Source: Antedon bifida
Lineage: Eukaryota; Echinodermata; Crinoidea; Comatulida; Antedonidae
Length of the DNA: 64,000 nucleotides
NCBI GenBank assembly: GCA_963402885.1
Contig: OY727093.1
Location: 17,179,036 to 17,243,035, forward strand
Direction of reading: 5' to 3'
Part shown: piece after piece, positions 1 through 64,000 of the stretch
Layout: every line of letters begins with the position of its first letter
Numbering within the stretch: the first letter of the stretch is position 1
Program-made: the position numbers and the translations under genes
The notes under the pieces: generated by a model
What the model was told of the DNA's origin: nothing
The model's input: only the letters and a program-made list of their open reading frames with translations
Databases searched by the model: none

Positions 1-854
1 CCATATACACCAAAGTTTTATTTCTTTGCATAAGTAATTTTACTTTCGATCAATATTGGCAACAATTCATAGACAGGAAATATGTACTGTATATTTTAAT
101 ATTAGTATTATTTATTAGATTACCACAATGAATAAACAGTTATGCCTGGACGAATGGCACTATTTATGGAAGGCCATTAGAGTATTAATCTGATTAATTA
201 ATAGAACAATAAAATAATCTATAAACCTTACATTTTGTTGGTAGTAAGAATGATTTTCCATTTATCTGGTTTTTCTTTGTTTCATTTTCTTTTTCTTCAT
301 TTTTTTCTTTCTTTTGGCTAATAGCTGAAAATAAGAGTACATACTAATTAGTATGATTGCCTTCTTAAGCAACAGGAAATTAAGATTATTTATAGACTAA
401 TCGTGCATATTGTGAATGAGCAATAACTCAACTACAAAAATATAATAAAAATATTCACATAATAGGGATTCTACCTACTATAGGCCTATACAATTTTATT
501 ATACAAATACTGCATTGAGGGAAGCCTATGCAATATCGAGGAGATAATTTTAACCATCCTCATAAAACTCCTGTGAATATTTAGTGGCTGCAGTAGTATG
601 CATGGAGGCCTGCTTAGCCTCTTTTAGAAATATACATAGCTATAGGGAGTTTTTAGTTTGCGATGACCGAGTCATGGTAATTCATTGTGAGCGTGCGGGT
701 ATATTGGGACATGTTCCTCTCTTCAGTTTTGATGGTGTCTAGGTGATGACCAATGGCACATCGATTGGGCTGACCTAGTTAGGTTGTCGGTTGTCACAAA
801 TATAAAGATCCATGTTAACCAACCACGAACCATACATGTGACCAAAATACTTAC
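1..854. other. Intron of the supervillin-like gene (left edge)
   Basis: AT-rich sequence without a coding signal that joins exon 11 in phase. It holds one MITE-like copy at about 645-811. Confidence 0.6.
645..811 (+). mobile_element. MITE copy with GGGAGTTTTT end
   Basis: It shares its ends and internal blocks (GGGAGTTTTTagTTT, GATGACCGA, GTTTTGATGGT.TCTAGGT, CAATC.ATCGATTG) with the copy at 55839-55991. The right end, read in reverse, resembles the left end. The copy is diverged and no clear target duplication is visible. Confidence 0.45.
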
Positions 855-1071
855 TTCTGAAAGACCCAGGCCTTTTTCTATTTACTATAGACAATTTCTC
901 TTCAGATGAAACAGAATCTGATGATTTTCCTGCTTTTTCTAATTTTCCCTGTATGGTAAATTGCTCAATATCTTTCTTCTGAACCTTTGACTTCCAATGA
1001 TTCTCCCCAGACTGCTGAAGTGCTTGTAAACGCTCTGCAATACCCATCTTACTTGACGGTTTATCAACAAC
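855..1071 (-). CDS. SVIL-like: Supervillin-like exon 11 (72 codons), last in the window
   Basis: The acceptor TTGTTTAG|GTT is in phase 0 and the donor CAGAA|GTAAGT leaves one base. The frame starts VVDKPSSKMGIAERLQALQQ, then SGENHWKSKVQKKDIEQFTI, and ends RKRPGSFR. AERLQALQQSGENHWKSKV repeats the exon 10 unit. The Met before GIAERLQ is internal, as the frame is open to the acceptor. The next exon must begin with two bases of a codon. I could not find it between 1 and 854, so it probably lies outside the window. Confidence 0.84.
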
Positions 1072-1584
1072 CTAAACAATAATTGATAAATGACGATAAT
1101 AATAAATAATGATAATAAACATATGGTATAGTCTGTGCGATGATTATTTTATGTTGGGAGAATAAAATGATGCATATTAGATTGTTTTAGTTGGACAAAA
1201 ATTTAGGATTGGTCGTGAATTTAAAATTAAAACTAATCAAATGAACTACAGTACATTTTTATTAATGGCAATGGTCTTTATTGTTGACACAACCACTGGT
1301 TTACCATCTTGAAAAAGATTGTTCATAACATAAATGTTGACTAATACCCTTTGCGAGCAATGGCTTGTAAGCCCCCTGTCCTGTATAAGTAATCTCTAGG
1401 TGCAAGACAAACCATGAAGACTACAATAACACCATGGACAAATGATCAAACTAAATGGACTGGGCAAGGCCTGGCAGTATTATCACCTCTCAGAAGTGAT
1501 GGTGTATGAAAGTGATGGACTAGAGGAATGGAGAAAAAATTGAGAAAATTTGAATATTTAGTTTGATTATCTTACATTACTTAC

Positions 1585-1720
1585 CTCTCCATTGCTTTTA
1601 ACTGATGCACTATTTTCAAGTGGAGATAATCGATCATTGACGGTAGATTTTGGTACATCATCATATTTATTTAATCGTTTCTTCCAGCCATCTTCTCCAT
1701 TTCTTTTTAAATTTTGCAAC
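1585..1720 (-). CDS. SVIL-like: Supervillin-like exon 10 (45 codons)
   Basis: The acceptor GGTTTGATTAG|G completes an Arg codon and the donor GGAGAG|GTAAGT is a consensus site in phase 0. The frame reads RLQNLKRNGEDGWKKRLNKY, then DDVPKSTVNDRLSPLENSAS and VKSNGE. The RLQNL..NGEDGWKKR block is the first of two homologous units, the second being in exon 11. In supervillin such units sit between the disordered N-terminus and the gelsolin-like repeats. Confidence 0.82.
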
Positions 1721-1857
1721 CTAATCAAACCAAAGAATAATGTTGTAAATAATTATATTATTTATAATTTTCTTTCTATCCAATTTCCCTATATCATCTG
1801 GTTTTATATTAGTTGTTCATGCAAATATGTATGTGTTGTAAAAAGTACAAGTACACA

Positions 1858-1995
1858 AACCACCTTAGGACACCCATATTAAGAAGAAACTTACAGTAAC
1901 TTCCTTTACTGTAACTTAACAAGGGGAAATATATGTTTTACACTACAACCAATCAACCCATAGTAAAGGGATACTATGTTGGGTCCCTTTAATAG
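1858..1995 (+). repeat. Dispersed GGGGACACT/ACAAGGGGAAATAT repeat, diverged copy
   Basis: It shares ACAAGGGGAAATATATGTTTT and the TTGGGTCCCTTTAATAG block (bases partly changed) with the copies at 2.8 kb and 26.9 kb. Confidence 0.5.
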
Positions 1996-2799
1996 GCAGT
2001 CTGCTATAGAAGCAACAGTAGATTTGTTTCCGCCATAATATTTTACACACATATTTGAAATAGTGATATTGAGACTACAATGTATAGACCAAAGGAAATT
2101 ATTAAAATTGACCAAAAAAGGATTTTTTTTTTAATACATAAATCCATAAAATTGACTATTCCATTATCATTTATAAGTATTTCAATGTGAACAGGAAATA
2201 AAACATCCAGGTAAGTATTCAAGGGAAGTAAAAAAAATCAAAAGGAAGGAAATTAAAAATTATCTAAGCTCTGGAATTAGGTTTGGTTTTATACGATTTA
2301 TTTTCTGAACTTTTCCGAATTACTGGTACACTCCTAGTGGTTATTAAAGTAGTCTGTTTTTAAAACTCATTATTTTCAAATCAAATTATTCTCAAGGCTA
2401 TATGTACTTTAGTAAAAAAAAAAAATAATCATAAGAAATATAAATACTGTAATAGCTTTGAAATTAAAAGATGATTTTCTTTCCAAACAGCAGCAAATTA
2501 CTGGTACACTCCATTGCCTAAGTAGTCTGATCTTATGATTTTAGAATGTTATGTTATGTTTTTTAGAAACAAAAATATTTATTCTAAAATATATATTATT
2601 CTTTTTGAGATTAATGTTTGATTATTCATTTTTGGTGGACTTTGCCCACTTATTTATTTCTCAATTTTCATAACTGTACATTACCCCAAATTGTTTGGTA
2701 AATTTATTTATATTTCTTTCTTGCTCTTGTGTGATTTTGGATGTAAATAAATGTTGTTGAGTTTATCTAAAGCAAAATATATTTCTACTTTATAGTAGC

Positions 2800-2955
2800 C
2801 TCCTATTCAGGGACACCCTTATTCAGAGGACACTCCTATTAAGGCGACACTTCACATTAAACAAGGGGAAATATGATATGATACACAATTCAGGAGATAC
2901 TTTGTTGGGTCCTGGGGGGTGGGGGGGGGGTGTGTCCCCTGTAATAGGGGTTCTA
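2800..2955 (+). repeat. Dispersed GGGGACACT/ACAAGGGGAAATAT repeat with G tract
   Basis: It contains several copies of (T/A)TTCAGGGGACAC-like words, ACAAGGGGAAATATGAT, TTGTTGGGTCC and a G-rich run near 2914-2930. Confidence 0.5.
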
Positions 2956-3407
2956 CTTAAACATCAATGATGTTTAAGTGAATTAGCCCACTTTAAGGAT
3001 CATAATTTAAAATAAAGCATTTAATAAAGCTTCATTCCTCATTGTTGTTGAGTGAGCTGCACATCATCCTTTTATAACTATATACTTTATTACTTGCACT
3101 AATGAAGGGCTACTGTTGCTCGAAAGCTCTGCACATTTTCCTGGCTGTTTTACTTTATTGTTTTGATTTAGCTTTTTGCTTAATTTATTTGTAAACTCCA
3201 TTAAGATCCAGCCACTGATTTTTTCAGTAATTTGCCTTTGGATTTATATTTTATCATACAAAAAGAAATGCCCGCTGGCAAGTTTTGCGAAGTACAGATG
3301 ATTTTTTGATCTGTGGTATTTTGGTTGTTTGACCACTATTTCTTTTTGCTATTCATCAGTATAATATGAATTTTTTCTGAAATAGACAATGCTAAATAAT
3401 ACTATAC

Positions 3408-3587
3408 CTTTCAGAGATAGAAGCCTTTGTGTTTGAAGGCTCTATCAACTGTTTCACCTGGGCCATTTCATCTGGTGTGATGGGCTGTGTTTTAAACCTC
3501 TGCGATGGAGGTGTTGTGGCCTTCTTTACTGGCTTCTTTGCTTGCTCCTTCTCAGACTTGAAAGATTCAACAGGCTGAGTTCGATAT
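3408..3587 (-). CDS. SVIL-like: Supervillin-like exon 9 (60 codons) with two TQP motifs
   Basis: The acceptor TTTATCTTCTAG|A completes an Arg codon from exon 8, and the donor GAAAG|GTATAG leaves two bases. The protein reads SD-RYRTQPVESFKSEKEQAKK, then PVKKATTPPSQRFKTQPITP and DEMAQVKQLIEPSNTKASIS. The two motifs RYRTQPV and RFKTQPITPDE repeat those of exon 7 and are among the best supervillin signatures. The exon is 15.4 kb from exon 8, across a transposon-rich intron. Confidence 0.83.
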
Positions 3588-6500
3588 CTAGAAGATAAAA
3601 ATGACAGTTGAGAGTAAAGCAGTAACATACAGAATTACAAATAGTTTTGAAAGCTTTTGATTAAGCTCAGCCATGAATACAATCAAATATTATACAAATA
3701 ACTTTGTTCATGTTGAATTCAAAATCTAAGAAAAAATTGCATAATGAAGCAGAGGTGTACACTTTACATTTCTTAAACAATCCATGTCCCCGTTCTCCAC
3801 CCAGTTCTCTCCCATTCTCCCCCTCCACTTTCTGAATTCTCTCTGTTTGTGTTGAAGTTGCAATGTAGAATACTGAATTATTGAACTTTTACAAGTTTCA
3901 TAATCTCTGACATAATACTCAACTTACATTTCCAAATTAAATTGGTATGGGTATGAGGAAGTGACAAATATTATAATTTTGACAATTTTTCACTAGTTTG
4001 TATCAATAATATTAGGTAGGCTATTAATAAATCCAGAATTTGATACAAATAATACATCTACTGTCAATTACAATTGTAGCCTATGCCATTCATCGTGCTA
4101 GGTCAAGGCCCTGCAACGTTTTATTGTCAGAGCATCCCAACATTATTGATTTTCTTTTTACATGCCGGTACGAACAATTTGCTGAATATACAAGTCAACT
4201 TATTTAAACATTAATGAATTTATAATTACATGTAATCAACTGCAAGGTGCTATCGACTACTTAAATAAAACAAGACCTTTCAGGGAATTGGTGCATGCAT
4301 TTTGAAATTAGAATCGTGGTATAACACTAGAATACACGAACAAATATGTTTCACATACATATTGAATATGCTAATGGCATAAGATCGTTTCTAAGAACAA
4401 GGTTCAATGCAGATGTGAATTCAGTTGATTTATTTTTACCAGAACATACCATTTCTTTGTTTACTATCAAACAAATACTTTAAATTTTACAGTAGATAGC
4501 CCTATAAACCCTTCCTGTAAACCACACAGGGTCAACAATCATGCCATTTTAATCCTCAAATGTGTTAAATACAACATGGTAAAGTTGAATGCTGCAGTAA
4601 CTATATACATCTTACTATAATAAGTGCGGGTTTCAAATATCGGAGCAATTTTAGAAATTAGAGATTTGACATTGACGACCTAACAAACGCAAATTGGTTC
4701 TTTCTTATACCGAGCTGCACCCCTCACCAAGTTTGAAGGCTGTGCGACCCCCTAGGCTGTGAAGAAACCCGGACAGACAGGCAGAGATTTGTAAATATAC
4801 TTGAAACTTGTATGATTTTACAAGTTAAATGCTTATTGATGTTATTTTGATTATTTTGGAAAAATCATATGTATTTCAGCCTTTAGATGCCTTGCATGAT
4901 CTTAATTGATGAATAAATATACCTCGAATTAATGCATTTGACCATTTTATTCTAGGCCATCTTTACACATTCAGGTCATAGAAAGGACAAAGATTCCTGT
5001 CTGTAATACTGTTATAATCAATATTCCTAAACAAGCCATGTATTCTACATACAGTAATCATTGAAAGTAAAGATTCTGTAGATATTCCATTCCAAATCAA
5101 CGAATTCAAATAAATATTTACATTATCTTATTAGACTGCAATTAGGGAATGTCTGTCTATCAAACTTCAATTGGGCATACAATTCTATTTTCAACTGAGC
5201 AGTTTGTTACAATTCAACGATTGTCCCAGTTTTATAATGATACAATAACTTCTTTTTAGAATATCTTGCCCTAGAATCTTCACAAAATTAAGTTAAATGC
5301 AAGGATGAAATTCAGGTTGACTTAAGACAATAAATCAACGTTTTAGACTACTATGGGTTCCTTGTGCTAGAAGAAGAAAGAACTCTGTCAATGGAATATT
5401 TGTCTGCTAACACTACACACATTAAAAAATGAATAAAAAATATACTTGTAGTCCTTTAAGTTTATGACCTACAGTTTTTCAGGATCTTGCGGGAGAATAA
5501 AAGTTGATTTCAATATATGGTATAATTAAACTCTTTGCGTGCCATTATTCTGGTGACAATGTTGCAAAGATCGTAAAAATCACCAGTGTTAAAGAACATT
5601 TTAATACTTGAAATCTAGTATGGGTTAAGAGGTGCCTGCACACAACTACTATAATAATCAACTTGCCTGAAAGTTATTGCAGAATTTGGCAGCAAACAAA
5701 CAGGAAAAAGATGGTGTAAGAACCTGACAAAGATACTATGTGCATATACATTTCTAACCGTTGCGCAGTTTAAAAATTACTTATAACTAATAGGGAATAA
5801 AAGGTCTAATTATAATTCTTATTTTTCATATTTTAACATTCTTTAAAACTTCCTAAACTAACTGTTGTATGATAGAAGAGGCAAAGGCATAAATGGTACT
5901 GTTACACCTCAAGATTTTAACCAATGACTTGGGATTTGTAATGAAGGATGTACTGTACAATAAAAAGTTACAGTTCCATCAATACCAAAAAGAAGTTGCC
6001 ACTATTTTTAATATGGTTGCATAATGTCAAAAAATGTTGAGGAAAATCATTACTTTTGTAATTTATGACTTAACATTTACTGTTAGGGAGACTTTATCAG
6101 GAATGGTTGCATATGGAATCAAAATCTTTAGCACAATATAACTGGAATATGCTACATTGATATGTTTTAAGTAGACCTTGGACATAGGTACTGAAGATAT
6201 AATAATTATATTAAATAAATATGGATCAAAGGGCTAAGATTAGTCTTATAGTGGTGTGATGGTATGACATGCTTCCAGAGCTAATCCCAACGTGATCCTG
6301 ATGTAATGTTTAAACAAATTTCACTGTGTGATATAATATTACACAGAAATACACTTTTTGGAATGAAATAGAATAAACTGTATCACATGGCTCAGGTACA
6401 TTACCAAGTAAATGAATTTCTTTTTCAGCAATTGAATTTATGACATAAAAATGCAAAATTACTTACTGTAGGGTCAATCAAAATACAAGGCAGCCTCAAA

Positions 6501-6765
6501 TTGATATTTTTTTTGTGAAATGATGTGACCCTTTAGAGGTAGAAAATCAACAACACATATTCAGACCTGTACACTTTGAAGGAGCTGAATCAGTAAAAAG
6601 TCCTCAAGAATTTCCTATGCCCTCTATCTATTGGATAACAGGTGTAATCCAAAACCCCCTCCTGGTGGCTATACGGAAATTAATTAATGTTGATGTTGCA
6701 TACTTAATTTTTGAAATTTATTTTATATTCATATCAAGGTAACCATTACAGTAACATAATTATTT

Positions 6766-7010
6766 TACCTCCACCAAGGAGGTATATGTAATCGAACGCG
6801 TGTATTTGTATCTGTTTGTTTGTTAGCAGGATTACTCAAAAAGTAATTACAATATCTAAGTTACCAAAATGAATATACAGATAGATATGTGGTCAAGGAC
6901 CATTACATTACATTTTGGGACCATTTGGGACCATGGTCCCAATTCTGGACCACTTTTTAGTATACTTTTCAGAAACTGAGAGCCATTCTGACTAGGGATT
7001 CCATGCCACA
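6766..7010 (+). repeat. Dispersed repeat starting ACCTCCACCAAGGAGGT
   Basis: The word CCTCCACCAAGGAGG followed by GTTTGTTTGTTAGCAGGATT and ACTCAAAAAGTAAT is a pattern I recognise from common dispersed repeats of marine invertebrates. The right limit is a guess. Confidence 0.4.
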
Positions 7011-7720
7011 ATGGCTACGTTAAAACATTGGGGTCCATGGGCCTAGATAGCCTACTAGACGATTGGCCCATAAATAACAAAACTCAGTGGATTCCAAACC
7101 CATCCTATCAACCAAACTCCTAAACAATCTAAACCTAAACCTACAAAATCGGCTGTAAATATTGAGGCAAAACAAGGTCCGATCGCCGTCCGCACGTTTG
7201 GTGTCCGGATCGTCTAAGTAGGCCTAGGAAGAGTCTAAATCTCAGTCGTCAGGGCACCTATTAGGCCTAATAATGGCGGATACTGCATCAAGCAAGTAGA
7301 CCTAGTAGGAAGGAGACCTAGCCGATCTGGCCCAGTTAAAAATTGAGCTATAGCTAGTGTAGTAGACCCTATGCGAATTGATACTACCAGGCACTTTACT
7401 ATAGGCTGTTAAAATTAGCAATAATTATGTTTACCAATATTCCAACTTTCTCATTCGAGCTATATTAACTATACCATTCCGGTAGGTCGAGTCGACCTTC
7501 AATCAAATACTGCGTTCATGTTGTGATTATAGACGGGGTATACTCGACCCAACCAGTTTGGTATTGTATTCTGTATCTGCTTATCACGTAACAATGCCAG
7601 GCATGGGCAGAGAGAGCATGTGTATCACTCGTCTCACTCTTCCTCAGCAGGAATGTACAGTATACGTTACGCTTCATTGATTTTGAAGGTTTTCCCTAAG
7701 TCAGTTGCGAAAATCGGCAA
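7000..7720. other. Less AT-rich block with GGCCTA words, no clear gene
   Basis: The base composition shifts (for example TCCGATCGCCGTCCGCACG and TAGGCCTAGGAAGAG). No long ORF or conserved splice signal is visible. It could be a promoter or 5' exon of an unrecognised transcript, or an old repeat. Confidence 0.25.
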
Positions 7721-8235
7721 ATGTAAACTGAATCTCCAACTGATTTTACACAATTGTGATGAATTTTCATAGAAAATTGACTTTATAAATGGGAAGACCG
7801 ACTAAAATTACATCAGATAAGTATAATTTTACGAAAGTAATTGAAATGGTTAATGATACTGAGTCGTCGGAAGATCGACCATTTCACAAATTTTCCTATT
7901 CTGTAACACAGTGTCATATCGCTGTTTTGCTTCACCGCTCGCTTATAATAAGTGAAACTTTTACCGTTCAAGAGAAAAACAATTATATTTTATATTTTTT
8001 ACTATTCATTTTAAACCCGGAACCCCCCCTTTAATATGCACCTTTTTTGATGCGAGTAGTTTAAAAAACCTATTTCTTTTCTAATTCACTCGTTTGATTT
8101 TTGCGTTTTATTGTTAGTCAACTGAAGCTATTGTTAATTGAAAGGCTTGTTACATAACCATTACACCAAACTCGCATACACATCTTGTAGTGAAATTAGC
8201 CTAATAATCACCAACAGCATTAAGACACACACAAA

Positions 8236-8253
8236 TATATATATATATATATT
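8236..8253. repeat. (AT)n microsatellite
   Basis: A short uninterrupted run of TA dinucleotides. Confidence 0.8.
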
Positions 8254-8388
8254 TTTTCCCGGAGAATTTTACAGTAGGCGGAGGTATGCACTCTCGGAGT
8301 AGCTTTCTAATTTATTCATTGGATGTGCTGATGAGCATTGAATTTTCAATAAACAACAGTAGACTAAAAGTTTCAATAACTAAGGGCC

Positions 8389-8693
8389 TGTTCAGACCTA
8401 CAGTACAGAGTTATGCTTTCCTAACTCCATATGCCTGATTAGTAAAAGCCACCTATTACGACAGTGATCGTTCGTTTGTCAAGACAGCTCACGATACAAA
8501 AATCATTCATCAACGATTTTGACCTCCAACCAATCAAATTTACTCTTGCATACCAGATGTTCGCCCAAATCGGTGAAACAGTTTCTAACGAAAGCATTAG
8601 TTGAGAGAGCCTGACTTTGCTGTTATGAGGCTATGAATGACATTGCTTGTGATACAAAAGCATAACTCCATGGATCTTAACATACCCTAAGTC
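8389..8693 (+). mobile_element. Possible Harbinger-like MITE (TAA-flanked)
   Basis: It starts TAA-GGGCCTGTTCAG and ends ATACCC-TAA. Inner arms are inverted (AGAGTTATGCTTT at 8408 and AAAGCATAACTCC near 8660). There is no coding content. GGGCC(T)G ends with a TAA duplication fit PIF/Harbinger; the right terminus is imperfect. Confidence 0.4.
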
Positions 8694-9424
8694 TTCAACA
8701 TAAACACATGTTTAATAGTTCATAAAAAAGTAGCATAAATTGTAAGTATAAACCCTAGATAAAAGTTCTGAATAATCTATTTAATTTAATGATTTATGGG
8801 ATGAGTTCTTCCTTTACTGCTTATTAGTTCTCCTTTACATTGACCTCACATAGTTACAATTAGATTACTGTATCCACAGAAAAGGTTGTCAGGAACTGTT
8901 TGCCAGGAACTGAACACAATTTAATAAAAAGAAATAGCCATACTTTGCACACAAAAATTCTTATATTCACTTGAATAAATCTTGAATTTGTATATATGAC
9001 AGGTTGCTTATTTATTGTATTGGGTATCATTGAATACAGGTATATCATGATATGCACTTGTATTGTGGTGGATTTGTATGGATGTCCTAAAAGTGCGTGT
9101 GGGCACAAATGGTTTCTTTTTTCTGTACTATTTTGTGTATTCATTCAAATCAGCATGTCAAACAATGGTTCATAATATATACCAATAACAATTTACAACA
9201 ATAAAACTGGTAATGTATTTAAAGTTAAGTATCACTGTATGGTAGAAGTTCCCAATATAAAGAGATTACATTAGTGTTTCATGTTGGAGGAATGATTTGA
9301 GGAACAATTTATATGGACCTGTATGAGTAATAATACTGTAATTGACCATACTCTATTGATATTATGCATTTTATAAAAACCTTCATTTATTGAAGTGAAA
9401 CTTTACAATGTATACAGTTAGACA

Positions 9425-9592
9425 GTGGCACAATGGCTATGAGCGCTTACTGATCAAACTATGGGGCCCAGAGCATAAGACAGGGTCTGGAGCTTGAACA
9501 ACTCAATGGAACTATCCAGCATTAGTGAGTCACTTTGGTATGCTAAACCAGAGGCCTTTTCTCCATGTGATGCCCCTATGGTAGACAATAAT
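9425..9592 (+). mobile_element. hAT-like MITE copy (CAGTGGCACAATGGC end)
   Basis: It shares CAGTGGC(A/G)(C/T)AAyGGCTATGAGC, CCAGAGCAT and AAACCAGAGGCCTTT with the copies at 14520 and 63270. The right end is diverged. Confidence 0.45.
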
Positions 9593-10616
9593 TGTTGCTA
9601 GGTTTGTTAATGGATTAGGATTGTGGATTACTTTAGTTATTGTTTTATTAAAACCATCATACATATGGTATTGTTAACAAAAAACATAATTCTATTCATA
9701 ACATATGCTCATTTATTGATTATACAATGACTACAAAGTTTAAAAATAGATTGTGTAGCAATAAAATTAAACACTATTGATTTTATGCATGTCTGTATAG
9801 CAGGTAGGTTTTATATTTAAATTGATAAAATACAATGTACAACACAAAATGTAGAGGATGTTTGGTGGAGTGTACTGTAGTAGTAGTACAAGCCCAACCC
9901 CAAGCTACTGTATTTACAAGTCAGGAAACTTTGAACATGCAGATCTAGAGAGAGTGGAAAGTGTGGTTGGGCAGCACACATGTCTCCATATAATCCATTT
10001 ATTCAAGATACCACCAGAGACAGTATTTGGGGTTAAAGGTCTGAGTTTACACCAATTATTGATTTTTTAAATTTCCTATAATGACCTTATTTAGGGTCAG
10101 CAATAAAAGACTACATCCAACAAATTGATAAAAATCGGTCAGGTTAAACCCATTATAGTTCTTAGTTCTCATTTCGTTTCAAATAACCCGAAGAACTATA
10201 ATATTACATTGTTATATTGTTTTATTGTTCAATATCTATTTACAAAGTGCTGTACACCTTACAGGACAGGAAACATTAACATAAAGCAAAGATAATCAGA
10301 GAGTTATTTTACATAATTATGTTCAATAATTGCAGGGAATTGAACAGAAATTCAGGAAAGGAGGCTATTAAGTGTAATAATACTCAATTAAACTACAAAC
10401 GTCACATCACTACAGACGTCGCTTTAGTGCCAATAAAACAACAAGTTTCTAAAACAACAATTTTCTGTTGAACATCCACACCATTTGATGAGTGACCAAC
10501 ATGGTTTAGGGACCAAATTTTACTGCAGTTACTGCAGTATTATGTTACTCTTTAATCTGTTTATGTAACTATTTGCATATCTATCTTTACCATACTAACT
10601 GTATCCTTAGGCAAGA

Positions 10617-10830
10617 TGTTTTACTCTCATTGCCTCGTCCTTATGGGACGTAAAGCCGTTGGTCCAGCTAGTCCAGGACATGGTCCAGGACATAGTACGT
10701 AAGTTAAAGAACTTGGTACACTATTCGCTAAAAGTAGGGGATCGTCTCCAGGTCTGCTGGCTGTTACGGGTCCGTGGAGGGCCTACTCCGAATTTCCAGT
10801 TAAACTTGAGGACAAATACTGTATAAATAC
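10617..10830 (+). repeat. SINE-like dispersed repeat, plus orientation
   Basis: It contains ATGGGACGTAAAGCCGTTGG, GTTAAAGAACTTGGTACACT, ATTCGC...GGGGATCGTCTCC and CCAGTTAAACTTGAGGACAA. It is paired with an inverted copy at 12838-13036. I recognise this type from invertebrate genomes but cannot name the family with certainty. Confidence 0.5.
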
Positions 10831-11463
10831 CTTTACCTTTTATTTACAAGCTTTTTTTGGGGTAAATCATACACACCCGTTTATTATAGTGACCATACCT
10901 CGTCTACATTGAAACAAACTAAAATCATACATTACTGCAGTTAAAAAATGTAGTTACTGCAGTAGAATAATTTTGACAGTCATTGCAATCAAATATAAAT
11001 AATTTATAAGCTTGAATAGACAGATCGTTGACACAGGTTGTCGTGATATTAGTATTGGTGATTCAATGGTTATGAATTACTCAAAAATTACACGAAAAAG
11101 AGTGTCATGCAGAAAGGTATTTAATTTTCAGTAATAATAAGTGATTCTGCGAATGAACTTTATGGTTATTATGGAAGATGTGATGTTTGTCTTCAATCAA
11201 CAAGAAACAAGTTTTACATAACACAATTTTTTAGTAGTTAAAACACATTTAATTATTCAATGCTGAGGAATAAAAAGGGGTGGAGAGTGGTCAGTCAGAC
11301 AATAAAAAATATGAATATACCAGTCTTCATTAGTTTATAAACTAGATTAGACTAAACCATAACAATGTGACCGTATGTAGCATGGAATTATACTCTGTGA
11401 TATACGGTATATTACATTAAAATTACACCAATTTCTCTGTACCTTTTGTACCTGTATAACATA

Positions 11464-11606
11464 TTAAGCTCTGTCTACACTAGTAGTACACTAGTAAACA
11501 AAAAAAGTGTTATGTGCCGAAATATGGCAGTTGTATGACACCATTGTGTCCATATATGTGCACATTTTTTGTCACATAAACTTTAATGGTGTAGACAGAG
11601 CTTTAA
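11464..11606 (+). mobile_element. MITE with GCTCTGTCTACAC terminal inverted repeats
   Basis: The ends TTAAGCTCTGTCTACACTA and GTGTAGACAGAGCTTTAA are inverted copies. The core shares CATATATG(T/G)GCACAT and TTTTGTCACATAAA with the element at 59114-59274. TTAA at the edges would fit piggyBac or Kolobok derivatives, but the exact duplication is ambiguous. Confidence 0.6.
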
Positions 11607-12837
11607 GGCTTATGGACTATGATGTAATACAGAACTGAGAGTGTATACAGGATTTGCCTATGGTACTGGATGAATTATACATACAGTCCAAGAATCAGTT
11701 GAAAATTATGTAATAAAAAACAACTATTTTGATCCAACTCAAAACGACACTTACTTATTCTGAGGCGGGTCTTTTGTATAATTTCAATACCTTAACACAT
11801 TACACAAAGAGAGGCACTTATCGCACAAATGATTGCCGGCCTTCAAATATTATTAGTCATAAGATCAATGATTATTTGTAGCATTACAGGGCATATACTG
11901 TATTTCTTGGAATGATAGTTTATCATTTTGCAACAAAGTAAATACCGTTATCTGAATGACATAATAAAACTGGAGTATAAAAAGTGATCATAAATTCATG
12001 ATTATGTCATAATAAGAGGAAAAAGGTTTATTTTGGCTGTGATGACATAACCTCCATTTGGCAGTGGAAATACCTGATTAAAAATTGCATGTTGGAACGT
12101 AATTTAACAGGTCTCTGAATAGCAACTTTTAGCAAAAACGCAACGGTTATTGACATTGTTTGAGAATATCTTCACTTTCCAGTACTACTACTACTAGTCT
12201 AGAGTTTTTAAAGACACAATAAACAAAGAAATTCTATTCCCAATAGTTAAAAAGAAAAATATACATTAAATATATACTGTAGCCTTCTTTGAGTTTTGAT
12301 AAGTACACTTATCATAAACAAGATTTTAAAGAGTCAGTTGAGAGGAGATCTTGTTAGTGCTTGGGTTCATTCTGTATCTAGGTAGAGATGGATGGACATT
12401 GGCATTTCAATGGTAAAATACAGAATACAAAGTGACAACAAATTATACATATCGGGTGGGCGGGTGGGCGGGAAAGGCCCATGTAGGAAATTTTGGTAAC
12501 TTAACAGGGTTAGATTATACTCATATGATAACTTTGCTATTAATTATCAATTTACTTTGCATCTCCTATCATTTCTATTTTCTTGGATCCTCGGTTGGAA
12601 TCCATAGTTTACTGTCCTGGTTGATTTGTCCTGTCCCATTTACCGCTCGTCTCTTTCCTTTCGTTCTCTGTGTCCCAGGCAGACCCAACTCAAGATCATG
12701 TATCTTTCTGGGATAATGCCTACTTTCTTTTTCCCCCCAAATTTTGATTTAATGTTATTTGTATATGAATTTTTTATTTATTTATTTTTCCATTATTGTT
12801 TCAATCTTAAAAGAAAATAAAAATATAATGGAAAAAA

Positions 12838-13036
12838 AAAATACTTGTCCTCAAGCTTAACTGGAAACTGAGGAAAATCGGATTAGGTCCTCTACGGACC
12901 CATGGCATCCAGCAGTGCAGCGCCTACCAGATCAACACATCGGGAAACGATCTCTTACTCTTTGCGAATAGTGTACCAAGTTCTTTAACGTGCACTATGT
13001 ACATTGGACCAACAGCTTTACGTCCCATCCGATCTT
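12838..13036 (-). repeat. SINE-like dispersed repeat, minus orientation
   Basis: Reverse complement of the 10.6-kb repeat (GTCCTCAAGCTTAACTGGAA ... TACCAAGTTCTTTAACGTGC ... AGCTTTACGTCCCAT). A (T)-rich tract precedes it on the left. Confidence 0.5.
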
Positions 13037-13044
13037 TATGGTAT

Positions 13045-14511
13045 CTGGGGTAGCACTAACATTTCATTTTGTTTAGCCATTTGGCGAAAGTCAAAATATT
13101 TTTTTTAGTCAAATCAGTTTATCTATAGCCAAAATGGCTAAAGTTCAATTTTTTTATTTAGCCAAATGAATCGGTCATTAGCCAAAATTAACAATTGTTG
13201 AAATATAATGGTAAAAACGTTTTAGTTAATTTATCTATGTCAATAGGTCTATACACTGTTCCCTGAACGTTTTTGTAAGGCATTTGGTGAAAGAGAGCCA
13301 TGCCTAAATCACTGTATATTTGATTTAAAAAAATAATTGTTGTTGTATTTTATATGATCAAAACAATTGTTCAAATTGTTTTTAATCATACAGCATTCAT
13401 GCAGTTATCAATTTAATAAGAAACATTTTATAGTTTTCTGAAATCCCCTGAACGTATGTTATTTATGTTTTTTACGCTTGGCTGGTGGCTTCCGTACTAT
13501 ACCACGCAAAAATCGTGTCCTAAGACTTTCACGGTCACCCACCGTCACCGCCGCGCAGCGGGTGAATGTTTTTTAATTGGGTATGCTCAAGAGGTGCGAA
13601 AGTGCAGTAGCGCAGGCCTAGGCTAGGGACCTAGGCCTACAAAATTATGTACGACGGTACGTCGTAGGCCTATATGCTAAAAATATTTCTAGCAAACGAA
13701 CACTCGTATCGTTGTTGAACGTGCAGATAATATAGGCCAAAGCACAGGGAAAAGGCGTTTCTGTCGGGGGAGAAATTTATACCATCCCGGCTCGATTATT
13801 TATTACCCACCAACAACACAGAAGCCGGCGGCCGGCCTTGCTGTTTATATAGTCCGCAATAAATGCACGTGTGTGTTTAGCTAAATCCCCGTTAGACTCT
13901 ACCATTTCCCGAATGTTGTTTTGTTTACTCTACTGACGCACTGCACGCACAAGGAAACTTTATTAAGGGTAAAATATGAAACTACATTATTGGAGCCTAA
14001 AATGCATAACGCATAAATATTGATTTCGATAAGATCATTCATTGAAGATACTATGTTTTTTTTTAATCTGAAAAGAACACCCTTATCGAAAAATAGACAA
14101 TCCCGGTAAATAGCCGACCGTCGGCTGTCGAGTCGTCGTTCGCTTGTGCAGCGCAACACGTGATAGTTTGGGTAGACTCCATCATCCATGTGTCGTGTAA
14201 TGTCTGTCTCTCTGTGCAGTCTACCTCTGCTATCTCCATCATATTGAAATAACAAAGAGACGCCTGGTACAACGAAACAAGTTGACGAAAATGGAGCTTG
14301 AAGTAAACAACATGATAACGAACAAAATAAATGCTTGAAGATCGACAAATGGACCTTTTAGTTGGACTTTATGCTTTCACCAAAATTATTATTTTATTAT
14401 CTATTTTATCATATGTCATAGCCAAAATGGCTAAAGTAGCCGTTTTATTTTTTGCCAATCTGGAAACGTTTTCGCCCATGGCGACTTGGCGATCGGCCAG
14501 TGCGAGCCCAG
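13045..14511 (+). mobile_element. 1.47-kb unclassified element, copy 1 (5-bp target duplication GGTAT)
   Basis: A near-identical inverted copy lies at 43471-44927, so both limits can be read by comparison. It starts CTGGGGTAGCACTAAC and the reverse of its right end is CTGGGCTCGCACTGG, giving imperfect inverted ends. GGTAT lies directly on both sides (13040-13044, 14512-14516). Inside are repeated GCCAAAATGGCTAAAG words near both ends and a GC-rich middle. ORFs are not conserved between copies, so it appears non-autonomous. Confidence 0.65.
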
Positions 14512-14519
14512 GGTATAGC

Positions 14520-14680
14520 CAGTAGTGTAACTAACACAGGAGGCAAAGGCCCCTGGTTTAGCACTCCTAAGAAGCATTCCAACGCTGGGTAGTTATGGCT
14601 GCTCATGCTCTTGGGCCTCTTACAGTAAGCTATCGAGCCCTAGGTTTAGCCAGTGAGAGCTCATAGCCGTTACGCCACTG
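14520..14680 (+). mobile_element. hAT-like MITE with 8-bp target duplication
   Basis: The ends CAGTAGTGTAAC and GTTACGCCACTG are inverted. GGTATAGC (14512-14519) and GGTGTAGC (14681-14688) flank it, an 8-bp duplication with one change, as expected for hAT. It sits immediately beside the 1.47-kb element and shares its GGTAT. Confidence 0.65.
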
Positions 14681-17424
14681 GGTGTAGCATTGATTCTTAA
14701 TAATATTTTCTATTATTGCTGTATTATAATATTAATTATAATAATATTGTTCATATTTTCCTTAAAACAGATGTTTTTCAAGGTGAACCAGGAAGTAAGG
14801 GGTCAATGCTAGACCTCCAACATCATACATTAGTGTTTTCATGATTATCAACTGTGAATTGGGCTTAAATTGCCCGACACATACTGTGTACATGCAACAT
14901 GTGCCTGCAAGCTGAAAATAGTTGTGGAGGCCTAGCACTTTTCTAAGGTAAATATTATCATGTAAATAAATATGTCAATGTAAACAAGGATATGAGAAGG
15001 TTAACAATGACAAAATAAAACAAATTTTAAAAGCTTATCAGAAAATGTAATGTTTACACAAGATGCAATCACACTGCTTTTTCCATGTCAATTCTAAACA
15101 AAACAAAGAACAGTGCTCTAGATCTGAACAAAAAAGTTTAGTTGAGCATTCCAAAACAATCATGTTTACAGTTAAAGTAACTAGATTTTAATCAAGCTTT
15201 TCTTGGACATTATAAATTAAGAATGACTAAGAGATGAATGACAAGATAGTGATGAACATTTATGACAAATTGGACCTGAATAAGGCTAAGTTATGAATTT
15301 GATTATTGCCTGTACTGTGTCACTATTCGAATAGAGTGAGCTCTTTATATTTAAAAATACTGCAGCTGAAAATGGGCCTCATTTGCTAGTGTTCCTAAAT
15401 GTTCTTAACAACTACATAACAAAAACAGACACTAACAAACAATAAGCAAAATAGAGTAGAGTCCAATCCAAGTACAAATACTATATAGTGGGTGTATACA
15501 CCCACTGTTGTAGTTTATGTGTAAATGAATAGTTAATCCTAATCTACACTAACAATGCAGTATACAACAACGCATTATACTGTACTTTAGATGGTTGTCT
15601 TCTATATAAATATTTGTTTTCTTTTTGTTTAGTTAGTTGAAACATACAAGGTTTCTTGCATTTTCATGTTGGTACATGTTATAAACATTATGGGAGAAAC
15701 CCAGAAACAAAAACCTACAAAAATACAACTGAAACTGTGTTTTAGATCTTATTCACAGGGTTCCTAAGGTGTCCACTTAGAAAAAGATTCTTCTCTATTT
15801 CCAAAATAGGAATCTCAATAAATATTAGTTAATAATTAATTATGTCATATAACTTATGTTTGATCACAAAACGAATATACAATATAAATATATTAACACT
15901 ATACCTGTGGATTGATATAACTATATCCAATACTTTTGGCATTCCTGTCCCATTGCAACAGGTGGGACCAAAAACCAAATAAGGATGAACAAGTTAAGAC
16001 AAATGGAACAACATGAAAACACAAGAATAACAAACGATTACTGTATTGCAAAAGTAACTCCAGCAGTGGACTTGGAAGATGTAAAATTGTAGCTTAGACT
16101 GAAGTCAGTAAGCAAGTCATCTGGTCCCCTAAATTAATGTACCCTTCCAATTCAAACAGCCTGGCATGACAGTCCACTTCAAAGCAAAGGGTTATAGTAA
16201 ATCAAGCATTGCAATAAACTGTATGCTGTATTTTTTGTCATGCTAATCCTACAATTCATGGTTGATTGGGTACAAAAGCTTCTGGTGATTGAAAAAGTTG
16301 TCCCCTTTCCAGTACAGTGGTTAGTTCCATTAATATTTTATAAAGATACTAATATCATACATGGATTATTCCATTTGCTTGATAGGAGTTTTTATGATTT
16401 ATGAATTGATGGCAGCAAACATAATTTTATAAATATCAGGAGATTATCTCAAAGGTGTTAAAAACCAGGGGTTGTTTTATTGGAGAGCAGAGACACTCAT
16501 CACTCCCTTGAGGTTTGGAACACAAAAGAGAGGCTTAACAAGTTGAATCAGAAACCATTAACAATCCATTCCAATTAAACAGCTTAAACATCTATATCCT
16601 TCGTTTAGTGTTTCAAATATATACTGTATATTAATATTCATGACCTTTAGCAATTATGATATTACTATTACCTAATTTAGAGTGAAGATATTGAAAACAA
16701 AATGTCATACTTAATTATTTATTAGTCCAATTTCATCTTAATTACTGTATTATTTATGGATAATTTTTTAATTAAATGCAATCAAATCAAGCAGCAATTT
16801 AAACCTGCTACTACTGTCAATGATTATGCATGTGTATTATACATTTTACATACAAAAACTGTTGAAACTAAATATTTAGTTTAACAATTTATTGACTGAT
16901 CAATTATATGAATATTCATTACTTATCCAACTTAATTGTATTATATATTTAAATCTTGGATTATTTACGATTACTGTATCCTGATTATTTGCAATACTGG
17001 TACCATGTTTTGCTAAAATTATATTCAAACACGGAAATATAATAAATAATCCAAACATTAAAATGTCAAATGATATAGAACTCCATACTTCAGCATTAAT
17101 CATGTCATTATAAATTAAATACGGTATGTCTATAAAGTTCAAGGAAATATATAACCAATCAGAGGATCAGAGATTTTTTTTAAAAGAGAGAGGGCTTATA
17201 TACTATAAATAAAGTGCTGAACTTTAAACCTATTGTTTTCATTCAGTATTGCTGTTTTTGCTTTCACAGTTTAATAATAAAATTCAAACATTTATATTGC
17301 GCCAATTCCAAAAAGATGATCAAAGGCTCATTTTATCCTGAAATTTGCTAAATAAATGTTTCAGTAAGTAGTTTAATAAGGTTGTAAAATTAATTTTAAA
17401 TGAGTCAAAAGTGGGTGAAAGTTT

Positions 17425-18590
17425 GGGTATTGCTAAAATGCGCAAACAACAAAAAAAGCTGCGCAAACCTCCTTCAAAACAATTATTATTGATTAGAACA
17501 CAACTAGAACTATATAGGGAGACAATTTATAGGGAGACAATTTATGGGGAAAAAAAAAATTTGAAATTCCTTTAAGTTTGCCTTTTTTTGGTTAAAAACT
17601 TCAATTTTTGGGAAAATTACTGATTTCACAGCGCAAACAACAAAAAAAGCTGCGCAAACCTCCTTCAAAACAATTAATATTGATAGAACACAACTAGAAC
17701 TATATAGGGAGACAATTTATGAGAACAAAAATTTGAAATTCCTTTAAGTTTGCCTTTTTTGGGGTTAAAAACTTCAATTTTTGGGAAAATTACTGATTTC
17801 ACAGCGCAATTAACAACAAAAAAAGCTGCGCAAACCTCCTTCATAACAATTAATATTGATAGAACACAACTAGAACTATATAGGGAGACAATTTATGGGA
17901 AAAAAAATTTGAAATTCCTTTAAGTTTGCCTTTTTTTCGTTAAAAACTTCAATTTTTGGGAAAATTACTGATTTCACAGCGCAAACAACAAAAAAAGCTG
18001 CACATCAAAAGGAGGTTTGCGCAGCTTTTTTTGGGGGTTTGCGCTGTGAAATCAGTAATTTTCCAAAAAATTGAAGTTTTTCACCCAAACAAAAGGCAAA
18101 CTTAAAGGAATTTCAAATTGTTTTCCCCATAAATTGTCTCCCTATATAGTTCTAGTTGTGTTCTATCAATATTAATTGTTTTGAAGGAGGTTTGCGCAGC
18201 TTTTTTTGTTGTTTGCGCTGTGAAATCAGTAATTTTCCCAAAAATTGAAGTTTTTCACCCAAAAAAAGGCAAACTTAAAGGAATTTCATATTTGTTTTCC
18301 CATAAATTGTCTCCCTATATAGTTCTAGTTGTGTTCTATCAATATTAATTGTTTTGAAGAAGATTTGCTCAGCTTTTTTTGGGGGTTTGCGCTGTGAAAT
18401 CAGTAATTTTCCCAAAAATTGAAGTTTTAACCCAAAAAAAGGCAAACTTAAAGGAATTTCAAATTTTTTTTCTCATAAATTGTCTCCCTATATAGTTCTA
18501 GTTGTGTTCTAATCAATAATAATGTTTTGAAGGAGGTTTGCGCAGCTTTTTTTGTTGTTTGCGCAGTGTTTGCGCAGTTTGGCAATACCC
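17425..18590. mobile_element. Foldback element 1 with opposed tandem arrays
   Basis: It starts GGGTATTGCTAAAATGCGC and ends GCGCAGTTTGGCAATACCC. The left arm (about 17440-18000) holds three to four direct copies of a 170-190-bp unit with words GCGCAAAC, AAAAAAAGCTGCGCAAACC, TATATAGGGAGACAATTTAT and TTACTGATTTCACA. The right arm (about 18008-18572) holds the same units reversed. Flanks TGAAAGTTT and GAAAGGTTT are near-identical 9-mers, a probable target duplication. No coding capacity. Confidence 0.72.
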
Positions 18591-18966
18591 GAAAGGTTTT
18601 ACATAAAGGAGGGAGTTTTTCAAAGAGATGATGCAACAAAAGAAAAGGAGCGTCCACTGAAAGTCTTAATCCGGAAACAGAAAATAATGATTTGTCAGAG
18701 GAGAGAAAGCGACGAGATGGAACATATCAAATTGGGTGATATAAGATGGTTGTGAAAAAAATAAAGCTTTAAATGTTATTAAAGAATGAAGGTTGATGAT
18801 AACTGGAATGATACTGTATGATGATGGGATTGTGTAAGTGTACACACAGGCAAATCTATGCATCCATTTCTGCCCTCAAATCAAACTTTAGAACAAAACA
18901 TTGACTCAGTGGTACCAACATTTCTAATAAAAGGTGACCATACATTAACAACGCAAGATTTCTTAC

Positions 18967-19094
18967 CTGTCTGATCCTCCACTTTCTTTCGCCAGTGCTC
19001 GTCTTGTTCCTTTCTTCTCTTCCCTGGATTTCTTTCGTCTTCGTACTTCACCTTCAGATTCTGAGCTGGAAATATCAGCTGACACTTTGGAAAT
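18967..19094 (-). CDS. SVIL-like: Supervillin-like exon 8 (42 codons)
   Basis: The acceptor CTTCTGTTTTAG|ATT is in phase 0 and the donor GACAG|GTAAGA leaves two bases. The frame reads ISKVSADISSSESEGEVRRR, then KKSREEKKGTRRALAKESGG and SD. It runs from an acidic Ser-rich start to a strongly basic helix, a pattern that could act as a nuclear import signal; vertebrate supervillin is known to enter nuclei, but the equivalence is inferred. The other open frame through this exon is a shadow, because it does not fit the phase of either neighbour. Confidence 0.78.
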
Positions 19095-22000
19095 CTAAAA
19101 CAGAAGAGTTTGTTTACAATGGATATCAACAAATTTGATAAAGAAAGCCATTTTCAAAATTTAGCTCCATGTCATTATTAAATTATAAACTGAAAGTCCT
19201 ATTGCCTGCCGATACAAATTCTGTAAATCACCTTAGAATAAAATTAGGTCAGATTTCTTTGTATTATAATGATTTCAAGTATTAAATTGTAGTTAAATTA
19301 TACAATGTTATAATTAAAAACCTTTCCATAAAGTACATCTTATAAAACAATAGTTTTTGTTTTTATTTAAAAAAACAATTAATAATAATTATTATTAACA
19401 CGATAAACTTCTAAGGAAAAAAATCACAACAAATCATGTTCAACATAAATTTGCACAATCAGTGTTAATATACTGTATTTACCTCTATTATTTCCAAGGT
19501 TCCAATGCAAAAATATAACAATTTGTAAAAACTTCCAAAACTAAAACATTGCATATACAGTATTATACAGTATCAAAACATAACTAGACATGTAACTCGT
19601 CAAAGTGACGAGTTTGGTTATCCGCCGCACAAGTGGTGCAACATGAACGTGTAACGACGTACCTTTTAACATTAAGGGATAGGTTGAGGACAAAAGGAAG
19701 TGTTCACATTGGCATTATGACCTGAACTGAAGAATATGATATGTTGTTATTGCTGAATTCTATTATTTCGATTCATAACAGTATAATCTGTATCCATATC
19801 ACACAGTGTAGAATAGGTGAAATTACGGGACCCGCTATTTATTGCAATTTTTAACATGTTGACGGTTTTAAAATGAAACGCGAAGGTAGCAATTTCGGAA
19901 GGAAATTATCTCAGCAACAACATATTAACGTCTAGAAGAAATTTGAATACGTGAAATATTAATGCGCGCTCTTTTAAATGTAATGAATTATGACGCAAAA
20001 GATGAAAATACGACTTTTTTCATTTAACTGGCCATATGATGACGTCACAACATCCGATTGGCAAAATTTGTACATGATTTCGTATCTACCATCCAATAGC
20101 TTCCATAAAATGTTTTAATCGTGATTATCAAATTTTATTCTTACGAGCTATAACAGATTAAAATTTACTGTAAAGATGAAATTAATGCCACACGTAATTT
20201 AAATTTTTAGGAATGATGACGTCAAAAAAATTAAAATATTTCTAATTCATGCGAAAGACAGTTGATTGACCTAGACAATATCAAAATTTGGGTGAAAATA
20301 AAAAACGGATAAGTGGAGATGCGCTCTATTAAATGTGATGAGCTATGACGAAAGATACAAAAATCCTAAATTTTATATTGGCGTGGCCATACGATGACGT
20401 CACAATGTCCGGTTAGCCATATTAATACATGATCCGATATCTACAACTCATTAACTTCCAGAAAATGTCATCCACAAAAAGTTGACCGTACAGTTTAGAA
20501 ATTACAACTGTTTAAAAAAAGGCATAATTTTGACGAATTTTTGAACTTTTTCATCAAAAACGCGTGCAAATTGTCCAATTCGACGTGCTCGTATGACGTA
20601 ACTTTAAGTCAAAATTGTTTAAAAGTTGGTAAAATGACTAGAAGAGGCTGGAAAAACATAAATCATGCGAAAAAATAATGTTTTTAATGCTACGTGCGCA
20701 CCGCACACGTAAAAATTTGCGCACGCGTGGGAATTTTTGACATGCTTAAAATGACATGAAACGCGTAGAAAGTTGATTAGAAATTAATTTTGCGCATTTT
20801 GAAATTTTAAATGCGCGTGCGCGCGTAACTTTGTGTAAAACACGCAATTTTTTTTCAACAGAAAGTTAGCGCATGATATAAATTAAACTTTTGCAAAGTT
20901 TCACTTTAAAATGTTATTTGGTTTTTGACATATGTTAAATACGAGAAAATCGTTAAATCGCGCGTACGTCACGTTGCGCAATTGTAAACATCATGAAAAG
21001 CTTCGCTTGACGACGTTACATAAATGTGAAAATGTTAACATAGTTAACAAAATGTTATGTTTGCAAGTTTTAGAGAAAAGCGTTACACAAAAATCATACA
21101 GAAAGAAAGAAGAGAAATAAAAAGATGATGTTGATGTTGATGATTTCGTACAATCACAAGAGGTTATCAGCAACTTCGTTGCGGATAACCAACAAGCTAT
21201 ATTATTCCACTTTTTAAAATCCTGGCTTGCACTAAACACTTTCAGATTTCAATCTAGTTTTACTTGGACTTTCAAACACTAGAAAAGGGGATATTAAGAA
21301 AACTAAATGCATTTCAATCATGGAAAGAATGGTTCCTCTATGATTTAACCCACCCTTTGGGTAACTTTTGGAAGAGTCCAAAACTGGAGTAAATCAAAAG
21401 GGCACATACTCCTGCTGTGTTCATGAGACTGTAGGCCAAAGTTTTGATGATTCATAAATTCCACAACACTTTGCCAAATTTTACAACAGCAAACTATATA
21501 ATTATATAATGTGAACTAATTGTAAAGAGAAAGAGATTTGTCAGTTATGTGTAAGTGTTAAAAATGTCAGACAAATGTGGCAAAACAAAGATTGAAAGTA
21601 AGATAGAAAATCTAGATCACCTTGAAATTAAAATAGTGATTGTTGCAAATAAAATAATGAATTCCAGATTCCAAGAAATACTCTTTCCAGTTGTTTACTT
21701 TCTAATATAATTAGATTTACTGGCATTTTTGTAGGTAGGCTAAAATAGGGTAATATCATATGGTGCAATATAATCATTAATACTAAAGTTTTAAAAAGGT
21801 AAATATTTCTAATGTATGTAACATTGTAGCTCAACAGAAAATGTAACCTTATTAATTTTAAGGGTTAGTATCAACTGTAGTTAGGATGCTGTATGTACAA
21901 TGGAGAGTTATTCTATGGTTCCCACTAGGATGCAACATAGGACGCACACAATGCAAGTAATTTTACCAATAACAAGTTAATCATCTGAAAGTTCATCGGT

Positions 22001-22105
22001 CAAATTGTTGACCAGTATAATAACTTGCATATGAACATCCATTCACCAAATAAGTTAATTTTATATTGATGGACAAGAATTTGATTTGAAAAACTGACAA
22101 CTTAC
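19095..22105. other. Intron 7-8 holding a rolling-circle element
   Basis: About half of this 3.0-kb intron is the element at 19583-21192. The rest shows nothing beyond AT-rich sequence. Confidence 0.65.
19583..21192 (-). mobile_element. Helitron/Helentron-like non-autonomous element 1 (intact, 1.6 kb)
   Basis: Read on the minus strand, it opens with a hairpin of GGTTATCCGCAAC and its complement, and closes with the hairpin AACTCGTCAcTTTGACGAGTT followed about 6 bases later by the terminal CTAGT. A subterminal 3' hairpin plus CTAG end is the mark of rolling-circle transposons. An inverted GGATAACC just inside the 3' hairpin mirrors the 5' end, as in the Helentron (Helitron2) group. No Rep/helicase coding is present. 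ORFs inside are chance. Confidence 0.65.
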
Positions 22106-23285
22106 CTGTTTTACTTTATGTTCTGGACTCTTTTTTAATATTCCATTTGACTTGTCTTGATCAACTTCTTTGGTGTCACAGACATCTCGTTTTAGTATTC
22201 CAGACACTTCCAATTTATCTTTACTAGTATCTCTCTTTAAAATTGATTTACTTTCCACAGAATCTCTCCTTTGTTCTAATTCAGTATCTTTTCTCAAAAT
22301 TCCTCCAACATCCTTTTTATCAGCCCCAGAATCCTTACGAAGGATACTAGAAACATCTTTATCTGTTTCAATTGTTAATTCCTGCTCCGTTTTTAAGATG
22401 CTTCGAACTCTCTCTGCTCGAATGCTGTCATCTGCCAAACTTCGCTCCACTTTGCAACTCTCTTGTCTAACAACATTGTTAAAACTATCTCTACGTTCAA
22501 TCTTTAAAATACTTCTAGGTGAATCAAGTCCATCTCCCTCAGGGCTGTCACCAGAAGCTTGCTTTTTAAGAATACTGCGACGAAGAGCAGGAGAACCAGT
22601 AGGTGTGGAGATCATGTTATCTGGTTCGATAGTATCAGTGTCTTTAACATCTGATTGAGATTCCCTACGTTCTGTGATGGAGCCGCGGCTCCCAGACAAA
22701 GACAGAGATCCTCTACTGCCTGTTAAAGAGTTCCTTTCAGCATTTTGCTCATTAAAAACAAGTTTCATTTGGTCTGCAACTGAAAGTGTTTTAAGAAGTT
22801 CTGGATCTGGTGGTTTGGCAAAGCTACAAGCAAGTGGAGAGAAAGAACCAGCTTTCTTAACCTCCTCAATTGTAACCGGTTGTGTTTTAAATCGCGATTC
22901 TGTACGCTTTTTCCGACGAGGAGTTGTTCGTTTAGGTGGTGGGTCTTTTTTGGTTTCAGATTTTTCTTTAAACAGCTTCATCTTATCCGAAAGTGACAAT
23001 TTTGAGAACTCATCTTCTTGTACCTCTGGTGTTGAATCAAGGCTAGTTGAGCTTTGTGATCGTATTGATTGATTCTCAGCCCACTTAACAGCATCTGTAA
23101 GCTCTTCTGGTGTAACAGGTTGGGTCTGCCACCTACTATCATGTCCTCTAAGACGCTGAACACACCTATGCACTGGTTTAGGTGATGAAGGTGGCGTACT
23201 ACTTTCAACAGCAATTTTTGCAAACATCATTTTCTTCTGGCTAATACTTAATGATGAGAGCTCATCTGTTTTGCAATCTTCTTTG
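22106..23285 (-). CDS. SVIL-like: Supervillin-like large exon 7 (393 codons) with TQPVT repeats and eight [GS]IL[RK] motifs
   Basis: The acceptor CCTTTTCCTTGCAG|C completes the Ala codon from exon 6, and the donor AAACAG|GTAAGT is in phase 0. The first part carries two alternating motif pairs: LSSLSISQKKMMFAK then SRWQTQPVTPEELTDAVKWA, and LSLSDKMKLFKEK then SRFKTQPVTIEEVKKAG, followed by a third LSVADQMKLVFNE. Such pairs occur in the N-terminal region of supervillin. The second part is a Ser/Arg/Asp-rich stretch with eight short motifs: SILK three times, SILR, GILR, SILK again and GILK twice, each 12-30 residues apart. These match the SILK docking motif for protein phosphatase 1. Several SPR/SPE sites are present. 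Long antisense ORFs here are shadows. Confidence 0.87.
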
Positions 23286-24282
23286 CTGCAAGGAAAAGGT
23301 TCAATATATGAAAACGCTCTTCAAATACAGACATGTTTGTTCTGTCATTCATGTGTTTATTCACTGAGTTATATTTGCTATGCTAGTGTTAACATAGTAA
23401 TTCTAATGTAAATGCAAAGCATGTCGATTAATTTGTATTTTGAAGAAATTTTGTTTTTTAAAGAAAATGTTCTAAACAAATGAAATATTAACATTTAAAA
23501 ACCAAATTCATTCATATTTTTTAAACAATGGTATATTTTATGTTGATATGATTGGAATTGACCAACATATAACCTAAAATCCATTCCACAAATTTGTTAA
23601 AATATAGTTTTAAAAATAAAATTAACTTATATATATATAATGTCTTTTTGATGTTTATATAGTAATGATGAAGGTTTAACTTGTTTGTGTAAAATGTTTG
23701 TAAAAAGTAAAAATGGTCTTGTAATCAGACATGTACTCAATGTACAAGAGCGCCCTCTAGGTTGAACAACAAGTAGTTTATAAGGTGTGTATTTTACATG
23801 CACTGAACCCATAAACAGATTAGTCCTAATGAACAACCTACTTGTTGACATACATGCCAATATTGAAAGTTAATAAATTGGGAGGTGGTGTTTTTTTTTG
23901 GTCAACAGCGCCTTCTATTTATTTTCGAAATATTTTTGTTTAAAGAAACCGCAGATGGCTATACAAATTTGTGTGTGAGCTTATTTGTTATATTTTGATG
24001 CAAAAAAACATACATACAAAATTAAATTATCTTTGTAATCTGGGTGAAAATGTAGAAGACCGAGAGCACGATGTTAGGCGGGGAGACGAGTCTAAAACAT
24101 GGGAGTGTTGGCATGTATGTGTTGAAAAGGAGGGGTTGCTGCCACTGTGTGTAATAATTTGAATTAACAAAGACTTAAGAGGCATAAACATAATCATTTT
24201 ATGTGTACAGTTTGCGACTCTTTATGAAAACAGTGAAAACTTACATACAGTAGCAAGTGTAAAGTGTAGGTTTAACACTTAC
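23286..24282. other. Intron 6-7
   Basis: A 997-bp intron. AT-rich; no repeat, RNA gene or regulatory site recognised. Confidence 0.6.
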
Positions 24283-25790
24283 GCAAGTTCTTCAGGTGGT
24301 AGGTCAAAGCTGCACGATTTTCTCATTGATGACCTCTGGCTCTTCGGAGATTCGATCTGTTCGAATTTCTCCAGACGTTCAGAAATATTAACATTGGTAA
24401 TTTCCTTCGATGTTTTTGTCATCTGCTTATCGTCCTCCTGAGAATCACTGCTACTTTCAATTAACTGGGATCGACGAAGCTTCATCATTGACAACAATTC
24501 TTCATCCTTCATCTGCAGAGCATTGAATTTTGATTTATCCTTCTCCATCTCAGCCTTTGTTCGCAAAGATCCATGTCGACGAAAGCCTGATGAAGAGGTG
24601 TCATCAGAACTTGATGATATGGAAACACTAGATGATAACTTTCTGGTGTCTTTGATTAACTTACTTGATGGTTTATCAATAATTTCACTTTTCCTCCTTT
24701 CCTTACTTGGACTTGACTTCCTTTTCCCTTCATTTTCAGAAAGTTTTTCAGCTTTTCTAGTTATTGCAACAGTTTCAGTGACTTTGGTATCCAGTGATTT
24801 TTTCTCTTGTACTGTTGTGTTAACAGATTTTTGAGTTGACTGCCTGGTTGTTGAAACTTCTTTATTTTCTATTCTAGCAGAAGATTTTTTACGTTCTGGA
24901 CTTTTCTTTTCACGATTTTTCTGAACAATTACTTTTTTCTCTTGATTGATTTCAGTCTGTAAAGTTGAAGATGATTTTTTACGTTCTGGACTTTTCTTTT
25001 CATGTCTTTTCTGTACAGTTTCATTTTTCTCATAATGACTTTCAGTTCTTAAACTTGTAGATGATTTTTTACGTTCTGGACTTTTCTTTTCACGTCTTTT
25101 CTGTACAGTTTCATTTTTCTCATAATGACTTTCAGTTCTTAAACTTGTAGATGATTTTTTACATTCTGGACTTTTCTTTTCACAATTTTTCTCAACAGTT
25201 TCTTGCTTAATTTCTGTCTGTAAACTTGAAGATAATTTTCGGGATTTTTCTGACTCAACATTAGCTACCTTTGATTCTTTTCTTGTTCGAGAGTTATAGT
25301 TTTTCTCTTTATCATTTTTTTCATTTTCTGTTAACCGAACTCTTGTACTACTAGTGACGTCAATTGACACACTTTTAGAAGACTCAGAACGTTTTCTTAT
25401 ACGGTTACCATTTGCACTCCCTTCATCAGGACTCAAAATTGGTGAAGCTGTTTTTTGTCTAGAACTTGAAGACAATTTTCTACTAGAAACCTCTCTCCTC
25501 TCAATTCTTTCTGATTTTGTTGTGGAAATCTTTCTTGGGCTGCTTCCATCTTTAGCAGCTTTTGCTTTGTTAACTCTGTCTAAATGAATCTTAATAGCAT
25601 CTTGCTCTCTTCTGGATAATTCTCGTTTCTGCCGTTGCATCATGTCGTCATCTGAAGAAAAGTTAAAGACTTCGTCTAGTTCTTCTTGATGTGGAGAGCT
25701 CTTTATAGCTTCTTCGGCCCACTGCCTTTGCTCTTCTATTGCAGGTTCCTCTTGGCTAGGATCATCACATATATCTGGACCAAATTTTGT
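24283..25790 (-). CDS. SVIL-like: Supervillin-like large exon 6 (502 codons), Lys/Ser/Glu-rich with minisatellite
   Basis: The acceptor TTAATTTCAG|ACA is in phase 0 and the donor CTTGC|GTAAGT leaves two bases. The protein starts TKFGPDICDDPSQEEPAIEE, then QRQWAEEAIKSSPHQEELDE, an acidic helical lead. It continues as a very basic, Ser-rich low-complexity region. Roughly residues 185-305 hold four copies of a 30-residue unit (core KKSPERKKSS). A serine run (SSSVSISSSSDDTSSS) follows, then a helical acidic part with QMKDEELLSMMKLRRSQL and NISERLEKFEQIESP. The end, CSFDLPPEELA, joins the next exon. No enzymatic domain is visible. Supervillin N-termini bind myosin II and other cytoskeletal partners through disordered segments, which is the likely role here by analogy. 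Confidence 0.85.
24875..25235 (-). repeat. 90-bp coding minisatellite in exon 6
   Basis: The word ACGTTCTGGACTTTTCTTTT (one copy with ACATTCTGG) recurs at 24891, 24981, 25071 and 25161, exactly 90 bases apart, so the repeat stays in frame as a 30-residue unit. The two middle units are nearly identical and the outer ones diverge. Confidence 0.9.
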
Positions 25791-26929
25791 CTGAAATTAA
25801 ATTAGAAATGTAGTAATAAAGATAATACATTTTTTAATGAGACCCCCTTTTTTTGTCATTTTAAAAAATTAAACTATGATTAACTAGGGTTACTTGAACT
25901 TCTCTTCTAGAGTAATGTCATATTAAATATTTAATATGGATACAAATTAAAACAAAAGGAAATTAATTTAAGAAACATGCACAGAATTTCTGAGAACGCA
26001 ATCAGTTCCATGAATATCCTGCAAAAAAGTTGAATATAAAAAATCTGCCGTATCTATGTATTAAATGCGATGATTTTATTTATTTCTTTTGGTTTTTTAG
26101 TATTTTTTTGTGTATGTGAATTTTTTCAGTATAGATTAAATACATTTTTCTCCCAAAGGTTGGCATACGGTATTATTTTAACTATGCAAAAGATAATTGA
26201 AATGTTTGCTATAATTGAATTTTGAATTAAAGAGCAAAGAATTTATATAAAAAAAATAATGAATGTTTATAAGTTGAATGGAAGAATATTTTCACCAGAC
26301 CTGCTATATAATAGAATCATCCAGTCATACTACAGTAATACTGAATGGCATGATACAAAAATAATCAAATGACAAAGATACATTCATGTGTGAGCAATCA
26401 AACACTCCATGGCGTCACAAACTACTCATATTTGATATTAATAATTAAGTAGAGAGGGAATTATTTTTACCACGATATTATTGGGTTAACCCAAATATTT
26501 TCAAGTTATTTTATGTTTATTTAGTAATCAAAGTCAACGGGCTGTTGGCCTGGAAGAGATTATCAAAGTTAAGCGTTGCACGAATGAAATTAAATTTTAT
26601 CTACTGGTATACAAAACAAATGAAGATCTCAAGAGTTGTCAATGTGCCAAACAACTTGACCATTGACATTTACAGTTGATGATTTTCGCCACGTACACAG
26701 ACCTGAACTATGTATAATGTTAATGCACTCTTGAAAGGATGTGGGAAGTTGGAAGACGTGACTTTCTGTTACAAACAGAGGATTAATGTTGCATTACACG
26801 TTAATTATTTCATTATACTCATATTAGATTTGTTTGAAAATTGTAAACAATTTTTAATATTGTAATGTTTATAGTAGAAAAGTAATTTATACTGTTGATG
26901 AGCCATTGCATTTTTCAGAAAGGTATAGA

Positions 26930-27065
26930 ATAACAGTAGAACCCTTCCTTTGGGATACTCCTATTAAGGGGACACTTTTCTGCGAGACAAACAAGGGGAA
27001 ATAAATGTTTTAACACTACGGCTAACTCATATTCAGGGGAAATCGATGTAAAGGGCCTTTCATAC
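26930..27065 (+). repeat. Dispersed GGGGACACT/ACAAGGGGAAATA repeat
   Basis: It reads ACAGTAGAACCC, then CCTATTAAGGGGACACTT and ACAAGGGGAAATAAATGTTTT-like bases, then TTCAGGGGAAAT and AAAGGGCCTTT. It is the best preserved of the plus-strand copies and lies in intron 5-6. Confidence 0.55.
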
Positions 27066-29889
27066 CTGATCCGGCAAATAAGAAAAATCATTAATGTTTT
27101 GATTTCATGACGCTACATGCGGGGCTGTGCTCCAAATTGATATGCGCTTCATGAAAATGAAGCATTGTGGTTTGATTATATTTTCCAAAGCCTGGCCTGG
27201 TGTGAAAAACCCTTAAAGCGGACACTTTGGTGATAAAGATTTGTCACACTCTTTTACTCATGATCCACAAGTGACTGCCGATAGATGCCACAATTGAGCA
27301 AGGCTTTATCATTGTGTCCAAGATGTAACCAATAGTTTAGATTGGTAGCAGTATTGCAAATTAAATTAATGGTTGACTGTGTTGATAATTAACTTTTGAC
27401 TTGGAAATTTAAATCTATCCTAGAAACACAGGTATAGTAATTAAGGGTGTGTGGCATAGTGTGTTGAACGTTGGTAAATTCAAATGACACAACTTTGCGC
27501 CGATTACTAGATGCATTATGGTAGTATGTTTCCATACGTGTTTAACCAAAAATGACTAGGGTAATAATAGGCCCATGTACAACGCTTAGAGGTTTCAACG
27601 TTATAAATCCAGGACTAATATTATTAACAAGATAGCAAATTGTAAAGCTTTCAAGTTTTTTTTTTTGCTGGTGTCAGCCTCAAAATGAAGATTATATTTA
27701 GTTATTATTTATCTAAACATGCTTAGAGTACTTTGACTATACTAAAGCTACTACTATGTGCTATGAGTTTCTAATGATGTCTTAATTTATTTCGTGTTAC
27801 TTACAAATACAAAGTTCAAGATCACCAAATTTACTAATGTCTGTTCTGTTATAATTTCCATTCAGGAAATCTTTTCTCCTTGTCAATTAGTAATATCCTA
27901 TTAAGTTACTTTATATTAGACAAAATAAATGTGGGTTTTAACAATTGGAAAATAAATGATAAAAACTACTATGCAATTCGTTTGCAACTAATATATTGTT
28001 TATTTTCAAATTTTAACTAATATATTTTTTTAATAACTATATATTTCCAATAATATTGAGAATTCAAAGTTGAATCTATTTTCAATATGACAGAGCATGC
28101 TCACATTGTCATAGTAGGTTTTCTACAACTTTATTATATATTATTTAGGGCTAGAAATTTATATTTGTATCAAAATTTGTACAAGAAATGAAACTAGGAA
28201 AATGAGCAACTGCAGTAGCAAGCATTTTTTATTGGTGGATATTCTACAAAAAGAAAAGAATTGGTAGATTCAAGACTCATGTAGCTTTTGTAAAAAGTAG
28301 GTTCAAAATGTTGTGATGCTCTCGCTTGAAAAATACAACCAGAAAACATTAGCAATTTTTTTAATTTTTGAGAGTTTGCTGATTTTCAAACACTTTTAAC
28401 ACAACAATAGTTTGTGAGTTAACACCGAGTTAATTTACTTAACTGATTGCGCATGTCCTGGTGGAATCTTATATCATTTTGGACGTATTACGAAATGAAT
28501 GCAAATTAAGTTTTTAACACTCAAATATTTAACATTTTTATCGTACACCAGTAAAATAATTAAGCAATGAAACTTCAAGAGTTTCTACGTTTAATGTTTT
28601 TTATTTTTACTGTGTGACCTAAATAGCATTGGTATTTTATAAAGATTGTAATGAAATATCTAGTTCTATCAATGGCTGAAATTCTTAGCCAATCAATGTT
28701 TGTATTGACGAGATAATACACCATTAGCCTTTATTTAAATTGGACCAATTCCATTGTTAACCTGACAACAAAGGACACTTCAAGGTGTTATTGAAAACAA
28801 TAAATGTTTAATTGATTTTTAAATATTAATTACTCATATACTACAGTGTGTGTATTATTGATTTTTAGCTGCTCAAATTGTCATATTACAGACAATATTG
28901 TTTAGAAATATTTGTGACCTCTCAAATTTATGAAGAAATGCAGACTAAAGATGTCAATGTCTGTTGGGTGGGAGGAAATATGGGGGAGGAATTGAGAATA
29001 TGGAGTGGAATTACAATTATAGAGTTGTACTGGATACCTGTACGGGCATATGCCAACATTTGTCTGGTTTCTGGAAAGTTTTTTTTTCCCTCAATGAACA
29101 GAATGAATTTGATTCCGGGTTTCAGTGTCTGGTTTGGACAGCTGACTATGTTTGGCAAAAAAAACCCAATATATTTTTCCAATTGTATTAATTAATTTAA
29201 ACAGCTTAAAAAATCTTTTCGTTAGAACATGGAGAATTATTTCTCCATGGTTAGAATAAAAATATATTCTTTTATTGATAGAGTTGAGCTCTTTTGTATC
29301 ATATGTTGTGTCAGTAATTTTGTCCTAGTCAAATGAAATGTTCTATCAAAAACCAACTCTTTTTTGATCTGTTCCACATTGAAAATTGGAAAGCGCCACA
29401 TTTTACAATGACATACTTTTATTACATACATTCCAAGATGGAAGCAGCAGGTTTTTGTTTATAATAAAATAACAATTTACAGTTGAATGGAACTGTGATT
29501 AATTCTCATTGCATTATTGTTATTCATTTCCTGACTAGATATTAGAAAAGTTTTTGTTTGAATTTAAAAACAACATTGTATATTTGCATATGCAATTGTG
29601 TATAAAGACACAATAACTTTTGTATCCTGAATAAGCATTAATTAATCATACTTTTTGACCTTTGAAGGGAAATGTGTCAAATAGCAAAACATGAAAAGGA
29701 ATGAATCATTAATATTCCACAATTTATGAATCTAATATTTCTTCTTTTGTAATAAATGTAATTCAGTTTATTAAGAAATGTGTAGGAATACAGTAACATA
29801 AAGTGTGTACAAGTAGATAGTACAAATTGAATTACTTTATTTACTGTAGGCTTAGTTTCCAAAAAGCATTTTTAGAAGTAAACTATTGA

Positions 29890-30080
29890 AATACAGTAGA
29901 ATATCCCTATTAACCCCAACAAAGTGTTTTAATAGTATTTAATAGGGGTACATCAGGGGGGGGGGGGGGTGCACATTGAATAGGAATTGCCCATAGTGTT
30001 AAAACATATATTGCTCCTCATTCGTTTAATGGAATAGTGTCCCTGAATAGCAATTTTCTAAAGGAGGAGTTCTACTATAT
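29890..30080 (-). repeat. Dispersed GGGGACACT-type repeat, inverted, with 14-G run
   Basis: Reverse-oriented copy carrying ATAGTGTCCCTGAATAG, AGTGTTAAAACATATATT and a run of 14 G at about 29956-29969. The flanking ACAGTAGAAT/ATTCTACT words are shared with other copies. Confidence 0.5.
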
Positions 30081-30766
30081 ATCACGACATTCATATCAGC
30101 TATGGTATCCATACCTAACACTGAATTAACATTTTTTACTTTGTTTGTTAAATTTTAAATGTTTATTAAATGTACAGAACTCGCATTAATTTTTTTTAAA
30201 TGGATTCATTCATTTACTTATTTGACATAGTTCAGGACTTATATTTTAATATCTACTATTATTAAGTGAAATTGCATGTGTAACAATGATATTAAAGGCT
30301 TTGAAAAAAATATAAATTAAAAATAACTAAAAGTAGGCTTTAGTTTTGTATGTTGAATAAACAATAGTATCATCTATACATGAAAATGTATGCTTATTAA
30401 ACAATACTGCATATTATTAAATAGTAGGCCTTATATATTTAAAGAAAAATACTACTGTACTATTTATACTGGAAATGTCTTGTTTTTGTGTGCAGTACTA
30501 GAGCTCCTTTAAAGCTGATAATTTTATGCTATTCTTTTTTACAAAAGGATGATTGAATCCTGTTCATTTGTTGTCATGTTTATTTGATGTAATGGTATTT
30601 AACTTTGGATTATTTGTACAATATTGTATACACTCAAATGTAATATCCTTATAATCTCTATTATTTTTCTTAGCACAAACATAGGAACTCAAAATTATGC
30701 ATAGAATTTCTGATTTTGTTATGAAGTTATTGTTCAAATCAAATGGAAAAAAAAGATTATACTCAC

Positions 30767-31161
30767 TTCAATTCCAAATTCAAGTTCCCTTGCTTTCCGT
30801 AATTCCTCCTGGGTGATTGGAACACACTGTTTCCTATGGCGATCCCTAGACCTAGGCTGGCGTATATGACGTGAAGGCTCTTTTACAGGTGGTTCTCGTT
30901 CAGGTGGCTCATTTACAACAAGTTCTTTTACAGGCACAACAACTTCTACAGAAGAAACAGATAATGTTGATGAGTTTAACTGCTGTCTTATACCTCCCAT
31001 ATACGTACCAGCACGGGGTCTATGCTTAATTTCGCTCTTCTTAGGCCTGTAATTCAACGTGGCAGCCCTTCTCTTAAAATCCTTTTGGGCTCGGGCCTTT
31101 GATTTCCTTTTACTAAACAGCGATCCCATTTTAACTACGGTTCGCGCACTGTACGTGTCAA
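30767..31161 (-). CDS. SVIL-like: Supervillin-like exon 5, or alternative first coding exon (ATG at 31129)
   Basis: The donor GAA|GTGAGT ends in phase 0. There are two readings of the left (5') side. An acceptor TTCTGCAG| before 31161 would give V-DTYSARTVVK-MGSLFSKR, in phase with exon 4. Alternatively, translation starts at the ATG at 31129 (context TTAAAATGG), with an in-frame TAG at 31172-31174. The start MGSLFSKRKSKARAQK fits the N-myristoylation rule (Gly2, Ser6, Lys7) and is followed by many Lys/Arg, as in proteins held to the membrane by a lipid plus basic charge. The exon continues with proline-rich EPPEREPPVKEPSR and ends RKQCVPITQEELRKARELEF, a degenerate form of the TQPVT-type repeat seen in later exons. 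Both transcripts may exist. Confidence 0.78.
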
Positions 31162-31380
31162 CTGCAGAACTCTAAATGGGAAGCAACAGGTCTGAAAGGG
31201 CCGCTTACTAATGATTTAATCATCGACCATGTGATCACGACCAGGACACCCAACCAGAACAGATCGATTAGTTTTAGGAGCTTTCCGAGGAAATACTGTA
31301 ATTTCCACACAGAGTCAAAGCTGATATCAACTTGTATGTGGATAATAATGTGGATAATAGCCATATCCTAAAAAACAGGA
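31129..31380 (-). promoter_or_regulatory. Candidate internal promoter / 5' leader for a short isoform
   Basis: If the ATG at 31129 is used, its leader and promoter must lie just right of it. The stretch is less AT-rich than its surroundings and contains CACATG and TGATCA words on the minus strand, plus an in-frame stop before the ATG. I see no clear TATA box. The evidence is indirect and rests mainly on the quality of the start site. Confidence 0.3.
31158..31364 (-). CDS. Small ORF with one predicted membrane segment; possible alternative exon 31209-31367
   Basis: A 68-codon ORF begins at an ATG four bases inside a strong acceptor-like signal (CTCCTGTTTTTTAG|GATATGG). Codons about 33-50 (LIDLFWLGVLVVITWSMI) would form one membrane helix. 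At 31209 there is a donor-like TTA|GTAAGC, so a 159-nt exon in phase 0 at both ends is possible; it would join exon 24283-25790 in frame. The alternative is a short upstream ORF in the leader of the MGSLFS isoform, or plain chance. I do not recognise the peptide. Confidence 0.25.
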   Translation of the reverse strand: MAIIHIIIHIQVDISFDSVWKLQYFLGKLLKLIDLFWLGVLVVITWSMIKSLVSGPFRPVASHLEFCS

Positions 31381-31827
31381 GATATATTATGTCCTCTCCA
31401 CTACTATTGTACAGGATGTCACTATATTAGCAACATAGCAAAAGATATACCTAAATCATTGTAAAATATTGTAATGTACTGTACTGTATCCATACTGGGT
31501 TATGTTGACTTGGTACATATAGGCCCACTTGGGTATATACACTATGCCCATTAAAAAATGTGGAGAAATTTCACAGAAAAATGATCTATGTGGGATAAAA
31601 AACACCAGGCTGGATTGAAGCACATCCAACAAACTTGGTTTATGTTCAAGTTGAAAAGGGGATGACATTGTTAGTATGGTCATTGTCATGACAGAAATAA
31701 ATAAATGTGCATTTTTAGCATAGCAGGCAGAATACAAATGTCATGCTTTATGTATTCATACATTATATCCTGTATTTTAATATGTTATATTAAAATATAA
31801 CATAACTATGATTATTTTGATTCCATG

Positions 31828-32079
31828 TATGTCTCTTGACTTGAAAACATAGTATAATGTAATAATCACTTAAATAATCTGAAGTTATATCCGATTAATT
31901 TAAAGTTAATTCAACATTTATAAACAAAATATTTAACGTATAATAGCTAACTGTATGTCTCTTGACTTGAAAACATAGTATAATGTAATAATCACTTAAA
32001 TAATCTGAAGTTATATCCGATTAATTTAAAGTTAATTCAACATTTATAAACAAAATATTTAACGTATAATAGCTAACTG
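31828..32079 (+). repeat. Two tandem copies of a 125-bp unit
   Basis: TGTCTCTTGACTTGAAAACA recurs at a period of 125 bases and the copies look identical, ending AGCTAACTGTAT. A recent local duplication. Confidence 0.85.
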
Positions 32080-35000
32080 TATAAATAATACAAAATAATG
32101 ATTAATAATGTGTACATAAATGAAAAAATTGTTGATTGGAACCATCGATACTGTGTACAGTATGACAGATTCAAAACATAATCTTCACACCACAGAGAAT
32201 TGGCTGAAGGAGGGTGTAAATGTTGAAATCTGTTTAATAATAAAAACCATGCTGTCTTTATAATAACTTCTAAAAAAAAAGAATTAATGGTTAAATATAA
32301 TGTAATTCCCAACATGTTTCTTGTCAGTCTAAGCAGGTTGAAATTATTTAACTTAGTTGTTATTTCCAAAGAAAAAGTGAAGTGATCTAAATATAGCTAT
32401 GAGTCACATAGGTAATTGTACAGTAGCTACAAGTGAAATGTCCTGAAATGTTGTAAATTAAATTTGATAGAAACATTAAGCTGTAGCTGGCTAGATAAAT
32501 TTAGAATTCAGAACTTCTTCTTGAGTGCTTTTATAGTAAAATTATATAAATCAAAAGGCAAATTATTACTGAAAAAATCAGTAGCTGAATCTTAATTAAT
32601 GGATACGGTACAAATAAAATAAGTAAAGGTAAAATCAAAATAGCCAGAAAGAAATGGTGGGGCTTTCAGGTAATATAACATCGTATACATTATGTCATGT
32701 ATATTGTCCGCTCAGGTTTTATATATTGTTTTATGCCGTAGCCATGAGAAATAAAGTGGCGAGGAGAAAAGGGAGCCATCTATGTGCAGCCTTTTTAAGT
32801 GAAAAAATGGTCAGGTTGATATCTTACTAACCATACTGGTGATTACGGCCCTGTAAACATTTTGTGCACGGCTGATGAATGTTGATGTAGGTTCAAAAAC
32901 CTATAACAGCCTTACAGTATTGCCAAATCCCAATTGTTATATCATTTATTGTAAGTCAAGTCTATTTAAAACCTGGCTCCCCCAATATTAAACAGCTATT
33001 CTATCTTTCATCTTATGATAAATTTATATTCATTTCACTTATAAATATTTTCAATTCAATTCAAATTAACATTTATTCTTTCAAATCAAATAAGATTGAA
33101 ATTTCAGAAATTTTGTGTAAAATTGAGTCAAAATGAAAGAAATTTAAAAAACTGTGTATTTGACCATTTGTAAAAACGTAATATGTACATTTGTGTGTTG
33201 TATACAGTACAATAATATAAAGTATATAAGTAGGTGTAGGATTGTTTATTGGACTGAATGCTCATTGTAATTACTAATTGTTACAGTTTGTTTCTTTACT
33301 TACAATCATCTGTCTGCAGCCTAAAATTAATCGTAGCAAAAACTCATTATCATGCTAAGTTAATATTTGAAAATGAATTGAAAAATATTGAGATCCGGGT
33401 ATAAAATTCGTAGTTGCGACAGCTGGTTTAAATAATCAATTGTGGTACAGTTTAATACAATTGGTATTAACAATCTACAGGTAAATTACCTCTCTTTATT
33501 ATTATAATAATGATAAAATATGAGACAATGAACATTAACATATCATCACTGATAAAAACCTATTGTAACATATTAATAAAAGATAAATAACAACACTAAA
33601 AACTAGACACTAGACAAATATTAATATCAGAGCTGATTAACGTACATTATCTGAGAGAGGTTGGGGATTTAACAAGTTTGATTCGGAGCCTTATTTAATT
33701 TGATCAATAAACAAACTTGGGCCTATGACACCAACTGAAATGTTGAAATCCAATTTAAAGTGGAAGAATCATTTTCAACGATCTTCAAGCAGCCCAAGGT
33801 GTTTCAACTGGACTATATATATAAGAACACTTTGATACATCACAAATTTAAATATCTAAACCCTCATAAAGGAAAAGATGTCCAATCACTGAGGTGAAAC
33901 TAATAATAGTAAAACACCAGCAATTGTACACAAATAAAATGCAGTCAATATTGAATAAATTGCGAAGTACATCGATCCACCAACAAAAGAACATTAAAAC
34001 AAAAGTAAAAAGCATTACCTTATGTTATTCAAATTTAAACAACATTATCTCAATCCTGGTGACTAAAGTGTAGTCTGCCTAATGTGGTTTATTAAAATAA
34101 AAAAGACATAATTTAACAATACTTTAACTCAAACCCACAAACCAGGAAGCCATGCGATCATCGCCTACTTATAAAATCTTACGACAGGAAGCCCTACCTA
34201 AAACCTGGCCAAGTACCTCTCATCTATAAAAAAAAAACTGTTGTGAAATTTAAGATGAAAACCTAGCAAGGACTACTGTACAACAGGGTTTATTCAAATA
34301 GAGTAACTTAATTATTTCCTTCATTTAAACTGACAATAACTACATTGATTCTGTTTTAACATAAAAGCAATATTAAACAGGTGTTTTCCTGAAATGCTAG
34401 TCAATATCAATTAAAGCAGAAAATACAATGCATACTCCCAATAAATGAAATGCCATATTTCAAGATTTATTTTATTTTATTTAAATGTCTGTCATCTACA
34501 ATACAAAGTAAAACAATTTGCTGAGCATAGAATAAAATTACAATCAAACATTTTTAACTAAAAACATTTTCAACATTTTTATTTAAAATATTATGATAAA
34601 AAAGTTTTTAAAATTGCACATTAAATTTAAATTAATTATTTACAAATTTATTCCAAATCAGTTTAACATATTGAGTGAATTAAGGATTCAGTGGCCAAAA
34701 TAAAATTAAGCAGCATGTCAAAATGATTCTACTGCAGTAACTACATTTGTACTACTTCAGTAGCTTTGTCCCCTTAGCCTATCCGTTTATCTACGCTTCC
34801 ATTCCCTTGGGAGAAAAGAAGAATCCCCCTACAGTATAAACATATTGGCTACAGGCTTGTCCCTGACTAATCAAATCATTTTGTATAGTACACAGAATTT
34901 GAGTTTTGTTGGGTTACATATTTCAAAATCTCACTAAAACTATTTTATATTTGCTCTGATCAAATGAGGCTGTACGCTTCATAGAATAGTACAAAATGAC

Positions 35001-35774
35001 CTTAAGAAATGTTCACTTCATTTGCCTTAGAACTGCATGGCAAGCAATGACAACAAAGAAAGCAAAACATGAGTCCACAAAAAAAACTTTTGAATTAGGC
35101 TTTAGAATCAACACATCTAACAAATCTAACAAAGTCTAATTAATGTATGGGCGGAAATGTTTACTTAAAAGCTACTGTCTACTGTTAAAATTAACGATAA
35201 ACCACTAGAACTAATTTGAAAAGAAATTACTTTAAAAAATTCATTAGCTGAACAGACTATAGAAGAATAGTTAAAGAAACTGCCGATATTTCACAGCAGT
35301 ATCAGGTGACATGATTGTAAAGTTAAAGTGTTATTTTCTTGTACATAGCAACTGCATAAAATAAATTGTATTACTGAATGAAAATCATTGTTGTTCAAGT
35401 GTTTTTGTTTTGTTGAGTGGTAAAAAAAATTACAATAGTTCTTATTGTTGAATCTTATTATGTGCACTGGTAAATTTAAGGCTAATTTTGGGTTATGTTT
35501 TGACTGAAGGAACAATAGGTTTCAAGGACCACCTATTAAAATTGAGAGGAAATGATCTTTTATACTCCTGCTGTGCTTGATCTATAGAGTGTGAAATTTT
35601 ACATGTACAGTGTCTGGAAACATACAATACAATCACCTAAACTGTGATTTATTGAACAATTTTCTGTAATAACACCCACTAACACATTTTGTTATTTATG
35701 CAACAATAATAGTTCAACTTCAATTACTATAATTAGTAAATGAAGTGATCCTTGAAAAGTTTACCCTAAAAGAC

Positions 35775-35860
35775 ATTTTTGTATTAGGGGGGGGGGGGGG
35801 GGGGAGAAGGGAGGTTACTTATACTGTACAACAGTAGAACTCCAACTTAATAGGATTGAG
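35775..35860 (+). repeat. Poly-G tract (18 G) with CAGTAGAACTCC repeat edge
   Basis: A run of 18 G at 35787-35804 lies beside ACAGTAGAACTCC, the edge word of the GGGGACACT repeat, so it is probably a remnant of that family. Confidence 0.45.
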
Positions 35861-36069
35861 ACCTGTTTATACAAATGTGGGACCCCAATGGAAATAAACT
35901 AGTTTGATTTAATTTTTTTTGTTAGAGGTTATAAATCCTCGTCTTTTTGCCCTTTTAAAACTACACTACTATACTCTATAGCTAATAATGACAATTTGAC
36001 CATTTAGGAATTATTTAGCAATTCTTCCATGATTTGACTATTCAGATAATATCATCTGGTGTACTAAGC

Positions 36070-36184
36070 TACCATAAAACCTCTTTTTTTTTGTATGTGG
36101 GCTTCTTCTTTTCAAGATGGGCTTCTTCTTTTCAAGATGGGCTTCTTCTTTTCAAGATGGGCTTCTTTTCGAGGTTTTATGGTA
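36070..36184. mobile_element. TA-flanked MITE with internal 20-bp minisatellite
   Basis: Perfect 14-bp inverted ends TACCATAAAACCTC and GAGGTTTTATGGTA, including a TA duplication as used by Tc1/mariner. The middle is three full copies and one partial copy of GCTTCTTCTTTTCAAGATGG. Confidence 0.65.
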
Positions 36185-38493
36185 CAATATCCTGGTCGAA
36201 ATCTATACTATCAATTGTTATATGATGATAAGTAGATAAATTACTTATCGTCATTCGTTATCGTCCAGATCAAATAGTAAACTTTACATTTGCCTGCCAA
36301 CATGCATCATAAGAAACCATTTCCATATAAGGACTTGGCGATGTTCTGCAATCTTTAGTCTTCTTTGTTTTTTATTTTATAATCATAGCGTAATCAGACA
36401 AATTTAGGAGGAGAAGGGCTTCGAAAATTGAATGATATTGTAGGCCTATCATTTATGTAGTATGCAGTCCGATAAATCACTACACTCAACAGGTTGGATT
36501 TCAATGTTGCATTGTTCTAAAAAATCTTATAAGATGTAGAACTATTCAATAGAACAAAATAACCAACGCTGTGTAATACAAAATCAACCAATCAAATAGA
36601 AATGAACAATTTATAATATGCAGAGTAACAATTGAAAATCAAATAAAACTTAATTAAATTCCTTAATACTATTTAAGCAACTTATACGGTAAAAGATGGT
36701 AATAATTTAAATATTAATAAATATCAAGAATAGATGTCAGGTTAAATAAATAATGACAAACGATAACAATATTTATGTTATAGCCTTCAATAACATAAGA
36801 ATTTAACCATTTATTGTCTGTGTAAGCCTAAAAATAGCCAAAACCAATAGCCTACCTGTTGAAACTGTGTGTTAAAGCTCAACACAATTCAATTCATATC
36901 AGTTGAAGTAGGAAACATCTATACACCTGGCGAGACAACTTCTACTACCTGTCACCAACCTGCTAGCATTAAATATGTAGATATATTCCAACAGCTGTGG
37001 ACACCGATACATACCCCTTTGAAGTATAACTATCCTAACGTCCAACATACAAAGCATTATGTGAATTCACTAAAACCATAATCAACACTGCAACTCTAAA
37101 TACAATACTGACTATCAGATGTTTTTTGGCTAGCAAAAATCTGTTACAATTTATTTTATCCAGGGTATGTATGTTGAAATTGAAATTAAGCTAACACTAG
37201 CAGATAGATAACAAATTTTACTGTAACATTTTATAGACTTTAGTGAAATAAATACTTTTACTCAAAACACCTGGTGAATAAATATCCGGACATTAACGTC
37301 AGAAACAACGATGTTTGAAACAGATACTGGTAATTATTAAAGAACATTATGTCAAATCACAAGCTTTAATCAATTCTATATTTTTATTACATAATACCGT
37401 GGATAATGTAGTCTATGTATGAATGGTGTGTTTAGCTTGGCATTTCATAACTAAATTCATTTTTTCCAAATCTAAAAATGTCTAACAGTGAATCAACAAC
37501 AAAATGTCCCATTTAAGGTTGTTTTTTTTTAAATATTAAATTACGCAAAATATATTCTCTTGATTTGGCATTCATAATTATATTTTCAATCTTAAAACGT
37601 ACAGTAGAGTACTACAGTAAGTTATCAAAGAACAAGATATCATGACTGTATAGCTTTTATATGATAAATTAAAATAATAAATTCTTAGAATATTATAGTA
37701 CCATACTGTTTGCCAAAACTGGTATTATTCAACAACAGTACTACAATGTTGTGTAAAAACTTGATGATTACTGAACAAGTTTGTTGCCACAAGAAATTGT
37801 TTTGCTAAAAGATTTTTTTTTCTCCCTAAAATATAACTTGACATTTTACAATTTTACTTTTTCAATCTAAGATGTCCATGTACAGTATCATGAATACCAA
37901 TGATTACTAAAGAACAAAATGTCACTACTACAGTAGTTGGAATTTTACAATCTTATTTTTTCAATCAAAGATGTCTATGAATGCCAATGAGTATTACAGA
38001 ACAAAATGTCATCGCTACTGTATGTAAGTTTTTTAAATGATGAATGAATCAATTTTACAGTATGCTAAACTATGTATGACATTTTACACTGCTAAATTTT
38101 CCACTACAGGAAAAATATCAATTTAAATACTTGTCACCTGTTGAAGTACTAAATATCTATTCTGAATAACAGTAAAGAAATAAGATATTGCAAATTTTAC
38201 ATAAGCTACTGTATGTTGTTGGCTTCATATTCCTTAATAAACTTCCTTAAACTTACTGTACACATTCTTTAAGTTTGATTGATTGATTCCCATAGAGAAA
38301 AAAACATAGTATTCCTCAATAAACAACCCTATAGTAAAGTATTATACAATATATCCCCTTCTCCGTATTCTTTTTATAAATCTAAATTTATATCAGTGTA
38401 ATTAAACATAATTAGAATAGAAGTGAGAGAAGTAGGGCCTTACCTCAAAAGTGAGAGTCAAGTATAGTAGGACTATATCAACCCTATTAAAAA

Positions 38494-41400
38494 CTAGATT
38501 TGAACTTGTCACTTTGACGAATTCGGGTTATCCGCCACGCGCAAACTGCACGTGCACGTCATACGTTAGAATATTGCGCACAGAAAAACTATTATGCCAT
38601 TGAAAAAATGTTAGTGCGCTCTCTATTTTGTGTCACGTCTAAGTAATACAGTATATACTATATACTGTATACGTACTACATACAGTGCAGAATAGGTGAA
38701 AATAAGTGACCAAAGTTATTGACGCTTTTGCCCATGATGACGTCTTAAAAATCTTAAAAATGATAAATCATGCTAAAGATAATTGATTGACCTAGACAAT
38801 ATAAAAAATGGGGGGAAATGGAATACGTATAAGTGGAGATGCGCTCTATTAAATGTGATGAGCTATGACGAAAGAGACAAAAATCCAATATTTTATATTC
38901 GAGTGGCCATACGATGACGTCACAATGTCCGGTTACCCATTGATTCATGATCCGATATCTACAACTCATTAACTTCCAGAATATGTAAAAAAAATAAAAG
39001 TTCATCATGTAATTTAGAATCTATGACTGTTTAAAAAAAGGCATAATTTTGACGAATTTTTAAACTTTTTCATCAAAAACGCGCGCAAATTATCCAATTC
39101 GACGTGCTCGTATGACGTGATTTTAAGTCGAAATTGTTTAGAAAGTTGGTAAAATTACTAGAAAAGGCTGGAAAAACATAAATCACGCAAAAAAATATAT
39201 TTTTAGTGTTACGTGCGCACAACGCATGTAAAAATGCGGGCGCGCGTGGGAATTTTTTACATGCTCAAAATGTCATGATCAGCGTAGAAAGTTGATTAGA
39301 AATTCATTTTGCGCATTTCGAAATTTTAAATGCGCGTACGCGCGAAACTTTTTGTGAAACATGCCATTTTTAAGGGTATTGCTAAACTGCGCAAACTGCG
39401 CAAACCAAGCGCAAACAGCGCAAACCAAGCGCAAACCAAAAAAAACCCTGCGCAAACCTCCTCCAAATGGCTTATTATTGTTTCTATCATGACTAGGACT
39501 ATCATAGCAAGTAATTTATGAAAAAAAATTATGAAATTGCTGTAAGTTGGCTTTTTTTTGGGCGAAAAACATCATTTTTCGGGTGAAATGTCAGATTTTA
39601 CAGTGTAAATCGCGCAAACCAAAAAAAACCTGTGCAAACCTCTTCCAAATCACTTATTATTGGTTCTATCATGACTAGGACTATCATAGCAAGTAATTTA
39701 TGAAAAAAAAATTATGAAATTGCTGTAAGTTGGCTTTTTTTTGAGCGAAAAACATAATTTTTTGGGTGAAATGTCAGATTTTCCAGTGTAAATCGCGCAA
39801 ACCTAAAAAAACACTGCGCAAACCTCCTTCAAATGGCTTATTATTGTTTCTATCATGACTAGGACTATCATAGCAAGTAATTTATGAAAAAAAATTTATG
39901 AAATTGCTGTAAGTTGGCTTTTTTTTGGGCGAAAAACATCATTTTTTTTGGGTGAAATGTCAGATTTTACAGTGTAAATCGCGCAAACCAAAAAAAACCT
40001 GCGCAAACCTCTTCCAAATCACTTATTATTGGTTCTATCATGACTAGGACTATCATAGCAAGTAATTTATGAAAAAAAAAATATGAAATTGCTGTAAGTT
40101 GGCTTTTTTTTGGGCGAAAAACATAATTTTTTGGGTGAAATGTCAGATTTTACAGTGTAAATCGCGCAAACCAAAAAAAAACCTGCGCAAACCTCTTCCA
40201 AATCACTTATTATTGGTTCTATCATGACTAGGACTATCATGGCAAGTAATTTATGAAAAAAAAAAAAATGAAATTGCTGTAAGTTGGCCTTTTTTTGGGG
40301 CGAAAAACATCATTTTTTGGGTAAAATGTCAGATTTTACAGTGTAAATTGCGCAAACCAAAAAAAACCCTGCGCAAACCTCTTCCAAATCACTTATTATT
40401 GGATCTATCATGACTAGGACTATCATAGCAAGTAATTTATGAAAAAAAAAATAATGAAATTGCTGTAAGTTGGCTTTTTTTTTAGGGCGAAAAACATAAT
40501 TTTTTGGGTGAAATGTCAGATTTTACAGTGTAAATCGCGCAAACCTAAAAAAAACCTGCGCAAACCTCTTCCAAATCACTTATTATTGGTTCTATCATGA
40601 CTAGGACTATCATGGCAAGTAATTTATGAAAAAAAATTATGAAATTGCTGTAAGTTGGCCTTTTTTTTGGGCGAAAAACATCATTTTTTGGGTGAAATGT
40701 CAGATTTTACAGTGTAAATCGCGCAAACCTAAAAAAAACCTGCGCAAACCTACATGATGTTGATTTGGAAATACAGTAGAATGTTATAAAAAACCTTGAA
40801 GGTAAATAATTGCGAAACATTTCATTAAATAAAGTTATATTTAAAAAAAAAAAAATTTTCTTGTTTCTGTTTTTTTTTAAAGTTTGCGTTGTGAAATCTG
40901 TAATTTTCCCAAAAATTGTTTTACCCAAACAAAGGCAAACTTACAGGAATTTCAATATTGTTTTTTCATAAATTGTCTTCCTATATAGTTCTAGTTGTGT
41001 TCTTATCAATATTAATTGGTTTGAAGGAGGTTTGCGCAGCTTTTTTTGGTGTTTGCGCAGTGTGCGCAAACCTTGAAATCTGTGAAATCTGTAATTTAAA
41101 TTTTTTATTTAAAAAAAACAGGCAAACTTACAGCAATTTCAAATTGTTTTTCCATAAATTGTCTCGCTATATAGTTCTAGTTGTTATCTAATCAATATTA
41201 ATTGATTTGAAGGAGGTTTGCGCAGCTTTTTATGGGGTTTGCGCAAACCTTTGAATCTGTGAAATCTGTAAATTTCGCAAAAAAATTAAAGTTTTTCTCC
41301 CAAAAAAAGGCAAACTAATACAGCAATTTCAATTTTGTTCCCATAAATTGTCTCCCTATATAGTTCTAGTTGTGTTCTAATAAATATTAATTGATTTAAA

Positions 41401-42079
41401 GGAGGTTTGCGCAGCTTTTTTTGTTGTTTGCGCTGTGAAATCGGTAATTTTCCTAAAAATTGAAGTTTTTCACCCAAAAAAAGGCAAACTTAAAAGAATT
41501 TCAAATTTGTTTTCCCATAAATTGTCTCCCTATATAGTTCTAGTTGTGTTCTATCAATATTAATTGTTTTGAAGGAGGTTTGCGCAGCTTTTTTTGTTGT
41601 TTGCGCTGTGAAATCAGTAATTTTCCCAAAAATTGAAGTTTTTCACCAAAAAAAAGGCAAACTTAAAGGAATTTCAAATTTTTTTTCTCATAAATTGTCT
41701 CCCTATATAGTTCTAGTTGTGTTCTAATCAATAATAATTGTTTTGAAGGAGGTTTGCGCAGCTTTTTTTGTTGTTTGCGCAGTTTGCGCAGTTTAGCAAT
41801 ACCCCATTTTTAATCCATAGAAAGTTTGCCCTTGATATGACTTAAATTTTCACAAAGTGTCAATACAAAATTACTTTTGGTTTATAATCTATGATCAATC
41901 ATTGAAATTCATAAAATCGCGCGTAACTTACGCTGCGCGACTCTAACGTCTTATAACGAAGTTTCCTGCACATCTACAGCTACAGGTCAATCTTATGACA
42001 AAGTTATAAAAAGTTATGTCTACAAATATTTGAGATATAGCTGCAACAAAATTCCGGGAAAGAAAGAAGAATAAAGATG
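38494..42079 (-). mobile_element. Rolling-circle element 2, interrupted by foldback element 2
   Basis: The CTAGT 3' end is at 38494. The body matches element 1 (GATGACGTCACAATGTCCGG, GCGCATTT.GAAATTTTAAATG). It is split at 39374-41804 by the foldback element. The 5' hairpin is missing; it abuts element 3. Confidence 0.65.
39374..41804. mobile_element. Foldback element 2 with opposed, non-identical arrays
   Basis: It starts GGGTATTGCTAAACTGCGC and ends GCGCAGTTTAGCAATACCC, flanked by a perfect CATTTTTAA duplication (39365-39373, 41805-41813). The uninterrupted target can be read at 46.0 kb. The left arm has about seven units of 185 bp with TCATGACTAGGACTATCAT; the right arm has about five units of the type found in element 1, reversed. 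The arms are separated by about 100 bp of unrelated sequence near 40.76-40.86 kb. Confidence 0.75.
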
Positions 42080-43304
42080 ACTAGATTTGAACTCGTCACT
42101 TTGACGAGTTCGGGTTATCCGCGCAAACGCAACATGCACATACGTTTAAAATATATGAACGCCGAAAATTATTATGCCATCCTATGACATGAATTAAATA
42201 TGTTTACAGTGCTGAATTGTACCTATTTTGTAGCATACAGCATATTACAGTATTTACAGAATACACTGTATATGTTATATACAGTGGTAGCATAGACGAA
42301 ATTACGAGACCCATCTTTTAAAGCCAATTATTAACACGATGACGTCATCAAATTGACTTATAAAGATAACTATTTTAGAAGATAATTATCTAAATAATTA
42401 CAATAATACAAATTTGAATAATTTTGGGCACGTGAAAGTGAGATGCGCTCTCGTTTAAACGCAATGAACTTTTACGCAAGAGATGAAAATACGACTTTTT
42501 TTATTCAACTGGCTATATGATGACGTCACAACATCTGATTTGAAAAATGTTCACATGAATTCGTATCTACAATCCACTAGCTTCCAGAAAACCTTTTAAT
42601 TATGATTATCACTTTTTATTCTGACGAGCTATAACAGATTGAAATTTACTGTAAAGATGAAAACAGGTGACCCACGTTATTTACATTTTTAGACATGATG
42701 ACGTCATAAAAATTAAAATATATTTAACTCATGCGAAAGATAGTTAATTGACCTAGACAGTATTAAAATATCGGGTGAAATGGAATACGTATAAGCGAGA
42801 TGCGCTCTATTTAATGTGATGAGCAATAACGAAACAGTAAAAAATCCTATATTTTACATTCGTGTGGCCATACGATGACGTCATAACATCCGAGAGGTAA
42901 AAATTCTGCATGAATTCATATCTACAATTTATCTTCTTGCATAATAAGTTAAAAAAATTGGGGGTCACCTTTGATCCTGAAGAGCTATAATAGATTCAAA
43001 ATAGGCATATATTTGACAATATTTTGTAACTTTTTCAACTAAAACGCGCGCAAATGTTATAAATCAACGTGTTCGTATGACGTCATTTTAATTTGAAATG
43101 ATGTCAATCTTTTTTTAAATGACTAGGAAAGTCTGGAAAATTACAATTCAAGAGAAAAAACATGATTTTCATACTCCGTGCGCATCTTACGCGCAAAATT
43201 TTTCGCGCGTGCGGGAATTTTTGACAACTAAGTTGCGGATAACCAAAAAAAAAAAAGATATTTACAATCACAAGGGTTATCCGCAACTAAGTTGCGGTTA
43301 ACCA
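42080..43304 (-). mobile_element. Rolling-circle element 3 (in tandem)
   Basis: It runs from an ACTAG (3' end on the minus strand) with the AACTCGTCA hairpin to a GGTTATCCGCAAC hairpin directly followed by the 3' end of element 4. Confidence 0.65.
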
Positions 43305-46300
43305 ACTAGATTTGAACTCGTCACTTTGACGAGTTCGGGTTATCCGCGCAAATGCAACATGCACATACTTAACTATATGAACCTCGACAATTATTATGCC
43401 ATTCTATGACATGAAATAAATATGTTTACAGTGCTGAATTGTACCTATTATGTAGCACTAGAATACACCACTGGGCTCGCACTGGCCGATCGCCAAGTCG
43501 CCATGGGCGAAACCGTTTCCAGATTGGCGAAAAAAATAAAACGGCTACTTTAGCCATTTTGGCTATGACATATGATAAAATAGATAATAAAATAATCATT
43601 TTGGCGAAAGCATAAAGTCCAACTAAAAGGTCCATTTGTCGATCTTCAAGCATTTATTTTGTTCGTTATCATGTTGTTTACTTCAAGCTCCATTTTCGTT
43701 AACTTGTTTCGTTGTACCAGACGTCTCTTTGTTATTTCAATATGATGGAGATAGCAGAGGTTGACTGCACAGAGAGACGGACGTTACATGACACATGGAT
43801 GATGGAGTCTACCCAAACTATCACGTGTTGCGCTGCACAAACGATCGACGACTCGACAGCCGACGGTCGGCTATTTACCGGGATTGTCTATTTTTCGATA
43901 AGGGTGTTCAGATTAAAAAAAAACATAGTATCTTCAATGAATGATCTTATCGAAATCAATATTTATGCGTTATGCATTTTAGGCTCCAATAATGTAGTTT
44001 CATATTTTACCCTTAATAAAGTTTTCTCATGCGTGCAGTGCGTCAGTAGAGTAAACAAAACAACATTCGGGAAATGGTAGAGTCTAACGGGGATTTAGCA
44101 AAACACACACGTGCGGACTATATAAACAGCAAGGCCGGCCGCCGGCTTCTGTGTTGTTGGGTAATAAATAATCGAGCCAGGATGGTATAAATTTCTCTCC
44201 CGACAGAAACGCCTTGTCCCTGTGCTTTGGCCTATATTATCTGCACGTTCAACAACGATACGAGTGTTCGTTTGCTAGAAATATTTTTAGCATATAGGCC
44301 TACGGCGTATCGTCGTACATAATTTTGTAGGCCTAGGCCCCTAGCCTAGGCCTGCGCTACTGCACTTTCGCACCTCTTGAGCATACCCAATTTAAAAACA
44401 TTCACCCGCTGCGCGGCGGTGACGGTGGGTGACCGTGAAAGTCTTAGGACACGATTTTCGCGTGGTACGGAAGCCACCAGCCAAGCGTAAAAAACAAAAA
44501 TAACATAGCGTTCAGGGGATTTCAGAAAATTGTAAAATGTTTCTTATTAAATTGATAACTGCATGAATGCTGTATGATTAAAAACAATTTGAACAATTGT
44601 TTTGATCATATAAAATACAACAATTATTTTTTAAAATCAAATATAGTTATAGTTATACAGTGATTTAGGCATGGCTCTCTTTCCCCAAATGCCTTACAAA
44701 AACGTTCAGGGTACAGTGTATAGACCTATTGACATAGATAAATTAACTAAAACGTTTTTACCATTATATTTCAACAATTTTTAATTTTGGCTAATGACCG
44801 ATTCATTTGGCTAAATAAAAAAATTGAACTTTAGCCATTTTGGCTATAGATAAACTGATTTGACTAAAAAAAATATTTTGACTTTCGCCAAATGGCTAAA
44901 CAAAATGAAATGTTAGTGCTACCCCAGCACCATATTACAGTATTTTACAGAATAAACTGTATATGTTATATACAGTGTAGCATAGACAAAATTACGAGAC
45001 CCATCTTTTAAATCCAATTATTAACACGATGACATCATCAAATTGACAAATAAAGATAACAATTTTAGAAGATAATTATCTAAATAATTACATTAAAACA
45101 AATTTGAAGAATTTTGGGCACGTAAAAGTGAGATGCGCTCTCGTTTAAACGCAATGAACTTTTATGCAAGAGATGAAAATTTGACTTTTTGAATTCAACT
45201 GGCCATATGATGACGTCACAACATCTGATTGGCAAAATATTCACATCAATTCGTATCTACAATCCAATAGCTTCCAGAAAACATTTTAATCATGATTATC
45301 ACTTTTTATTCTGACGAGCTATAACAGATTGAAATTTACTGTAAAGATGAAAATAAGTGACCCACGTTATTTACGTTTTTAGACATGATGACGTTATAAA
45401 AATTAAAATATTTTTAATTCATGCGAAAGATAGTTGATTGACATAGACAATATTAAAATTTCGGGGGAAATGGAATACGTATAAGCGAGATGCGCTTTGT
45501 TGAATGTGATGAGCAATAACGAAAGAGTAAAAAATCCTATATTTTACATTCGTGTTGCCATACGATGACGTCATAACATCCGAGTGGTAAAGGTTCTGCA
45601 TGAATTCATATCTACAACATATCTGCTTACATATTAAATTTAAAAAATTGGGGGTCGTGGATGATCCTGAGGAGCTATAATAGATTAAAAATAGGCTTAA
45701 TTTTGACATTATGTTGTCACTTTTGCAACTAAAACGCGCGCAAATGGTCTAAATCAACGTGTTTGTATGACGTCATTTTAATTTGAAATGATGTAAATCT
45801 TTTTTAAAATGACTAAGAAAGGCTGTAAAATCATAATTCAAGAAAAAAACACATGATTTTCATGCTCCGTACGCACCTTACGCGTACATTTTTTCGCGCG
45901 CGTGGGAATTTTTGACATGCTCAAAATGTCATGATCAGCGTAGAAAGTTGATTAGAAATTGTTTTTGCGCATTTTGAAATTTTAAATGCGCGTGCGCGCG
46001 TAACTTCTTGTGAAACATGCCATTTTTAATCCATAGAAAGTTTGCCCTTGACATGACTTAAATTTTCACCAAGTGTCAATACAAAATGACTTTTGGTTTA
46101 TAATCTATGATCAATCATTAAAATTCATAAAATCGCACGTAACTTACGCTGCGCGACTCTAACGTCATATAACGAAATTTCTTGCACATCTACAGCTACA
46201 GGTCAATCTTATGACAAAGTTATGCAATCTTATGTTGACCATAATTAGAGATACGCTGCGAACAAAATTCCGGGAAAGAAAGAAGAATAACAAAGATGAT

Positions 46301-46363
46301 GAAGATGAAAAAAAAGATATTTACAATCACAAGGGTTATCCGCAACTAAGTTGCGGATAACCA
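43305..46363 (-). mobile_element. Rolling-circle element 4 (in tandem), interrupted by the 1.46-kb element
   Basis: Both termini are present. Subtracting the insert and its duplicated 5 bases leaves about 1.6 kb, the same as element 1. ORFs near 45.4 kb are chance frames repeated in element 5. Confidence 0.67.
43471..44927 (-). mobile_element. 1.46-kb unclassified element, copy 2 (5-bp target duplication CACCA)
   Basis: Inverted copy of 13045-14511. CACCA flanks it at 43466-43470 and 44928-44932. It is inserted into a rolling-circle element; removing it leaves the host element at about 1.6 kb, like the intact copy at 19.6 kb. The ORFs here differ in length from those in copy 1. Confidence 0.68.
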
Positions 46364-47254
46364 ACTAGATTTGAACTCGTCACTTTGACGAGTTCGGGTT
46401 ATCCGTAAAAGTGAGATGCGTTCTATTTAATGTGATGAGCAATAACAAAAGAGTAAAAAATCCTATATTTTACATTCGTGTGGCCATACGATGACGTCAT
46501 AACATCCGAGGGGTAAAGATTCTGCATGAATTCATATCTACAACATATCTGCTTACATATTAAATTAAAAAAATTGGGGGTCATGGATGATCCGGAGGAG
46601 CTAAATAGATTAAAAATAGGCATAATTTTGACAATATGTTGCCACTTTTGCAACTAAAACGCACGCAAATGGTCTAAATCAACGTGTTCGTATGACGTCA
46701 TTTTAATTTGAAATGATGTCAATCTTTTTTAAAATAACTAGGAAAGACTGTAAAATCTTAATTCAAGAGAAAAACACATGATTTTCATGCTCCGTGCGCA
46801 CCTTACGCATAATTTTTTTCGCGCGCGTGGGAATTTTTGACATGCTCAAAATGTCATGATCAGCGTAGAAAGTTGATTAGAAATTAATTTTGCGCATTTT
46901 GAAATTTTAAATGCGCGTGCGCGCGTAACTTCTTGTGAAATATGCTATTTTTAATCCATAGAAAGTTTTCCCATGATATGACTTTCCCATGATATGAATT
47001 TTCACCAAGTGTCAATACAAAATGACTTTTGGTTTATAATCTATGATCAATCATTGAAATTCATAAAATCGCGCGTAACTTACGCTGCGCGACTCTAACG
47101 TCATATAACGAAGTTTCTTGCACATCTACAGGTCAATCTTTTGACAAAGTTATACAATCTTATGTTGACAAGGATGATAGATATGCGTGCAATTGGGAAT
47201 TCCGGGAAAGAAAGAAGAACAAAGGTTATCCGCAACTTCTAAGTTGCGGATAAC
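46364..47254 (-). mobile_element. Rolling-circle element 5 (in tandem, internally deleted)
   Basis: It begins at ACTAG with the 3' hairpin, skips about 700 bp of the usual interior, and ends with a GGTTATCCGCAACTT hairpin. A further GTGCGGATAACCA at 47278-47290 looks like a second copy of the 5' end. Confidence 0.6.
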
Positions 47255-47774
47255 CAAAAAAAAAAAGATTGTGACAAGTGCGGATAACCAATAATGGTGG
47301 TTTGATTGTGGCAGCCATTTAATATAAAAGATAATAACAACTATGAATTACATTGATTTGATAGTAAATAAACAATAAAAGAAATGTGTACTGTATATTC
47401 TAGCTGTACTTTTTAACCATAGATAGTTTAAAGACTAATTCCTTCATACTTTAAACAATGTATTTTTTGCTGGTAAGGTAAAAGGTAAAGTTTCATGCAA
47501 ATTATGTCCGAATAATAGCCAATAACTTATTTCCTTCCTTTTTTAACCTAATAATTTAGTTTTTAGTTGGTTTAACTAGGGAGTCTAATATCACCTTCGT
47601 GACCATGAACGAGTCAATACAATGACCCTAGACATTTAATAGTACCGGTATTCAATAAAAAGACGATATTAGCTAAGCCCTTTTAACACAGAGTTGTGAG
47701 ATGGTAATATTGCATGCAGTAATTAGCAGACTACTGGCTTGTACAGTTATTTGTAAACATTATAATGTACATTT

Positions 47775-48170
47775 AGGGTCTGTTTCTGTTGCGAATAAAC
47801 AGTTTAGTTCAAAATAGATTTAAAATATAATTTTATATCAACTGCATTTATGCTAAACTTTTGCTTCTAAATATACGCTTAAATCAGTGAGTGGTCGTCG
47901 ACTGAAATCAGCATAACCCAAATTGCAATGGGATCTGTTGGTCAATCCAAAAGTTATTGCAGTGTAGTTGACATTGTACAGTAGCTAAAGTTTGCACAGC
48001 AACAACTGGTTAAATAGCATTCTCCGAATCGATGGGGTGTTTTTAACTGTTATTTTCAGGCTGCCATTTAACCGGTTACTGAAAATTTGTTTCTGCTGCC
48101 AGGAAATTGGGGTTAATTTACTCACAAAGTTAACAACCGGTTATTTTTTCGCAGCAGAAACGGACTTTAG
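47775..48170. mobile_element. Harbinger-like MITE (GGGTCTGTTTCTG ends)
   Basis: The left end TTAGGGTCTGTTTCTGTTGC is mirrored by GCAGCAGAAACGGACTTTA. An inner CAGGAAATTGGGGTTAATTT region and AACCGGTTA words occur. It is related to the element at 56334 by its termini. Confidence 0.5.
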
Positions 48171-49240
48171 AATATATAGAATGACTACCTGTTCAGGTAA
48201 GTTATACCTGTACTAAATTCTACTGGTATCACACCTGCTGAGAAAGTCACAATACTTTCATTATATAATAATAATAAATTAAAGAATACAAATCTTCATT
48301 AAGCTGCAATAAATCATAATTTTATAAGGAAATAACACAGGTATTTTTTACAGTTTCAAGTCATAACTTGAATCTTTTTGCAAAATCTAAGAAACAGGAA
48401 ATTTCATTATTTACTGCTTTTCATTGTTTTTTTTTTTTCTTCTTTTTTTTTCGCAACAGATGTTATTCATATTAAAATCTGCATTAAAAATATGATTATG
48501 AATTTCTGTAGAAAAATAACCTTTGCAAAGCATAGGCATTGTAAAAATGTATTATTTCACTAATTTTACCTCAAAGTTTTATTGTTAAATTTGACATGAT
48601 AAAGGGGAATTACCATTAAAGTGTGTGGAGTTTAATGAACTACCTTTTTATATATTTTTGACAGATTATCATTTTAGTATATTATATGAGCTCCTCCTTT
48701 AAAAACATCCTACAGTACAAGAAATTAGTTGTCCAGAGTTTTACCTTCTTGGAAATGTATAGCATAAAAATGTAATTATTTGGTTGACGTCTAACGAACA
48801 AGTCTCGCTACTATCTTATGACATCAACGGATGAAAGCAATCGTATACCGTTACTACCGATATAAAAATCCTAGTATTTGTGCAGTTACATACAAAATTC
48901 AGTCATCTGTTGCAAGTGTTTAAACCAGTAATTACCAATCATTATGTTCTAATACCTATGGGATAACTTATGAAATCAATGAAACTTGTTGACAATGCAA
49001 ACATTGTGGACAGAAACAACAATATAGCAAGGATATGTCAAAGGTCAAAATATCAGATCATGTACATCATACCATCTGAAAATGTTTAACACATGCTTTA
49101 CTACAGTACATTAAATGTACAACAATGTTGAATAGTATGGCATCTGAATAAAGGAAAATTCCTATGACATATCTCATTAAAAACAAAAGAATGGAATGAA
49201 AAGGTATTGATAGTTGTTGTATAGCACATTACAAAATTAT

Positions 49241-50833
49241 TAGTTATCCGCTTGGTAGAGCGGATAACTCCTTGTTACTGTATGGGATCAATATTTTTTT
49301 TCTGTATTATTCTTGGATCCTTCCTTCCTTTTTGTGAGTCGCGTTTCTCTAAAATGTGTAAACATAACATTTCATAACTTTGACAACATATGGGCATTTA
49401 CGTGAAGTTGTGCACCTCCTATTTTTGAATGACGTCATAGTTGCGCAACGTGACTTACGCGCAATTTTATGAATTTCAATGATTGATTATAGATTAAAAA
49501 CCAAAAGTCATTTAGTATTGACACTTTGACAAAATTTAAGTCATATCAGGGGCAAACTTTCTACGGATTAAAAATGGCATGTTTCACAAGAAGTTACGCG
49601 CGCACGCGCATTTAAAATTTCAAAATGCGCAAAATTAATTTCTAATCAACTTTTTATGCGTTTCTTGTCATTTTGAGCATGTCAAAAATTCCCACGGGCG
49701 CGCAATTTTTTACGCACGCGGTGCGCACGTAGCGTTAAAAACATATTTTTTTCTCTTGAATTATATTTTTCAAGTCTTTCCTAGTAATTTTGAAAACAAT
49801 TTAGACCTTTTCCAGTTTAAATAACGCCATACGAACACGTTGAATTAGACAATTCGTGCGCGTTTTTTATGAAAAAGCTTAAAAAATCGTCAAAATTATG
49901 TCTTTTTTTAAACAGTCATAGTTTCTAAAGTAAACCGTGAACCGTTTATTTTTATTACAAAATCTAGAAGTTGATGAGTTGTAGATATCGGATCATGCAT
50001 CGATAAGGCTAAAAAAACATTGTGACGTCATCGTATGGCCACACGAATGTAAAATATAGGATTTTTGTCTCTTTCGTTATTGCTCATCACATTCAATGGA
50101 GCGCATCACGCTTATCTGTATTCCTTTTTCGCCTAAATTTATATATTGTGTAGGTCAATCAACTTTCTTTAGCATGAGATAAAAATATTTTAATTTTTAT
50201 GACGTCATCGTGCCTAAAAATTTTAATTACGTGGGTCATTAATTTCATCTTTACAGTAAATTTTAATCTGTAATAGCTCGTAAGAATAAAATGTGATAAT
50301 CACGATTAAAACGTTTTCTGGAAGCTATTGGATTGTAGATACGAATTCATGTAAACATTTTGCCAATCGGATGTTGTGACGTCATCATATGGCCAGTTGA
50401 ATAAAAAAAGTCGTATTTTCATATTTTGCGTAATAGTTCATCACATTTAAAAGGGTGCGCATCTATATTTTACGTATTCAAATTTCTTCTACACGTTAAT
50501 ATGTTGTTCCTGAGATAATTTCCTCCAGAAATTGCTATTTAAGTGTTTCATTTTGATACCGTCGCCATGTTAAAAATTGGAATAAATGGCGGGTCCCGTA
50601 ATTTCACCTATTCTACACTGTATGTAATATGTATACAGATTATACTCTTTGCATGTATATACTATATGACACAAATTGACAGAATTCAGCACTAACAGCA
50701 TATCATATTCTTCAGTTCTTGTCATAATGCCATAATCTTTATCTGTGTGCAATATTCCAACGTATGACGTGCACGTGGTGTTTGTCGTGGTGCGGATAAC
50801 TAACTCGTCAAAGTGACGAGTTTCATGTCTAGT
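49241..50833 (+). mobile_element. Rolling-circle element 6 (plus orientation)
   Basis: It opens TAGTTATCCGC...GCGGATAACT and closes with the hairpin AACTCGTCAAAGTGACGAGTT, then TCATGTCTAGT. It is about 1.6 kb, the same length as elements 1 and 4, in the opposite orientation. Confidence 0.65.
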
Positions 50834-51607
50834 TAAAGATTGTTTCAAGGTAAAAAAATACATAGCAAATAAAAGTCTCCCTACAGGGGATGCATAAATC
50901 AATACACTGGGATAACCTGTAAGCCTGGTCCAGTGGTTTTTAAACTACTGTACACATTGAGCAATTTACAGTATATACTTGACCTATTCCTAATTCGATA
51001 TGACTTTCTACCCTGAATCTACTATGATTTCATGGCTTGTATTGTATGGTTTTAGTTGTCTGATCTCTTTACCCATTTGGCAAACAGTAGTACAGGCTAC
51101 TACATATAGTATATATACTGTATGTATATATAGTACACCACATACTGTACTTATGTGAACTAGTGAATGTACTATAATATCAACAAGTTGAACAACACTG
51201 AACAAAACTAATTAATTATAGTAAATAAGCATCAAATTATAAATAAGAAAATCATGTTGTACCACATCCGTTAATCTGTCAAAATCACAAAACGTGGCTA
51301 AATCCTAAGGCTATTTACTTTTATGAAAACATACCATTAAATAAATTTGTTTTTCTTTAATTAGACAAAGGACAGAATACACACACAAAGTACAGACTAC
51401 CTACCTAATATAAACTGGTATACAACTTCCCCCCGATCAGCTGATTTGAGAAAACAATGTTGCGAACAAACTTTAACTACTGTAAACTCTGGCAGGCTAA
51501 TGAAAGCTAAAAATCAGTCGAAATTTCTTCTTCATGAAATGTATGACAAAGACTTCCTAATATACTGTAAAACCACATTTAAATTTGATTTAATATCAAT
51601 TTCTTAC

Positions 51608-51754
51608 CTTCTTGGAAGGCCTTATTATCCTGGGCAGGTTCTATTTCATCAGTCCTACTTTCCTCATTGACCTCTGTCTCTACTCTGGTCTCTGAAGGAA
51701 GTGATGTTAGCAGCAACTCTGCAGATGACACGCTTGAACAAGTTTCTGTACCAG
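51608..51754 (-). CDS. SVIL-like: Supervillin-like exon 4 (49 codons)
   Basis: The acceptor is ATATTGCAG|CTGGTAC and the donor GAAG|GTAAGAA is strong. The frame reads (A)GTETCSSVSSAELLLTSL, then PSETRVETEVNEESRTDEIE and PAQDNKAFQE. It is acidic and Ser/Thr rich, with no domain I recognise. Both ends are phase 1, so the exon is symmetric and could be skipped without shifting the frame. It is isolated by introns of 7.5 kb and 20.4 kb, which, with its symmetry, would suit an alternatively used cassette exon. That regulation is an inference. Confidence 0.72.
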
Positions 51755-54167
51755 CTGCAATATAGTGAAAGTAAATTGTTTAGAAGTCATCAAAGCAGAC
51801 AGATTAGTATGTTTAATTTGTTCTACTTTATACATAATTGTTTATCTATGATATTGTTCTACTGTAAATATTCTTTCTTGTTTTGATGTGTCAGCAATTT
51901 GCTTCCTATAAACACAATTACTATCTTAAAAACAATACAATGTACTAAATTGAATATAATATTCACATTTCCTGAAAAAATATATCAAAATATAATTGCA
52001 ACACTATTCATAACAAATTACTGTATATTGATAAAAAGATACAATATTTTATTTTGGTTTTAAAATTATACCATTTCTTATGTTTATAGAGAAGTTACTT
52101 ATAGGGTTTATCAGGTTGGATTTTAGTACTTTTTGGAGGGAATGGATTCTGGAAGGGATAAAAAGGGTTATGTATTATTTTTTAAATATTTTAATTATTT
52201 TATGTAATTACAGGACGAGAGCCTAAAAATGATAAATAAGGTGCTGAACTGAACCTGTGCAATCATTTACTTTTGTCTTTGGGGTATGTTAATTTTGTTT
52301 GCAGTACACAATATCTTTCCAAAAGGAAATAAAGTATTAAGTTGAAAATGTTTCCTTCTGAGAGGGCTGACGTACAATATCTGAAAGTCAAGTCATTCTC
52401 AACTTTACACTATTTACTATTCGCAAACACATGACTACTTTGCTAAAAAACAAGTACACCAATATTTAACAATCATTGAAAAATATATATACTAGTAATT
52501 CATTCTCAAATATTAAACAGACATGAAACATATGTTTAATAATATAAGTTATGATTTCACACTGTACAGATTGCATTAAGATGGATATCTTTATGCAAAT
52601 ATATTTTGCTATATAATTCCTCAATAACTAAAATAAAAAGTCAATATACTATTCAAAATGTAGACTGCCTAAACACCACATTATTTCAGGTTATGCAGAA
52701 AAACTTCAAAACTAAAACCTTTAACAAATGTTTGAATGTATCTGATTATTATTATTGCAGACAGTTTTATAAAGTAAACATATTTATATGAAATGACAAA
52801 ATAAACCAGGGCAAAATTCATCAAGTAATATTCATTATGTCAATGAGTTGAGGAAATTGCTAAAGTAAATGCAAAATAACCTTCAAATCACTCAAATATT
52901 GATTACATCAAGACTTTTTTGGGGTGAGAAGATTAATTTTTATTTATTTTCTCTAAAAATGAACCATAATGTAAGTTAAAAAGATACTTAAGCACTGAAA
53001 TATCTTGACTAAAGCTTGCTTTTTTACTTAATAAAGCACTTTACTACTGTATCTTTAAATCTTAAAATAAAAAAAGAATTAAATATCAGACCTGAATATT
53101 AAAATCTCACTATATACTCTACCTTCCATTTTACTGATAATAATTCAGTCAATGATTCTTCCAATATTTAGAAATCTTTCATAATTCAAATAGTGATAAC
53201 AAAAATCAGACACAGTAAATTCAATTAATGAAAACCAAAATGTATTTTTGTATATGCAGACACGTAACTTCAATCTTAAAATCTTTAAGATTTCTCTGCT
53301 TGTTCATATAATTGGCTCATTTTTCATTCACGATAAAAATCAAGTATTGAATCTCGACACTTAATCAAAATCGTGAAATCACTTCTACAAAACATCCCAT
53401 TAAATGCCAACGTAATACTGAAAAACCATAGAAATTAATGCCTCAATATTTAATGAAACATAATGATGAAATATCTAATAGCTCAACGAATATGTTAGCT
53501 AATCTAAGAAATTGTAATAAACGAACATTTAATTTGCTACATGTATGTTTTTAGAATGACTAAACGGGCATGAATGAGGTATTCGATGAAATCAACAAAC
53601 TACATGTAAATCTCACAGCGCTGATGGCGACTATGATACAGATATACTGCAGTACAGTTAGTTTTAGTAAAAAAGGACAGATAAAACCCAGTACAAAATA
53701 AATGTTCAGTAGCAAATCATAAAAAAAACACTATTTTATTTCGCAAATATTTAGTTTCAGCATTATTACTAGGTTGTTTAAATTTCTAATTTCTCTCTTC
53801 TGCATAAAAAAATACATTTTTAGAAGATAGAGTAGACATGAAATAAGAATTTTCAAGAACATTGCAGATATGTTCAGTATTTAGATATGTTGTGGGCACA
53901 TAACAACTTTGATATACAGCTAAATGCTAAATGTTTGTCAAATCGCCATTAGGGAAGCTCAGAAATTAGCATACAGTAAAGTATGGTACATAAAACATTC
54001 ACAATATATACTAAATTGTTATTCTAAAATGTTATATCAAATTATTATGCTTTAATGTTAGATTTCATTTATATCATTTGTTCTACAATCCAATTCCAAT
54101 CCAATCAGTTGAAATATTTAAAAACTTTATAAAGACTTTCTTGTGATGCATCATTAAATTAATAAGG

Positions 54168-54181
54168 GTATTGCTAAACAT
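54168..54181 (+). repeat. Isolated foldback-element end
   Basis: GGGTATTGCTAAAC matches the first 14 bases of foldback element 2. No array follows, so it is either a remnant of an end or a chance match. Confidence 0.3.
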
Positions 54182-54903
54182 TTTATTCAAGAATAAACCC
54201 TATTTGGCAGTTTTTTACTACAGAAATTGCATAAAACAAACAATTAAATCCAATAACAAAAACCCACAGTAGACTGCAAAGTACTGTAGGCATCTAAATT
54301 TAAAGAGTATCAAATACTACATTAATTAGTTGATTAGTAATCAGTTTTTCATTTCAAACATAATAATTGAGAATTATCATCTCACATACACAATATTTTA
54401 TCTTTAACCATATGCTTTAACAAATATTAACAAAGCTACAAGTTTAAATTACTAATTAACAAATATAAAACAATTGCACTGTAATTGCAAACAGCAGGAA
54501 ACCACATGCATGTACCTATATATGCAAATTGGTTGTTTTAAAACAAAAATTCAATAATCTTATATCAATATATTCAATAATTGATGTAAGTGTAAGAGTT
54601 ATTAGGTATATGCTAAGGACTTCCATTGTGTTTTGTACACTTCATACACAAATTATTGTGTTGTTTTAATTATTGGATAAATTATTATTGTTTTCAAGTA
54701 TAACAAATTAAATGACTTCATTATCACTGCAACCTAAACTAAAATATCAATGGTAAAAATGTCTACAAACTAAACAAATACTGAAGAAGATGCAAGAATA
54801 ATATTGAATTTTCAAAAACTATAAAATTCAAACAAACCAATTGTGATAGGATATTCATGGTCACATGATACATTTTATCTAAATTTGCCAAATAAAAAAA
54901 TAC

Positions 54904-54924
54904 CTTCTGTTTTAATTCCAACTG
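54904..54924 (-). CDS. Possible 21-nt microexon
   Basis: A minus-strand segment reads GGACAG| then 21 bases, then |GTATTT. With the base left by exon 3 it would encode A-VGIKTE and leave one base, so it is phase-symmetric and could be included or skipped without changing the frame. The flanking protein would read VQE-AVGIKTE-AGTETC. The acceptor has only a weak pyrimidine tract. This is a tentative call and the match could be chance. Confidence 0.22.
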
Positions 54925-55838
54925 CTGTCCTTAATATACTTAGGTATACTTGAAAAACCAAGCCTAAAAAAGCAAACACTCCTAATACAGGTCCAATGTA
55001 CAAATCCACATGCTCAAACAAAGTATATATACCACCATGCGTTCAAAGTCGAAGCTAGTATCAGACTGAATACACAATATTGTATCATCCACTGCAAGTG
55101 TCAACAATGCTTTTCTTTTCGCCTAAAACCCTACAATGATGACCTTGCAGGTAACAAAAGGCCTCAGACAATTGGTTGTTGGAGCTGAGTGTATTGATGT
55201 CTGAACCTGTGTCAATCAGGATTCATCAATGAATGATTGCTTTATTACAGTAATTTAAACTTGTGGATTCAAGAAATTAGAATTGTTAGTATTCAAATAA
55301 ATAATTTACTATCAATACTTTTTAGTTTTATGTTTAGATATTTTGGTTAAAGATGTGATGTCCACCAAAACATGATCAATAAAGATGAACAAAATCAAAC
55401 TTTGAATAGGCCATTTTGTAGTTTTAATCAAGTTATGCACTGTTCATTTAAAAAAAAATGATTTCATTTATAAAAAAGACTAAATTAAACAGTTAAAAAT
55501 TTAACCAGTCTCACAGACAATGGGCAATTCCGGTCGACTATTTTAAAATTTAAATTATGGGGTTTTTTCAGGTAAACAACTTGTCATCATAGTTTAAACA
55601 ATTATCTCAGCCTCTATTTGGAATTAGCTTTGAGTGTTCTTAAGTGCATTATCTTAAACAATAAAACTATTGTCGATCAAATTTTGACAAACTATAACAG
55701 GTGTTGATGATGTCATGTTTGCATGTTAATAAATGATCCATATGTAAATACATATTGTGGCATTCTTATCAACAATTTTGATAAACTAGATTTCTATAAT
55801 GTCACGTCAATAAGTTTGAATAAAGCTCCTCAACAATA

Positions 55839-55991
55839 GGGAGTTTTTGATTTCAGATGACCGACAAATTTCATTGGGATATTGGCACATATTTCCTCAT
55901 TCCCTACATTGACAAAGTTTTGATGGTTTCTAGGTCCAGACATTGACAATCAACAAATCGATTGATCAGACATAGCAAATCAAAAGTTCCC
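55839..55991 (+). mobile_element. MITE with GGGA(A/G).TTTTGATTT terminal inverted repeats
   Basis: The left end GGGAGTTTTTGATTTC is mirrored by the right end GCAAATCAAAAGTTCCC. The element is about 150 bp, has no coding content and is related to the copy at 645-811. It lies in the intron between exons 3 and 4. Confidence 0.55.
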
Positions 55992-56333
55992 ATCAACAAG
56001 AAGGTTTCATTATCAACTACAGTACTACTACTTACTACAGTCAACTCTCCCAATACCAGACACAGTTCTGGTTTTCCAGAAAGTATTCTATTCAGAATGT
56101 GCTTTTAATGGTAAAGATGAAAAGAAAAGTCTGGTTTTGGGAGGGTTTCTGGTTTTCAGAAAGTCTGACTGTAGCAACCAAAGTTATTTTATAAGTGCAG
56201 TATCAAGAAAAGCTACAAATAATGGGGAAGCCTGCTGAGTGAAATGTAACAATGAGATTGAAGAATGTTTAGGTATCTATGTTACCATTTTAGAAAAATG
56301 TTATCACTTATTGAAAATCATTGATGTCTTAGG

Positions 56334-57199
56334 GCCTGTTTCTGCTGAGCAGAATTAATCGATTATTAACCATTTATTTTTTTAATTGATTATTTTTGGG
56401 CAGCAGAAACGGCGCAAAATAAAATAACCGATTACAAATAACCGATTAAAAACACTCAATCCATTGCGTGTTTTAATCGATTATTTCTTGTTTTAACCGA
56501 TTATTGCGGAGCAGTTTTGAGCTGCAACACAAATAGCGATTATTGATCACACTTTGACCTCTAGAGTATGGCAACCCTCATTCACAAAGCATGCTGTTTA
56601 TTTGCGCAATCGACGACGATCAGCGATGTGGACCGAATAACAATCAAATGTTAAACATTTGATTTTTATTATTTTGTGGGGGAGAATTATACCGAGAGAC
56701 TCCAAGATTCTGCGTTACAAGTACACCGTTACATCCCACCAGTCCACGCTAACGATGTTTTGCATGTCCTTTTTAGGCCTGTTGTTTCGGTAGAAATATA
56801 TAGCCTAGCTAGGCCCTAGGCCTAGAGTAGAACCAACGCCGAACGGCGAAACGAACTTTTCTCGCCGACGTACCCTTATTAATATAACATCATTATTCTG
56901 TTGTATGTGGTACGGTAGTAGGCCTAGTCTACTAGATGTTTATATTACAAATAATATAGCTTTACGAGTTCAATTTTTAATCCTACATGTGAGAGTTTTA
57001 GGCAGCGATACCAACTCTCATCGGCCTTCCATAACTTGAATTGCGCTGTGGGTATGGATGACGTGATTTTTAAAAAGCGATTACCAGATAACCGATTAAC
57101 GTCGGAGAACATTTTCAGTTGCAACGCGATCATTTCTGTGGTTTGTGGTACTTAGAAAAAATTGATTATTTTTATTTTTTCAGCAGAAACAGACCCTTA
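56334..57199. mobile_element. Harbinger-like MITE with TTA target duplication
   Basis: The ends GGGCCTGTTTCTGCTG and CAGCAGAAACAGACCC are inverted and flanked by TTA. Subterminal words ATCGATTATT/AACCGATTA are repeated. GGGxCTGTTT ends and a 3-bp TTA duplication fit PIF/Harbinger. The middle is GC-richer (GAACGGCGAAACGAAC) but has no transposase frame. Confidence 0.6.
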
Positions 57200-58052
57200 G
57201 TTGTATTTGTTTTTCATTAACAAATTGTGATTAGCAATAACTGATAATAAATGTAAGAAACATAGTTTTTGCTATACCATTTAATAAATACTAAGTTGGG
57301 TTTGTATAGCATTTGGTTACTGTACTCTACACTGATAAAAATATAAGTTTCTGTTGTGCCAAAAACATGATAACTGACATCTGTGGACTTTTGATGAGGA
57401 AGGATACCTAATAGACATTTTGACGAGAGCATGAATAGCCGAAAAATTGAAGACAAACTCAAACTGACACTACAAACAAATTATGTTATCACCAAAATAA
57501 AAAATAGAAGGCAGCCAGAGATATTTTATATGCGGGAAACAGGTTGCCAAAATCCCCCATATCGTGATTATAATGAATTGAATACGAGTTTCTAGACATT
57601 GATTCTAAGTTCAGCAAACACGATTTGTAAATTTTATTTGAGTTAGTGGAAAGCATGCAAATACACAGTACTTCTCTTTAATAACACCACTAGAGCAAGA
57701 TACGGTAAGTTTTTTATTATTTATTTTATATCATGTACTGCAAAAATGTATTTACTCTTTATATTTTACCATTACACAATAGTATTGTTGAATAAATTAC
57801 CACCGATTTCTTGGCAACAAAAACAGGATGAATTTCTAATAAATGACTTTAAATTTAAAAACCAAATATTGCTGTTGACTTTAAGCCAACTACCGTAACA
57901 TCTTTTAGCACATTTTATTAAGGTAATGACAAAAAACCCACGTTTTAAAATGTTATTTCAAAATTTATTTTTGAACAAACGGTTATTCTGCATTGAGATG
58001 ATGCTATGAATTTTTTCTCTTTGTAGTTAAAAAGGTGTACACACTATAAAAT

Positions 58053-58164
58053 GTTTATTATTCACCGTAAGCATAATTTTGTTTATTCTTCACCGTAAGC
58101 ATAATTTTGTTTATTCTTCACCGTAAGCATAATTTTGTTTATTCTTCACCGTAAGCATAATTTC
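58053..58164 (+). repeat. 28-bp minisatellite, four copies
   Basis: The unit GTTTATTCTTCACCGTAAGC + ATAATTTT is repeated four times with one base change in the first copy and decay at the end. Confidence 0.88.
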
Positions 58165-59113
58165 ATTTCAGTAGTATTTAAACAATAATTAAATTCTGAA
58201 TGGATTCATAAGGTTTAGGTGGAGGGAACCTTCTATTAACACAACAATCAAATTTACCTCCTACAAGGATGTGATGTAATTTCCCTCCAATACAATTAAG
58301 CCAGATATAAGCCAACTCAAACTATATAACAGTCCCAAAAGGTGGATATGGTTGGAAAGGTAGTTATGTCAAATAAATATGATAAAATTAAAGTAATCAT
58401 AAATAATTTTATTTAAATACATAGTTATAAGAGGTACAGTATAGGAATTTTACCAACATCTAGATGAACATATTTGCAGGACTTTAAAAACCAAATTTAT
58501 AGATGTTGTTTACTTAACTTCTGGCCTTTAAATATTGGTAAGGTTTGTTGAGTATTTAATGCGCATACAGTGTCTGCAAAAATAGTGTATGTGTTTTATT
58601 GTTCGTTGTTAATGATCTATAACGTATGAAAATATTTAAATAATAAACAAATTGCAGTAAGTGTAAGTATTGGAGTTAATCCTAGCCAAACTTTAGTTAA
58701 CTTTTATTGTTGTCCCTTTCAGTCAGTTTAACAAGTACACTACCACCCAAAGAATTATAGCACGTACACGCAAACAATTATTTATAAAGGATGATGTCAT
58801 AACAAAAAATTGGATTAACCTTTTAAGCTACCAAGAAAACTAAATGACCCTTTCTTGGAGCTACAATTATATGTTTTGTGAAGCTCGCTACATTAAAGAT
58901 GTATTTTATACATGTTCATGGACAATATATCTATCTTTAATTGTATTGTATTGTGAGATTCCAGATTTGCTTCAAAAACTCCATGATTACCAAAAACACT
59001 GTATGATTCCCCTTAGACACTAGGGCACAATTATGTTCCTTAACACTTTGGTGATCTGAAGAGAACCGTTATTTGAAATATAATGCCCCCATCGCAAGCC
59101 TAAACACTTTCTA

Positions 59114-59274
59114 AAGCTGTCATCAAACTTTATGTGACAAAAAATGTGATATGCCCATACAGTATATGGACATGGATGATGTCATATCACTGCCATATTT
59201 GGGCATACCACCACCATATATGGGCACATCACAACTCTTTTGTCAAACTAGTTTGATAGTGTAGACAGAGCTTA
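59114..59274 (-). mobile_element. MITE with GCTCTGTCTACAC terminal inverted repeats
   Basis: The right end GTGTAGACAGAGCTTAA is intact; the left end AAAGCTGTCATCAAACT is decayed. The core matches the 11.46-kb copy in the opposite orientation. It lies about 30 bp from the donor of exon 3. Confidence 0.55.
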
Positions 59275-59303
59275 ATCAGTGTTTTAGACGAGCTAGTGCT
59301 TAC

Positions 59304-59413
59304 CTTCTTGAACCTGTATAGTTCTTTTTTCACTGTCGCTGTCCTTCCTTGTTTTGTGTCTGGCTAGTATTTGATCTGTCGTCATTTCACCTATACTACC
59401 AGCTCTTCTCATT
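59304..59413 (-). CDS. SVIL-like: Supervillin-like exon 3 (37 codons)
   Basis: The acceptor is TATTTAG|AATGAG and the donor GAAG|GTAAGC is strong. The frame continues from exon 2 as R|MRRAGSIGEMTTDQILARHK, then TRKDSDSEKRTIQVQE. RRAGSIG is a good basophilic kinase site (RRxS, as for PKA). The exon ends with one base of a codon. The ATG near the acceptor is simply an internal Met. The next exon that joins in phase is at 51754, leaving a 7.5-kb intron; a tiny optional exon at 54904-54924 could lie between them. Confidence 0.75.
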
Positions 59414-60101
59414 CTAAATAATAGACAAATATTATGCAATAAAAATTAAATAAAAACCCACCCAAAAATTATTGAAAAACAAATAATAAACACTAAATAA
59501 AGAATAAATTAATTAATTTTAAAAATTTATTTTTGTAATCTATACTTGAGTTTTAGTGGTTTATGTTTAAATTAACTAACAAAAAATTGTTTTCTGTTAT
59601 ACAATTATGCATTCATTAGTACAAGTAATATATTTAAACATTAATACTATTGTTTTATTATTAGATCATTCCAAATTTATCTATTATGCACTAAAAGTTG
59701 TTATGGGATATAGCAATAGAGGGCGGTAGATATCAGCAACTCATACAGGATAATTCTCGCTTAGGAATACTTATCTTGTATTATTTTAAGGGAAGGAGAC
59801 TAAAAACAGGCACTAATTATCTCTGGTGCACTCTTATTTAAAATGTGGATAATATAATATATTATAGAGCTGCTTGCGTTGCTTGAATTCCTAGACAAAG
59901 ACATTATCAATTCAATGAATAATAATTAAATATCAAAATAATGTTTTGAAAATAACATAACATAATAAGTAGATATCAACAAAGCATCCAAAACATATAA
60001 CCTTAAAGAAATTACATATAGTGTATTAAGTAAAAGTGTAAGAAAGAAGTCCAAATAAGATACAAGGTTTAAATAGCAGTGGCTAATACGTAAACAGATA
60101 C

Positions 60102-60188
60102 CTTTCTCTGCGTGCTGCCCGTGAAGCCTCTAATGCGGTAACGAGTTGTTTCGTTTCTTGTGAGATAACCGAAGAGTCGATGGAAATT
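60102..60188 (-). CDS. SVIL-like: Supervillin-like exon 2 (29 codons)
   Basis: The acceptor is ATCAG|AATTTCC and the donor is GAAAG|GTATCT. One base completes the Arg codon left open by the previous exon, then come ISIDSSVISQETKQLVTALE and ASRAARRE, with AG left over. The Lys/Glu/Ala/Leu composition suggests a short amphipathic helix ending in a basic patch. Phases match on both sides (2 out, 1 in), which is the main support for such a short exon. I do not recognise a specific family motif in it. Confidence 0.72.
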
Positions 60189-61312
60189 CTGATGGATAGA
60201 CAAGAATTCACCTGCATGCTCAACGGATGGTAATAGCAATGATAAACACAGCTTCTTTTTAAAAACCAACTTTTATGTTTTGTATAATTGTTGACTCCAA
60301 GTAAAACATGATGATATTTGATTTTCAGTAACAGATTTATCTACTCATAAAGTAGATTAAGGTAAAACAAGATTAATATTTGTTCAAATAATAAATTGTT
60401 TGGATCTACAAGAAGCTGTGTTTAACAATATGTTAGAAGCATAGATATTGATAATACATAGATATAATATAAAACAACATGCAAAATCATATAAATTATT
60501 GTCAAAATTTGGTTCAACAAATTTCAAAAATAATTTAAGTAACCTCCACATACAACCAGAAGTGCTAAGATGTGTGGAAACTCATCCTCGAACTAGTTGA
60601 GATTTTTTCACTGTCAATTCATCATTATAATTTTGAGATAACCAAATTTTCAGAAGATGTATAAAATCGATATGTCTATCTATGTCTATCTATTAATTAA
60701 ATAAACAATATTGAGGGATGAATAAAGTTTTACTTAGACTTTTGACTTATTCGCAGAAAATTTAATTTTTTACATCAAATGAATTTGTCGCCTCATTGTA
60801 AAAAAGAAGCCATTAGCTCCTGTCACCCTTTGGCACAATAAAGCCATTTGTTGTTATTTGTTTGTTTGCCAAAACGAATGAACTAATCAAACTATGTATT
60901 AAGGAACAATCTGATTATTTATTTGAATATAAAGCAAAATAAAATCCCAACTAATTTATTACTCAATTCTGTTTACATGCAATTAACTATACTATTCACA
61001 AAAAAGAAGAAGACAATCATGCAAATCCATCTTTTTCTTAAATTTAGGTGCTTGGAGAAAAAGATAATTTGATAAGCATTTTGTTTTTGATTGGCTTTCT
61101 AAAATTCAAAACAAAACTTTTAAAGGTGCCTTTAAACAATGTGTGTGTGTTTTGTGACAAAGAAAGGTTGCAAGGTTGATTATATTTTGTAAATGTAAAT
61201 TAAATTGTCATTTATCATAAAAAATGACACTATTATTTGACCGACACAATAAATTGTTCAGTGGTTATAGAAGAATATAGAGGGCAGCAGACATGTTTTT
61301 ACCAATAACTAC
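60189..61312. other. Intron 1-2
   Basis: 1.1 kb, AT-rich, with a short (TGTG)n run near 61141. No other feature recognised. The intron between exons 2 and 3 (59414-60101) is also featureless. Confidence 0.6.
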
Positions 61313-62216
61313 CTTGTTCCTTGTGAATCCTCTTTGTGCATGAACACATCATCATCATCTTTTTCTAATTTTGTAGAAGATTTACTTGACACACTGTCAA
61401 TGGATTCTTCCTTTGCAAGTGGAGCTTTAGTTTGCTCTTCCTTATTGCTTCCTCCTGAATCTAAAGGTCTTTCTTTTGATATCCTCTTTGTAGTGAGATC
61501 AGTCTCGCTGCTCGAGGGTGATATACCAATGCCATATTTTTCAGCGAGTTCCCTTTTACGTTGCTCTTTGTATTTAGCAATACGTGCCGAGCGTGCTTCT
61601 AGGTCTTCAGATGATTCTGACCCACTTATTTGTTGTCGTAACTGTGTCAATTTTTCACTGGCAGTCGTTGCTAAAGTACCTCCCATTTTGGGACTGTTCG
61701 TTGAATACTTTGGAGAAGTAGGACTATACCTGGGACTTAAATTACCATTGGGTGATCGTGCACCAAGGTATTTATCAGTTAGTGAGTTAGTACCGGATTT
61801 ATCAACTTTGTTTTTGTGACTACTGTATCTTGACTCCGAAGGCCTACTGCTTCTTTTTTTATCTTTTTCTAGGCTACCATAGCCACTTTCTGTACTAGCA
61901 CGTTTTGGGTCAAAACTTCCAGTCAATGAACTTGGCCTAGTTCTTGCTCTACTTGTAACATTGTCTGTAGGGCTAAGTGGGCTTCGATGTTTATAACGAT
62001 CTTGCGATAAGGATGAATCTGTAGAAGATATCCTATCCCTTGGTGAGTAACGACTATAATCTCCACTGTAATGGTAGCTACTTTGGCTTTCGTAAGTATC
62101 TCCACGTAGTGAAAACGAACCACTTGATGGTCGGCTAGCATGGAACCGCTGCTGACGTTCAGATGATGTGTGGTAGGAAGACGGACGATCACTGAATTTA
62201 TCCCGTAGTCTTGCTA
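61313..62216 (-). CDS. SVIL-like: Supervillin-like exon 1 of the visible set (301 codons)
   Basis: The acceptor is a T-run ending ACAG just right of 62216 and the donor is AAG|GTAGTT. The exon starts with two bases of a split codon and ends with two bases of another. The protein begins ARLRDKFSDRPSSY and is Ser/Arg/Tyr rich, with several SP(R/T/K) sites that suit proline-directed kinases (RYSPRD, RSPLSP, RYSPTSPKY, NSPK). About residues 205-225 read EARSARIAKYKEQRKRELAE, then KYGI; this is the clearest supervillin signature in the window and is probably a short basic helix. The tail is acidic (KLEKDDDDVFMHKED). No ATG is needed, because the open frame runs to the acceptor. The start codon of this isoform must lie upstream. 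Confidence 0.85.
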
Positions 62217-62547
62217 CTGTAAAAAAAAAAGCACATTTTTAAAAGCTCATCTTGTATTGTGGAGCACTATAGGGATTAAGAATTTAAAAACATTTCTATT
62301 AAAATATAAATTTTGAAATAATATATAACATAATTTTGTATTGTGTTTACTGTATAACATTGTGGCTGTGCTCATACTTGCCACTAAATGAACATTATTT
62401 ATTATCGCAATACATGTTCACAAGCACAATTATGATCTAGATAACTAAACATATTGCCACCAATTTACGCGTAACCATGATTTGGTATTTAATAAATTCT
62501 CAAGTTATTGGCTATTAAAGCCTGCCTAATCTTGATCATGATCATGA

Positions 62548-62620
62548 TCGGTCAATCAGTTGGTCTAATGGTAGGCTTCTGATTTCTAGTTTACAATCCT
62601 CTAGTGTGAACCAGGCCTGT
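62548..62620 (+). repeat. Decayed tRNA-like (SINE-type) sequence
   Basis: CAGTTGGTCTAATGGTAGG resembles an A box and the following GTTTACAATCC a worn B box, about the right distance apart. The arms no longer pair well, so this is a tRNA-derived repeat at best, not a tRNA gene. Confidence 0.25.
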
Positions 62621-63269
62621 AATAAATGATTTAACTTACTTACAGTACAGTACTTGAAAATAATATATTTAAAACTCCTAGACCTATTTAACCATGATAT
62701 AAACAAAACATGTCCTCCAATTGATGTACTACATTCCAGGATAAAATTGTTTCGGGATTTCACCAAAATACTATCATACCAGGAGATGTATGTTACATCA
62801 TACTTACAAATAGAAAATGTATAATGAAAACAGAGTGTCAGCTACAGATGGTCAAATAAGAGAAATAAACAAAACAACAGTGAAGAACACATACCCAGTA
62901 CAGTACTATATCTATACTGAAGAGTAGACTAAAGTTAACTATGAAGACAGAACCAACCAAATGATATTGACAAACACCACTCCCTTATTACAAATTAAAA
63001 TGAACATCCTGATTATCCACCAATCACAATGCAAATCATGATATTAAAAACACGCTTTTATTTTATACATTAATACCATAGATTATGAAACATAGTGAGG
63101 CTTAACATTTTAATCTGTGGAATAGATAACACATTTATGTGAAATGCTTTTTGGATTACAATTGTGCAACAAAGATATAGGCATCAACAACATTTAAGCC
63201 ATTAGCAACAGTAATTTTCTCCAGACAGAACTTTTATTATAGATAAACATCATTTAGGGTAGGGGATCT

Positions 63270-63400
63270 CAACACTGGCGCAACAGCTATGAGCGCTCAC
63301 AGGCTAAACGGAACCCGAGAGCCCCAGATCTTAATGGAACCCAGAGCATGAACAGCTACACAATAAAGTGCTAAACCAGGGGCCTTTGTCCGTTGCATTA
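63270..63400 (+). mobile_element. hAT-like MITE copy
   Basis: CACTGGCGCAACAGCTATGA, CCAGAGCATGA and AAACCAGGGGCCTTTGTCC match the 9.4- and 14.5-kb copies. The right end is decayed. Confidence 0.45.
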
Positions 63401-63592
63401 CAAGATTCAATTTATTGTCACATAATATTACATACATGAAATTTGTTGAAACGGTTCATCACTGGTTCTTAATGGTTTTCTGGTAAGGCACATTTAGAAA
63501 TCTTGTGTAGGACGACAGATAGCATAGTGAGATGTCCCCAGATGGAAGCTCATGAACTTAAAGGACATTGATACCCTTTTAAAACTCTTTAT

Positions 63593-64000
63593 TGGTTATC
63601 CGCACTTGGCGGATAACCCCTTGTTATTGTCAGGATCTTTTTTATCATTTAATCATATCATTTAAGTCATATCAAGGGCAAACTTTCTATGGATTAAAAA
63701 TGGCATGTTTCACAGAAAGTTACGCGCGCACGCGCGTTTAAAATTTCAAAATGCGAAAAATCAACTTCTAATCAACTTTCTACACGTTTCATGTCATTTT
63801 GAGCATTAAAAAAATTCCCACGCACGCGCAATAATTTTATGCGCGCATGCGCATGTAGCGCAAAAATATGATTTTTTCGCGTGATTTATGTTTTTTCAGC
63901 CTTTTCTAGTAATTTTACCAACTTTTAAACAATTTCGACTTAAAATTACGTCATACGAGCACGTGGAATTGGATAATTTGCGTGCGTTTTTGATGAAAAA
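63593..64000 (+). mobile_element. Rolling-circle element 7 (plus orientation, cut by the window end)
   Basis: It begins TGGTTATCCGC..GCGGATAACC and continues with the GCGCGCACGCGC block and GTCATACGAGCACGT word of the family. Compared with element 6, the part after the 5' hairpin is shortened. Confidence 0.62.

Follow-up and report, generated by a model that had tools for sequence, protein, structure and literature searches.

A supervillin gene, assigned by homology, lies on the minus strand of the window, i.e., of the whole 64-kb stretch of DNA analyzed, and one of its exons encodes eight motifs of the form [GS]IL[KR], the SILK docking motif of protein phosphatase 1 (PP1). Supervillin ties actin to the cell membrane. 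We lean towards reading the motif-bearing stretch as a putative disordered multi-site docking array for PP1, which would leave the RVxF groove of the phosphatase free.

The translation joined from the window's exons comprises 1,237 residues. It shows 72% identity over 864 residues to the 'supervillin-like' protein P0129 of the crinoid Anneissia japonica (4,062 residues), which by itself makes a crinoid source of the window probable, and 35% identity over 654 residues to P0001 of Ptychodera. Since this homology lies outside the gelsolin part of supervillins, we assign the gene to the supervillin family, as the original prediction had done. Most of the N-terminal half is encoded in the window; the gelsolin repeats and the villin headpiece are located past its low end, and Anneissia P0129 has both (Pfam Gelsolin 2.7e-22, VHP 3.3e-18).

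Splice sites with matching phases connect an exon ending at 30767 to the exons 25790-24283 (exon C), 23285-22106 (exon D, 393 residues, which carries the array), 19094-18967 (exon E), 3587-3408 (exon F, with two TQP motifs), 1720-1585 (exon G) and 1071-855 (exon H), all on the minus strand. A translated search (tblastn) with Anneissia P0129 as query recovered the same exons and five further stretches. Its limits, again on the minus strand, give exon A on the N-terminal side (61312..62217, 74% identity), exons at 60101..60196, 59305..59415 and 51621..51755, and the exon upstream of C (30764..30889). When the parts of the window with a match to the Anneissia protein are counted, the array exon is indeed the seventh, as had been stated. 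It is bordered by an AG acceptor and a CAG/GTAAGT donor, its phases 2 and 0 fit the neighboring exons, and it is 79% identical to Anneissia P0129 over 395 residues (tblastn). The array is preceded by the conserved anchor SPLACSFAKPP (22808..22840, minus strand), a pattern that is also present in 11 of the 18 other motif-bearing proteins; homologous arrays are bounded by this anchor and the next TQP motif. A Pfam match to DUF4695 just before the array stays below the cut-off, and a DUF2570 match was dismissed as chance.

By translation, the array spans 22133..22576 on the minus strand, i.e., 148 residues (861-1008 of the joined translation). In reading direction, its motifs are SILK (22565..22576), SILK (22502..22513), SILK (22391..22402), SILR (22337..22348), GILR (22292..22303), SILK (22235..22246), GILK (22190..22201) and GILK (22133..22144). 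That is, the number, the order and the location in a single exon agree with the original prediction, which had placed the motifs within 22128-22590; their codons run from 22576 to 22133. The predicted spacing of 12-30 residues is nearly right, with one gap being longer (start-to-start steps of 21, 37, 18, 15, 19, 15 and 19 residues). A basic or small residue was said to precede each motif, which applies to seven of them but not to the last (R, R, R, S, G, K, S and N for motifs 1 to 8).

Eight motifs are far above chance. Among 200,000 shuffles of the 393-residue exon, 190,516 contained no motif, 9,274 one, 208 two and 2 three, and none more than three. Within the array interval, every one of the 8 [IV]L dipeptides belongs to a motif. 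We also compared the motif with the 23 alternative arrangements of its residue classes in 19 proteins, i.e., the window protein and 18 others, picked for carrying motifs. Here, the motif occurs 123 times in total and 20 of the other arrangements only 0-9 times. The commoner ones are KSIL (83), ILKS (22) and LKSI (12), of which 82, 16 and 9, respectively, overlap a motif. With regard to composition, the array interval is disorder-like: one of 163 residues is aromatic, 43% are charged, and the Uversky value of 0.385 is on the disordered side of the boundary at 0.422. AlphaFold2 without an alignment yields a low-confidence model for the array alone (mean pLDDT 54.9), in which a helix extends from just past motif 2 to motif 4 and one ten-residue block reaches 79.

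The check proposed along with the original prediction was that the motif core is kept among relatives while the spacers drift. This is what we observe at p<0.05 (Fisher's test) in 6/8 species pairs, six of which were compared in the homologous array and two in an upstream array described below, with motif columns defined by the first sequence. The crinoid pair (window and Anneissia) shares all eight motifs in the same order, with 32/32 motif residues but only 98/136 spacer residues being identical (p=9.9e-5). For the other pairs of the homologous array, we obtain p-values of 4.5e-4 (hemichordates), 0.033 (amphioxus), 0.049 (limpets), 0.079 (pond snails) and 0.094 (sea stars), and for the upstream array 6.7e-4 (the chelicerate pair, i.e., the scorpion Centruroides and its close relative P0029) and 4.3e-10 (the bee Nomia and the termite Zootermopsis). 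When the eight pairs are pooled, 230/240 motif columns and 176/180 I-L-K/R columns are identical compared to 790/1148 spacer columns. Maintenance under selection is thus supported by six pairs, with sea stars and pond snails missing p<0.05. One caveat to the comparison of core and spacer is that, for general reasons, I, L and K may be slower to change than the S, D and E residues found in spacers.

To place the array among supervillins, we used three protein searches, which gave 234 distinct proteins within Bilateria; two of the searches contributed their best 120 of 4,166 and best 120 of 406. Since the match lists are rich in isoforms, absences count per sequence and not per species. We consider as homologous the place from an SPLAxSFxKPP-like anchor or a TQPVT motif to the next TQP motif. 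Among the matches listed, sea stars, hemichordates and amphioxus have arrays at this place, as do several arthropods and the majority of the molluscs examined. The number of [GS]IL[KR] motifs is 6 in both sea stars (Patiria and Acanthaster), 5 in both hemichordates (Ptychodera and Glandiceps), which have forms with V for I in addition, and 7 in each of two Branchiostoma sequences. Only 1-3 motifs are present in Littorina, Mactra, Owenia, Tubulanus, Limulus, a millipede and a bee, and the centipede Strigamia (P0035) shows none in the homologous interval and several farther upstream. Beside the homologous array, a second one, rich in SILK and PILK, is located upstream in arthropods and in the nemertean Tubulanus. 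In such upstream arrays (P0004 17-187, P0020 111-303, P0026 900-1129), P often replaces S or G (PILKKKS), often followed by S-x-E/D.

Among the vertebrate matches listed, 42/45 mammal sequences have one copy, usually in the form P-[VI]-[RK]-S-I-L-K-S-Q-x-W-Q-P, and 3 have none; none of the 17 bird sequences has a motif. One GILK is found in a coelacanth and in three shark sequences. No exact copy is present in the lamprey (P0166) and zebrafish isoform sequences examined, and a copy in carp has other flanks and sits between earlier TQP motifs. The sea urchin sequence P0002 extends past the anchor and shows no motif, such that losses have happened unless this gene model misses an exon. From this distribution, the array looks ancestral to Bilateria, with an apparent reduction in vertebrates and in the examined sequence of a sea urchin. 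The expansion in this lineage that had been proposed is therefore not quite right. With considerable reservation, we suggest that the supervillin of the bilaterian ancestor may have been a SILK-only multi-site PP1 hub that captured whole holoenzymes, regardless of their targeting subunit, at the actomyosin cortex, with the mammalian SVIL being a one-site remnant.

The residues around the core provide a second line of evidence. We derived the unit consensus E-[PV]-[KR]-[SGP]-[IV]-L-[KR]-[KR]-x-[ST]-[ST]-x-[DE] from 203 non-redundant copies of 23 proteins, which were picked for motifs (one per genus plus P0032) and cut by their last 850 residues in all but two cases. Within the core, 36/203 copies have P in first place and 24/203 have V in second place. 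K/R/H make up 72% at position -1 and 55% at position +4, with acidic residues at 2% in both, compared to backgrounds of 19% and 15%. Such basic, acid-poor flanks fit a ligand of the acidic surface beside the SILK pocket. The SILK rule, i.e., the ELM pattern, allows no acidic residue directly after the core; this residue is non-acidic in 8/8 window copies and in 139/144 exact copies overall.

We also searched profiles of the copies against 177,635 distinct PDB sequences. A profile of 66/144 exact copies gave a single match at E<=10, namely the SILK segment of PP1 inhibitor-2 (2o8a, E=0.36). The sole match of the deuterostome profile (all 26 copies of four deuterostomes) is a PP1-targeting peptide at its GILK (8sw6, E=0.55). 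The protostome profile (52/118 other copies) matched ribosomal protein L9 (0.53) and Inturned (3.8), i.e., unrelated proteins, and a profile of 33/34 PILK copies had no match. As a control, we shuffled the flanks once around the same core, which resulted only in a cysteine desulfurase (3.4) and recovered neither PP1 ligand. The matches are not significant singly, and it is suggestive that two of three SILK profiles have a PP1 SILK ligand as sole match.

The PP1 docking originally predicted is hence supported at the sequence level by the core, the flanks and two of the three SILK profiles, but the usual RVxF partner is absent by pattern. Within the 1,237 residues joined from the window, we find no match to [RK].?[VI][^P][FW], i.e., for this pattern the earlier statement that no RVxF is nearby is right. 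Across the N-terminal parts of 32 supervillins, which were obtained by a rough 850-residue C-terminal cut (whereby KPVKF of Centruroides was lost), the pattern is absent in 20 and present in 12, at scattered places without a shared site. Examples are KIMF in Anneissia, KPVKF in Limulus, RPVSF in Strigamia and KTVTF in Branchiostoma; the KIMF of Anneissia is about 220 residues ahead of its array, where the window has KMMF. We did not count these matches as partners of the array. RKVAF, KFIDW and RIRW of other supervillins, which are located in the gelsolin part or behind, were rejected as well. Some mollusc, amphioxus and nemertean copies (P0131 2882, P0133 2268, P0026 1813) run on as ILK-[KR]-x-[GSR]-SFE. 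The SF, which recurs between phyla, may represent a second contact or an RVxF-like element of non-canonical form.

The missing RVxF is one reason to consider, as the chief alternative, that the unit E-[PV]-[KR]-[SGP]-[IV]-L-[KR]-[KR]-x-S-S-x-[DE] is a supervillin-specific motif for some other partner (e.g., cytoskeletal or a kinase) and resembles SILK by coincidence. The upstream copies of arthropods and a nemertean, which are often PILK and thus outside [GS]IL[KR], also speak for it, as do the protostome and PILK profiles, which found no PP1 ligand in the PDB, and the vertebrate supervillins, i.e., those studied in the cited papers, of which the examined sequences carry at most one copy. On the other hand, the upstream arrays are the only ones where P is common before [IV]L. 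When the homologous interval was surveyed in 28 proteins (picked for motifs, with interval ends set by hand), the preceding residue was G or S for 157/199 [IV]L dipeptides and P for only 4/199, and 155/199 were within [GSP][IV]L[KR]. Furthermore, two profiles matched PP1 SILK ligands only, and we know of no other ligand class with a [GS]IL[KR] core. We therefore regard this explanation as rather unlikely.

The downstream half of the unit suggests another alternative, namely that the repeats are mainly phosphorylation sites of the basophilic or CK2 type ([KR]-x-S-S-x-E), with I-L aiding the kinase, which together form a multi-site phospho-switch for membrane or actin binding. This agrees with S/T frequencies of 42% at +6 and 43% at +7 (22% in the background) and with 49% D/E at +9 (15% in the background) among the 203 copies. 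In contrast, the S/T positions carry just 0.32 and 0.31 bits, far less than I (4.05), L (3.96) and K (2.98), values that are inflated since the search pattern required [IV], L and [KR]; and some window copies, e.g., motifs 3 and 7, lack S/T both at +6 and at +7. As the main role of the repeats, we thus deem phosphorylation improbable. Finally, the repeats could be functionless and stem from a recent tandem duplication or from a spread of low-complexity sequence, as eight alike units in one exon of disorder-like composition might suggest. This is hardly credible: even with the score threshold at 30, Tandem Repeats Finder reports nothing within 22100-23300, Anneissia retains the full set of eight, and the motif is present in multiple copies in supervillins from hemichordates, amphioxus, molluscs, arthropods and a nemertean.

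For the preferred multi-site PP1 docking, we envisage that each [GS]-I-L-[KR], usually flanked by basic residues, would occupy the SILK pocket on a catalytic subunit of PP1, with one subunit per motif. Given that the array has no RVxF motif, the RVxF groove of the bound PP1 would stay free. Several PP1 could then be held at once per chain, either bare or together with an RVxF subunit (e.g., myosin-phosphatase targeting protein) in triple complexes. The phosphatase would be concentrated where supervillin binds F-actin, myosin II and the membrane. The many weak copies would hold a PP1 cloud, not one molecule tightly, and would accept PP1 with an occupied RVxF groove. The S/T at 6-7 positions past the start of a motif, which are often followed by an acidic residue at +9, could act as switches for single sites.

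Parts of this are known from other PP1 ligands. The excerpts of PMC10066265 describe the SILK pocket as separate from the RVxF groove, with an acidic surface in between. Inhibitor-3 fills the SILK pocket, and its basic residues face the adjoining acidic patch, but it has one non-canonical LTIK, an RVxF (KVEW) and a CCC motif. Destroying its RVxF weakens PP1 binding about 200-fold (from 15.7 to 3460 nM); loss of its non-canonical SILK has little effect (same excerpts). Since inhibitor-3 with a dead RVxF still binds at 3.46 uM versus 15.7 nM, a single SILK is likely weak alone, judging by this analog. For Rif1, the parts of PMC5437018 at hand report a disordered docking region for PP1 (CRI) with an important SILK, the destruction of which lowers the PP1 affinity about 20-fold. 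In contrast to the array, Rif1 has one SILK (2128-2131) and one RVSF (2150-2153). The ligands covered in these portions of both papers have one SILK before an RVxF.

PP1 inhibitor-2 (PPP1R2, 2o8a) resembles the array in that a basic residue is followed by GILK and then by basic and S/T residues. It differs by having one match, a non-canonical RVxF and an inhibitory helix (excerpts of PMC10066265), compared to the window protein, where the motif occurs eight times and the RVxF pattern finds no match. When spinophilin occupies the RVxF groove, inhibitor-2 stays on PP1 via its SILK and helix (same source), which is a precedent for binding PP1 with a filled RVxF groove. The PP1-specific Phosphatase-Targeting Peptide version 3 (8sw6) has KGILK near its start, but is a 43-residue PP1-directed peptide with one matched stretch. 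Within the family of the window gene, mammalian supervillin/archvillin (SVIL) has a SILK with similar flanks after the last TQP, mostly P-V-R-S-I-L-K, in a single copy and without an array.

Links between supervillin and PP1 in the literature are indirect. Human SVIL is among the candidate partners of PPP1CB, reported in at least two of five interaction databases (PMC8806868, in part), which could be an indirect relation via actomyosin. According to the excerpts of PMC8783446, gamma-sarcoglycan binds archvillin, and PP1 beta is the top non-sarcoglycan protein in gamma-sarcoglycan co-precipitates from mouse muscle, but follow-up screens gave no support for PP1 beta interacting with the sarcoglycan complex. 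Two labeling screens in flies have two PIP82 neighbors in common, namely Supervillin and Bifocal, which binds PP1 (PMC11827603, in part). Papers naming supervillin together with PP1, myosin phosphatase or protein phosphatase 1 include PMC13364712, PMC8783446, PMC11827603 and PMC7575755.

SILK motifs, supervillin and PP1 scaffolds are already known. Within the openly licensed literature, we found no description of a SILK array that has many copies and no RVxF and persists across much of Bilateria, which is a weak negative, and no published link between supervillin and PP1 via SILK, where a reported one may have been missed. If correct, PP1 docking by the array would change the picture, given by the PP1 partners in the papers cited, of SILK as occurring once and adjoining an RVxF. 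Supervillin would be a direct phosphatase scaffold beside its links to myosin II and kinases, and may be an overlooked gathering point of PP1. It would also imply a simple, testable role for the single SILK of mammalian SVIL; loss of the SVIL gene reportedly leads to a myopathy in people (title of Hedberg-Oldfors 2020).

We further observed several features around the array. Within the exons from 25790 to 855 (minus strand), there are several repeats of the forms LSxxDKMKLF, ISERLEKFE and GIAERL that resemble the Lifeact-type actin motif VxxLxxxFE, published as an F-actin motif (excerpts of PMC13364712), and R-x-x-TQP[VI]T-x-[ED]E repeats adjoin them. The array itself was rejected as an F-actin motif, since VxxLxxxFE is unlike SILK; the nearby LSxxDKMKLF and SIADRL repeats do resemble VxxLxxxFE. 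Exon C shows 3-4 repeats of about 30 residues each at about 25230-24880 (minus strand), with the form EKNETVQKRxEKKSPERKKSSxSLxTE. Upstream of exon 30889-30764, an in-frame extension (31129-30890, minus strand) starts with MGSLFSKRKSK, which is possibly the N-myristoylation start of an alternative isoform; the string MGSLFSK is absent from Anneissia P0129. Many like ORFs (IVSLYSSSCVLSILIVLKEVCAAFF etc.) occur on both strands in 17300-18500 and 39300-41730 and are probably copies of an interspersed repeat within the introns. Finally, the stretches 13400-14650 and 43400-44540 are inverted and near-alike, with ORFs that share EIAEVDCTERxTLHDTWMMESTQTITCCAAQ, and are probably two copies of a mobile element.
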